A DNA stretch of 64,000 bases. It comes from Sisyra terminalis (taxonomy: Eukaryota > Arthropoda > Insecta > Neuroptera > Sisyridae). A model generated the notes under the pieces. The model was not told the DNA's origin. It was given only the letters and a program-made list of their open reading frames with translations, and ran no database searches. Position 1 is the first letter of the stretch. Each line of letters starts with the position of its first letter. The stretch lies in contig OY292278.1 of assembly GCA_958496175.1 (NCBI GenBank), positions 31,744,001 to 31,808,000 on the forward strand, read 5' to 3'. Shown piece after piece: positions 1 through 64,000 of this stretch. Both the position numbers and the translations under genes were made by a program.

Positions 1-261
1 CTTGAAGTAATTGAAAGCACAGAAAACAGCACGTGGTAGATGCTTTGCGTCTATTTTAGGTAATTGTATTTAAAGGCTTATTCTGCGTGAAATAATTCTT
101 TCAAATTCTTTTTTGGAAAATATACCTTTCATTTTAATGTTCTGTAGTGAAGTACAAATTTATGCTTCACTTCGACTTGATTCTGACTTTTTCACTATTG
201 GAAGAAAAAAACTTATTTTGGCATAGTGAAAACTACTTGTAGGTATAATAGGTATAGCAAA

Positions 262-400
262 TTTTACGTGTTGGGTTCGAATCTCGTATCGAAATTTTTT
301 TCAATATTTCTCAATTTAAAGATTTTTATTAACCCTAGAGTCGTTAAAGACTTTGGTAGCTATAAAGCGACTGTAAATAACAATTAAAAGAAATAAAAGT
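262..400 (+). repeat. tRNA-derived SINE, 5'-truncated
   Basis: Box B (GGTTCGAATCTCG) is followed by the family body (TATTTCTCAATTTA, ATTAACCCTAGAGTCGTTAAAGAC, TATAAAGCGACTGTAAATAACAAT) and an AAC-rich tail. The box A half is missing. Confidence 0.75.
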
Positions 401-1292
401 ACATTAACTTGGTATAATTATTATGTTTATATGGTAGATGTTTCTAAAAATATAGGAAAATTCCTATATTCATAATTATAGAGAGTTTGCTATTCACTCC
501 TTCCCTCGGTTTATAACAAGGATAACAAGTATTATTCAAAGTTATTCAACGACAATAGTCATTCCAAGTTATATTCCTCATGGTTTTCGGAAAACACATT
601 TTCTTTTGTAATAAACTTTTCTTTGTGTGTCGAAATTATACTTAATTAATGTTCAAAATTCATATTGATTCATGAAGATTTTTATATTAACAGATCTTTA
701 TGTTGAAATTGAAATGAATGCAAGTGCTGCTACTAGAAGTGTGCTTGATGCTTTTTAACGAAAATGAAAAAAATATGTTTTGTTTAGTTGTAATTGGGAA
801 TATAGTGGCATTCGTTGCATTGTCGTTATTCACTTTATTTCATTTCGAAATTTTGAATGATTTATTTTCCGATCAGAAATGGTGGCTGGAATCGAGAATG
901 GATTCTTTCGTTTTTTGTACCATCGCCGTCAACTGGATGAAAGAAAAATACCACTCTGAATATCTTACTGGATCAAATTCCAATGTACTGGTTTTATTTT
1001 TTTAGAGTTTCATCTAGTTTCAGTTTAAATTTTATGATTCACAGCGACAATACAGTATTTTGGATTGGTTGTTGTATTATCAGTACCCTTACAGTGTTAG
1101 TGTTTTCATACAGTACATAACAGATGCAGCTTTGGTTGATCCAAAAATATTGGCCATTTTTTTCAAAAGATATATCAAAAATATTATTCAGAATGAAAAA
1201 AAATATTGTGAAATTTTGAGCCCTTAATAATAATATAAAGAGGTCATCATTGCTTCCAAATTTTGAACCATCACAGTGAAAAAATTGGCTCT

Positions 1293-2070
1293 ATGATATT
1301 TGATCTCCCGACGAAATATCCCCGACAAAATATCTGTAGGGTAAATATCGTCGGACAAAATATCCCTAAGACAAAAAAAAAACACTGAAAAAGTATCCCG
1401 ATAATGAAATATTTAGCAAGACTTCGATTCTTCGCCACGATTTGAGAACAGTTTCTTATAGATCTTGACAAAGAAAAATAAAAAGGAAGTTTATTTTTTT
1501 TTGATATCCACTTAGTTTACGAGATATAGATATTTAAAAATTATTATTTTTTCCATTTTTTTATACGGACTTATCTAGATGCTCTAAGTTTAAAAAAACT
1601 TACATATTTTTTGTGTAAAAAATACAGGGAATCCAGAAGTGAAGCTTGCTTAAATGCTTCTTTTAGAGGTATCAAGAGTAACAACGTTGCATTTTCTACT
1701 TTGTTTTTAATTTAATTCGCAAATAAATCGAGCCATAATTAAATAAACATTTCTAATATTTTTATTTGTGATTGGGCATTGCCCCCAATTCCTAACGGAT
1801 CTTCACCTCTGGACTCTTTGTGTATAGGTTTTTGTGATAATATTTTTTTAAAATAAAAAAAAACAAAAGAAGAAAAAAGGAAAATACCCAGTAGTGAAGG
1901 GAGCGATTGAATTCGAGTGTTTTCTTTTTCAAGATAATACTGGAGAAAATAAGAAATAGTTAAGAGAACGATTAACTTTGGGTGCTTTTTTAATGATATT
2001 TTGTTAGGAGATATTTTGTGCGAGGATGTTTTGTCTGGGGATATTTTGTCGGGGGATCAAAATGGCTCAT
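1293..2070. mobile_element. Foldback-type element with iterated ACAAAATATCCC
   Basis: The left end (ATGATATTTGATCTCCCGACGAAATATCCCC, then CGACAAAATATC) is mirrored by the right end, whose reverse complement reads ATGAGCCATTTTGATCCCCCGACAAAATATCCCC. Each arm repeats the short word GACAAAATATCCC several times. No transposase was found in the interior. Confidence 0.65.
1676..1745. repeat. MITE family 1 single arm
   Basis: AACAACGTTGCATTTTCTAC and TTTTTAATTTAATTCGC match one arm of the family. It lies within the foldback element at 1293-2070. Confidence 0.6.
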
Positions 2071-3590
2071 ACCAAAGAATTAACAATATATTCTTGAAGG
2101 AAATTGATTGCTCTACAAAAAATGTTTGATTGTAAATTTTCGTCGGACCAACTGTTTCCTTATAATCGAACCTTGAAAATGTATTTACTTTTACGATTTG
2201 TTTTTTTAAATTTGCAATTTTGTAATTAATGAACGTTATGCAAGTTAAATAATTAATCCTGCATAACTTGAAGTAAATTTAGCAGAAAAGGCTGCGAGAT
2301 CTTTATTGTAAAGCATTTAATTTCCTTTAAAATGTATACTAATTTTGTTCTGAATATTAAATTTTTCATTAGTTACAAAAGTTCAAAGTTAATAAATCAA
2401 ACTGTAAATACTGATCAATATTGTAGGCTCGATTATAAGAAAACAGTTACCCAGGTAGCCTAATGCAGTAGGTCAAATAGAGAAGGTAAATAATGAAGAA
2501 TTGAGTAATTTGAAGTTTTATTTCATTCAAAATCCCGAGGAAGAAAAATTCAATTCTCCAATCATATCAATATTTTTAACTTAGAATACTTTAACCCTTT
2601 GGATCATGTGCTTTTGCAATCAGCAAATAACGCCTACATAACGTTACCCAACTAGTTTCAGGCTTTTCATGCTTTTCATCATAATATGTTAACTCATAGC
2701 ATTCTAGGACTAGGATTTAATGCAATATCAACACATTTATATAGAGAAATTACACATTTATTGGGGGTGATTTTAATAATGTGTGGAAGTGCTTTTATTG
2801 TATATCCTGATTTTTATTTTCAATACTAGCTGATTGCTAAACACTTCGAGTTTTAACTAGTAATTACAGATGCTTCAAGTTACAGATTTTAATGATGATT
2901 AAATAATTAAGGAATAAGGTGTTTTATGATAAATCGTTGAAAGCCTGGAGTCTCCTTCGGCGAATTTTAAGTTCAGTTCCAATCGTTTTTGGATCACTTG
3001 CAATCATTTTTAAAGCTCTTGTTTTTGAAAAAATCAATAACAACGTTGCATTGTTATAATTTCCAAAAATGTTAATTTAGAAATATAATTTTATTTCGTT
3101 TAATATTTAATCCACGAAGAGGAATATAACAATAACGCAGGCTTTTATTGTTCAAGGTTTAAGAAAAAAGTTGAAATATATCATAAACGTATTAATTTTC
3201 ATTGAAATAAAGTACAGTCATTATTTTTCATGAAGTTATTTGAAGTAAGTTAAAAACAATATTCGAGTTCAAAATTTTATCTCCAGCTTTCTTATATTCG
3301 TCGGATTCTTTTTGGATCATTATCTAAAAAAAAAAAGATGTACAAGAAATTTAAAAATTGCTTTTATTTAAGTTATATATCATTAGTTATAACATTATCT
3401 TATCTTTTAAAAAATGAAAACAAATATATTACAAAGCTTTTTGTGAGATTTCCCTTCAAATTTTGATTCATTGAAGGGTTGTGAAAACGTTAATTTTGAT
3501 CCGTTTTCATCCATTATTCTAAAAAGCAAAAAAAAAAAAAGAAAAGAAAAAGAAAACATGCACTTTTTTATCAAGCTGACAAAGACTTAC

Positions 3591-3751
3591 GTTGATATCT
3601 TTGCCGCGGCGATTTTGCTCTTCTAAAGTGAAATGTAATTCACGTAACAGCATTCCTCGACGTTGACAATCTCCTAAATTTAAGCGCATCACAATCGTTA
3701 GCAAATCCCGACACATTTGCTCTTTAAAGTTCAACAGTGCAATGGACAAAT
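3591..3751 (-). CDS. SmydA-like gene, coding exon 2
   Basis: This exon of 161 bp starts after a TTTTTAG acceptor and ends at AAC|GTAAGTC. It encodes an amphipathic stretch including CRDLLTIVMRL and RRGMLLRELHFTLEEQ, which matches the 'LL...L..G..RRG.LL.EL' pattern of SmydA C-terminal regions. The first codon is completed by the last base of exon 1 (GAT, Asp). Confidence 0.8.
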
Positions 3752-6700
3752 CTAAAAATAAAAAATTTAAATCGTTTTTAAGTAGGTAACTGTTCCTACT
3801 TGTAACTGTTTAGTCGTCGTTGAACGATTATTTGGGAGATTTTGCCAAAAAAACGCCAATCGTTTTATCAAATTTATAGATCTTGCATCCGTTTCATAAG
3901 AGATAGGTACTGATTCATGTTTGGATGGTCAATTTTTAGTTTCAATTTCTTATAGAATAACATGCGACACTTAAAAATAAATCTATGGAATTATTTGGTT
4001 CTAATAATTAACTAAGTCGCGTTGATTGTTTCGATAATTTTGTTTAATTTAGAGCATGAATTGCTAATCTTTTTGTATCATAACAACAACAAATGTAGAA
4101 AATATAAAAAATCTTTGAATAATATAATTTTCCTCTATTTTGATGTCAAATTTAAGAAAACCTAGGAAAGTAGTTTTTATGCATTTTCCATTTAAATCTG
4201 ATGTTTTGCATAGTTATCTGTACAAGTCCACTTTGATATGGTTTTTTGTTAAAAAAATGGATACATCGAACAAGTTTTGCAGTTAAGTTCTCAACTATGC
4301 ATAACATACATGATTATTCCTAGAAGAAATAATTATGTTTTGGTTAGGGTGAAAATCGGTATATCTGTATGTATTTAAAAAACCCAAAATAAGCATTTCC
4401 TGGAAATAGCTAAAATGTTATTGAAGAAATTTTTGTGAAATCGATAAGAATATTACTCATTTATCAGAAATGTATCAGACGACAAAATTTTTTGCAATAA
4501 AAGCAATGAAATTTTTTTGTAGTTATTTTTAACAAATTCCAAAAGTGTAATATTAACTTGATGGCCGTTTTTTTAAGTAAATTTAAAATTGACGTAGGTA
4601 AGTAAGCAGTTCTAGATCTGACTAAGTATTTTCGAGAAACGTCTATTCTTAACGAGATTGTTTATCATTATTGAATATTTTCCAATCTTTTTTGGAAAAT
4701 ATCTTATCATTCAGGTAGTTCCGAGAAACGTCTGTAATCGGATTTTAATGATTAAATTTAAATTAATATTATTGATATTTATATTCAAAATTTTAACTAA
4801 TCTTCACCTGGTTTTTGTGGATAAAACGTTTAAAAAATCGAAGAAAAACATCTTGATAAATAAAAGAAAATTAATGGAATTGTTACTTAATGATTTTAAA
4901 TTATCTCTAAAAAAATATTTGAACAGTCACTGAGTTACAAAGAAATGAAGTTTTTCATTCTAAGAAGTTATCAAGAAGAGATGAAACGGGCAATATTTTT
5001 GGTACTCCCATAGATCAGGCCGATCAGGCACAGTGGATCAGAATCATTTTGGCTAAATTTATTCACGAAAATTCGATCAAAGTCCAGCGAATACAAAATC
5101 GGTTCATGCCCCGTTTAGTTCATAGCCCCCTATCAACCCTCAATCAATCTGGTAACGTTGTATTTTCTAATTTGTTTTTACTTTAACTCACGAATAAATT
5201 GGGCTAAAAAGGCTCTGATCCACGAGAATACAAAATTTTATGATCTTTTTTCCTCTTTATTTTAAATTGTCAAATAATGAAAGCAAATATACAAGAGATA
5301 CCTAAATTTCGGACGTTTTTATTGAATGTAAACCTATTGTTGCAAGATTGGCAGTTGCAGTTCGAACTGTAAATATTTGAATAAATAACTATTACATTTA
5401 TGAAGTTATACTGGGTATAATTGACAAAAAAGAAATTATTGTTAAAAATTATATGTTTTACTTAAGACATATACAAAAAAAATGCTCCCTAAATGTTCCA
5501 ATAAAATCCGTAATTGTTTCAGGTCTGCGCCAATTAGTAATTGAGAAATTTTAATTTTAAAAAGTTGATTGTGAAAAAATATATACTGTTCTATAATGAA
5601 AAATATTCTTTTTCGATAAAAGTTTTTGTACTCAAAACATAACTACAGAGAATCCATAAATGCTACCGGTCGCTAATAATTTGTTACTGAAAAATTTAGT
5701 ATACCTGGAGCAAATACGTGCTCTGCTGGAAGCAATTTTTATGGAACAATTTTTTGACAAATAGAACTTCCGATAATTGGATATTTTTCATTTCATATCG
5801 ATATTTTTTTTCATCTTATTTTATATTTAAGAAATCTAAATTTCTCAGGAACTAATTTGTCTTAGACCTGGAACTATTACGGGTTGTTGAAGTTTAAGGT
5901 AGCAATTTTTTTGCACATATGTACATATAATTAACAAAATGAAAACTTCCACCCTAACTTTTTTCGGTGAATCTGGTTATTGTGTACTGTCTATAGTATA
6001 AACTTTCAATAGTAGAAAATTAAATGGTTTACTTTTTAGTTCGCGGATTTTCCGATTAAAGCGATGTTTTTAGTTTCAAACCAAGAATTATAGAGAATTT
6101 ATTGTAACTGAAATATTTATTGTAATAGTAATTATGATACTATAGTAATTATAGTAAAACTTCAATTTAATTGATCAATGTTTAAACCTAAATTTTCTTA
6201 TGATATGTCGTAAGTTATTTTTGACTAAGATACCGTCGATGAAACTAAGCAGTATAGCATATTATTTTAGTGAGTATTTGCTTAAATTATTCGGGTTTGT
6301 TCCTAAAGGTTGAAATTATTATGTAAAGTATAATTAAAATGTCTTACCGTTCCATTTAAAGTTATTTGCATATCCAAGCATTCCAATCAATCGATACTTA
6401 AAATCAAATGCCAACTGATTGCATTCCGGAATTAAATTATGCAATCGTTTTTGCACAAATTCGCAAATTTCCTCACAATCTCCTCGTTCCAACATACCAA
6501 CTAAACTTCCCATGACGCTCTGTATCATTCCAATTTGTTTTGGTGATATTTCAGTAAAACACAAACTACATTTCCATTTAGAATCAATCTTCAGTGGTGA
6601 TTTCGGCAATAAAATTCCTTCACACCCAGTTGCCCGTTTTGTGCAATATAGTCCACTAAGGTTGGTTCCAAATTCCGTAGGATCTACACATCGCGGGCAA

Positions 6701-7542
6701 CAGCACCAAAAATGTTTTGTTTTGTAAAGATTGTGACGCCGTGCTATGGTACCCCAAATTAAATTTGTGTAGGTCGTGGTAAGTTCCTCGTCTTTAGTGA
6801 TAGGTTTTGTGGTCTTTATGATCATTTGATTGTTTGAGTTGAACACGTGTGTGGTACTTGGAATGCAAGAATGGTTCATGAGGGCACCCAGTGGAAATAA
6901 TCCTCGTAAACTGTAATTTGTTTCATCATTTGTTTTGATTAGAATTTCAAAAGCATTTGTGTCGAGAACTCGACAAACTCGTTCCATGAATTCTTTTTGT
7001 TCTGGGTTTGGTTCTAAATTTAACTCCTCTAATAACTTTAGTTCAAAGCCATGCTGAGGACCTTTGTTGCACTGAAGTATGTTGATCAGGTCTCTTTCAT
7101 CATTTGAAACCGTAAGCCCATTTAGACATGAAACACACCGAAGTAGTTCCATTGACCAATTGTTGAATCCTTCGAAGTTATTTTTCCGCATCCATTCGTT
7201 TATGATTGAACAAAGTTTTAAGTGCTGAACACAATTTTCACAGTTTTCTGAACAAATAGGAAGACCACATTTGGCACTACAAACCCGTAATGGGCGGGAA
7301 ATTTGGTTTGAATAACAAACAACGCAGCCAGGAACTACATTAGAGGCAGCTCGGGGTCCTTGAATTATTGCTGTATCTATCGCCACAACGGTTCCATTTT
7401 CCAAGTCTTTTTTCGCAAATAATCCACGACCACCAAATTTGGAGTCTGCAATGTACCAGTTATGTTCCAAGACACTATTAGCGTTGCTTTTTTCCACCAA
7501 ATATTGTTTTAATAAATTTTCTGTTACTTGATTAATCGACAT
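3591..7542 (-). CDS. SET and MYND domain protein, SmydA-like (3'-incomplete)
   Basis: Two coding exons were joined by eye: 7542-6348 (398 codons plus one base) and 3751-3591. The junction is G|GTAAGAC to TTTTTAG|AT and keeps the frame, giving 452 residues. The order is N-terminal SET part (about residues 29-62, with GGRGLFAKKDLENG), MYND-like zinc cluster (Cys73, Cys76, Cys88, Cys92, Cys97, His107, Cys111), SET core with NHSC at 223-226 and TYTN at 257-260, then post-SET cysteines (280, 282, 285). Exon 2 carries the helical C-terminal repeat region. This layout is that of the arthropod SmydA/msta group, assumed to be nuclear or cytosolic protein-lysine methyltransferases; activity and substrate are inference. 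The second exon ends in phase 0 at a GTAAGT donor, so at least one more exon is needed and none was recognised down to base 1. The start ATG at 7542 begins a good N-terminus. Confidence 0.85.
3752..6347 (-). other. SmydA-like intron 1
   Basis: A 2.6 kb intron. It contains a degraded MITE arm at about 5143-5215 (TAACGTTGTATTTTC, then a poly-T/AATT stretch). No second gene was recognised on either strand; the open frame at 4658-4933 is low-complexity, Ile/Leu/Lys-rich and resembles no family. Confidence 0.6.
6348..7542 (-). CDS. SmydA-like gene, coding exon 1
   Basis: This exon of 1195 bp holds the whole SET-MYND-SET-post-SET catalytic unit. The donor reads AACG|GTAAGAC. Without splicing the frame would stop a few codons later, after GKTF, so the apparent 402-residue reading frame is an artefact of reading into the intron. 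Confidence 0.85.
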
Positions 7543-7730
7543 TGTTACTTTTTCTATAAGAATATTTTTATAGAAGTAATTGTTAATCGGATGTTCGATT
7601 TTAAAATAACGCGTAAAAATTGACTATTTCCTGTTAGGTTCCGTTGGTGTTTAAGTATAAACGTAGATATAAATCACCACTTGGCGTTGCACGTATATTT
7701 CGATCTCGTTACCGATGACGATAACGCTAT
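7543..7730 (-). promoter_or_regulatory. Probable 5' leader/promoter of SmydA-like gene
   Basis: This stretch lies directly upstream of the ATG at 7542 and is less AT-rich than its surroundings around 7630-7720, with several CpG pairs. No TATA box at a sensible distance was seen. The assignment rests on position only. Confidence 0.3.
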
Positions 7731-8701
7731 TTATTTTTTTTTTCTTATTTCGAGCCACAAACGTATCTTATGCATTAGAAAAACGGGAAAAAAATCTACA
7801 ACAATCAAAAATAAATTTATGCGCTGGTCAGAAAAACAAAACAATGTCGATTAGAGCAAAAATAGTTTGCAGATGTTTTTCCTTTGTTGTAATTTTGAAT
7901 ATAACTCTTCATATACCTGGAAAAGTGTTTTTGCAAGTTCATTCTCATTGAAATATGTAACTCGGAATTTGAAAGGTGGAAATGGAAAATAATTGGTCGC
8001 TAAAAATAAGTCTTAAGATTATAGGTAGATGTGAATACTCGTATTTTTATGAATCTTTCAAAATTTGACCGTGAATCTAAAAATAATGTGAAAATTGATT
8101 TTCTTTTAAAATTTTTAAGGTTTTTCTTTACGAAACGGTAGGAAGGTTAGATGAAATCAGATGAAATTACAACAATTTTAGGTTTGAAGTAAATAGAAAC
8201 AATAATTATATATAATTCCTATTATTGACTATTGATTGTTGACTTTTTTTGGTCAAACTGAATAAGATCAAAGGATAAAACTATAACAGATAGGTATAAA
8301 TATATTTAAGAGAAACAAATAAATTCTAAAGGATAAAGCGGATAAAGTTTTAAATTACTTGAAAAAAAACTAAAGCAATAAAAAAAACGTTAGAATACTA
8401 AGTATAGAGAGGAAATATAAAGAGTGGACTGAAGAAGACTTCCCTGAAAGATTTTAATTTTTGCTGTTGTAAAAGAGAGTAGGAACTTGAAGTAAAAGGG
8501 TAAGAAGTTATAGATGAAAAAAATTTTTTCTTCATAATTCTAAAATCAAATAGATGTACATTCTTAATTGGTCAAATTTTGACTATGAAATTTTCTAGAA
8601 TGTCCATTTGTTTTTTTATCATTTATCTATAATTCGAGAAAGTTCATAGCAAAGTATAAAGATATTTCAAAAACTTTTACGAATTTGCGATGCAAAAATA
8701 A

Positions 8702-9115
8702 GTCTACTGGTGGCCGAGTGGTTAAGGTGGCCCCTCCAAAGCTGATAGGTGCTGGGTTCAAACCTCGTATCAAACAAATTTTGGCTCAGTGTATTTTAGC
8801 ACACCCACAATCTGGCAACGTTGCATTTTCGACTTTGCTTTTAATTTAATTCGCGATGTTTTTGTTAACTCAATTCTAATACGGTATAATTCTCTCTTTT
8901 GTAGCTAAATTTTCATTATGGACCGATTTAATCGCGAATTGAATTAAAAACAAAGTCGAAAATGCAACGTTGCCAGATTGTGGGGGTGCTACAGTACACT
9001 TGAGCCAAAATTTTCAGTACTTCTCGAATTAAGATTTGTCATTAACCCTTGCGTCGTTAAAAATCTTGGCAGTTGTAAAGCGACAATGAACAATAACAAT
9101 AACAACAAAACAACT
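8702..9115 (+). repeat. tRNA-derived SINE interrupted by a MITE
   Basis: Head at 8705-8774 with box A (TGGCCGAGTGGTTAAGG) and box B (GGTTCAAACCTCG); body resumes at 9007 (CATTAACCCTTGCGTCGTTAAAAATCTTGG ... AAAGCGACAATGAACAATAACAATAACAAC). The MITE sits between the two parts, with CAAATTTT/AAAATTTT as probable target duplication. The head resembles class II (Ser/Leu-like) tRNA. Confidence 0.8.
8783..9006. mobile_element. Palindromic MITE (family 1), copy A
   Basis: Long inverted repeats: GGCTCAGTGTATTTTAGCAC and CCACAATCTGGCAACGTTGC, mirrored at 8941-9006. The two arms of about 90 bp are nearly identical and include TTTAATTTAATTCGCG. Inserted in a SINE, with 7 of 8 bases matching in the flanking duplication. 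Confidence 0.85.
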
Positions 9116-9369
9116 CAAAAATTTTTCAGTATAACAATATTTACTTTTCTGGAAATGATTTAACTTTAATATAAACATTTGAACTTCTAAAATAAAGTAT
9201 GGCTGTATTTTACCTTTTACCTTTATTAAGTACATCACCGCATTTACCATGCAGACTATTACACTGTGCTGTTTTTTAAAACAAAATATGAAATTACAAA
9301 ATTGAGGAAAAACAAATTTTATGAAAAATTTTGTGACGTTATAGTTCATATAATGAAAGCGATGCATAA

Positions 9370-10640
9370 ACAGATCATTGAGTGGTTAATATGAAAATAA
9401 TAATAATTAATACAATTTTCACATTTTCCGTCACGGAAAACATTTTTCTATCCTAAAAAATACTCTCATTTTTTTCAATGCAGATTAATTAATTGTATTT
9501 AGTGTATGTAAAAACTAAGCGTTCTAATAATCATTTCAATACTAAGTCTTTTAATATAAGTAAAAAAACTGTTTTACTAAACGAATGAAAAGTAATCGCA
9601 ATTTGAAGCAAGATCCAGTGGATAATTTTCTAAAAATTTAAATAATATTGACTAGGCCGGAAAATGAGGAAAATTAAATTAATTTTTTATAATACAATTA
9701 CAACATATGTGAAGATTAACAATAAGTTTTTAAGAAAAATTTTACTTTGGCAATTAATGAAAGGACAACTGAAATTTAGAGAAATGTATATTAATGCCCA
9801 TTATTAGTTAATTTGGTTATTATCGTAGGGTTTTATTTGGACTAAAAATAATCAAATTTTTTTCTTAATGATTTCTATTTGATTTTTGTACGATCTTTCA
9901 TCGCTTTTCGGGACTTTATCAAGTACTCAATTACAGATCATTAAAATAAAGTATATTAAATAATTTTCCGGTAGTTCTAAGATGTCCATTAAAGCGAAAA
10001 GTGCAGAAATTGTCATAGGAAAATAACAATTAAAAATCGGCCCCAGAAAGGTATTTGGACCATTTTAGGAGAGGATATTAGTACTAAAATGATAGATTCA
10101 TACTTAAGGTTTCGGCTTTTATTGTCTGTTTATTTGCGAATAAATCGAAAAAAATGATAAATCAGAAAAAAAAAATTCTCTGTAATGAGTGAACCAATTT
10201 GACTAAAATTTGGACGTATATAGTATTAAGAGTATATAGATAAAAGTATATAGAGACTATATTCAGAGAAAAGTAACAAGAATAAATCTTTTTTATATCT
10301 ACGTGCAGCAGATGATTCCTTTACTTCTCTGCTCCGATAGTTAACTTTAAAGGGTTTTCTAAAGAGTAAATTAACATTCTTTTTCTTTAAAAACTTTTCA
10401 AAGTTTTATGAAATAGACCCAGCCCCACTAAATTTCAAATATTGTAAATTGTTTAAATAATTAACATTTATTTTGCACGCTTAAAGCAACCTTACTATTT
10501 GTATTTACATTTGTCATAGAAAAACTTCAGTGAGATTTTGAAGTTTGTGTCTTGTGACGTCATTGTATTGCCGGGCTTATAGGAACTTGTTTTAACGATT
10601 TTATTTTGTTTTATCAAACGAAAATTATGCTTTGATATAA
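9370..10640. repeat. Dispersed repeat with TGTGACGTCA, copy 1
   Basis: Blocks ATTGAGTGGTTAATATGAAAATAATAATAATT, ACGGAAAACATTTTTCTATCCTAAAAAATACT and TTGTGACGTCATTGTATTGCCGGGCTTATAGGAACTTG recur in the same order at 29815-30260. Confidence 0.5.
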
Positions 10641-11049
10641 GTTTAGAACATTTTTAAAAACCTAAAAATAATTTTTAGAAAATGTTGAAGAAAACTTGAA
10701 GTAAGTTTAAATAATAAGTATACAAAAGGATAATGCTACGCCATTTTGCTTTGTATATTCTGTAATTAATATAACACATATAAATTTTTATTAAAACAAT
10801 GTTTTTCAGTAGAAATTTAACTGAAAAAATTAAATTTAATTAATAGTATATCCGCTTTTAGAGATCGTAGTATCGATATATTAGAATTTAGAATCGTATT
10901 TAGATGCAGAGCTTTGAATTGATTCATAGTTAAAATTTGTATCTTATCATGGTAAATGTATTAGGTATATTGTTGTAAAAATTCTTAAACAGTTATATTT
11001 TGAATGTATGAAATTACAAATTGGATAACAGTTTTAAAGACAAGAAATG

Positions 11050-11057
11050 TATAAAAG
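11050..11057 (+). promoter_or_regulatory. TATA box of the opsin-like gene
   Basis: TATAAAAG is followed 34 bases on by an initiator-like TTCACTCC (A at 11084). The spacing is slightly longer than the usual 30-31. The first in-frame ATG is at 11190, so the predicted leader is about 106 nt. Confidence 0.5.
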
Positions 11058-11189
11058 AATCGAGTTGTCATTGTTGTCGTTTCACTCCACATCCCAGAGT
11101 TATTGTTTTCCCAAACAAAGCCTTCCGCTTCGAATTTCCTCAGACAGAACTTGATATCCAAAAAAAAAAGTAACGTGCATAAAAAACAA

Positions 11190-11658
11190 ATGCCTACTTG
11201 TACTTTCCAAGTTAAAACAAGCGAAGAACGCTTCTACATTGTTAAACAAAAGCTATCGCAAAATTCAAACATAATGATTTTGAATGAAAAATATCGTTGT
11301 ATTTGGTACATTTTGGACAATTCACATCGACTTTTGCTTGGCATTTGTTTGTATCTTTTCGGTTTAATTGGTGTGTTGTTAAATGTTTGGTTGGCAAGTG
11401 CTTTTTTACAAAGTCCATTGTTGAACTCATCGCGCAGTTATTTGTTATTGTTGAATTTATGCATTTCGTGTTTGGGACGAACAATTTTGGCTGGTTTTCC
11501 ATTTGCTGGGACGTCGGCTTTGGTGGGTCGATGGGTCTTTGGCGACGCTTGTTGTCAACTGTTTGGGTTTTTGAAGCAAATGTTGGGTGTTTTTCAAATG
11601 TTTGCATTGGCTTTAATTGCGTTTGAAAGGTATTTGGTAACGCGAAGAAAAACCAAAG
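11190..11658 (+). CDS. Gluopsin-type gene, exon 1
   Basis: Encodes residues 1-156 plus one base: a 45-residue N-terminus without a clear signal peptide, helices 1-3 and the ERY motif. The frame is open upstream to 11103 but has no earlier ATG. The donor is AAAG|GTGCGT, somewhat weak but confirmed by the in-frame join to exon 2 (ACC AAA G|GG AAT). Confidence 0.8.
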
Positions 11659-13641
11659 GTGCGTACCTAATAAAATTCACATATTTTCTTCTTCTTTTTT
11701 AATGAATTTTTGATAAATTTTAGGGAATCAACTATCGTTTACATTTTATATTTGTGGAATGATCTTTTGTTGGATTGTCTCAGTAATTGCAGCTGTGCCA
11801 CCTTTATTCCATTATGGAGATTATCGATGTGGCGTCACAGGAATAGCGTGCGATTTGGATTGGCGAATGAAAAATCGAACACAAATTGTATTCAATTCCC
11901 TGGTTTTAGTTTTCGCGGGAATTATTCCAATTCTTATTACGTAAGATTTAATAAGTGATGCAACTTGAGTACAATTTTTTTAATTCGAATATAGTTTAGC
12001 ACACCCACAATCTGGCAACGTTGCATTTTCGACTTTGTTTTTAATTTAATTCGCGATATTTTTGTTAATTCAATTTTAATATGGTATAATGCTCTCTTTT
12101 GTGGCTAAATTTTCATTATGGACCGATATAATCGCGAATTAAATTAAAAACAAAGTCAAAAATGCAACTTTGCCAGATTGTGGGTGTGCTAAAGTACACA
12201 TGAGGCATATTTTTAATTCGAGTATAGTTTATTCAAGTTTTACTCGAACTTAACTTGCATCACTCCATAGGTTGAATAGCACATTTATTTGTAAATTCTA
12301 GGTGATTTTTTTTAGACTTTTCTGTTTATGGAGAGCAAATAGTCCAAAAAATTGTGAAATAAAGTCATATTCTCAAAGGGCTTTAACTAAGGTAAATATA
12401 AAAAAAATCAATAATGGTAAAAATTATTTCTACTAAATTTTTACAGACTGTGACCATTGTTACGTCGGGAATATTTTTACTATGGGTACCTCAAGGATTT
12501 GAAATTTTGTGGATTGTATCAGGATTGGGATGGGCTCCCCGCATTTTTCCATTGTCGCTCGCAATCTTGAGTCCTCTTTGCACGGAAGTATGTTTAACTT
12601 TTTTTCAAAAAATAAAAAAAAAATCTCTTATTTCTCTTATTAATCTTTTCTTATTTTTGTTAAATTATTATTTATTTAAAATGAATATCTTCCAACGGAT
12701 GTTTATATTTAACAAAAACAAGAGAAAACTTAGTTTTCCTAAAATCGGATACTCTATAGATACTTATGGATCTGTTGGATTATTCTGCAAGAAATTTTGG
12801 TATTCAAAACTTCATATCGATTTTGTAGAAAAAAGGGATCTTAAATCTTTCATAATGAATTCTTTCATATGAATGAAATTTGGAAGTTATTGTTTCCCAT
12901 TTAATCATATTACTTTATGATTATACATATATGTTCAATATACAGTATCCCCAACAATTTGAAAGACTCAAATTTTCGAAAAGAAGGAATTAAGATATTC
13001 TCGATTTTCTTTCAACCATCAATTAAAGCAATAAACTATGACCGAATAAACTATGATCAGAAATAATTGATCTATAGTAAAACCTGTTCACAGTTAACAA
13101 TGACACAATAACTCAAAAATGGCAACAATTGTCAATTGAATGAAATCAACAGTATCTATACTTCGTGTCGACAGAAATTGAAATGGCAGTTGCAACAAAT
13201 AACAACAATCAGCTAATTTGAAACAATGGTTAATATATTTGATTTAACTTTTACATTTGTGTTATTATATTCTTTGTTTTCTGTCTTTCCCATCTTTTAC
13301 ATATCTATTATATTCATTTGCCTATTGTTGATATTTCTTCGAAAAATCAAAAATTGTTCTTCAGTAGCAATAGGCAAATATTCAACTTCTTGAGTATCCT
13401 TTGTAGATTTGGCTAAAAAACATTTTGGTCAATTAAGGAAGGGCTCAATTACATTTTCTTTGATGTTAAACAATTTATATTTTCTTGGGGAAAAAATTAA
13501 GAAAAATTATACTGTTTTCAGATTGTTTCCCTGATTCCAGTGTTGACATATTTGGCTTACGATGAACGTATCCGAGCAGCCCTTTTAAACATGCTTAAAT
13601 CATTTAAAAGATCTCCACCCCCTCGCACATTGATTCGTTAA
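11190..13641 (+). CDS. Opsin-like GPCR without retinal lysine (gluopsin-type)
   Basis: Five exons (11190-11658, 11724-11940, 12316-12391, 12447-12587, 13522-13641) join in frame into 340 residues with seven helices. Opsin features seen: helix 1 Asn65; helix 3 Cys122 and ERY 146-148; helix 4 Trp173 with PPLF; loop-2 Cys199 in an ACDLDW motif; helix 5 Pro225; helix 6 LWVPQ (Trp267, Pro269); helix 8 start YLAYDERIR. At the Schiff-base lysine site (bovine 296) the residue is Glu301, and NPxxY reads PVLTY. A glutamate here plus a derived NPxxY defines the published gluopsin clade, close to RGR-opsins and retinochromes. Covalent retinal binding is therefore unlikely. The ligand, G protein and tissue are unknown. 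The gene is not obviously broken: no frameshift or stop was found, and every splice site is GT-AG. Confidence 0.85.
11724..11940 (+). CDS. Gluopsin-type gene, exon 2
   Basis: Encodes residues 157-228 and part of 229: helix 4, extracellular loop 2 and most of helix 5. Acceptor ATTTTAG|GGAATC, donor TTAC|GTAAGA. The loop-2 cysteine Cys199 can pair with Cys122. The bovine Glu181 counterion position is Gly193. Confidence 0.85.
11996..12205. mobile_element. Palindromic MITE (family 1), copy B, in gluopsin intron 2
   Basis: TTTAGCACACCCACAATCTGGCAACG at the left is mirrored by the right arm ending TGTGGGTGTGCTAAAGTACACATGAGGC. It shares almost its whole length with copy A. It lies between opsin exons 2 and 3 and appears nested within another small inverted repeat (GTGATGCAACTT at 11955, AACTTGCATCAC at about 12251). 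Confidence 0.85.
12316..12391 (+). CDS. Gluopsin-type gene, exon 3 (short)
   Basis: A 76-bp exon for the end of helix 5 and the third intracellular loop (LFCLWRANSPKNCEIKSY, then SQRALTK). Acceptor TTTTTTTAG, donor AAG|GTAAAT. It completes the split Thr229 codon and ends in phase 0, which links exons 2 and 4 without a frame change. Confidence 0.75.
12447..12587 (+). CDS. Gluopsin-type gene, exon 4
   Basis: Exactly 47 codons covering helix 6 (LWVPQ in place of CWxPY) and the first part of helix 7, ending ...SPLCTE. Acceptor TTTTTACAG, donor GAA|GTATGT. The last codon is the glutamate at the Schiff-base position, so the lysine site sits at the exon edge. Confidence 0.85.
13085..13330. repeat. 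AT-rich dispersed repeat (family 3), copy 1
   Basis: Core GGCAACAATTGTCAATTGAATGAAAT ... CAGTTGCAACAAATAACAACAATCAG, then TTCTTTGTTTTCTGTCTTTC. Similar cores occur at 16680-16870, 30700-30890 and 36300-36460. Located in gluopsin intron 4. Confidence 0.55.
13522..13641 (+). CDS. Gluopsin-type gene, exon 5 with stop
   Basis: 39 codons plus TAA. It begins IVSLIPVLTYLAYDERIR and ends in a short basic tail (KRSPPPRTLIR). Acceptor TGTTTTCAG. An AATAAA follows about 10 bases after the stop, with another near 13785. Confidence 0.85.
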   Translation: MVSLIPVLTYLAYDERIRAALLNMLKSFKRSPPPRTLIR

Positions 13642-15415
13642 GGTATTGAAAAATAAAACTCCAAAAAAATCTTATCATTTCAATTCAATTTTAATATTTA
13701 ATTATTTTATTCTCATTACTTATAATATTAAACATAAAATTAATTATTTAAACATTTCTAATGTTTGTATATTTTATAATATCAAGAATAAAAGTTTTCC
13801 AAGATTTTACTTTCAGACGTTTTTTTTAAACTAATTTTTATTTACAATTAATGATTTCAAAGTATTACTACAGAAGTCAACGTTTTTGATTTATTATTGA
13901 TATTGATTCTTTATTTCTATATTATTTTTGTGCAAGAAGGTATTTAAATGGCAGAGAGAATAGTAAAAAGGGTTTTTTTATACAAACTTTACATAATATA
14001 TACAGTAAGGAAAATAAATCGAATTACAATAGATTTTTGGTCAGTCAAATTATTTTGTTTAGTTTTAAAAAATGACTTGGTATAGTTGTATGAATATATT
14101 ACTATCTTGTCATTTAATAAGTCATGTTTACTGTTTTCTCGTTCATAATTCGGCGGAAACAGTCAAGTATAATCACATCTGAACATTTGTTTTTACAGAT
14201 AACACTATATTGTGATGTTATCTGGTAGCATTGTTTTGGTGCCACTGATTTGATTAAAACATATTGCTCCATTTTTTAGTTGAGTTTTAAAAAGCGTTAG
14301 CTTTAAGCACTTTGCAGTTATATATATTTTTTAATTTGTGGCACTTAACCGTTAATATAGTATGGTTGAATTAGAAATATTTACATTAAGAGCTTTTGTG
14401 TGATGTAAGATATGTTTGAGATAGTAGCGACTTTAGAGTTAAGGTTTGAAATGCTTTATTTATACGTTTATTGAACCTAAAGTAGGTTCGTGTCACTTCT
14501 TAATTGATTTAGATTTCTACATAGATGCAAACTCTTTGATAGTTTGAGTACCACTGCATTGTTATTAAGTATATATAATTGTATTAGTAACACTGAATAT
14601 TTCCAATAAATTATTGTGATCTACTTCACATTTTAAGCAAATATTTATTCAGTTGGTTATTACTATCGACCGTTTATAGAAGATTTATAGTTAGAAAAGT
14701 TCTTATAGTTTAATCAACATTTTTGTGTTTTTTTTTTTCAAACCTCAACATGTCTAGAGCCGCTTCTTTTTCAACATATAAGTATAATTTCAGCATTAGT
14801 TTACAGCTTAATAAAAACTGTATTACAATAGTGATTTATTTATAAATCTTTACTAGTAAATAGTATAATATGCTGAAATATACCCATAGTAAACTCTCCC
14901 ACTATAAAAATATATTACTTGACATGCGCGAGATTTAGAGAAAACCTTTTATAAAATTAAAGCTTATGGAAGAATAATGACGCTTTATTATGAGCTTTAT
15001 GATAGATATAATTTTTATAGTGCGAGAGTAATAAAAACTTAATAAAATAAAAAGGCACACATTAGTTTTCAAACGTAACCAAAATTAAATTAAATATAAT
15101 TTATTATCACATTTATCATTTAAATATATACAATATATAAGTATATTTAACTTGTTTACTTATCCACAAAAATTAAAACAAAATAAAAAAGAAGTACAAT
15201 CACGATTACAAGGCATTTGTTTTGGTTTCGCTTTTTAATGCAATTGGTAGCATTAATCTTCAACTGTTATAATTATAAATATAAAAAAACAACTAAAAAT
15301 AACCTGCGATGTTAAAGTAGTATATTTAGTTTTTAACATTTAAGGTTGCTTAAAGTTGTTTTTCCTATAGTCACATTTAAATAAAACTAAAAAAATAAGG
15401 GTTGAAAAATGCGCG
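13642..15415. other. Convergent intergenic spacer between opsin-like and SLC16 genes
   Basis: 1.8 kb of very AT-rich DNA holding the 3' UTRs of both genes. AATAAA on the plus strand follows the opsin stop; on the minus strand the complement TTTATT at about 15100 could end the transporter transcript. The small open frame at 13646-13834 is low-complexity and not believed. Confidence 0.55.
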
Positions 15416-15579
15416 CTAAAGGGACTCGACGAATTCACGCGCAGCTATTTCTTTCTGTTTTTGGTGACGCCATCGTTGAAAAAAGGGAATTGTGTATAAC
15501 ATAATGCCGCTGATTGCAATTGCTGTACCCGACACAATAAAACCTGGATTGTACGATTGGAGAGAATCATAAAGCCATC
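15416..15579 (-). CDS. SLC16 gene, coding exon 5 with stop
   Basis: Acceptor TTGTTATAG, then residues 599-652: WLYDSLQSYNPGFIVSG, helix 12, and a short basic cytoplasmic tail (RWRHQKQKEIAAREFVESL). The stop codon is at 15416-15418. The tail is short compared with vertebrate SLC16 members. Confidence 0.88.
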
Positions 15580-18500
15580 CTATAACAAATAAATATTTTA
15601 GTAAATAAATATTATGGTATACTAAACACAATACCTATAGCAAATCAATACAAGAGTATCATCTGTAATAGTTTATCAATCTAGGGAATACGATTAAGGG
15701 ATAAGTTGAATATGTGAGTGGAATGATTGAATCGAACAAATGAGTTAATTGAGTGATTTGAAAGTTAATGTTTCGAGTAAATAAGTCGAGTGAGTGAATA
15801 AATTATATGAGTTAAATGTTGTTAATGTTTATTTTTTATATATATTTATTCTTGAATTGCATCTAAGCCATGTGCTTTTCTTGCCTTATCCTAGCTACAC
15901 CATTGGGCTTATAAATAAAGCGACCCATTAGGCCGAAATTCAAATTTTTTTAGGTGTAGATATTATACTAAGTAACCTGTAAAACTCTTTTATTCAGCTT
16001 CATGACGTTAATATTGCTACAACCTCATCATTAAGGACAATTAAGGATCATAATGCTTTTGCATAAAGTACTACTAAAAACTATTCAACTAAAACGCACC
16101 TTAAGAAGCTGAAATTCTCGTTGAAAAATATTATCGAATTTAATTCCAAAAGATTCTTAATTTATTTTAAAATAATTTTTAAATAATGAGCAAATGTTAA
16201 CGAATTTGTTAACGAAGAAATAGGACATAAAAGATTGTTAATTCGATAGTTATTTTAAACTTTTAAATGGAAATCAAATTAATAATAAAACCCTTTTTCG
16301 GTAACATCGCGTGTTAGGTAATATCGCAATACATATTAACATATATCTTGATGAGACATTAAAATTTATAACAAAGAATTTTTTATCATTGAAAGGAAGT
16401 TATTGAAACATTATACTAAAGAATAAATAATGGCAAAAAGTATAGAAACGAGAAACAATGCGTAGCATCGTAGAATAGAAACAAAGCAAGTATGAATTTA
16501 ATGTGATTCAAAAGATTGTATGATCATTTCATAGAACAAAACATGTCAGAACAGAATACAACAGAAAAGTTTCATTTCAAATTTATTTCGCTAAACAATT
16601 AGAAAAAAATACAGTGAGTATTTGTATTAACATTTTAAGGAAATAATGAGATAAAATATTTGTATTCTTTTATAATTTAACTCGTAACTACCCGTGAAAT
16701 ATTCATAACAAAAACTCACACAATTGCTAAACGGCAAAATTGGAAATTGAATGATATATGATATTGAAATGACCGTTGAAACAAATGATAATAATCAGTT
16801 AACTCAAATTTGAAATAGTGATAATTGGATTTGGTTTTCACTCATGCATACATATGTGTTAAAATACATTTTGGTTCTTTGATTATGCTATCATACATAC
16901 ATAATATATACATTAATAATGAATAATATATAATTTGACTAAAATCAAATTGAGCTTTTTTTCCTGATCTTATTTAATAAAGTAATTGATTAAAGACTCA
17001 TTAATTTTGAGAAATAATATTAAAATCGTCGCGATTTTTCATATGTATTCACTTGTTTTTTAACTTATAGATGGGTTTTCCAGGATGAGGTTAATTAAAC
17101 AACCTCAGCATTGTAGCCTCTGGGCTTATTGGGATTCTAACATATAGATTCTTTATATTTGTAATACAATTATTGACGATGACATCTACATCTTTCCAAT
17201 CGAAAAACTATTCAAATTACAAATTGATTAACAAATTTCAGAAATTTTGTCACGTAGCTTAACTTTCCTAACTTTTCCCTTGACCCAATGAAATTCCCTG
17301 ACATGCCCGGATTTTTCAAGTTTCTCTCATCGCTGGACGGTTTTCTGTTGCAGTTTGAGCAATGAATGTAAAGAAAAGTAGTCTCCCTAAAAGAATTTAA
17401 GAGTAGTTACTTGAAATGATTTGACCATATTTCTTTAATCATTTCGACAGTCTAAAGTTTTATAGAGGAAAATCATTGAAATGGATAGAAGGTTCAATGT
17501 CGTAGTGTGCGATTTCGCGACCCCGGACTAACCGGAAATTTGCCGCCCCCTATTTTGATGATTAGATAGTCAAGAAAATTTGTAAAAAGTCGAATATCTT
17601 TAAACTCTTTAGTTACTTAAAACTGTAATCTTTGTTCTATCCTCAAAATGAAATCTATTCTGGAATTATCAATGCCAATAAGTCGCCTCCGTTTCATGTG
17701 CCGCCCGGGGCCATGGCCCACTCGATACCAACTACGCTACGTTACTGAACAGGTTAACACTTTAGGCCGACGATTTCCTTAAAATTTCAATATAAATACT
17801 TAGTGTATTCTTTTCCCAACTTGTCGCAAAAATAAATGCTTTTTTTTGTCATGTTCTGTTCTGACATTGTTCTACTCTGACCTTTGTTTTTTTTCTGTTA
17901 TGTCTGACTACGGATATAACATATAACTCTTAGATGAATAGAAATGGCACGATTGTATTGATTATCTATATGTAGTTACTAGTCAGTCATTTAAGGAAGT
18001 ATATTATTTGTAAAAATTTTGTGTAGATTGATTATACAACATACTTGTTAATCAATCACTATTGGATCTAGGTATTAATTTCGATTAACTATAATATCCT
18101 TACCAGCTATTGGTGGTCCAATTAATGACGCGATTCCTTGAAACAGAAGTAAAAGTCCAAAAGCGTTTGTCAATTTATCGAGACCCAGTAAATCGACTAA
18201 TATTACGGATGTAAGGCCAACGTAAGCTCCGATTGTAAAACCGAAAACCACGGCGTAGATCGACAACGAGTAAAAGTCATAACAAAAAACGCTGAGAAAA
18301 GTAGCTGAAAAAGAAAAGACAGAAATATAAGACAATATCAACTTGAAGAAAAATTTGTTTCCCGAAAGTATAAGTAGGTGTTAAGCAATAATACGTGACA
18401 AACCAAAGTAAGCTAATTCTATACGCATTAAAAAGCGCTGTTAGCCAACTAATGGTACAGTGGTCTTAAGCACTGCTCTATAGACCAGAAGGTCTGGGTT

Positions 18501-21500
18501 CTAACCCCGCAATTTACAGGAAATTTTTATTTCCAGAATTGTGGCTAAAGGAACCCAAAAATTCGTTAAAGATTATTGCATTTAGGAGGCATTCATTAAT
18601 TACGTGTGATAATTTTGGCTATTTTTCGACCCCCTTCCCTCGTCTAAGGAGTTTAGATCCAAATTTTTTAAAAAGCGTAAGTATTTGCTATGTAAATGAC
18701 TAAATCTGTGCTTCGATTACATTAAATTTATTTAAAAAAACAATTTTCTTATATTTTTTTTATTTAAGCCTAGTTAAGACTAGTAATTAAGATTTTTAAT
18801 GTCGTAGCATAGAGTCACAATGAGAAAATAAAATAATAAAGTACTTAAATAGGAACTATTATAATTCGTAAAAGAATATTCACTCTAATTAAATCCACGG
18901 AGACCTATGTGTGATCTCACGAGTGATTACTGGAACCAACATGTTCATGTTGTTTTCAGTAACCGTAATGATAAAAGTAAACCGCAATGATTATTATATA
19001 TGATTTAGCCATATTTTAGTGAAGAAACATTTATTACTTAAATTAACACAGTTTTCTCGCAATTTTACACAGCTTTTTGCGGAAATTTAAGTGATATTTG
19101 CCGAGATCACCTTTCCCGAGATTGAGTGAGATTTTCCTCGATTATCCCCCCTCCCCCAATCGTCTCACGTAATTTATGGATGCCCCTTTATAGAGCATAT
19201 TTATAAATAACCTTAAGAAAAAAGAAATGGTTTGGTTTACTGTTTTTATATTCAAAAATTGTTCTTATCTTGTATAACTCTCGTAAACTGCAGTTCGTCT
19301 GTAAAACTTCACAAGGATATCATTTTTTACTAAGAAAGAGAAATCTACCTTTTATACTGATACTAAACGGTAATTTTTATATTATTTAAAAGTATAAAAA
19401 TGAAAATTAATGAAAGAGAGATAAATTTTGTTATATATCGAAGTATGATCCAATAAAGTAGGCAAGTTAATTAATTATATATGGAGTAACATGATATAAT
19501 GATGTCCTTAGAGGGATATTAAATAACTAGATAACAAAATCGTATATTCAGGATTATATTGAGTAACAAATTTAAATTACGTTAGTCGTAGACATTTGAT
19601 GTGAAAATCGATAGAAAAACTTACCAATGCCACAAATTGTCAAGCACGTGTTATAAACACAAAGTCGATTGACCCAAGGTTTATCAGCTAGGTATCCGAG
19701 AATGATTCGCCCAATCGTATTGGCGATTCCAATGATCGAAAGTAAGTAACTAGAGTCGGTGCTACTGATTCCCATTTGAGTTGCTTGCGCGACTATATAT
19801 ACATACGGTATATTAAAGCCGATACTTGTGCAAAAGTTCGATATTGTAAAAAGTATAAAAATCGGATCAGCAAACAGTGAAAAATCGAGCATTTCGTGAA
19901 GTGTCTCTTTGGCATCGGCTGAGCAGCAGAAGCAGGACGTGAGCGTGGCGTCGCCGAACCGCTCCTCGTCCAGTTCTTCGGGTGGTTCCAGGTGGTTGAC
20001 GTGGTGATGCGAGGCATGGTGACGATGGCCTGAATGTGATAAACGGCGCGACATCAAATGCATCTCTTCCTGTATAGTGAGGTCATGCTTCGAGCGAAAT
20101 TGCGGAATGTTCATTAGGCTACCTTGATAGAAGACATCGCGACGCTGCATAGGACCAGCCGTCCGTTTCGGCGCTGCCTCATTGCTGTAATACGTTTCCG
20201 AAACGAGCATCGGTTGACTAAGAGTCATGCGACTTATGTCGGGTGATTTCATTTTACCGTTGGTTATCGTGGTACTACCACCATTCTGTCCGACACCTGC
20301 AATACCCGTTGACGATGTTTTCGTCACACGTGGCATCGTAAAATGACCGATACTATGTGGCCGCGTAATCGAAGTCTGATAGTTTCCATTACCGTTTCCA
20401 TTCGTTATAATCACAGCCGGAACTTGGAAATCCCGCAAATTATGCGCCGACACATGAATATCCGTTTTCGCGTTCGACTCCTTCAGTGGTAAACCAACAT
20501 TTTGTTTCGCATCGCACGACAAAATGTCGGTCATCTCGTGCACGCTGCTTGTCTCGTTTTCATATTTCAATGGTCTAAAAAGTGCGCCGAAAATGATACA
20601 GTTTAGCATTATGGCCCCGGTGATTAGCATTGCTCCGCGCCATCCGTACTCGTCGTTCAAATATTCGATAAGCGGTGCGAACAGAAACGTTCCCAAACCT
20701 GATCCGCACACGGCAATCCCCGTCGCCAGCGATCGATACTTTTCGAAATACATTGTCACGCTAACGATAGCCGGCAAATAGATCAGGCCGAAACCTATTC
20801 CCGTACCAAGCCCGATGGTAAAGTACAATGTAGTCACATTTGGTGCCAGAACGCTTATCATTAAACATACCGACGACAAAATCGCACCAGCAATCGTAAC
20901 CACACGACATCCATATTTGTTAACGAAAGAACTCGCTATTGGTCCTGCAAAAGAAAAAAAATACAATTAAATTACTTCAATAGGAATTGCATTAAAGTAA
21001 AATATGATAGTCTTACAATATATCTGATAAAGAAACTATTGCTAACTCTCTTTTTGCAAAGAATGAACAGTTTAAGGATAAAATCAGGTCCAAGTATATG
21101 TTGAATTTTGAATAAATCGATTTTGGATTCTAGTGTCCGACCGAAACTGGTTTATAGCCGAAACCGAAACCAAATTTTGGAACCAGTCTCAGTTTCGACC
21201 GAAACCGAAACTTCCATATAAGGTCAAGTTAATCATAATTGGTCAGTCTTTACTTTTAAATTCCATAGATATTCATTAATCATTTAGTCCTTAATATTTG
21301 AGCTAATCATTAACATAACATATTATTAACACTTCTTATTTCAAATAAATTATTTATGCTGAAATAGGGGGTTGATTTGAAAGAAATGCACCTAAAATAT
21401 TTCTTTTTAATATTAGTTACGAATAACATAAAATAATAAAAAAAAGTTGCAAAACAAAATTATTTTTTACATAATATGTTTAGGTAAACAAAATAGAAAG

Positions 21501-24500
21501 TGATCTTTCTTATATCTTAAAAAAATAATTTCTTCTAAATTTTGTTCAGTTTTCTTTCGAACTGAAAAAAAAATATTAAAGATAATTGAAAACAAAATTT
21601 GAATGAACTGATAGTCTGTATTCATAATTGACGAATCAAATAATAAGTGAAAAATAATAATTTTGTTACATTTTTATCTTACGAATTCAGTTTCAGTTTC
21701 GGTCGTAGTTTCGGCTTGACGACAGCCGAAACTCGTTTTTTTGCCGAAACTAGGCCGAAATCGAAAATTCAGTCGGACACTAGTGAATTCCAACTAATAT
21801 TTTCAAAAAGAAGTTGAAGTTTTAATTTACTTATCGAAAGCATTCCTCTAGGTAGGTACCTAGTCATACACTTGCATAGATCAAACGAGCGGATAGAATA
21901 AACGAAATAAGTGATAATAGTTATTTGATTTAGTAGGTATTTTAAATAGAATATCGAACGAATTTCGTTCAACGTTTTGAAGAGAGAATTAAATACATTC
22001 CATCCGATGCGTATTTTTTTAAAGATTGATCTATCTCGAAAATAAAAGTAATATATTCTTCAGAAATCGTAAAATTTCCCATGGGTTATTCAAAAGTAAT
22101 AAAAAATGTTTCATCCTAAATTTTTGTTTCATCCAATCAAAGCAGTTATAAGAAAGACTAGAAACCTATTTATTTTCTTTTAACTAAAAAATGTAATGGA
22201 TAAAAAAGCTTTAAAGATTTTAAATTTTAAGAATTTACTATGCATTATTTGAGTGTATTATAAACTATAGTGTTATTGCTTATGGGGGTAGAATTATAAG
22301 AATGTAACAGGTACTAGCTAAAGTACAAAACAAATTAATTCAATTTTTGAGTGATAAAGATGTAATACATCAATACTGGGTATTAAGAATATATTTATTG
22401 TAAAGCCACTTTGTTATTATTATTGTTATTGTTAAAAGATGAATATAACACTTATTAGGGCAAAGCCAGGGCCAAATCCTTGTAATTACCAAAGATAAAT
22501 AAAAACAACCCAAAATATATAGCCATCAAATTTTATAATAACTACCACAGTCATTAAAGACTTTAACTTTAAAAAGTAGGATTAACAAAAAGAAAATAAT
22601 TAAGTGGATCACCACGATTGATAATTAAATTACGTTTATTTTTTACCTTTTATACTAAAAGTGTATATACTTCTGCAGTGATACTTGTTTTCAGAATAAG
22701 TTTTATGTTATTAGAGTAATAAGAGTATTTTCCAGGCCTATGTACAGGTGTTTTGTTAACACTTCTATAGGTGCATACTTTGTATGTATATGCTTATTTA
22801 TCCTGGTGAAATAAATAAATAAATCTTAGTGGGATTCCCACGATTCGAGACGAGATATTCTTGATTTCGTCTAGTTTCGAATTTTAGATTTTGCGGGACT
22901 GACAACGAGATTCAAGTTCCTTCGTCGATTTCTAGACTATGCGAATTTTAAAGTGAATTTTGTTTCAAGATTAAGAAAATGGCACTAAAAAATTATTCCT
23001 TTAATTAAAGTTATATGAATTTAGTTTTCAATGAATAAATCATTAAATTATTATTTCAAGACTTGTGAGCGAAGGTCCTTTGTTGTAGGGAAAAAATAGT
23101 CTTTTTCAAAATATGTATACCACTTGTGTATGTAATTGCACTTGCAATTAAATTATATTGGTTGCCTATACGTTACACACTTTATAAATTTGAGCGTTCA
23201 GTAGATTTTAACATTTATTTTAACTTTAATTACATTTATTACTTTTCCTTCCTGTTTGTGTTTCCAGAGTTAATGATTACATGACTGCAAAAATTCCTAA
23301 AAATTGTTTTTAATTTTTTACTTTAAATAAATATAATTGATATTTTTAAAGCTCCAAAAGCTTCGTCAAAGTACTTACGTTTCCCTGTGTTTTTTTATAA
23401 AAACTACTATACAAATCTATAATTTAATCGTTTCATGTTATAAGGGCCTAAGCTAAAAAAAATATTTTTGATTTATAGGTTATTTACCGTTGTTTTATAG
23501 CAACCAAGGTGCTCAGAAATTCGAGAGTTAATAAATCCGTAAATCGAAAAATATTGAAAATTTGCTCGATACGAGAGTCAATCCCAACACCTATCAGTTT
23601 AAGAGCGGCTAATTTGATCGTTCGGTCATCGATAGGCTTTATAAAGAATATTTTATGAGATCATCATAGAAAATATACCAGGGGGAGTACTTCCAATATT
23701 TAAAGCTATTAGGAACTACCTCATTTTAGTTAGTTCTAAACATTGTCTACAATAAATATAACTAATTTCCATAAAGTTTAAAACACTGAACCTACTTTAC
23801 TCGGTATAATTTCAATAATAATTTAAACAAATATCATTTATGTCTTACTTCTGACTCTGAGGCCCTTCTAGCAAGTAGCGATTCGGTTGCATTATACCAA
23901 GTAAAACTAAACGTAAAGATTTCTTTGGGGCAGGAAATTATATTCTATACTAACTGCTTGGAATTATTCAGCTAAGAAATAATGGCGGTATAAGGGATTT
24001 GAAAAATAATATATTAATTTGTCTATAAGTTGTCTTAATTATGTCCAAACCATAAGGCAAGGGAACCAGAACTCGGAGTCTTGGAGCCGAAAAATATAAG
24101 TATAAGGTACACTCAGATACAAACTGATCATATTTAATGTGGACTCCAGTTTCAACTCTCAAGCCAATTGTTTTTAAACTGGGACTCCAACTCCGGCTCC
24201 GGTATAAATTATAATTAAAGAGTATTTTTTTTGGCCACAAATCCTTGCCATTAAACACTAATTAATTTAAATACAATTTTGATGCATTGAAATTAGAAAT
24301 CAAATAGATTCCACAAAAAAAATCTGTACTATTGCGACATATCACGACATTTTGATGGCTTCGACTCCGGTTCCGGTTTCGCTAAAAACCAATATTTTGG
24401 TTTCAAGCTCTGGAGATCTCTTTTATTACGTTTTGCGACCAATTATTGCTTGAAAAAGGGATATCGTGTTTGCTGGATATATTGAATTGTAGAGATCTTA

Positions 24501-27500
24501 ATAACCTCTGAATAAATAAAGAGGAGATGATAATTTCATACCATTCTCTTAACGTGGTAAAAAATTGGCATATCTAGTGATCTATAGCAGTGGGGTAGCG
24601 TGTGATTTCGCCGCCCGGGTCGACTGAAAATTCACCGCTCCCTATTTTCATCATTAGTCATAAAAATTGGTAAAAAGTCCTTAAACTCTTTAATTCCTTA
24701 AATTTTTTTTATTCTTTGTGTATTTCTCAAAGCGAAATCTTTTATTGAATTATCAATGCCAATTTGCCGTTCCTGTTTCGTGTGCCGCCCAGGATCAGAA
24801 CACCCTCGGCACCTATCACGTTACACTACTGATCCATAGTATGCTATTTAATTATATTCTTTTCAATTTTCGGTAATAAGTAATTTTGGTAAAGCAAGCC
24901 ATTCACGCTCCAACTTGCAGTCCAACTTATGGTCAGACTTTCGAAGTTGGATCTAAAGTCGGGCCGTGAATGGTGTTGTTGGAAATTGGATGTCTAGTTG
25001 GACTAGTCGGATCATTTAGAGCAACAACTATAAGATCCAACTAGTAGTCCGATTAGTTGGACTGTAAGTCGGAGCGTGAATGGCCTGCTTAATTTGTTGT
25101 ATTTTCGGTAATAAGTAATGACTAAAAACTTTTGGATTTTCCATGCTTTTGTCCAAATATACTAAATGCAGACTTTGCACAAGTATAAGATTAAGATATT
25201 CGTTCATATTGAATGAATAAAATGAAAATTTAAATAGCTAGTGAAATACAAACCTATCTTTATTTCCTTAAGCTAAAAATATATAATACTGAACATTTTA
25301 TTTTATCGGTCCTACATTTGTTCTATCACTAAGATATGAATAACAATTGAGCAATAAAATAAATTAGCTTTTAAGAAATCAAGATTAAAAATCACATACC
25401 TGAACAATACGTAACTCCAACTAAAATCGATAAAATCCACGCGGTTTCTCCTTTCCCCGAATCGAAATAAGTCAAAAATTGTATATAAAATACCCCAAAC
25501 GAATACGTAACCCCATCAGCTGTAAATAAAAAGAAAAATCCGGTTAAATACTATCACTTAAGAAATGACGAAAAAACACAAACATGATAATAAAATGTAT
25601 TATTTGTATATTTATAAAAATTTCTATATTTGATTACATAAAATGTTAATAGTTTAAGATAACTTATGAAACCTTTTCAGAATTTTTATGTGAGTCAACA
25701 TGAAACATAGTCGTTACAAACAAATAAATCACTTCAATAATATTTTCAATTTAATTTCATAATGATTTGGTGCTTCAATTGGATTTTATACATAGTTCAA
25801 AGAAATATTTAAAAATATATGTCATTTGTGTTATTTGTTAAGGTTTTGATTTGAGAAATATCATAATAGATCAACATCCCATTGTGAACCCCTTCATTGA
25901 TATTTTAGCCCCCTAGGCGTTTCCACCTCTTTCCTAATCAAGCGAATAGTACTGATAAATTATTTAAAAATACATCGCAGATATTAAATAAATATATACA
26001 AATTTAATTCATTTGTCATTAGTGTTTTTTGTTTGTTTTCATGCATTTCAACTTTTTTGGCAATTTAATTTAAATTACGACAAGGAATGTCGTTGTTGAA
26101 ATTGAAGTTTTGAAATCAGTATTTGGCGTTCAGTAGATCAAAGAAATCTTAAAAATAATTAATTGGTGTTGAATTTTATTGACTTAGTAATGCTTTTATT
26201 GTAGAGCAAAATCATTACGTTGCTGTGACAATTTTTTTATGTAGGTAATTTTTTGAGTTTACATCGTTTTTCAATTTTTTTACTGAAATTTATTTACTAT
26301 TGCTTTATAGAGATTCAATAATTCAGTAAACGGATAACAAAATTTGCTTTTTACTGGATTTAATTCCAATACATGGCTATAAATTCCATAAAGGTCAAAT
26401 TAAGTACTTGTCTACAAGTACTTTTTTTTTTTCACTGACTTTAAATAGTTTATACTGTGTAAACAATTGATAAAATATATTGTAGTTTATTTTATGAAAT
26501 ATAATTAACAAAAGTAAGCTTAGGTAGTTACTTGTTATTGTAGTTAATTAGTGTTTATGGAATGATTTTTATATATTATTATATTAAATTATACTACATA
26601 AATTGGACCACAATATATTTTATATACTGTTTTAACAGTATAACTGATCAAAGTCAGCGAAAAAATCTTATTTGTTTAAGCTTATGTATTTTAATAAAAG
26701 TTTAAACAAAATATAGGAATGAAGTACGGCCGTATTTCGATTGCCAAACAAACTTTATCAGTGGTCATCAAGTAATATTAGATCTTTCCGTTACTGTTAT
26801 ATAACTCATTACGTACTATCAGATACATCACTACTTGGTGGCCACTGATTAAGATGATTTCTTGGCAATAGAAATAAGAAAAGGAAGGAAGTATTAAGTA
26901 CAAAGTTAAACAGGATTAAGTAGTAGTTACTACAGTTTTGTCAATATTAGCTTACGCTCTATTCAGGGAACATGAAATTAAGCATGCTATATTTATATGA
27001 TGGGATAGAAGTGTGTTTCCGTCTTAAATTGTGATCTCGGTTCGTCCCTAAGTCGAGACAAGAATAGAACATGGGAGATTGAGATGCGATTACCGTTTTC
27101 AAACCTCAAGTTAAAATGAAAATAATATTTTATATAGTTTAATGATAATGCCATATTGTATAAACAATATATAAAATATATTGTAGTCTAGTTTATGAAG
27201 CATAATTTGTAAAAGGTTAAAATGAATTTATGACATATTTCCCCCTGATACGTATTTTTATTGCCAAGCAACCTTCATCAGTGGTCATCAAGTAGTACTG
27301 GATCTCAGTTATCGAAAAAAAAATTAAAATAGATACTCCAGAGGTTTTAATCAAAAACATTAAAAATACTCGGAAAGACTGAACAAACATTCGAACAAAC
27401 TAGCACTAAACCTACTGGATAATCGTGAGACTAAAAGAAAACTACAAAGGTAGAATACAATCGATTCACCCGGTAGCTAAAATATTAACTAAATTAGCAC

Positions 27501-30500
27501 TATGGATTCAGCCTGCTGGTAGCTGAGTGGTTATAAAGCGTTATAAAGCGACGGTAAATAACAATTTAAAAAAAAATAACCAATTAATTTTCTAAATAAA
27601 ATTCAATTGATGAATCGTAAAAATGCTTTAAACAATAACAAATTAATTTATATTTGAAAATATGTGTACAACTGTACACTTTATTATATTCTACAATATA
27701 CAATTCTAAAGTGTGTATACAATGTGATACATAATAATATTATATCTTATTATAACTTAAGAGAAGACTAAGTCATAATTTACAACATCATATTAACATT
27801 TGCCAATTTAGTATATTATCATTTGTATAAGCCTGTTATCATAGTATGTTTATAAATGTTTGTCATTCTTGTCATATTGTCATATTTGACTTCCTTCCAA
27901 TAATTAATTGTTAACGTATTTAAATACTAAATATAGATTGCGTATTTACACCACTGCTTTTGTTTGAAGAAAAGTTCATCTAAAGCCGTAAAAATAAAAT
28001 ATTAAAATATTCCAACATCTAATTTTACTTTGACATCACAGTCTAAGATTAGTAAGCCACGTGTTGAAATTTTAAAGGACTGCTTTGTTAATAATAATGG
28101 AAATTGAGTTACAGTTTGACTTAAAGCTGAAGTTTGTTACTTTGAAGCTTCTATAAAAGTTTATACCATAACTTATGCGCTAACTATCTATAATTTAATC
28201 AAAGTAATTTCATCACTATTATCGTTAATTTATAGTTTTATTATTTGCATATTTCAAGATTACACGCTGTAAGGCATTTAAAAAATATTATATATTGAAA
28301 ATTTTAATACAAATTTCATAAAAAAAAGATAAGTATTGGAGATCTGCAGGTTGCAGGCTGCAGCCAACTCGATGAATCCATTTTTTTTGTTTTTAAATAT
28401 TGTATAATAGTCATACAAGACATTTAATATTTGTTACTTAATTATGATTTGAAAATCATCTGAATTTAAAAAAAAAAAATAAAGCAAATAAAGTAATGTT
28501 AGATATTTTCGAAAGTATAAGTCTACATTATACAGTTCAAAATATGTTTCATTGTTTCTTGGCCTTCATTTTAGTTAAATACTTTCAATAACCATTTTTT
28601 AAAAAAAAAAGTCAAGAAAATATAAAGATAAATGATTTTATCATCAAAATAAAACATTGAACTTCAAAGCTTAATTTACACAGTGTAATCTAAGTGATAT
28701 TAGTATTTTTCCTTACAGTTTCTTAATCCTAATGGTGTTTATACTTCCAACAAAAAAATGAAAAACGTAGAAATTCTGTACAGATCAAAGGCCAATTTAA
28801 CGAAAATATGATGAATAAAATAATATTCTAGATAAGGTTTTATGGCTTATTAAAGTAACTTTTATCTTTGAATACGTAAAATGAAATGATTAAGAAAAAG
28901 AAAATTCTGGGATTCAAGTCAAACGGTTTCAATTAAGTGGAGATTACTTTATGATGGTTACGCTTTCCACAATGTTTTAGTTACTTTTGTATTTTAGATA
29001 CTTTTCAGTATCTAAGTAATCTTTTGTATCTTCAGATAATTTTTTCTTACAACTCTACCAAATATATATGTATATATTTTTTTGAAGAATAATATAATAC
29101 TAGGTCAATAAAATTGTTTATTTTGCATATATTTTAATATTTTCAATCGATTTTTTTTTTAAAAACTTGTATAAATTAGCTTTTTTACATGGAAAACTTA
29201 TAGTTCATTTCTTTCAGCAAGAAAAAACTTACCGATATACCGATTGGGTATCGGAATATCTCCTGAATTTGACGAATTACGTTTCTGCCGTTCTTGTTTA
29301 ACTAGTAGAGTTCTTAACAGAGTTTGCATATTCATAAGATTAAAATAGTTTATAATTATTTTAATTGAGTTATAAATTCAAAAAATTTGGCAAAATTTAA
29401 AAGAATAGTTAATTCGTCGCAAGGTAGCGGAAAATTAAAAAGCGTAACCGACTTCCGTTACAAAAATCGAAACATCAATTGTTTTCTTCCTTCTCATGAC
29501 GCCTCTAAAGAAGAATAACTTCGTAAAATTTATTTTGATAATTTAAATTTTTTTTAAGCTGATAATTCAAAAGGAAGTTAACCTAGGTACCTACTATAAA
29601 AGTTCGGCGTTTATTTTTGTATCCAATTTGATAATTTCGCTATAAGATTAGAAAAAAAATAGAAATGGGCTATAAATTTCTTCAATAGATCATTTATGTA
29701 TTGATCGATTGATCGATAAAGAAAATTATTAAAATGAGGAAAAAATAATTTTTAGTTATAAAAATTTTGTTTTTCGCAGAAATAGTTTTAACTTTAATGA
29801 GCAAATGAGAGTCCGAAAACGATGGGTGTACTTTAGGTCTTCTGTGACGTCACAGTACGCATCAGTACACGAATTGATACCAAGATATAAACTGATTATT
29901 GAGTGATTACTATAGAAACAATAATAATTTACATAGTTTTTGTAATTTTTCACAATTTTTCGCCTTGGAAAACTATTTTACACCCTAAAAATTACTATAA
30001 ATTTTTTCCTTAGTAATAGAGATTGTGTTCATTGTAAATGGTATAAACCATTTACATAATGTTTAAACGATTCAAATCACCTTTTCCTTTGTTACGTATC
30101 CTCTGTTTCGTATTGTGACGTCATTTTAATGTCGGGCCAATAGAAGCTTGTCTTTGGCATTTTAAATTTAGCGATATTTTTTTGCATTGTTAAATGACTA
30201 ATGAAGCCATTCATTTTGAAAATGGCCTAAATCCATTTCAAGGATAATCCATACGACAACTTTTGATATGCTGATACATCAGATTAAGCTGATATTGGTA
30301 TTATTAAAATTTTACAAACTATTGATATGATAATTACAAATTATTGATATGAGTTTTCGATCAACTGTTAGGTACTAACTTCTTTGATTGCGAAATTTAT
30401 GTATTTATTGTTGCAAACAATAGTAGCTATATGAGCTATTCTTGAAATGGAATTAGACCACTTTCAAAATAAACGGCTCATTTCTTAAATTTGATTAATT

Positions 30501-33500
30501 AAAGTTAAGAATTAGAAATTACGAAAAGAGCAACTTTTATGATATTAGATTTGAATTAGCAAAAAAATCGCGAATTAAACTAAAAACAAAGAAGAAAATG
30601 GAACATTACTAGATATTGATATCGCTAAAAGGAACATGAGTCACCAATTTAATTTATTATTTGAAAACTATTAACTTTCTGGGTCACTTTCATAGCCCAA
30701 CATTGTCAAAACTGACAAATGGCAATAATTGGAAACTGAATGAAAACAAAATGATAGTTGAAACCAATGACAACAATCAGTTAGTTGAAAATTGAGAGAA
30801 TAATTATTATATCTGTATTACACTCACATGTGTTTGCATTCTTTGTTCTCTGTCTTTGTCGCCATAGATACATTTGCCTGTTATATTGACATTAAAAGTG
30901 AAAATTGTGTTCAAAATTTTATTATATTTTAGTTATCACAAACTACTAATTACAGATGAACTATTTCAGGCACTACCGGAATATACTATGGCAGTGGATT
31001 ATTTTTTTTTTAAATTACGATATATGATAAAATCAAAAATTATTCAAGATATTAGTTATAAAATTAACAATAAAGTTATGAAATAATTTTAAGTGAGTTT
31101 ATCAAATGGAAAAGTGACTTTTCACTCTTTTGTATAATGTAGGCACCTACATATACCTATATTAAATCTGGGAGACCTTGTGTGAAGCCTACGTCTTTTC
31201 GCGTTAACAATATAACTATATATCATAACACTTGTAATACTTTCACGTAGACAATTAAGAACTGAGAAATTGCAAGGGTAATTATTTTGAAAGTATTTTT
31301 TTCTTAATGTGCTTTTTGGTCCACATATGTGAGTTATAGTTTATAATCAAGGCTACCATTTCTTTCATTCAATTTGTTGATCATTATATTGCGTTGATGC
31401 AATTTCAGATGCATTTCGAAACGTTTTTATGATATGCATTATTTAAAACAAAATCACTGCTATTGCTGCGATGCCAAAGAAATTATTTCTCTATATTTAT
31501 AATGCAGCGCAATAATTAATTTAATGAATTTTTCGTTTGTTTTCTTAAGTGGGCGAATTGAGTGTAATAAACTTGCATGTTCATAATACGTCTCAATAAA
31601 AATAAATACATGTACAGATATAATTTATTTTAAAGTTGCAAAAAAATTACCTTTTGTTACACAGATTTTGAAATTGAAATGAGAATTGAAAATGTACATT
31701 GAGTTAATTAATAATGTAATCAGTTATAATTAATGTTGGCGATATGATTGCAATAACTCTAAACTAATACTGAAACCAATTAGATTGATAAAGTGCAATA
31801 ATGTAGAGGGAAAAAATATATTTGTGGATTATTGAGAAAGTTTGTGCTCATTGAAATCGTTTTTTTTTAATAAACAAGTGAACTCGTGCGATATCTTTTT
31901 TTCTACTACAGTGAGCTCTGGCTAATTTTAACGTCTTTGAGTCTAAATTCTGAATAACTTAACTACTTTGCTGTCTTGGAATTTCCATTAACAGAAAAAA
32001 ACAAGTAAAAATAGCTTATGTAATAAGAATTTTAGGATAAATCAAATTTCTTAACAGTGTACTGGTGGCCGAGTGGTCAAGGATGCTGCTCCAAAATTGG
32101 TAGGCGTTGTATTGAATAAATTTTCGATATTTCTCGATTTACGGGCTTTTATTAACTCTAGAGCCACAAAAGACAGTAGTTATAAAGATACAGTAAATAA
32201 CAATAAAAAAGAAATTGTAATGGTCGTTTTAGTTGGAATTCATTAAATATGTTCTTACTCAATTTAATATTGTTTTACTTTGTTCAATCTATAGAGTAAT
32301 TGATTGTAGTCACTACTATATAGACGACAATTCAATTTAACAATAATGTTTTTTTTTACTTTGAAATTTATAAACCAACAATAGACTTAATGTACATGAT
32401 TTAAAAGCAATTTTAAATGTTTTAAAAATATTATAAACTAATATAAAAACATAATATAGCTGTTTTTAGTTAGAAATTACGATGTTATTATTGTAATATC
32501 ATGCGTGTATTATTTAATACATCCAAGCCTCGTATAACACGGTTATATTGTTCCACAAATATTTCGTGTAATACAAATCCGTGTTAAACAAGTTTTGAAG
32601 TTCATTCAAAATTAGGGTTTGCGTTCCAAAAAACAAATCGAAGATAGTTTATATCAATATTTACTTTATTTTTTTAATAAAAATTTATGAATTTACATTA
32701 TTGAAAAAAAAAACTGTAATAACACATATAATTTTTCTAATTATAATCTTGTATTTTATATATGGATATTGATATATGTATAGTCATCTTTATTACTCTT
32801 TTTTGTATAGTCTTCCCTTTTTTCTTCTTTTTTAATATGTTCATATTAAGTTTATTAATGTAAAAAGCCCTATATAAATAAATAAATATAATCATCATCG
32901 CTATCACTTCGAATAATTCTTAATTTATACTCTTTTTTGACATTGGTTATGAGCTTTCATCATCAGAGAAAGACTCTGCATTTCTTGTGGTTTTAGCCTT
33001 CGAAAAATCGGTAAAAAGGGATTATCTGGTTTTAGCGTATAAATCTGTACGTATTTCCTTATAAGGTTCCAAAATCTGTTATAATTCCCTCTAGAATTAT
33101 TAACTTCTTTCCATCATAGGATCCTTTTCCATAAAAATAATCTATTTGTTTTTCTAAAACTGTGTTATAAAAACATGTTGTACAAATTTATGTTACAATT
33201 TATTCATCCATGTTATATAAAACCGTGTTATACGAGACCCGAGTATATATAAAACTTCTAAATAGGATACCTCAGAAACCACAGAAAGTTAAACGAAAAG
33301 ATCAAGTAAGATACAAATAATTATTTCTTTTATATTTTTTTAAGAATTTTTTAAATTTTCATTTGTTTATTTTTGTACAACACGTTTCATCGGTTTCCCA
33401 ACTTCTTCAGGTACTAATATAAGTACTTGAACGACCGAGTTCAACTCGGATTGAAATTCCATTCAAATATGTTTTGGCTATGTGGAAGTATTAGATATAC

Positions 33501-36500
33501 AAACGAAAGATATTTAACACGTATTATAAAGGTCAATAATTATTATTATTTGTTTTAGTTAATAACAGTGACTATGGGGGTAATACTTTAAAAAAAATGC
33601 AAATCTAAAAGCTGAAGTCCATAATATCAAAATATCATTTTGACAATGCAACTCGATAATAGATTGTTTTTTATTTTAAAAATAATTGACAGATAACTAT
33701 TTGAATAACAATTGAAACCAATTGTTATATGTTAGTCTATATTCATACCATATATACATACAATACGTATATGTATGCATACCTATACACATATAATATG
33801 ATTTTACAACATAGATATTCATTATATACACACATCAACAGATGGCGCATTTTTTTTCCGTTTTTCGTGAAAATTTGCGTTTTTCCATAGAAGACAACTT
33901 TACAGATAAACTTTAAAATCAAAACTCTATTAAATTTCAAATTTTCATCAAAATCGTTAGAGCCGTTTTCAAAAACCAAAGCACATACATTACATACAAG
34001 AATAGCTCGTATAATATAATAGGCTTGTATAATAGGTCAAGAAGCTTAGAATAAGGAAAGTTATCAGATAGAAAAAAGGGATCAATTGTCACCTTTGGAC
34101 ATAAATGATTCCCAATCTAGTGTATCAATCAATTATTTCGAGTTTTGAATGTTAAGATAACTTTTTGGCCACTTTGTATATGGATAACTCTTTTTACTGA
34201 AAGTAACTTATTTTTGGAGATTTTGCATACGAATTTTATGTTTTTCATGAATGTTGACGTTCTATTTCTATCCCATACACATATTAAAAATGTGTTTAAA
34301 CTCGTCACAATATTTACAATCATTCGTTTCACAAGCCATTTATTTTGTCTTTTTTGCCTCATAAAAATATGTAAGAAACTAGTTTAAGGTTAAACCAAGA
34401 ATCTGGGTTAATTCTTGAACTAATAAAATCGATGAAAAATTGCTTATTTTAATAAGACGAAATAAATGTTAGGGGTATCTAACAATAACATTTTTTTCAT
34501 CAAAAAATGAGTTTGAAGTACTATATGTACTACATAGGCTACATATGTAGGTATTCGTATGGTATGGGATAAACTCATTGACCGACATCCGACGTCTATT
34601 TTGAAACGTAAGAGAATCAGAGCAATGCACTTACTTATACAAGATGCACTTTACTAAGAGTAAATAAAAAAAAAGAAAAGAATTCTCGTCTCGATCCACT
34701 GAAATGTAAACTTAGAAAATATTCTAGAAATTTTCCTACTTTGTAAAGTCTTTGTAAATAGTCTTACTTTGTTGCACCATAAGTTGTGCTATAATTCTCA
34801 TTAAGTGTATTTCCTACAGTGAGGTTTTATTGGATTATAAAAAATTGCGTAACTTCAACACTTATTTTTAACCAGCATTAGATAATTAATATAAATTGCG
34901 TTATAAAATAACGAAAAGAGCAGATGTTTGAACTCCTTTGTATATGTAAACTTGATTATTTAAACTGCCTAATCTTAGTAAGATATACAATCATTGCGTC
35001 TTAAATTTTAATAAAATAACTAGTAAAACTTAAAGTAAACATTTCGAGTTCATCTAAGCAACAATTTATAAAATAATTTTGAACACTTTTAGTTTGGTCA
35101 ATCGATTGCGAAAACGTTTGCACTTGCCAACCAATTACAAAGATATATAGTAAAGATAAACTCTACCAAAAATGTTTAAGTGAAAAAAGCGGCTAATTTG
35201 ATAAACCAGACGTCTGGAATTTTTGAGTGGACCAATAAATATGTCTCAAATCCTTTGTAGTTTTAGATCTAATTTGAAATAGGATAATGGATGGTTTCTA
35301 TTGTTCTCCTTTCTTTGGTTATTCCCTTATTACTGAGAATCGCGATCATTAGCAACTTATGTCGTAAGTGCCTTCCATTTCCTACAATTCCAGGCTTTAT
35401 TTACGGATCCATAAAAATAAGTGCCAGTGGCGTTTTAGACCACAGAGATATAGTATTCTCTATGTGGTCAAGAACTTCAAAACCGGTAGGTGCTGGATTC
35501 GACTTTTGTACCGAGCAAATTTTCTATATTTCTCGATACGATGTTTCCATGGCCCAAGAATAGCTAAAAACCATGGTAGTTATTAGCTCTACATGAAGCC
35601 ATGGTTTGGGAAGTAAAACTGACATAAGCGTCTCCAGTGGTCAGTTTAGGCGTTAAAATAGGTTATTTATCAATAAAATTGAAAGCAAAGACAGGGGAGA
35701 ATTTTTAATTTGTTTTATTTTCATAAATATAACGAAAATGAGACACCAGAGTTGTTGTATTGTGAATTGTAAAAATACCTGCAAGAAAAACGAATGTAAA
35801 TTTTGTAAATTTCGACGACCAAATGGAAAATAAATCCAAGAAATCAAACGATAACTACAGTTAGAAGATGAAAATAAGTAATATAATCTTAATTTTATCA
35901 ATTGGATGGACAATTCAAAGAATACCATACCTTTCCTAAATTTGTTAGTTTTGCAAAATTGATCATTTTTTTGAAGTCAGTAGTTATAGAAATTAAATTG
36001 ACTAATGCCTATTTTTACCTCGCTTCTATTGGTCACTTTGTTAGTTTGTAAGGTACAGAACTTATAATCTCATTTTGAACCACTTCCCAGCACTTCATTA
36101 TGCTGAATTTCAGCGCATCTTCTTATTCTCAATTACAACACATGAAATTATCGTTAAATTTAATTACTACTAAATATTTCTACCATTATTAAATATTTAA
36201 CTTTCAAAAAAACTCCTGCTGCCTACCTTCAAAGGCACATGTAAAATCATATATAATCATTTTGGTCAGATTGGTACACTTTATAGCGCAAATAGTAGTC
36301 AATATTAACTTATAGTAACTAATCGTGAAATATTCACAGATAAGTGAACAGATAAATAGCAAAAATTGGCAATTGAATAAAATCGAAAGGACAGTTGAAA
36401 CAAATGACAACAGCCAGTTAGTCCAAATGTGAAATAATGGTTAACAAAATTGATTAAAAATAAAAAAATATATTTGAAAGACAAAAAAAGATAAAATCAA

Positions 36501-39500
36501 AATATCAAAAACCTCGCTTGTATTGATCAAATGCTTTAAAAAGTCAAAAATAATTTATGAATCGAGTTCACCATTGATATTCAGGCGATATTCTCCAATT
36601 AATGAGAATCGTATTTATCGTATTATAATTGTGTATCAAAGCGAGGATAGCTTATGATTCTTATTAGTTGGCTAACAGGCCCGTAATTTCGATAGTACAC
36701 TCGGTACTAAGATTCAATTCATAAATTTGTTTTTTTACTTTTTAGTGCATTTCTGCAATACAATCGGTGTTTTTAAAGTTTTTTTAAAAGTATTTTCTAA
36801 TTTAATTTTAAATACTAAAAGTAATAATTTTTTTTATTATTATTTAATTATTTTATTTTTTTTTCCTTGTCATCCATTATTTTTGGAATTCGATATACAT
36901 ATAAAGTCTCTTAACCTTATGTTTACTGTACTTATCGTTATTTGTATTAATTATACTGGCATGCTTATGGTTAAATCAACATAAATACCAAGTTACAATT
37001 AAAATAAATTGTCACATATTTTTTTATGTGGATATATTTTTACTTTTTATAATAACTACTTATTATTCAGCAAATTGCTATTAACAAGCATATAAAAACA
37101 TACTCTTACAGCCACCAGTAGTTCATATTTTGTCTGGCGCTGCAGTCACTCACATAGCGATTAGATAGCTTATTATTTTACAGAAATATTATTTTATATA
37201 AAATGCTTGTTTACGATGGTGGTTATAACTTTTCCAGTCTAAATACTAATGAAATTATAAAGGAAGAAAAACATTTATTTTTTTCGAGTTTTCCAACTTA
37301 TTCCCTAGGCCAATGAAATTCTGTGGGCTTTCTAGATTTCCTAAGCCTCTGGACACTGATGAAAAAATATTTTATTGGCTTTATTGTAAAATATTTTCTT
37401 AAATTATCATTTTATTAAATTTTAAGATTGAATTTATCTAGTTTTACAACGGCCTCTATCATTCAAATATCAAATGCCATCATGTGACAATTTTTTAATC
37501 TCTTTACTTACATTTAAATGCTTTATAGCTGGTCTGGCATTGACGTTTATATTTATTTCAGTTATAATTTTTCTCGAATGAGTTTTTACTTTATGATATT
37601 TCTCAAACACGACACTTTTCCGGAAAATTGAAAATATAAATTATCATCATCGTTAAACATTTGCCGACTTTTACTTTCGTGAAGCTTGACGTTAAAAATA
37701 CATACTATCCATGTATTCAGATTAAAAGCTTTTAAAAAATTTCACCTGAATAAATATTTACAGTTTATATATTATTTTCAAAACTAATTAAATTTTAAAA
37801 TTTTAAATTACGTAATTTTAGCAAAAAATAAAGAAAGAAATTACGATTGGATAAATTATATCCTTAAGATATGTAAAAATAAACGAATTTGTGAGAAAAT
37901 TTTCAGTTTCCGTTTTTCGTATAGCGTATTCTGTTTTTATTGATGGAATTCACTTGAATCATAAAAAAACATTTCCGCTTTATATGAAAAACAATATTAG
38001 CAACGTCAAAAAAATTCTGCTCTCATTGTCAGTTGAAAAATGCTTTAAATCTTTGGAAAAATATAACGAAGCTGTCGAAAATACATACTATATTGACATC
38101 TTGACATGTTTTGATCGGAAACGAGCCATGAAGATTTTATAAGTGATATGGAATGCGACCATTTTAAACTTAGGTGAAATTTCAAGGAGAAATTAATACG
38201 TATTCATATACCTAATTTTCAATATTTTGCTAAGGAAAATCCGAATTTGACTTTTTGGCATTTTATTGTCAAAATACTAAAATAATAACTTTAAATTTCG
38301 AAATGCTATATCAACATACGAAAATTCAAAAACCATTAGGCCTAAAGAAAAGTATAAAAAGCAAATATAATTTTCTATGTAAAAATATTATGAATGAAAA
38401 GTGATACAGGGAAATAGTGCAAAATGTAAATTATTTGCATTATTCTTTACGTATAAATATTTGGTAAATTTTTAACATAGAATTTCAATAATTACGCAAA
38501 AAAATCTAAATTTCTAAAATTAATATTATCGCTGGGTAATAATTCAATTTATCAAAGTTTTTTCCTTGAATAAGGAATAATGTTCAAGGACAAAAATATA
38601 ATTATCTTTGTTATCTTTTCAAATTGAGTGGTGTAAAATATATGCAGATATCAACAGAAATACAATTATATTACATAAACAATTGATTGGCAAAAAATTA
38701 ATACTTCTGAAATAAAAAAGAATAACGATAAAATAAATGAATAAATAACAATTATGTATAACAAAAACAAAACATTTTGTTTACTATTTAAAATAAGATA
38801 TGAAAAAAATTAACGGTAAAAATATAAAATTAAATAATATTGCGATTAAATTTTTACCGGTGATATTTTATGTCAGAAATTTATGGATAGGAATTACGCA
38901 TTTGTTTTAGTATCAACAAATAAATACAATTTCCTAATTTTTCCAGCTATATTATTATCATATTCCCTGACTAAATTCAAAATTATTTATTTACTTTTAG
39001 AGAAAAATACTAATTATTACCGAAGCTACGGGTGAGCGAAAAGGGATGAAAATCGCCTTTTCTTTTTTTTACGTAAATAAAATTTTCTAATAAATATTAC
39101 CTACAGTTGAATATTTAGGAAAACTTTCAATTTAGAGTTAATTGTCGACCCGAAGGTCAAAAATAATTATTTTGAGGTTTTAGGAGTAACGCAACTATTG
39201 ATTACGATGTCTAAAACTAGATAAATCCAAAACCTCATAAAATTGAAATTAAAATCCATCTTTTTTAAAAATTATAATAAAAAGGTTGCTTTGTTTCCTT
39301 TTACTAGATAGGGATGTGAAATTGAAGAAGAAAAATCGATTTTTATTTTTTCAATTATAATTGATTTGGGATAATCGATTTTTATTAAAATATATAATAA
39401 TCGTAATAATATATATAACAATAATATTATATATAATAATAATCGTAATTGGAAAAATCATTTTTTCCGATTATTTGAAGCAATACCTGCTATTCTTTCT

Positions 39501-42500
39501 TCTGTATATGTTTGCAATAAGTGTGATGAATGGAAAATTATCAATAATTATCTATCATTATTAATAATTATCTAAAGTCGTGGAAAAAGTAAGTAGCTCC
39601 GGACTCGAGAGGGTCGCGGGCGTAAAAAAATAATCGATTTCTAATTAATCGAGTTTTTGTAATTAAAACCGATTCCATAAAATATGGCGATGGTTTCTTG
39701 CAAATGCCAATTAAGAAACAATAACATACAAATACTCACTTTTGGAGGCTTTATCTGAAGTTAATAATCTTTTTATATCCTGGGTGTAACTATAACTTAC
39801 AAATACCCCAAAAGTGGAAATAGGTTAATGGGTGACAACAAGGAAACTTATACAAGGAATTTATTTATTAACTTCCATTTCAATTAAAAAAAAGTACTTT
39901 ATTTTTAATTTAATTTTAGTACTAATTTTATTACGTGATAATATTTGTATATTAAGTGCATACAAAAAACAGTACTTTTTTGGCCACCAGACGTCGACAC
40001 TAAAGTGTTTAGTTCCCAATAGTTAATTGAAAGCAGTTTTTTTTTGGTCTCCTAACAATTTTAAAACTTATCTTATTTTTTTTTTATTATTCTTTCATTG
40101 TAATCATGTCAACAATATCATAAAAACACAAAATTAAAAAAAAATATATTGTTTTATTAGGATGATATATGTGATAATGGCAGACAGAGTCACTAAAAAT
40201 ACTATTTATAACAAAAACAAACAGGACAGATTATAGTAAATAAAATTAGTAATAATATTATTATGAATAACAATAAATATGAAAATTTATTTTTGTCAAG
40301 TCAGTAGACTAACTTTGTCATAAATTGTTGAAACTTTCAACACCTAGTCAAACTTTAGACAAGGAAATTGTACAGATACGCTTTTAAGATCATTAGTGAT
40401 TGAAATCAAATGTGTAATATATGAGCTATATCTAGTGTTAACATTGTTTTTAAATTTTTTTGGAAAAGAAAGAGTTTTAAGTGCGGAAACTCATCTAAAC
40501 AAAAAAAGAAAAGCTTTTACAACAATTTAAATGTTTTAACCAATAAATCTATGGAAAAATGCACTTGGATTCGATACACACCAGATGTGAACATTGTGTA
40601 AGTACCAACAATAAATTTTAAACCACTAGAGCAAAGGTTCTTAACCGTATTGAAGGTATTGACCCTCACCAGTTGCATATGTATGCTCATTCACCAAATC
40701 CTTCTTAATTGGAAAAATTAAATATGATTATTTCAAATTCAAAACATAGGTATATATTTATACACAGGTAATATGAATCGGCGTTGTATCTTGCTCTGCA
40801 CCGAACCCGCGAGACTGACTCATCAAACTCCTGAGGTTCAATCGAACCCAGGTTAAGAACCACTGTACTAGAGTGAACGTGCGTCGTAAGCTCAATGTTA
40901 AATTTAAATTGTTATTTCCTCTCAATTTGTCGAGTTCTGGTATCTCCACAGCATATTTCTAAAAAATATATTTTCTTCTTTTCAATTCAGTCATGAAGTA
41001 AGATTGACTTTGTGACGATTGGTATTTGGACATTTGTTCGTTCAAATTTAATTTAGTTGGTAAGAAAAATATTTAGGAAAGTGAGGACCCAATGAAATTC
41101 CATTTATTTTTGAGTTTTATGACCAAGTTTACTCTAGTTTACATCTTAATGGTTTAAACATGATGTGTAGGCTTATTCATTCCGAGCTATTTGTTATTTG
41201 TAAAAATAGCCGGAATTATAAGTAGATAACATAAAAATATGTAGGTATGAGATAGTAAACTTTAGTCCCTCACGGATATCGCTATTAATTAATAAGAAAT
41301 TCGATATTTTATTGTACTTGAAATGGGGTAGTTGTGTTATATGATTAGTAAACCGTTTTAAAGTAGATAATGAATATACGATACGTTAGTAAAGGTAAAG
41401 TCCACCAAACTTATAACTATATTTCCAAATTATTAACGACAAAAATATGGTAAAAAACAAATCGAGAAAATGTTCTGAATTTGGAAAATTTCAAGAAATA
41501 TGTCATCTTTATTCTCGACAAGTTGATTCCGCAATTTATTTTTAATGATTTCCTTTTGTGCCTTTGACTTTAGACTAGGAACTTCGTTCCGTAAGGACGT
41601 TCTTTCGCAGGATAATACCTTCTGTCAAATTATTCAACGAATAATTGCCCAATCAACTTACACCACATCACCTGTGCATATATATAAGTTATAAAAATGA
41701 GAATGCTTCCAATAAAATGATACTGTATAATGATTATATTTATAATACAAAATAAGGAAAAGTCATGGAAAATTTTGCTTGCAAATTTTCCTCAGTTTGT
41801 ATGATGAATAAATTAATGCGAAGAAAATACACTTAAAGGAAAGTTATTTAAAATAAAAAAATCAGAAATTTTTGAATTCAAATAAAATATTGATCAATAA
41901 ATATTTCCTCATAAAATATATAAAGATTTCTTTTATATTTTTCTTATAAAATATATAAAAAAAAAAACGAAATATATTTTTTTAGCAAACTTTATATGGG
42001 AAAGTTCAAAAGTTTACCCAGAATTTAAGCTTAAAAATTCATTCGAAATATTTAACTTTTCCCTTTATTTTTCTTCTTTCATACAAAGAAAAACTTATTT
42101 ACTTTTTTTTTTAAAGCTTTTTTTTCCAATGACTCACCGACAAGTGGTAAAAATGGTATTAAGGAAAAAATCTTGTTAAATATCGTATTCAAACTTGACC
42201 TGATTTTAAATAGAAAAAACAAACACTCCAATTCCATTCTCAATGTAAAAATTTCTCTTTGGAAAATTTCTCCTGCAAAAAAATATGCCAAATTAAAATA
42301 CTTTTACAGCCCAATCGCATCTACTCGCCTATAAAAATTATCAATTCTATATGTTATCGAAAAAAAGAAGGATGGAGTCTTTTTAAAAAGGTTATCTAAT
42401 TTTTAATATTATCAATGTATTAACGAATAAAAAAGGAATTCAAGGCTATTTTATTTTTCTAGTAGTCCATAAGTGACGCATTCATATTTTACGCCAGTGT

Positions 42501-45500
42501 TTTTTTTTATAAATGTATTGGCAATACTGTCTCCATTTAATGTAATTCTAATCAATGCAAATTATATTATTTAATTAACATACAAATAACGATATTAATC
42601 GTTATGCAATTGTGGATCGATATGCATTAAATCGAACATTTAATAATTGAAATTATATCTCCTGTATTACAATGATTAAATTAAACATGCAGTACATCTG
42701 GAACTTGATATATATTTATACAAGCATATATACTATTTATATGTATTTTTCGCTGTAATATTAAATACATTCCCACGTGCAAAACATGTGGTTTCTGACC
42801 CCTTTTTTGTCTCGTGAATAGTTTTTTCCTGTTTTATTCAGAATTTTAGTTTGTCATTTATAAAAAAAAAAAACAACTTAAAAATATTCATTCCAAGTAG
42901 TTAATTTATAGCTTTACGAATCGTTGAAAGAAAACAAAAAAGAATCCGTTGAATTCCTATAGCCGAACCAATCTTAACATTCAAAAATAATTTTTAAAAT
43001 GGTATTATATAAGTATTTATTTCAAAAATATCTGTACTGAAAATTGACTTATCAAGCATTATCAAATGTGAAATTTCAACAAATTGATAACATTTTTGGC
43101 CTAGAAACGAAGGGGTCTTAACAACAATTACTTTGTGGGACGTAGTTGAGTGGCACTTTTATCGAATCCAACTATTACTATGCAAAATTGTAAGACCAAA
43201 GTTTATTTCTGTTGTACAAACTCATAGTTTTCCAAATCCAAATCCAGATCCAAATCATCAACATTTTAATTTGACTTTTTCACTACACGAGGAACAAACT
43301 CATTTTCGCATAGTGAAAACTACTATTTAGGTATAGTAAATTTTACTATGTCAACATAGGAATAATTTCTTCATAAGACAAAAATTTCCTAGCCTAGTAG
43401 GTGGCCGAGTGGTCTAGGTGACCGCTTCAAAACTGGTAGGTTTTGGGTTCGATTCTCGTATCGAGCAAATTTTCGATTACGGATTTTTATTAACCCTAAA
43501 GTCGCTTAAGACCTTAATAGGTATAAAAAGATGGAAAAAATTTCAATTGGTTAAGTTAAGCATTTTCAATCGAACTTTTTATAATATTTTATTGGAAAGT
43601 GGTGAAAAATAGATTGAGAAGTAACACTACTCAATTATATTACTTGATAAATTTAAAAATCTACTCAATGATAAATTTTTACAGGATTTACACTATTGCA
43701 CCGTTGATTATATGTTTTACGTTAAAATATTTTTTCAATTTAACTTAATTTTATCTGCCCTCGGCTAATGAAAAAGATTCATTTAAATTTTTCATGCTTA
43801 ACCTGAAAATAACACTAACAGTAGTTTACCGTACATTTATTTGTTGGATTTATTAAGGCTTTGGTTTCTAACCTTGGTGGTACTGACCCCACCAATTTCA
43901 TATGTGCCAGTACCAAACTCTTCTTAAAAGGAAAAATAAACTATGTTTTTTTCAAAATCAAAAGACAGTTTTATACTTATGTAAAGGTCACAAGATTCGG
44001 GAGTGAGTTTTGATTTTCTCCGAACCCTCGAGATTGACTCACCGAACCTTTAGTGTTCGACTGAACCTAGGTAAAGAACCACTATATTAGGGAGACCGAA
44101 ACACAAAGATGTAGTATAGAGCAGTGCTTCTCAAACAGGAGAGCGCGGCCCCTTAGGGGGTGCTGGAGTTGCTGACAGAGAACCGCAAAATATTTCAGTA
44201 TTAAAAATAATCATTAAAACATTGATTACAGGGACGATAGCTGGTACAAATCAGTCCAATTTTCACACGATCACAATACTTTATTCGATGTGGCTAATAA
44301 TCTTTTTGTATTTGAAAGTTATTTAGATTTTTCAATAAAAATATTATTTTTAATAATTATTTAAATTCCCTTTTTTAAGACTTTTTTAAATTTTATTTAA
44401 ATTTTATCGGTTTTTCGACATCTTCAGGTACAAATATAATTCATTAAAGTATTTTAACTGTCTGATTTGAATATTTATTATTATCTTATTTTACTATTTT
44501 TAATAAAAATGTACCTATAAAAATAATAATTAATGATACATAAACAAAGTAATTTTGATCCCTAAAGTCTAAAATTTTTGGAGAAGGGTGCCTTAGGTTT
44601 TCATATCTGTTTTAGGAGGCCGAGAAATGAAATTTTTTAAAAAGTACTGATATAGAGGACTCATGTTTAAATTAATTAGCAAATAATCATGGATCCAATC
44701 TCTTCAACTGTCATTTTACTTCAACGAATTAAATCGAAGCATGGTCTGTTACACAATTTTAACTGCACCATTGGAAGCATTGGTTATATTCAACATGAGC
44801 ACTCTATACTACATCTCTGTGGATCGGAAAGTAATATCGTTTCTGAATCTATGGTAATTCAATCGCCATTTATGGGTTCATAAGTTATTTAAATTCTTAC
44901 CAAAGACATATTATGATTACAGAAACTCAACAGAAAGACTGATAAATTTTTCACCAAAAAGAATAATATAAACGACCAAAATATTTTGCATATTTTTAAG
45001 GAAATTAAAAAAAAAAACAAAAGTTTTTTACTCGTTATCTATGTATGACTTATACAACTTTTAACTGAAATAATAATTTCAATGTTAATAACTAATAACA
45101 AATTTTCGTATTTAATCGTTATAGTAAAGATCCTTTTTTTTTTCTATTTTAACCCAACTGTAGAATTTAAATTTCTGAAAGCAAACTTTCTTTCATATTA
45201 CAAAATTATTTAAGGGGTTACACCAGTTTGGTGTTCGGAAAAATTGGTATATTTTTTCAGCGTAGTAATCTTAAAAATTGGACATAATTAAAAAATGTGG
45301 AGATATGAGTGATATTGCACGCATTTCTCCACTAAGCATTCTTTAAAACATAAAGTTTAGTTATCGTGTGACGTTAGGCATTATTTTTAAAATTTGCCTT
45401 AAAATTATTAGTTCAAGAAATGTATAACTTTTAACCAAAATATCCAATAAAAAAAGCTATTGTAGTTTCGACAAAAATGCAAAAGAATACAGAAAATTTT

Positions 45501-48500
45501 AGTACTCTACACTCTGACACCGCTTAGTGTTAATTATTATAACTTCACTAATATTGGGAATTACTGAATAGTTAAACTCTTAAAATATTTCTCAATCTAT
45601 AAAAATTTAATTAGTTAAAACAATCATATTTTTGTAAATTTCAAGGCGGCGTATCTCTTTGAACGATTATTTTAAAAGTATTTCACTATTCATGCTTTTA
45701 CCAAAATTAAAACTGTTTATTTTAAACTAAATTACATTTTTATGATACATTTAAAAATAGAGCTTTCTTTTTTCTTGACACCAATATAACGAAACTATTT
45801 TAAACTTGAACTTAACGTTTCTATTTTTAACAAAAATAAAAAGCAAAATTCTCAAATATTAGTACTTTATATTCTTTGTATTAGTTTCATAGTAACGCCT
45901 AACAATATGCTTTAAGAACACCAATGCATAAAATTAATCGTTATTAAAAAAAAAAAAACTTTTGCCTATTTTTCTACAGATATTTTCAAATCTGATATTT
46001 CTTTAATGTTATAAATAACATTTGGCATATTTATGCTAAATTAAACAGTAGATAATTATAAGTAGTGAGATAATTAGTTAACTAGTTGTAGTAAATTGCA
46101 AAATTAGAAAGTATTTGCAAGTTTGTACAACTGATAAATTCGAATAGATAAAGTAAATTCTTCAATTTGATTTAAAAGAATAAACATTTGATTAATTCTT
46201 ATGGTATTTATTTTAATTCCTTTACTTAAGTATTTGTTTACAATAATCGATAGTGATTTAATGCAATGATACAAAAATATTTATAATTAAAAACAACAAA
46301 TTCCTAGTTAAAAGTTTAAAGATTATTTGTTTTAAACAAATATTTTAGGTTTTCATTTGTCATTAGTATTCATAAAAAATGTGTTTTTCCAAATAATAGA
46401 AAGTATTAGATAAAATATTATAAGATACAAAAGAAGGAAACTACAACATATCAATATCACCCTTCTTGTAATTTTTTTTAAAAAAATATCAATGAGAAAT
46501 AGCACTATATTAAGCTTTTTATTAGCTAAAGGTACAAAAATTTGTTAGAAGATGTGACATTATTTTGCTGGTAATTTTTATAATAAGTTAATATAATAAT
46601 ATAATATAATAATAATATAATAATAATAATATAAGTTAATTTTTTCAGTATAAATTTAGGAGAAATCGCACCCCAGATTCTCACCCCACAGGGAGGACAT
46701 TTGATAGTCAAGGAAGGCAATGTTCTAAGTATAAGATAACTGTATACTACTGAGTTCCTCTATTTGATATAACAACTCTATTTTTTAAGTCATTTAAACT
46801 TTTTGATATATTAAGAGAAATATTATGGAACACGTTGGGAAACATAGCTTTAAATATTAAGTTGCAAACATTCTAGGACTCAAAACACAAAAGAAACCTG
46901 ATGAGTAGCATTCAATTATTCCAATATTGTATCATATCTGAAAAGCCAACCCTTATTATAAAAGTAAACCTTTAAAGTTAATGCTAAAAATGATTAAATA
47001 ATCAAAATTGATGTAATTCTCAGCAGAGAATTGTTATTACACTACAGTGGTCACAACAAAATGTCGTTACCAAGCATGACCGCAAAGAATTTTAATTTTT
47101 TGTTCTTGTATAAATTAGATATTGATTTATTACGCAAATTTTACGTGCAAGAACAAAATAGAAATTTACTATTTTATTTGCAATTCACACGTATAGTATT
47201 CAATTTGGTAAATTTATTTTAATTCTATGTCGTGCACACATTTTAAATTCAACATTTTTGTAAGTTTTTCTAAAAATTATAGCAAAAATTACAGAGTAAC
47301 ATCTTAATCTAAAACCAGGCTTTCATTAAATTGGTCTGTACAATATTCCATCCTAAAATTTACTATGTTCATTTGGATTTTTATGTCATAATATCGTAAA
47401 TATAAAGACAGATTTTTGTAATAAATACTCTAACAAAAAGTACGATGTTAGATGTTGGGAAGTTTTCTGTAAGTCCAAGTGAATGTATTCAAATACCATA
47501 AACAAGTAAAAGAGACAGAACTACTAATACCTCAGCCCTTATTTTCTGGCTTCTCAACGAACACATGCATAGGAATGACATTTCTTGAGTATGGATGGAC
47601 TACATGAACTATTATGACAAACAAGTAATTTCTTCGATGTTGCATTTCAATACGTTGTTCAAAATAACGATGTATTATTGTAATTTTTCCTATCATTTAT
47701 TCCGCGTAAGAGTTAATGACTTTATTAATTTTTTTTGCATCTTTAAGTAAAAACATATTTGGTGCCTTTGTAATTCAAAATTGCTGGCAGCAGATTAAAA
47801 CTGCCTCTAGGGATGTGTTTGCATTTGGGATAAGCAATTAATTGTTGATTTTAGAGTTATTTTCACAATAATAAGGGTGGTATTACCAATTAATGTTTTC
47901 CCTTATGTTACACTTTTTAAAAGTTCAGTTTCTTCAATAAAGCCTTACTTTTTGTCTAAAATTAAAGGAACCAAGATATCGTATCTTAGATAGTCTGATA
48001 TTTTAAAGTAAGTAAGGTAATTTTATGACAGCTTTGAGTCTACGATATTTTGATTAGCCAATTAAATTAGCTAACTAAGCCGTTTCATCGAACTAGTAAA
48101 GTACCTAATTGGTATTCCGAAGATATTCCTAATTCCCTAAAAGATATCATATTTTTTTCACAATAGATAAACATAATAACCCTAATAGTCCTCGAGTTCA
48201 TAATATTTTATTGTTATTATAAAATAAGCTTTGGTTATACTAGGCAATTAAGTTTGGACCAGTCTCAAACGTAGAGCATATTCCAGTTATCATAATAAAT
48301 CATGGACCAATCGAGGAAACCACGTTTTGATTTGTGTTATCATTCCAGACTATTACCAAGGTTGGATCAAAACTGGGTTTTGAAGCTTGACCCAAACTTC
48401 TGTATAGTTGAGCCAAGCCTGGGTTTATCTTGGACCTTTCTGGACTTTTCAGATTTCCCTGACCGCTGGAGTGGATACCTGATGCAACAATAGAATTTAA

Positions 48501-51500
48501 TAAACATTGTAAGTCCCGACTCTTAAAGTAAAATGAATGCATTGTTTTCATTTATGGAATTTCATCTTATGTAGTTTTCAACAAAAAAAATCTTTATTAT
48601 CTTAAGATCTTTCCAGTTTTCTTCAAATACTGAAAATACAAATGGATTTTTATAAAAAAAAAAAAAAGTAAGAAATACAGGAAATACAGATCTAAAAAAA
48701 ACTAGATAACAGTAATGACTGAAGCCAATTGGTGACTAAGTGGTCTAGGTAACCACTTCACTATCATTACCAGTCTTGGAAGGGTATGTTTTGCTTATAT
48801 CGAGCAAATTGTCGACATTTCTCGATTACAGATTTTTATTAACCCTAGAGTCTCTAAAAACCTAAGTAGTTCTAAACCGACGGTAACTGCAACATTTGTT
48901 TTCAAGAATATTAAAATAAGTAAGTATATCTTCTTACTTACTGAATAATTTCAGAAGTAAAACAAAAATAATATTTAAAAGTAGTTAGTCAATTAAATTA
49001 AATGAAGACTGTTCATTTACCAGTAGCTTTTTTGTTAAAAAAATCTCTTATGGAGGATAAGAAACGCAACTGATTTGTTCTATCGCCCCAATAATCTATA
49101 TTTAATCAAAGTATTTCGCTTCTTTATTCATTTTTTCGTCTCAAGATATGGTCTATTGAAAAACAACCCTTATAAATTATCAAGTAAACTCGGTGGTATC
49201 TTCAACATTTCTCTTCGACGTTCTTTAACAAGCCACTTTTCCAGCGCAGAGCTTTAAACTTTCATTAAAAAAATAAAACTGGCTATTCGATTCCTTTTTA
49301 TAATGTACGAGTTCTTGAATGAAATGGAATTCGCTTCGAGGAAGATTAGACAGGAATTGAAGTTCCTCTTTAACTCTTGAATGTCGAAGATAATTAATTC
49401 ACTAGCATATTCACTTTGTGGAATCTCAAGCAATCCTTCTTAACATCTACATCTACAGCAACTTGATGAGATATAAATAGATTATCCTAAGGGATGTTTA
49501 TGATTAAAAATTAACAACTTTGTAATATTAATGATAATAGAAATATTTTTAATTAGAAACTATAGTAATTTGTTTTAATATTTATAAAGTTTAAAACCCA
49601 TTTTTTTTAAACAAAACAAATTATTAAAATTTCTATGCTTCTCAGTTTAATATTACAGTAGCAAGTTTTAGTTACTCTGCAATTAAAATTGGCTTTTTTC
49701 ACTATGAAAAAATTGAAATCCATGATAAATTATATTTAATCTTTCACCCCTTTAAGACGATATTTATTATAACTGGGAGAATGAACCAATCCAAAGTTCG
49801 TCATCAAAGGAGATATAAATAAATTTGAACAAAAATTCAAAAAAAAATGTATGTTTGACGTATGGCTCCAGATACGTATTTCGATTGCTAAGCAACCTCA
49901 TCAAGGGTCATCAAATAGTATTGGATCTCTCTGTAACGGCTATGTGATGAGTCGACAAAATGAGATCGGTTCGTGATTATTTTGTAACTCATCACATAGT
50001 AGTTGCGGAGAGATCCAATACAACTTGATGACTATTGATGAAAATTGCTTGGCAATCGAAGTACGTATCAGGAGAAATACGTGGTGTATACACTTTGTTC
50101 AAATTTACGCTTACAGTTTACTTCTGAAAAATATGTTACATAAAATAGACAACAATATTTTTATATATTAGGGTAAGTAAAAATCCTTAAGCGAGAAATA
50201 TCGAAAATTTGCTTAAACACCTAAGCATCCAACACCTACCAGTTTAGGAGCGGTCACCTTGACCACTCGGTCACCAGAAGGCTATATACATATCTAATTT
50301 TTGCTAGTTTTATTTATGGTAGGATATTATTTTATCATATTAAGGAACGAGGAGAATCTAAATATTTGACTAATGCGCCTCAAATTTGGCCACACGAAAT
50401 TTATAAATATGGGTTTACAGACATTTCTTGATTCACTATAGGTAGAATTTAAAAAATAGAAGTAATTATGATCTAAATTAGCAAATCATTTTTATTGTTA
50501 ATTTTATTTGGGTCAAAATTGTAACCATTTTTTTTTACTTGAAGTAAACTTATGAATTTATCGAAATTCGTTATCAACTTATCGGTTTATTAAAATTTTC
50601 TTCTAATCAGCAGACAAGGTTTTTGGGAAGAAAAAGATAGTTGTGTTTAATATGAAAAAATAAGAGAAAAAATATTGATAAAGTGGAAGTTTCGAAACGT
50701 TATCATTTTTCAAAATTTAATTTTTGATTATTTTATCTTTCAGCTAAGTCAATAAGAAATGTGACAATAAGAATAAATTTATCTATATCTTAAGATTTTA
50801 AAAGTAGGTAACATAATTAGCAATGCCAATTATAATTGCATTTGTGCGTAAAACTAGGTTAACTCTAATTGAAATTCAAATTAAAGACAAAGATAAATTA
50901 CAATAATTCATCCGTCATAGTACTCAATACATGAAATAACTTAGTTATTTTCTACACCACTTTCACAATGTATTATACAACAATTATTATATAACAATTA
51001 TATAATGTCTTCTATCAATTTGAAATGAACTATTACCCCAATAAGTAAAGGTTAAAAGTGTTTACGATAATCGAACAATTAAAATTGCTGCCACAGAATT
51101 AAATTGATACACACGTGTCGTTAAATCAGAATAGGACTTAAGTACTGATAAGTGATAAAATAAGAGTAGTTTTCAAACAAACAAGACTTCTAATCTATAC
51201 AAAAATACATTAAAAAATTAAAATAAGAGCAGAAATTATGCTTAAAAATTGAATATGTCAAGAGGAAAAAAAACAGAAAATTGCAACTTTAAAAGATAAA
51301 ATCTTTGGAAGTTCAAATCTTTGGTTTTCATATAACTAGGTCTATTATGGGTGTAATCTAATAACATACGAGAACTATAAATATACTAGCAGGAATTTTG
51401 ATTTCCTATGTTCATAGATTCATGCATTTTGAGGTAAATTTTAATGCTTTTACTATGTTCAAACCTTACAAGCTGAAAATGATACAAATGTGATGGATAA

Positions 51501-54500
51501 CTTCTTGGACAGATTAAAGCGTACGTCACAGCTCAAAAATCATATAAATCTAACTTTTAACTTTAATCGACTATAAACTTCTTACTTATTATTTATATAA
51601 AGAGATATTTGGGTAAACACAACAAAAGCCGTTTAAACCTTAGAACAGTAGTTCTTAACCTTGTTGGAAGTACTGACTCCCACCAGTTTCATATATTCAT
51701 TCATCGAACCTTTTTTAATTAAAAAAATAAAATATGATTTGTCAAATGCAAAACATAGGTATGCATTTGTACATAGATAATACGAGCAGTCGGGTATGTG
51801 TCTTGACCTCCGCCGAACCTGCGAAACTGACTCACCGAATCTCTGGGATTCGATCGAACCCAGATTAAGAACCACTGCCTTAGGAAATCAGAACATTCGT
51901 AAGTTTGTTCACAGGATATTGTTATCTAAAGAAACATATTCACACTATGGGTGTAAATATTGAGTCAAATGCATTAAGTATATTAAGTACACTAAGTATA
52001 TTAAGAAGCGAAAGAAACTTCTTTCCAGGTTCCATTTTCTGGATTATTATTTTTTAACCACTTTGACTAAAAGAAATATACATAGAAAACCAATCGGCTA
52101 CCTACTGCGATTGATGTCAAAGACAGGTTTGGCCAATTGAAACTAGGAATAGGGCTGAAACTCAATAATCTTCTTAAGACGCAATGCACAGAAACTCCTC
52201 CGAGGCTAAGATAGATCTTCAAAAGTAAAAAATCTTATAAAATTTTCAAAAGCACAGCAAAACTTTGAATTATATTTATTATTTTTTCTTAAATTCGGTT
52301 TCTAGTTATTGTTTATTTCCATGTTAAAGATTTTCGTGAAATTATAAATTTATAATATCATATACTAATTAGTCGTCTCCACCCGCTTTGCTTGACGAAT
52401 TTTATGATCTAGTCCTAGAATATGATTGGAATATGTTTTTCGGTATATAGGATAAATGCTCGAGGGGTTAAATTGCCTTTTTATAAAAATTGTTTAATTA
52501 ACTTCTATTGGATCAAAATCCAATAACATTTAGGTATTTTTCTTGTTCTTATACTTATTATAGCTTATAATCTACGGAATTTTATACATGGTTTTGAAGC
52601 AGTATATATAAAAAAAATTAATTAAAGTATTAAAAGTAACGTAAGTATTAAAAGTATATAAATTAAAGTATTTTAATACAACCAAGAACTCATTTAAAGT
52701 AGTTTTTTATATATGACATTTCAAGTTTTTCCTGCAGGTGCTAACAACACCAGGTCGCTAGGTGAACTCACTCTCGAGTAGGCCACATAAAACTGGTCCT
52801 ATGAAAAGCAGTAACCTTTCAAATCGATTCCTGCTACTTTCGGTGATTTACTCAGTGTTTTATTAATTGTTATGACAAAATCCAATTTAAGAGGAAACCG
52901 GGGAAATATCAGTCTTTTAAACTCGAATGAGTACTTTGGCAGTATAAGTGGTATCTGTGGTATAAGCACTGATTCACCTTTAACTAACGCAGCTTGTAAA
53001 TATAATGACCTATACCAAATTTTTATGGTATATAGTTTAGAGTTTTTCCTTCACACTTAAGAATAAGTATATGAGACAGTAGACCAAGTGGATTAATTAT
53101 ATTAAGGAACTCCACATGATAGTTTAAAGCATCATCCGTATGCATCAAAGTGCTCACAAATTTGTAATGGTATTCTGACTCCTTGAACAACAATAACAAA
53201 CTGTCATTAGCTAATTTTTTTCATTTTATAGTTATATTTTAGTTTCTATTTCAAATTCAAACGTTTCAAATGTTTCTTGTTTAACGGTACTTTCATTATT
53301 AAATTTAAAATTTCGATTGTTAATCAAACTATACGTTATCGCATAAAAATTTGGTCACCCGTTTTACCCTTTTAGAAGTGAAATTTTCAAAAATCCTTTC
53401 TTATTAGTCACCTATAATCATATAAGTAATACTCTCTCCAAATTTAACGTCTCTTCGACCAGCGGTTTAAGCTGTGCTTGAATCCATTAGTCAATCAAAA
53501 CTCACGATTTTAGATATTTAGATAGATTAGGTATTATTTTTGAAAACAACAATAAATCCTCACTAGTTAAGGTAATGAGTATCAAATTTAAATTAAAAAA
53601 GTTTACAGTAGTGCATAGCTCAAAGTTTCAGCGCATTTTTTCACATGCAGTTCTAGTAGGAGAAACTATTGTCAAAGGCAAAATGTTTCCCAAATATTAC
53701 GCAATGTAATAATTGTTTATCAGTAAGTGAGTATGAAAAATAATGGGAACAAAGTCTGAATAAAAATTCTATCATTGTACCAATAATAAGTTCAATCTTT
53801 TTTTTTTCTGATTTTTGAGGGCCTCTTGCAAATTCCTCTGCGTTCTATAAAGACTATTGCGTCCAAGCAACCCAGTTGGTCAAAAATAAAATTTTACAAT
53901 AAATCTAAGCAGGTAACCAATTGGGTCTGTATGAACGTTCCCCAGCTAATGCCCAGGTGGTTCTGGGATGCTAAGGCTACTAAGAAGTCAAATAATAGAT
54001 AACAAAAGAATCGATAGTATCTCAATTAAAGCAAAACAACCTTTGAACTTGAATAAATTCAGTAGTCAATTAGCGTTTAAAATATTTATGTATTAAATAT
54101 GATTTTAATTATTTCTCATAACAAGTGCAAAACGGCATTTTTTTTAAACGAATTTTTAAAAAAAGAAGATATTTTTAGCAAATGTAAGATAATAATACAG
54201 TATTTCTAATCTCAGCTGATAAAAAGTAGGTTGAATTCGGTTTTGCTTCATTACTTTAGTAAATTAAAGTTGCTCAACGAAATTATTTTACCAAAAAATA
54301 AAATAAAAATAAATGCATTTTTATAATTTTCAAAAATGACTTATCAGGATTATTAAATATTTGGCGAAACTTTGTAAATAAAAGGAAAATAAACAGTTTG
54401 GAATAGTTTGGTATTGTTCACGGTACCGTTCATAAGTTCATTATTTTTCACATATTAAGGATTAGTTTTAACTATAGCTTAAAACTTTTAAACATGGACT

Positions 54501-55223
54501 AGATTTTATTTTCACATATCCACATATACCTATACTTATATACACACGTTCCTGAACAAAAATAATGATGCATGATTAGTTTTCCATTTAAACTTTACAA
54601 CCTTTTTCTATTTTTAGTTTCAACTATATTTTTGTTCAGATAAAAAGTGTTCAGTTTAAAAGCGCAGTATCTTCTATTTTTTCAATATTCAGCATTTTCA
54701 GCATATTTCCAAGCATAAAAAAGTTATATTTTATCGTATCAATTGATCACATATTGGCTACTTTAGTAAGAAGCACGTATAAAATAATCTATGTAAAAAC
54801 AAGAAGACGAAAGATAACTAAAGTTATTAGAAAATTGAAACGAAAATCTGTAGAAAGTATTAATAAATTAATTAAATAGATGTTTCCAAACGAAATCATT
54901 GGTATACATGGAAATTAAAGGAGGCATTTATTCCCATACTGCAGGATATTCAGAAATTCATAATATGATAAACAGATAAGTAGTAGGTATGTATATGTAA
55001 TGGATATATGTACGTATACCGTATACGTATTATTTATAGTACTGAGTATGTGCTTATACTTCCTAAAGGATACCAAAATTTTGGATTTGCAAAATTTAAA
55101 TTAGAAACACTTAACGATTTTACTGACGACTAACTGTGTAATAACAATGACTGTTTATTTTTTAATTTTTGCATAATAAATCCATTAGAATTTATAATTT
55201 TATTGGTCTGGGGACTTTATAAT

Positions 55224-55269
<46 letters not shown>

Positions 55270-58200
55270 TTATAATTTTTATTTATAATTTTTGAATCAG
55301 ATATAAATATATCTCTAACAAAATTTATTACAACTCTTAAGTCTAAAACTAAAAAAAAAAAAAAAAAAAAACTAGAGTAATTAGTCCTCCCTACACCTTT
55401 GTGTAGAATTGGATGTGGAAGGTGGGTCCATCATTGGCCTCGACTATTGATTTCAAATTTACTCCATTAGGTTCAGTGGATCATTTCGCTTGAGTCTCGT
55501 GAAACGTTTGGCTTTTAAGATCTTCCTGGCTGATTGGTTCGGGTGTGAGTCAAGTCTTTTCTTGTAGGTTTTACTAATTTTCAAAGTGACTTCTTTGACT
55601 GTTTCAGTGTCGGTATCTCTAAGTATTATAGAATTTCGCACGTACTTAGGAGCGCCAATGATGGCTCTAATAATTTTCGATTGGCAGCGGTCTATTATTT
55701 GTAAATTTGAATTTTTAGCGGAACCCCAAAGTTGAACTCCGTACGTCCATATAGGTTTTATTATAGATTTGTATATGATGATTTTTGTTTCTAATTTTAA
55801 TTTTGATTTTTTTCCAATGAGCCAATATAGTTTTTTAAATATTATATTCATTTGTTCCTTTTTCTTCGAGATGTGTTCACGCCAGGTTAATTTTTGGTCA
55901 AGATGCATTCCCAGATATTTGACCGAGCTGCTTTGTGGTATGGATTTGTCGTTGATTGTGATCCTTGGACTTGTGATTTTTCTTAGGGTAAACGTGACTT
56001 GGATTGATTTTTCATCATTGAGTTTAATTCCCCATTGGTCACACCATTTAGTTATGACATTTACATGTTCCTGTAGACGACGCTTTATAATGTTTACGGA
56101 AATTTTTTGGGGACTCCATAAATAGTGAAGGTAACATTTTTTGTAATTAAATTTTGAATTGTAAGAAGTAAGAAATCCTTATGAAAATTATTAAAAAAAA
56201 AAAAACAAATTTAAATAATTGCACTATCCTGCTGCAGACCCCGATACCCTAATTGGAGTCCAAATTCACAGGTTCAGAAACTCTGACGTATTTTAGTAGT
56301 TTATCACCACTCCATAATCTAGTGTTCAAAGCACATAATATGTACCCATTTTTTTAATATTTTGTAACAAAAATATTAATGTACTTGAAACTGATTTGGT
56401 TTTGAGGGCTTTAAGTATTCGATTAAATCATTTATGAATTCGATATTGCGGAATTCTATGGTGAAAAATGTACAGAAAATTTAAGATGACATCTCAATTA
56501 ATCCATTGTTGAATTTGAAACTTTATTATTTCAGACAAACCGTCAGAGTAATAAGAAACCCTTGATGTCCAAACTTAATAGTAGACACCAAAACAATATT
56601 TTATGCCTTCGGTTCTGGTTTTAAGTACTTTAATACTTATTGCCATTTTTGGAGGTTGAATTATGTTTCATTATTAAAAATATTAAGATGTAAGTATATA
56701 GGTTTATTACATTTCTAATTAATGGCATCAAGTGGAGTTACGAGGTTTCTCTATGACGCCAACAAAATGAACAAAGCAAAATTGAGATTGTTAATTTCTT
56801 CTTAATCGTGCTTTAAGGTCTTTTTACTGATTAAATTTTATAAATTTACAACAGTAAATACCCTGTAAGTTTTAATTTATTTGAAAGAACCTAAATCAAG
56901 CAAAATAAATGCGTCATAAATGACTGCAATTTTTGGTTACGTTAACTTAGAACCTTGGTTTCTTTTCAACTATTTATCATATCCCTAACTATTTGATATT
57001 AAAGTTATATTGGTACTTCCCATGGGAAAAATAGAATTTTTTCCATTAGAATTTTTTTTGCCTGATTTACAGATAATAAAGTGATCCTATAAGGCAGAAA
57101 TCCTCAACCTTTTTCCATCCAAATGTACATCCTAGAATGCCGGTCGTGTGGTGTGCACTATTTAGTTTTTCAAAAGTATAATAGATTTTGCACAAAAAAT
57201 ATTTAGTTCTAAAAATAAAGTTATAAAACATAAAAACTTTGGTAATTGGGGCTAATTGGGAGAAGTTACTAGAAAAATTACTAGAGGTACTTCTGCATGA
57301 ACTACATCTAAAGTATGTTAGAATATTTCAAGGAGGGAAATTATAACGGTGTAATTATTTTCGCTTATATTTTTCGGTTTAATTACTAAATTTTTATTTT
57401 TTTTTCATTAAATTTTATTGTTAATTTGTCGATAGGCACCATGGTGCCCGTGAACATAGGGTTGGGGACCACTGCTATAAGGTTTGTTTTTTTTTGAAGT
57501 ACAAAACCTGCGTTCATACAATATGTAAAATATATTGTAGTTCTATTTATGTAAAATAATTTACCAAATTATATTAGACGTATTGCTCAGGTACGTATTT
57601 CGATTGTCAAGTAATCTTTCCCAGTGATCATTAAGTAGTAATGAAGTAGTATGCACAATAAATTGAGATCAATCCGTGATTAATTTGTGAATCATCACAT
57701 AGCAGTTACGGAGTGATCCAAAACTACTTGCTGACCACTGAGGAAGATCCTTTGGCAATCGAAATACCTACTTAGACAATACAATACAAATATTTTTGTT
57801 TGAACTTTTGTTCAAATATGTTTCTTATTTGCTTTGGTAAATTATATTACACAAATAGGACTACAATATATTTTACAAATTGTATAAACAGTATAACTGT
57901 TCAAAGTTAGCGAAAAAATTTAATTTGAGTAAATATTGTGTACATTATTGTACACATAACTAACTTGGGACAACTGAAATATTTTTTTTTTATAAAAAAT
58001 ATTGAATTAAGTATTGTTTATTCTCATTATTTGTTTATAAAATTGTAATGTCTTATTTGTATGATTTAGGTGTAGATATAGTTAGTAAAGCACCTAATCA
58101 AACTTACAAACTTGTGACGTTACACCAAAACAGTGGGGACCAAACTGCGGCCCGCGGGCCGCAAGAGGCCCAACTTGACCATTTTTCACGCTCACGAGAT

Positions 58201-58755
58201 TCATCCCATTTTTACAAAATATTTTATAACGATCAAAATGGTGAAAACCAATATGTTGAAAATATCTACACTATGTCTAAATCTAATGTAGGAACATAAC
58301 CACTAGTGATCCGTGGAGTAATGATGCATTTCCAAAGTGGCCCACAATATTATTTGGGTTGGCCACCCTAGAAGTAAAAGGAGTAATTTTGTAGTTTACA
58401 TCTTAATGCTTTAATATTTTTACGACTATTATTAATGCTTTTGATAATGGAATTGTTTAATTTGTAGTAACAAGTAATTAGTTACAAATAATCGCTAATG
58501 ATTAGTCCATTGAGTTTTCCTCTTTTCTTTAGTTTTAACGAAGCTTAACGGATATTAATTGAAGTTTGGAATCGAAAAAATTGATTGTTGTGATTACTTA
58601 CTTGCAATGTGTATCATGAATGAAGCAAAGGCGACCACCCATCCCCATCCCCCATCAGGGGGTGGTGGACTTCCACTCGATACAACCACATCGTCATCGT
58701 CAATCTGGTCATTGGTGGACACACGTGTCTTCTTATTTGGTGCTCCGTGGGCCAT
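15416..58755 (-). CDS. SLC16 (monocarboxylate transporter-like) major facilitator protein
   Basis: Coding exons 58755-58602, 25519-25400, 20944-19625, 18304-18104 and 15579-15416 join with every intron in phase 1 and give 652 residues. Helix 1 carries the family signature PPDGGWGWVV (residues 32-41). The next exon has DGVTYSFGVFY. The cytoplasmic-side motif before helix 5 is YFEKYRSLATGIAVCGSG (157-174). A long loop between helices 6 and 7 (about 217-443) is Ser/Thr-rich with a histidine cluster at 394-409 and an SCFCC motif. Helices 7-12 follow, with GRIILGYLADKP at helix 8. The 12-helix layout with a large central loop is typical of SLC16 plasma-membrane carriers of monocarboxylates and related small metabolites, often proton-coupled; the substrate cannot be told here. 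The first intron spans 33 kb. The probable promoter is near 59.1-59.7 kb. Confidence 0.9.
16680..16870. repeat. AT-rich dispersed repeat (family 3), copy 2
   Basis: GGCAAAATTGGAAATTGAATG ... TGACCGTTGAAACAAATGATAATAATCAGTTAA, preceded by CGTGAAATATTCATA, which is also found in copy 4. Confidence 0.55.
17495..17747. mobile_element. hAT-like non-autonomous element (family D), old copy
   Basis: Ends CAATGTCGTAGTGTGCG ... CGCTACGTTACTG; flanks AGAAGGTT/AACAGGTT (6 of 8 bases). The interior words TTTGCCGCCCCCTATTTT and GTGCCGCCCGGGGCCATGG recur in 24588-24829. Confidence 0.65.
18104..18304 (-). CDS. SLC16 gene, coding exon 4
   Basis: 201 bp, acceptor TTTTTCAG, donor GCTG|GTAAGG. Encodes residues 532-598: helices 10 and 11 with LLGLDKLTNAFGLLLLFQG and GPPIAG, a conserved SLC16 C-terminal stretch. 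Confidence 0.9.
18305..19624 (-). other. SLC16 intron 3
   Basis: 1.3 kb, AT-rich. It contains a tRNA-like SINE head at about 18446-18530 and nothing else recognisable. Confidence 0.6.
18446..18530 (+). repeat. Second tRNA-like SINE head or tRNA pseudogene
   Basis: TGGTACAGTGGTCTTAAGCACTG resembles a tRNA box A/D-arm, and GGTTCTAACCCC is a good box B. The head differs from the other SINE family. It lacks an intact acceptor stem, so it is not called a tRNA gene. Confidence 0.45.
19625..20944 (-). CDS. SLC16 gene, coding exon 3 (main exon)
   Basis: 1320 bp for residues 92-531: helices 3-6, the long variable cytoplasmic loop and helices 7-9. Acceptor TTTTTTGCAG, donor ATTG|GTAAGT. This exon is visibly richer in G+C than the flanking introns. 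Reading past the donor gives a spurious KFFYRFS tail. Confidence 0.92.
21131..21782. mobile_element. Inverted-repeat element TAGTGTCCGAC...GTCGGACACTA
   Basis: Perfect 11-bp end repeats followed on both sides by iterated CCGAAACC/CCGAAACT words. Flanking 8-mers TTGGATTC/GTGAATTC match in 6 of 8. 652 bp, AT-rich middle, no transposase. Superfamily uncertain, hAT-like by duplication length. Confidence 0.65.
23526..23638 (-). repeat. tRNA-derived SINE, reverse copy
   Basis: Reverse complement of the family: the head reads as a degraded box A ending in CGGTCATCG on the plus strand, followed by TTTGCTCGATACGAGAGTC and AATATTTTTCGATTTAC body sequence. Confidence 0.7.
24588..24829. mobile_element. 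hAT-like non-autonomous element (family D)
   Basis: Ends CAGTGGGGTAGCGTG ... CACGTTACACTACTG with flanks ATCTATAG/ATCCATAG (7 of 8). An 8-bp duplication and CA...TG ends are the hAT pattern. 242 bp, no coding capacity. Confidence 0.78.
24892..25090. mobile_element. Palindromic MITE AAGCARGCCATTCACGCTCC
   Basis: 199 bp whose ends (AAGCAAGCCATTCACGCTCC and its complement GGAGCGTGAATGGCCTGCTT) are near-perfect inverted repeats, with repeated internal TCCAACT/AGTTGGA words. A 19-bp direct repeat (ATTTTCGGTAATAAGTAAT) lies on both sides at 24866 and 25101. Confidence 0.75.
25400..25519 (-). CDS. SLC16 gene, coding exon 2
   Basis: 120 bp, acceptor TTTATTTACAG, donor TTCAG|GTATGT. Encodes residues 52-91 (DGVTYSFGVFYIQFLTYF through the TYCSG turn): the loop and helix 2 region common in SLC16. 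Confidence 0.88.
26440..26885. mobile_element. Palindromic element family 2, copy 1
   Basis: Arms AAAATATATTGTAGTTTATTTTATG and CCACAATATATTTTATATACTG are inverted; the neighbouring part has a second hairpin (TTTATCAGTGGTCATCAAGTAATATTAGATC against ACTACTTGGTGGCCACTGATTAAGA). The same arrangement recurs near 27.2, 49.9 and 57.6 kb. Confidence 0.6.
27150..27320. repeat. Palindromic element family 2, half copy
   Basis: TGTATAAACAATATATAAAATATATTGTAGTCTAGTTTATG, then CTGATACGTATTTTTATTGCCAAGCAACCTTCATCAGTGGTCATCAAGTAGTACTGGATCTC; the second half is absent. Confidence 0.6.
27515..27578 (+). repeat. SINE with large internal deletion
   Basis: Box A (TGGTAGCTGAGTGGTTA) is joined directly to the SINE tail (TATAAAGCGACGGTAAATAAC); the part in between, with box B, is missing, and TTATAAAGCG is tandemly doubled at the joint. 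Confidence 0.65.
29233..29335 (-). CDS. Candidate alternative first exon of the SLC16 gene
   Basis: An ATG at 29335 opens 34 codons (MNMQTLLRTLL, then a Lys/Arg/Gln- and Ser/Asn-rich stretch ending IPIPNRYI) and ends at ATCG|GTAAGT. Its phase (one spare base) is the same as exon 1, so it can splice to 25519 and read ...RYI-ADGVTYSFG. The product would be 635 residues and would lack helix 1 and DGGWGW. It has no membrane helix of its own. It lies within the 33-kb first intron, 3.7 kb before exon 2. It could also be an unrelated chance frame. Confidence 0.4.
29815..30260. repeat. Dispersed repeat with TGTGACGTCA, copy 2
   Basis: Contains CTGTGACGTCACAG (a perfect 14-bp palindrome around 29841) and later TTGTGACGTCATTTTAATGTCGGGCCAATAGAAGCTTG, matching copy 1. 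Being short and lacking coding capacity, it is probably non-autonomous. Confidence 0.5.
30560..30640. repeat. MITE family 1 right arm
   Basis: AATCGCGAATTAAACTAAAAAC, then AAAATGGAACATTACTAGATATTG and ATCGCTAAAAGGAACATGAG: one decayed arm. Confidence 0.6.
30695..30895. repeat. AT-rich dispersed repeat (family 3), copy 3
   Basis: GGCAATAATTGGAAACTGAATGAAAAC ... TAGTTGAAACCAATGACAACAATCAGTTAG, then TTCTTTGTTCTCTGTCTTTG as in copy 1. Confidence 0.55.
32060..32212 (+). repeat. tRNA-derived SINE
   Basis: Nearly full copy: TGGTGGCCGAGTGGTCAAGG head, TTCGATATTTCTCGATTTACGG body, TTAACTCTAGAG, and AAATAACAATAAAAA tail. Box B is decayed. Confidence 0.75.
32529..33236. mobile_element. pogo-like inverted-repeat element
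   Basis: A perfect 16-bp terminal inverted repeat: CTCGTATAACACGGTT at 32529-32544 and its complement at 33221-33236, with degenerate copies of the same words inside (CCGTGTTAAACAAG, ATGTTGTACAAATTTATGTTACAA). 708 bp, no transposase. The resemblance to pogo/Tigger-type ends is from memory and tentative. Confidence 0.65.
33840..34035 (+). repeat. RTE-type LINE 3' end fragment
   Basis: GATGGCGCATTTTTTT, AAATTTTCATCAAAATCGTTAGAGCCGTTTTC and ACATACAAGAATAGCTCGTATAATATAATAG resemble the 3' ends of insect RTE-clade LINEs and dependent SINEs. It ends in a TATAATA-type short tandem repeat, as these elements often do. Confidence 0.4.
35440..35592 (+). repeat. Diverged SINE copy
   Basis: AAAACCGGTAGGTGCTGGATTCGACTTTTGTACCGAGCAAATTTTC and the TATTTCTCGAT block are recognisable; the tail is scrambled. 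Short frames at 35291-35586 are shadows of this repeat. Confidence 0.55.
36300..36460. repeat. AT-rich dispersed repeat (family 3), copy 4
   Basis: CGTGAAATATTCACAGATAAG, GGCAATTGAATAAAATCGAAAG and CAGTTGAAACAAATGACAACAGCCAGTTAG. Confidence 0.55.
39385..39450. repeat. AT microsatellite (ATAATA/ATAT)n
   Basis: ATATAATAATCGTAATAATATATATAACAATAATATTATATATAATAATAATCG. The plus-strand frame across it (39361-39564) is low-complexity. Confidence 0.65.
40632..40865. mobile_element. hAT-like MITE (family A), copy 1
   Basis: Right end GGTTAAGAACCACTG is mirrored by left GGTTCTTAACC. Flanks CACTAGAG/TACTAGAG (7 of 8). 234 bp. The middle part shares CACCAGTT and CGAACCCGCGAGACTGACTCA with the other copies. 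Confidence 0.8.
43396..43530 (+). repeat. tRNA-derived SINE
   Basis: GTGGCCGAGTGGTCTAGG box A, GGTTCGATTCTCG box B, then TCGAGCAAATTTTCG and ATTAACCCTAAAGTCG. One of the best preserved heads in the window. Confidence 0.8.
43859..44084. mobile_element. hAT-like MITE (family A), copy 2
   Basis: Ends CTTTGGTTTCTAACC ... GGTAAAGAACCACTA, flanks TATTAAGG/TATTAGGG (7 of 8). Same internal words (GATTGACTCACCGAACC). 226 bp. Confidence 0.75.
44122..44649. mobile_element. hAT-like non-autonomous element (family B)
   Basis: Starts CAGTGCTTCTCAAAC and ends AAAAAGTACTG with flanks GTATAGAG/ATATAGAG (7 of 8). Inner words GGCCCCTTAGGGGGTGCTGG and GGGTGCCTTAGG are imperfect mirrors. 528 bp, no transposase frame. 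Confidence 0.75.
46575..46640. repeat. AT microsatellite (ATA/ATAAT)n
   Basis: AATAATATAATATAATAATAATATAATAATAATAATATAAG: short imperfect tandem array within intron 1. Confidence 0.7.
48724..48900 (+). repeat. Diverged SINE copy
   Basis: Starts CCAATTGGTGACTAAGTGGTCTAGG and keeps TTTCTCGATTACAGATTTTTATTAACCCTAGAGTC and a CGACGGTAACTGCAAC end. Box B is lost. Confidence 0.65.
49840..50160. mobile_element. Palindromic element family 2, copy 3
   Basis: CAGATACGTATTTCGATTGCTAAGCAACCTCATCAAGGGTCATCAAATAGTATTGGATCTCTC is mirrored by GAGAGATCCAATACAACTTGATGACTATTGATGAAAATTGCTTGGCAATCGAAGTACGTATC. The hairpin is long and well conserved. Confidence 0.75.
50170..50284 (-). repeat. tRNA-derived SINE, reverse copy
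   Basis: On the minus strand: GGTGACCGAGTGGTCAAGGTGACCG head, AAACTGGTAGGTGTTGG, then the AAATTTTCGATATTTCTCG body. Confidence 0.75.
51646..51877. mobile_element. hAT-like MITE (family A), copy 3
   Basis: Ends CAGTAGTTCTTAACC ... GATTAAGAACCACTG, flanks CCTTAGAA/CCTTAGGA (7 of 8). The 80-codon minus-strand frame here is a shadow of the element. 232 bp. Confidence 0.8.
52724..53160 (-). pseudogene. Helitron-type PIF1-like helicase, C-terminal remnant
   Basis: Reading the minus strand gives, in order, LNYHVEFLNIINPLGL (family: NYPxEFLNSLxxSGxPPH), SVLIPQIPLILP, FEFKRLIFP, DFVITINKTLSKS (family: AFAMTINKSQGQS) and DQFYVAYSRVSSPSDL (family: GQLYVALSRV). These are the last helicase blocks of the PIF1-like helicase in Helitron transposons. 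At least one frame change (near 53010-53050) and an in-frame TAG just before DQFYVAYSRV break it, so it is dead. The Rep nuclease part and Helitron ends were not found nearby; it may be a 5'-truncated fragment. Confidence 0.8.
55225..56082 (-). mobile_element. 5'-truncated Jockey-clade non-LTR retroposon, young insertion
   Basis: The element lies between two copies of CTTTATAATG (55215-55224 and 56083-56092), a 10-bp target duplication. On the minus strand it starts inside the reverse transcriptase gene and ends in a 3' UTR and an A-tail of 44 nt (T-tract 55225-55268). The frame runs uninterrupted from the truncation point to its stop. The intact tail and perfect duplication suggest a recent insertion into SLC16 intron 1, in the same orientation as the gene. 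Confidence 0.9.
55459..56082 (-). CDS. Jockey-type reverse transcriptase, C-terminal 207 residues
   Basis: The open frame begins at the 5' truncation (no native start) and runs 207 codons to the stop at 55459. Recognisable blocks: ITKWCDQWGIKLNDEKS, VKYLGMHLDQKLTWREHI, IIYKSIIKPIWTYGVQLWG, IIDRCQSKIIRAIIGAPKYV and SHPNQSARKIL. These belong to the thumb/C-terminal part of Jockey-clade LINE reverse transcriptases. The catalytic FxDD box and the endonuclease are missing, so it cannot move itself. It uses the same AT-rich codon bias as the region. Confidence 0.88.
   Translation of the reverse strand, partial: RRLQEHVNVITKWCDQWGIKLNDEKSIQVTFTLRKITSPRITINDKSIPQSSSVKYLGMHLDQKLTWREHISKKKEQMNIIFKKLYWLIGKKSKLKLETKIIIYKSIIKPIWTYGVQLWGSAKNSNLQIIDRCQSKIIRAIIGAPKYVRNSIILRDTDTETVKEVTLKISKTYKKRLDSHPNQSARKILKAKRFTRLKRNDPLNLME
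57095..57474. mobile_element. hAT-like non-autonomous element (family C), perfect 8-bp duplication
   Basis: The flanking 8-mer CTATAAGG (57087-57094 and 57475-57482) is identical on both sides. Ends CAGAAATCCTCAACC ... GGTTGGGGACCACTG. 380 bp, non-coding. The perfect duplication makes it the best-supported hAT-like insertion here. Confidence 0.88.
57514..57895. mobile_element. Palindromic element family 2, most complete copy
   Basis: Ends ATACAATATGTAAAATATATTGTAGT and ACTACAATATATTTTACAAATTGTAT are inverted; inside are TACGTATTTCGATTGTCAAG and its mirror CTTTGGCAATCGAAATACCTA, and a third inner hairpin (GATCATTAAGTAGT / ACTACTTGCTGACCACTGAGG). It starts 32 bp after a hAT-like insertion. Confidence 0.75.
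58131..58371. mobile_element. Probable hAT-like element (family E)
   Basis: Left end CAGTGGGGACCAAACTGCGG with a GC-rich hairpin (GCGGCCCGCGGGCCGC); right end GGGTTGGCCACCCTAG is an imperfect mirror. Flanking 8-mers match poorly (5 of 8). The 83-codon plus-strand frame across it is not taken as a gene. Confidence 0.55.
58602..58755 (-). CDS. SLC16 gene, coding exon 1 (DGGWGW helix 1)
   Basis: The ATG at 58755 opens a 51-codon exon: an acidic leader with IDDDD, the SLC16 signature DGGWGW, and helix 1 ending FMIHIA. Donor GCAA|GTAAGT. The joining codon with exon 2 is A|CT (Thr), giving ...HIATDGVTYSFG, which fits the family. The apparent plus-strand frames across this stretch are shadows. Confidence 0.88.
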
Positions 58756-58824
58756 TTGATCAACGATCAATTAGTGAAATGGCACTCGCCGAAAAAAAAA
58801 TCAAAAGAATACAACAAAAAAACC

Positions 58825-59050
58825 ACGCACACATACACCCTCAATAACGATCCCTCCATAAATTGGTATAACAGAGTCAAAAATTATCTTGTTATCGTAT
58901 ACATTTAGTTATACTAGATATAATATGATATGAGAGCTACGTTTTACGTATATCTCAATCCACGCATGTGTGTGTATGATAAAGAAAAAAAATCACCACG
59001 TGTATGTACAAACATGAATACACACATACAACATTCACACGTGCAAATAT
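58825..59050. repeat. CA/TG-rich simple-repeat stretch
   Basis: Clusters of CACACACATACAC, TGTGTGTATG and CACACATACAACATTCACACGTGC just upstream of the SLC16 start codon. Confidence 0.5.
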
Positions 59051-59089
59051 TTGAATAATCACAAATCCATTTTTTTTCTTTCACATATT

Positions 59090-59720
59090 GTTTTCAAGTT
59101 GGTATATTTCGTAAATATTTTGCCTGGTATACACTATTTCGATTGTTGAAGACAATTTAGTTGGGTGATTTTTCTATTATGACATTTGACAAAAATGCGC
59201 GATTGTTTGTTTTTCACTGATTTAAAAGTTAATAGAAAAAACGCGGCCTTTTTTGAATAGTATGAAAAGGGAAGACAAAGTTATTGGGGACAAAAAAATT
59301 TTGAATTTTTACAATGAGCACTTGATTGTTGGTATGTGTGCGTTAATCTGAAGACAAAGGAAAGAAAATGAAAACAAAAGAAAATGCGGGAAAATCAAAA
59401 ATAATTTGGAAAAACGGTGATATGTTGCCGTATGTGATTTGTTGATCGGCCAAATGCGTTAGTATGACTGACGAGGAAAGTTGAATTTTGTAAAGAATTC
59501 AGCGATTTGAAATACGACGCGACCGATCTGAAATTAGCGTCGTCGTCGTTTTCACAATGCTCCAACGACGTGCTATACAACGCTACTACTGATAAAATTG
59601 CGGCGTAATCTTCGGCTACGTTCGGGACGTTTCGACGCCTCCAATTGGCACTGAAAAGTCGTCGTTCCGAAGTCGTCTTTGTTCCACAACCACTCGAATT
59701 CTTAATATTCAAAAACCGAC
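59090..59720 (-). promoter_or_regulatory. Probable promoter/5' leader of the SLC16 gene
   Basis: About 0.4-1.0 kb upstream of the SLC16 ATG, the DNA at 59440-59700 is clearly richer in G+C and CpG (for example CGTCGTCGTCG at about 59540) than the rest of the region. Such islands in AT-rich insect DNA often mark a transcription start. A 105-codon frame here on the minus strand starts at TTG and has no known domain, so I read the stretch as leader or promoter. Confidence 0.4.
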
Positions 59721-60121
59721 GAAATAATGACGAAATCTAAAAAAAAAAACAAAAAACAAAAGTCAAACACCACAAGTGACTCCACTTAAAATACCAAAGA
59801 ATCCATTTAAAAAATATTGAATTAAAACCTCCCCCTCCCATTGCTTTGCCCAATAATTACGCGCATGGAAATCAATTAAATTAAACATTTAATAGGCTTT
59901 TCCCTAAAACTTATTAGCTTGAAGTTGGCCGAAAATTGAGCCAATAAATAAATAATTACTGACATTTTCCCGCGTTCAATTTAAAAAAATTGGAAGTAAA
60001 TACTTAGAATGAAATAGTCAGTCTTTGAACTCATTTTTTTTCTTCTTTAATTTCCTTATAATTTTATTAATTAAAAACCATCAGTTGCCAACAATGCGGC
60101 TGGTTTGGTAACAGTTGAGAG

Positions 60122-61945
60122 CAGGGGTGGACTGGCATAATTGTGGCCGTAATTTAGAAATAGTGCTTTTTAACTAGCACTTAATTTTAGACAATTTTCC
60201 AAGCAACAATAGGTCTAACAGTTCGTTAAATATAACAAATCTTTTAAACTCAATTTTTCCAAATTGGCAAGTAATCCAAAAATTCTACTGTTATTTTTTT
60301 TGTCATTGGAACCATTTTTTTTTCTTTTAGAAAAAAAGAATAAGTGATGTCAGTGTGGTTCATGCATACTTTAGCGACGTCAAAATCAGGCAATGTTGCA
60401 TTTTCTACATGGTTTTAGTTTAATTCGCGATTATGATACTCTAATCTTGTATTGCTTTGTTTTCTATTGCTAAATTATCATTATGGCCCGATTTATTCGC
60501 GAATTAAATTAAAAACAAAATGGAAAATGCAACATTGCCGGATATTGAAGTCGCTATAATATACCAACCGTTAGTGTTTTGCAATTTACCGATGAGTTGT
60601 ACCAATAAAACATAGAGTATCAGGAGAATAGTTAATCGAAGATAACGTATTGTGATCTTCACTGTATTGGCTTTGTTATTTCTTCTTTATTAATCCAGAA
60701 ACGGGAATTAATTAATCGAGAATCGACCAAATGACCAGTGTATCGTAGATTTGATTCGTATTTTTGAGATTTTCTCCTCACAAAACTATAGATAGTTCAT
60801 ATTCCAGAAGTCCATTTTCTTTTATTTCTGGGTTATCTATTACACATATCAATTAAAAGATAAATGGTTGCACGTGCGTACTGGTATACTGTCGTGATAA
60901 CCAGATGCAAAATCAATCCAAACAAAAATTAAAACGCAATCTGGTCGACATTTTCTTATTTGAAATCAAAGCAGGAACCAGTAATTCCTTAGAGAAATTG
61001 TAAGCTTAGGAAGACTCTGTCTTGTGCAGGACAAAGCTATAATACTTAAAATGCTTACAACAGTGATGCGAAATTCATAGCAGTAAATGTGAATTATCCC
61101 ACAATCCCTTATATATATTAAACTCGGAACCTTTTGGCTGTAATGTAAATAACAATCTTTTGAAAGTAAAACCAAAAATTTGAATATTTTGACTCAAATT
61201 TTCTTGAATTTTGAGTAAATCATAAAAAAATTTAATTCGCTATTTCATTTATCCTCCTTGCAAATCGGATATAAAACGTTCTACCATAAAAATATTACAA
61301 AAACAATGAGTTCTGTAAAAAGTAACTATAAATAGATTATAGTTCTACACACGGACACGATGTAAGAAGTCGACCATTGTCTTTTATCAGGTTCCCAAAA
61401 GATCCACTGCTCCCCGAATGGAGCTTAATTAGATAATCTCGGATAGACCAATGATTTTTATGGTACTATGAATATTCGAAAGAACTGGACGAAATGTAAA
61501 TCATAAAAATTCTTCAGTTATATTAATTTTTTGACCTTTATGATGATGGCGCAAAGTGAAAGACTGATCTGTTTTCGAATATATTTGATTAAAATCAGGA
61601 TACTCCAATCGGGTTCCAACTACACACTATAGTTCTGCCCACATAGTTTAATTTCCTATTATTTTCAATTGCTTGAAATTATAACATTTTTTTTAAAATG
61701 AATTTTTATTGAAACAAGGGTGGGAGGGGTCGCCAATTAATCTAATAACTTATACCGACCATACATGGTTCATGTTATGAATACTACTTTTAAGGACAAA
61801 GGGTTTATTTATTCACTCCTTCATTTTTTTTTCTGCGAAATATTAATATAATGGGTCGGAGATATTTTACAAATAATTTATTTTGAACTGACAGCACACT
61901 AAAATAACTGGAGTATAGCCACGTTATCTTTTCAGTCCACCCCTG
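60122..61945. mobile_element. 1.8-kb hAT-like element CAGGGGTGGACTG...CAGTCCACCCCTG
   Basis: Perfect 13-bp terminal inverted repeats at 60122-60134 and 61933-61945, flanked by GTTGAGAG and ATTAAGAG (6 of 8). No transposase frame remains. It contains MITE family 1 copy C. It is the largest DNA element in the window. Confidence 0.75.
60357..60572. mobile_element. Palindromic MITE (family 1), copy C
   Basis: GGTTCATGCATACTTTAGCGACGTC, AGGCAATGTTGCATTTTC and TTTAATTCGCGA on the left, mirrored by TCGCGAATTAAATTAAAAAC, AAAATGCAACATTGCC and GTCGCTATAATATACC on the right. Older than copies A and B. It lies inside the larger hAT-like element 60122-61945. Confidence 0.8.
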
Positions 61946-64000
61946 ATTAAGAGGCTCCTCGTTTGCATCTAATCAGCTTGAACTTTGCGACATCCGGTCA
62001 GTTGATTGAAAAAATAAAAACCGAAATAAAAAAATAAATAAGCGAACATGAAAAATTGGATGAATTTGTTTGTGTATTATTAATCTGTGGCTCTAACAGG
62101 CCACCAACTTAAGTGCTATGTTTATTTTTCTTACTTTTGATTTATTAGTGTCAACTGTGCGTTTTTAATATGAAATTGGAAAATTTTATAAGTTTAAATG
62201 GAATTTTGTTGGAATATCTATAATTTGATTGGCAATAGCTATTTTTGTTGCTCTAGAATAAATTTCATGAACGATTAAGAGTGAACTATTGATATCTAGG
62301 CATTGAATTATACTTGTTGGAGTCTGTGAAAAAGGAGTTTAACTTTTAAATATTAAACTAAAACTTATTCGTCCTAAATCCACTCCATGTATTGTGGTTA
62401 AAATAGATTAAGGGTAACATGTAGAAAAAGGAGTATTTCCAGTAAAGCGACACGATTCAAGGTCCCTAAGTACCTATACTAGTTTGAATGTTACAAACAA
62501 CAGCGAAAATTAGAATCAATTTTGGCCGAAGCCCAAGGTGTCATAGCTTTATTAAATGTTATTAAAAATAAGTAATGAACCAGAATCAGTTTAACCAATA
62601 ATAAATCCAATAGAAAAACTGAATGTAGTGAGGCTATATAGTCCATAGCAAAAACAAAACACAACCTACTTAACCATCCTGGAAACGAAATTTCTTCAAA
62701 CTTTCAATAAAAAAAATGAGACAGACGGTAAGATTAGAAAGTAAGTAGTAGCAATAACGTTTCAGAAGATATTTGGTGATTAATTGGGATTTATATACTC
62801 TAGGTTTTGGCCAACCCTTTGGCTGATTTTTTTGCGGAAGCCCAAGATTCGACCAACGATAACTTGATGGTTGAAGTCGAAGCTTTGGTTAAATCGTAGT
62901 GGTAAAGGTCAGTACAAGTAATAAATAAGAACTGTCAATAAATTAGATAACATTCTACTTCTGATAAACTATGATCTCTGGAGACAAATTAACAAATTAA
63001 CCATATTCTTCATGTAACAATTGAGATTTAGAGGGAATAAGCCTTATTCTCCGCTGCGATAGTTGATGGTAGTAAAAATGATAAGTTTTTATATATATAA
63101 ATAATCTTTAGGTTATACTGTCCATTCACCCCTACGAATCTAGTGATAATGATCTCCCATATCTCCCTGTTCAATGCTAGATGTACTGATTCTGGTCATA
63201 AGTGCCTAGTCATCTCTTTCATACAAGCAGAGTATCATGTAGGATAGGGATAGCGAAGTATGCTTATTACTGCAGCAATATGGCTTGTTTAGTTTATTCT
63301 AGCTATGAACCTATCTTGTATGTTTGGTTCTTGCAAATATTATTTACTAGATCTTTTCTTCATTCATGATACTTGTAGTATGCGATTTATGTGTATTAGG
63401 GTGATTCAAAAAAAAAAAATATTTTTTCTTGCAAACAGAGTGAAAAGTTTTATTTTGACCTAAAAAGACATCAGTTAAAATTTCAGCTCTTAATATTAAT
63501 ATTAAGGTTGTCCTCATTGCATTTTTTTATTTCCCATAAGAACAACATGGGAAACGTTATTTTTACTTCTTCTGATTTTTATACCGTTCAAACGACTTTT
63601 TAAATAATAAATCTCTTCTATGATTTTTATAAAGAATTAAACGCTCTACAAAAAAGGACTGATAACATTTAATTATTAGTCCATTGAAAAATAATGATTT
63701 ATCGACAGAGCGCGAAAAAAATCGTGTTTATCGACGGGAAATTTAAATGAAAAAAGTCGCATTTGTATTTGAAATTATAATTAATTTTGAGAGTGGGTGA
63801 AGAAAAAATACTGAAATTTTTAAGCGGAAATTCACGAACGTAATTCTAAAAACGAGCATTCGAGGAAAAACTAAAATCGAGAAGATTCCTCATATTAAAG
63901 TTAATATAGTATTTTGATAATAATTATTTTTTAAATCAAATTCGGCAAAATGAATCTTAAAAAGGATGTAAATTGTAAAATTTAATAAAAATAATAATTT

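Follow-up and report, generated by a model that had tools for sequence, protein, structure and literature searches.

A gluopsin gene of Sisyra terminalis with glutamate at position 7.43 and lysine at position 3.32

The window analysed was a stretch of 64,000 nucleotides from the Sisyra terminalis assembly GCA_958496175.1 (contig OY292278.1, positions 31,744,001 to 31,808,000 of the forward strand). The gluopsin gene lies at 11190-13641 (Table 1), where five exons are spliced in frame, as the first-pass annotation had proposed, to give a reading frame of 1023 bases coding for 340 residues and a stop. All four introns are bounded by GT and AG and are in phases 1, 2, 0 and 0. In the conceptual protein the ERY motif begins at residue 146 and an ACDLDW motif at residue 198, while residue 301 is glutamate.

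Table 1. Exons, selected codons and signals of the gluopsin gene (positions within the window)
Feature	Position	Strand	Remarks
Exon 1	11190..11658	+	N-terminus, TM1-TM3; C122 = 3.25, K129 = 3.32, ERY 146-148
Exon 2	11724..11940	+	TM4, extracellular loop 2 with C199 = 187, start of TM5
Exon 3	12316..12391	+	End of TM5, intracellular loop 3
Exon 4	12447..12587	+	TM6 with W267 = 6.48, first part of TM7
Exon 5	13522..13641	+	Remainder of TM7 with PVLTY 307-311, helix 8 with R319 = 314, C-terminus, stop
Stop codon	13639-13641	+	End of exon 5
Lys129 codon (3.32, bovine A117)	11574..11576	+	Position deduced from the residue number and the start of exon 1; proposed partner of Glu301
Gly193 codon (position 181)	11831..11833	+	Position deduced from the residue number and the starts of the exons; Asp in the 18 full-length relatives
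Glu301 codon GAA (7.43, bovine K296)	12585..12587	+	Final codon of exon 4
AATAAA	13652..13657	+	Possible polyadenylation signal

A gluopsin profile, the alignment for which included the spliced Sisyra protein itself, was run against the 2051 six-frame open reading frames of at least 20 residues in the window. The frames of all five exons were recovered (E = 6e-58, 3e-28, 1e-10, 7e-9 and 0.009). No second gluopsin copy or tandem paralogue was detected in the window, either by the profile (best open reading frame outside the gene, E = 0.47) or by tblastn with 19 relatives, which gave no match beyond the gene. The start codon is uncertain. The first aligned cysteine is preceded by 7-13 residues in the 19 relatives, and in the Sisyra protein by 36 residues from the ATG at 11190 or by 8 from the in-frame ATG at 11274. 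A protein of 312 residues beginning at Met29 (ATG 11274) is the more likely product, as it would fit the relatives better than one beginning at Met1.

Elsewhere in the window, a long reading frame with a SET domain, which we take to be SMYD-like, was found on the minus strand at 6334-7623. Exons of a monocarboxylate-type MFS transporter occupy 18075-20966, also on the minus strand; those at 19572-20966 scored above the Pfam cut-off and 18075-18380 below it, and the former supplied the sequence for the tree described below. The transporter was 62% and 61% identical to its two nearest matches and 59% to that of Tribolium in a trimmed alignment. Its named matches were from insects save for one oyster record (P0048, 29% covered), which was dropped from the tree, and its top match by score, from a stick insect, was probably inflated by a stretch repeated within that record. 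In a tree with 47 selected from the 120 matches listed, the named members of which were all insects, the transporter was placed near the beetles and outside those sampled, with support that was moderate at best: it joined P0066 (98.1/89), and these two joined P0046, P0047 and P0056 (46.9/60). That group plus the beetles was separated from all others at 94.3/74, with the beetles and the proteins clustered with them excluding the group at 96/99. On this tree an origin in Neuropterida, or in another relative of the beetles, would be a guess. A fragment at 55459-56178 (minus strand) weakly resembles reverse transcriptase (RVT_1, E = 1e-5, below the Pfam cut-off) and is probably a retroelement remnant. 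Intron 2 of the gluopsin gene holds a MITE-like hairpin element (11992-12196) with 66-base arms that are 95% complementary; related copies lie at about 8776-9014 (92% on the better strand), 60360-60543, 30524-30614 and 1682-1743. No tRNAs, and no RNA families above the gathering score, were found in the window.

The Schiff-base position was located by aligning the gluopsin profile to bovine and squid rhodopsin, by alignments to the relatives and by a mixed set. These agreed in placing E301 at 7.43 (bovine K296), the position to which the first-pass annotation had assigned it. Glutamate stands there in all 19 gluopsins compared that have TM7 (18 full-length relatives and the Sisyra protein), so a sequencing slip would not be a credible source of Glu301. 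It had also been suggested that a transcript might draw a lysine from another exon between 12588 and 13521. Since GAA is the last codon of exon 4, the choice of terminal exon cannot change residue 301, and this route was ruled out; among 15 phase-0 candidate terminal exons with at least 12 residues before the stop, none carried a lysine ten residues ahead of a tyrosine.

Gluopsins are defined by Glu296, a PVxxY or PLxxY motif, and the chromopsin residues P292 and R314 (PMC9368030). The Sisyra protein has E7.43, PVLTY (PVxxY), P297 (= P292) and R319 (= R314). A search of the database gave 18 proteins. Insect gluopsins (one from a termite, two from Lepidoptera and twelve from Odonata) took the top 15 places, with 33-39% identity to the Sisyra protein. 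A profile search added Ostrinia, Anabrus and Schistocerca, giving at least 18 full-length relatives among the matches listed, which also included a fragment without TM7 from one planthopper (Laodelphax). All of the named gluopsin relatives were insects. The first-pass annotation had described the group as known mainly from dragonflies and butterflies. This is the wording of PMC9368030 itself, but the range is too narrow, since the relatives recovered include proteins of a termite, a katydid, a locust and a planthopper; the same paper also mentions planthoppers, whiteflies, termites, a jewel beetle and scorpionflies.

The tree that the annotation had called for was built from 24 sequences: the Sisyra protein, 12 of the 18 full-length relatives, and 11 other receptors including two non-opsins (amine or peptide receptors). 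Three of the 11 were typed from recall and two were stretches taken from the profile alignment. The 12 gluopsins and the Sisyra protein were separated from the other 11 by a branch with support of 100/100; support was poor inside the gluopsin clade and for the placing of RGR, retinochrome and peropsin. The class A fold was evident from PF00001 (74.5 bits), and C122, C199, ERY and W267 are present, which makes the protein an opsin in the wide sense; the lysine at 7.43 that defines opsins in the strict sense is replaced by E301. When the profile was compared with solved chains, rhodopsins headed the list. A model predicted for the relative P0020, not for the Sisyra protein, was structurally nearest to rhodopsins; it was good with a 22-row alignment, and a poor single-sequence fold (pLDDT 47.2) was not used. 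That the protein is a non-opsin class A receptor merely resembling opsins, as the missing K296 might suggest, is scarcely conceivable given its place in the gluopsin clade at 100/100, apart from the only two non-opsins sampled, and the rhodopsins at the top of the solved-chain list. Homology, diagnostic residues, tree and published definition all agree with the classification first offered, and on sequence grounds the gene encodes a gluopsin, a new member of an already described insect family.

The annotation had also taken the gene to be intact, and the reading frame bears this out. Besides the open frame and the four GT-AG introns, 44 of the 45 positions that are invariant in the 18 other full-length gluopsins are kept in the Sisyra protein, which argues against pseudogene status; leave-one-out counts for the other gluopsins ran from 44/44 to 44/50. 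The terminal branch of the Sisyra protein (0.73) was ordinary beside those of Anabrus (0.60), Cryptotermes (0.66) and Schistocerca (1.04). Decay or disuse of the gene might be read from G193, which departs from a position invariant in 18 relatives, and from the hairpin repeat inside intron 2, but it is very improbable in view of the open frame, the splice sites, the retained residues and a G+C content of 0.377 in the coding sequence versus 0.260 in the introns.

Two of the relatives are themselves unusual. The Schistocerca gluopsin (P0021) has lost six otherwise invariant residues, including W6.48 (His), sits on the longest terminal branch of any gluopsin in the tree, and may be relaxing. The Laodelphax gluopsin-like protein (P0022) has 233 residues, is without TM7 and has Asp at 3.32 adjoining Lys at 3.33; it represents either an incomplete gene model or a real truncation.

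Two residues set the Sisyra protein apart. Position 3.32, said to vary together with 7.43 among class A receptors, is occupied by Lys129, on a helix (TM3) that is expected to face Glu301. This is the sole lysine there in a comparison with the 18 full-length relatives; 14 of these have Arg, which was found in none of 24 further receptors, many of which were fragments. Position 181 is Gly193 in Sisyra and Asp in all 18. With the limits of the membrane helices estimated, Lys129 is the only lysine in the transmembrane stretches besides K254, at the cytosolic end of TM6. Gln replaces Tyr268, and Phe is found at position 113. The earlier statement that the protein cannot bind retinal covalently was sound for position 7.43, but it was too strong for the whole protein, with a lysine at the pocket position 3.32.

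Retinal might accordingly be pictured on Lys129 in TM3, with Glu301 as its counterion, giving a photopigment in which the charges of the two sites are swapped. We consider this improbable. Position 3.32 does line the retinal chain in rhodopsin, K254 is the only further lysine in the estimated transmembrane stretches, and the Sisyra protein alone is without Asp at 181, as would suit a rearranged balance of charges. According to work cited in PMC9368030, the retinal lysine in cattle rhodopsin is movable, both to different sites and to different helices, and the authors of that founding paper allow that the lysine may have moved in different gluopsins. Against this, lysine at 3.32 occurs in one sequence only, positions 268 and 113 are taken by Gln (for Tyr) and Phe, and the Arg of 14 of the 18 relatives cannot form a Schiff base, so that a change from R to K at this position may be neutral. 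A derivation in which an ancestral gluopsin with an Arg3.32-Glu7.43 ion pair gave rise to such a pigment, Schiff base and counterion having exchanged helices, is likewise improbable. If Lys129 did carry retinal, the protein would provide an example from nature of a retinal site that has moved.

The main rival, which we regard as rather unlikely, is that the protein handles retinoids without signalling, binding retinal or retinol non-covalently in the eye's support cells and helping to recycle chromophore in the manner of retinochrome or RGR. Its derived NPxxY is a feature of RGR-opsins and retinochromes too, and expression of gluopsins in the visual organs of dragonflies is sparse (PMC9368030). 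UnRh, a butterfly opsin reported to be without the lysine, is plentiful in cone cells and pigment cells (PMC6698658), but its antibody peptide matches no more than 4 of 13 residues in any of the three lepidopteran gluopsins recovered; UnRh may therefore be a separate paralogue, and a transfer of the Heliconius expression data to gluopsins was judged unsafe. The other lepidopteran gene, RGR-like, is low in Adelpha heads, where an unclassified opsin is intermediate (PMC11802900), and loss of the lysine at 7.43 removes the known photoisomerase chemistry. Expression is weak for the scorpionfly relatives, which go under the name of peropsins (PMC6026179).

The reading that we tentatively prefer, at somewhat less than even confidence, is that a TM3-TM7 ion pair between Lys129 and Glu301 serves as the lock in place of the Schiff base and its counterion, the protein being a receptor and not a photopigment at 7.43. 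Glu301 and Lys129 would form a buried pair with the charges swapped between the helices, and the lock would need no chromophore. A small ligand could be held non-covalently in the old retinal pocket and act by breaking the pair, and the altered NPxxY (PVLTY) suggests weak or unusual G-protein coupling. It counts against the proposed pair that it is not universal in the gluopsin clade and that most of the arginines at 3.32 come from one order. No mention of a 3.32/7.43 charge pair was found in the main text of PMC9368030, where the terms "3.32", "salt bridge" and "counterion" do not occur. The family is a broad one among insects, and its founding paper (PMC9368030) calls its function unknown; a swapped charge pair at 3.32 and 7.43 would explain why this site holds glutamate and would allow the role of gluopsins to be probed through two residues.

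Among known systems, the gluopsins of Guhmann et al. 2022 (PMC9368030) stand nearest. They are also named RGR-like (Odonata) and visual pigment-like receptor peropsin (several insect annotations), are 33-41% identical to the Sisyra protein, and have in common with it Glu at 7.43, R314, insect origin and CCQLF in TM3, with P292 and PVxxY or PLxxY in most; CxLDW is common to the Sisyra protein and the gluopsins of Odonata and Anabrus. They differ in having Arg, Asn or Gln at 3.32 instead of Lys and Asp at 181 instead of Gly, and the Sisyra N-terminus is long if the ATG at 11190 is used. Retinochrome, from molluscs and annelids, has the opsin fold, the chromopsin affiliation and an altered NPxxY in common with the Sisyra protein, but retains K296 and has Gly at 3.32. 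Like the Sisyra protein, squid retinochrome has Pro at 292. The RGR-opsins of vertebrates are likewise chromopsins with an altered NPxxY, and differ, in the human sequence, by the retained K296, NAxxY and Gly at 3.32. The motifs given for retinochromes and RGR-opsins are K296 with VPxxY, YPxxY or NAxxY (PMC9368030); the Sisyra protein has E301 with PVLTY. The astropsins of sea urchins (Glu at 296) and the nemopsins (Arg at 296) are chromopsins that resemble it in the loss of K296, and are set apart by the published tree, in which they form clades separate from the gluopsins (PMC9368030).
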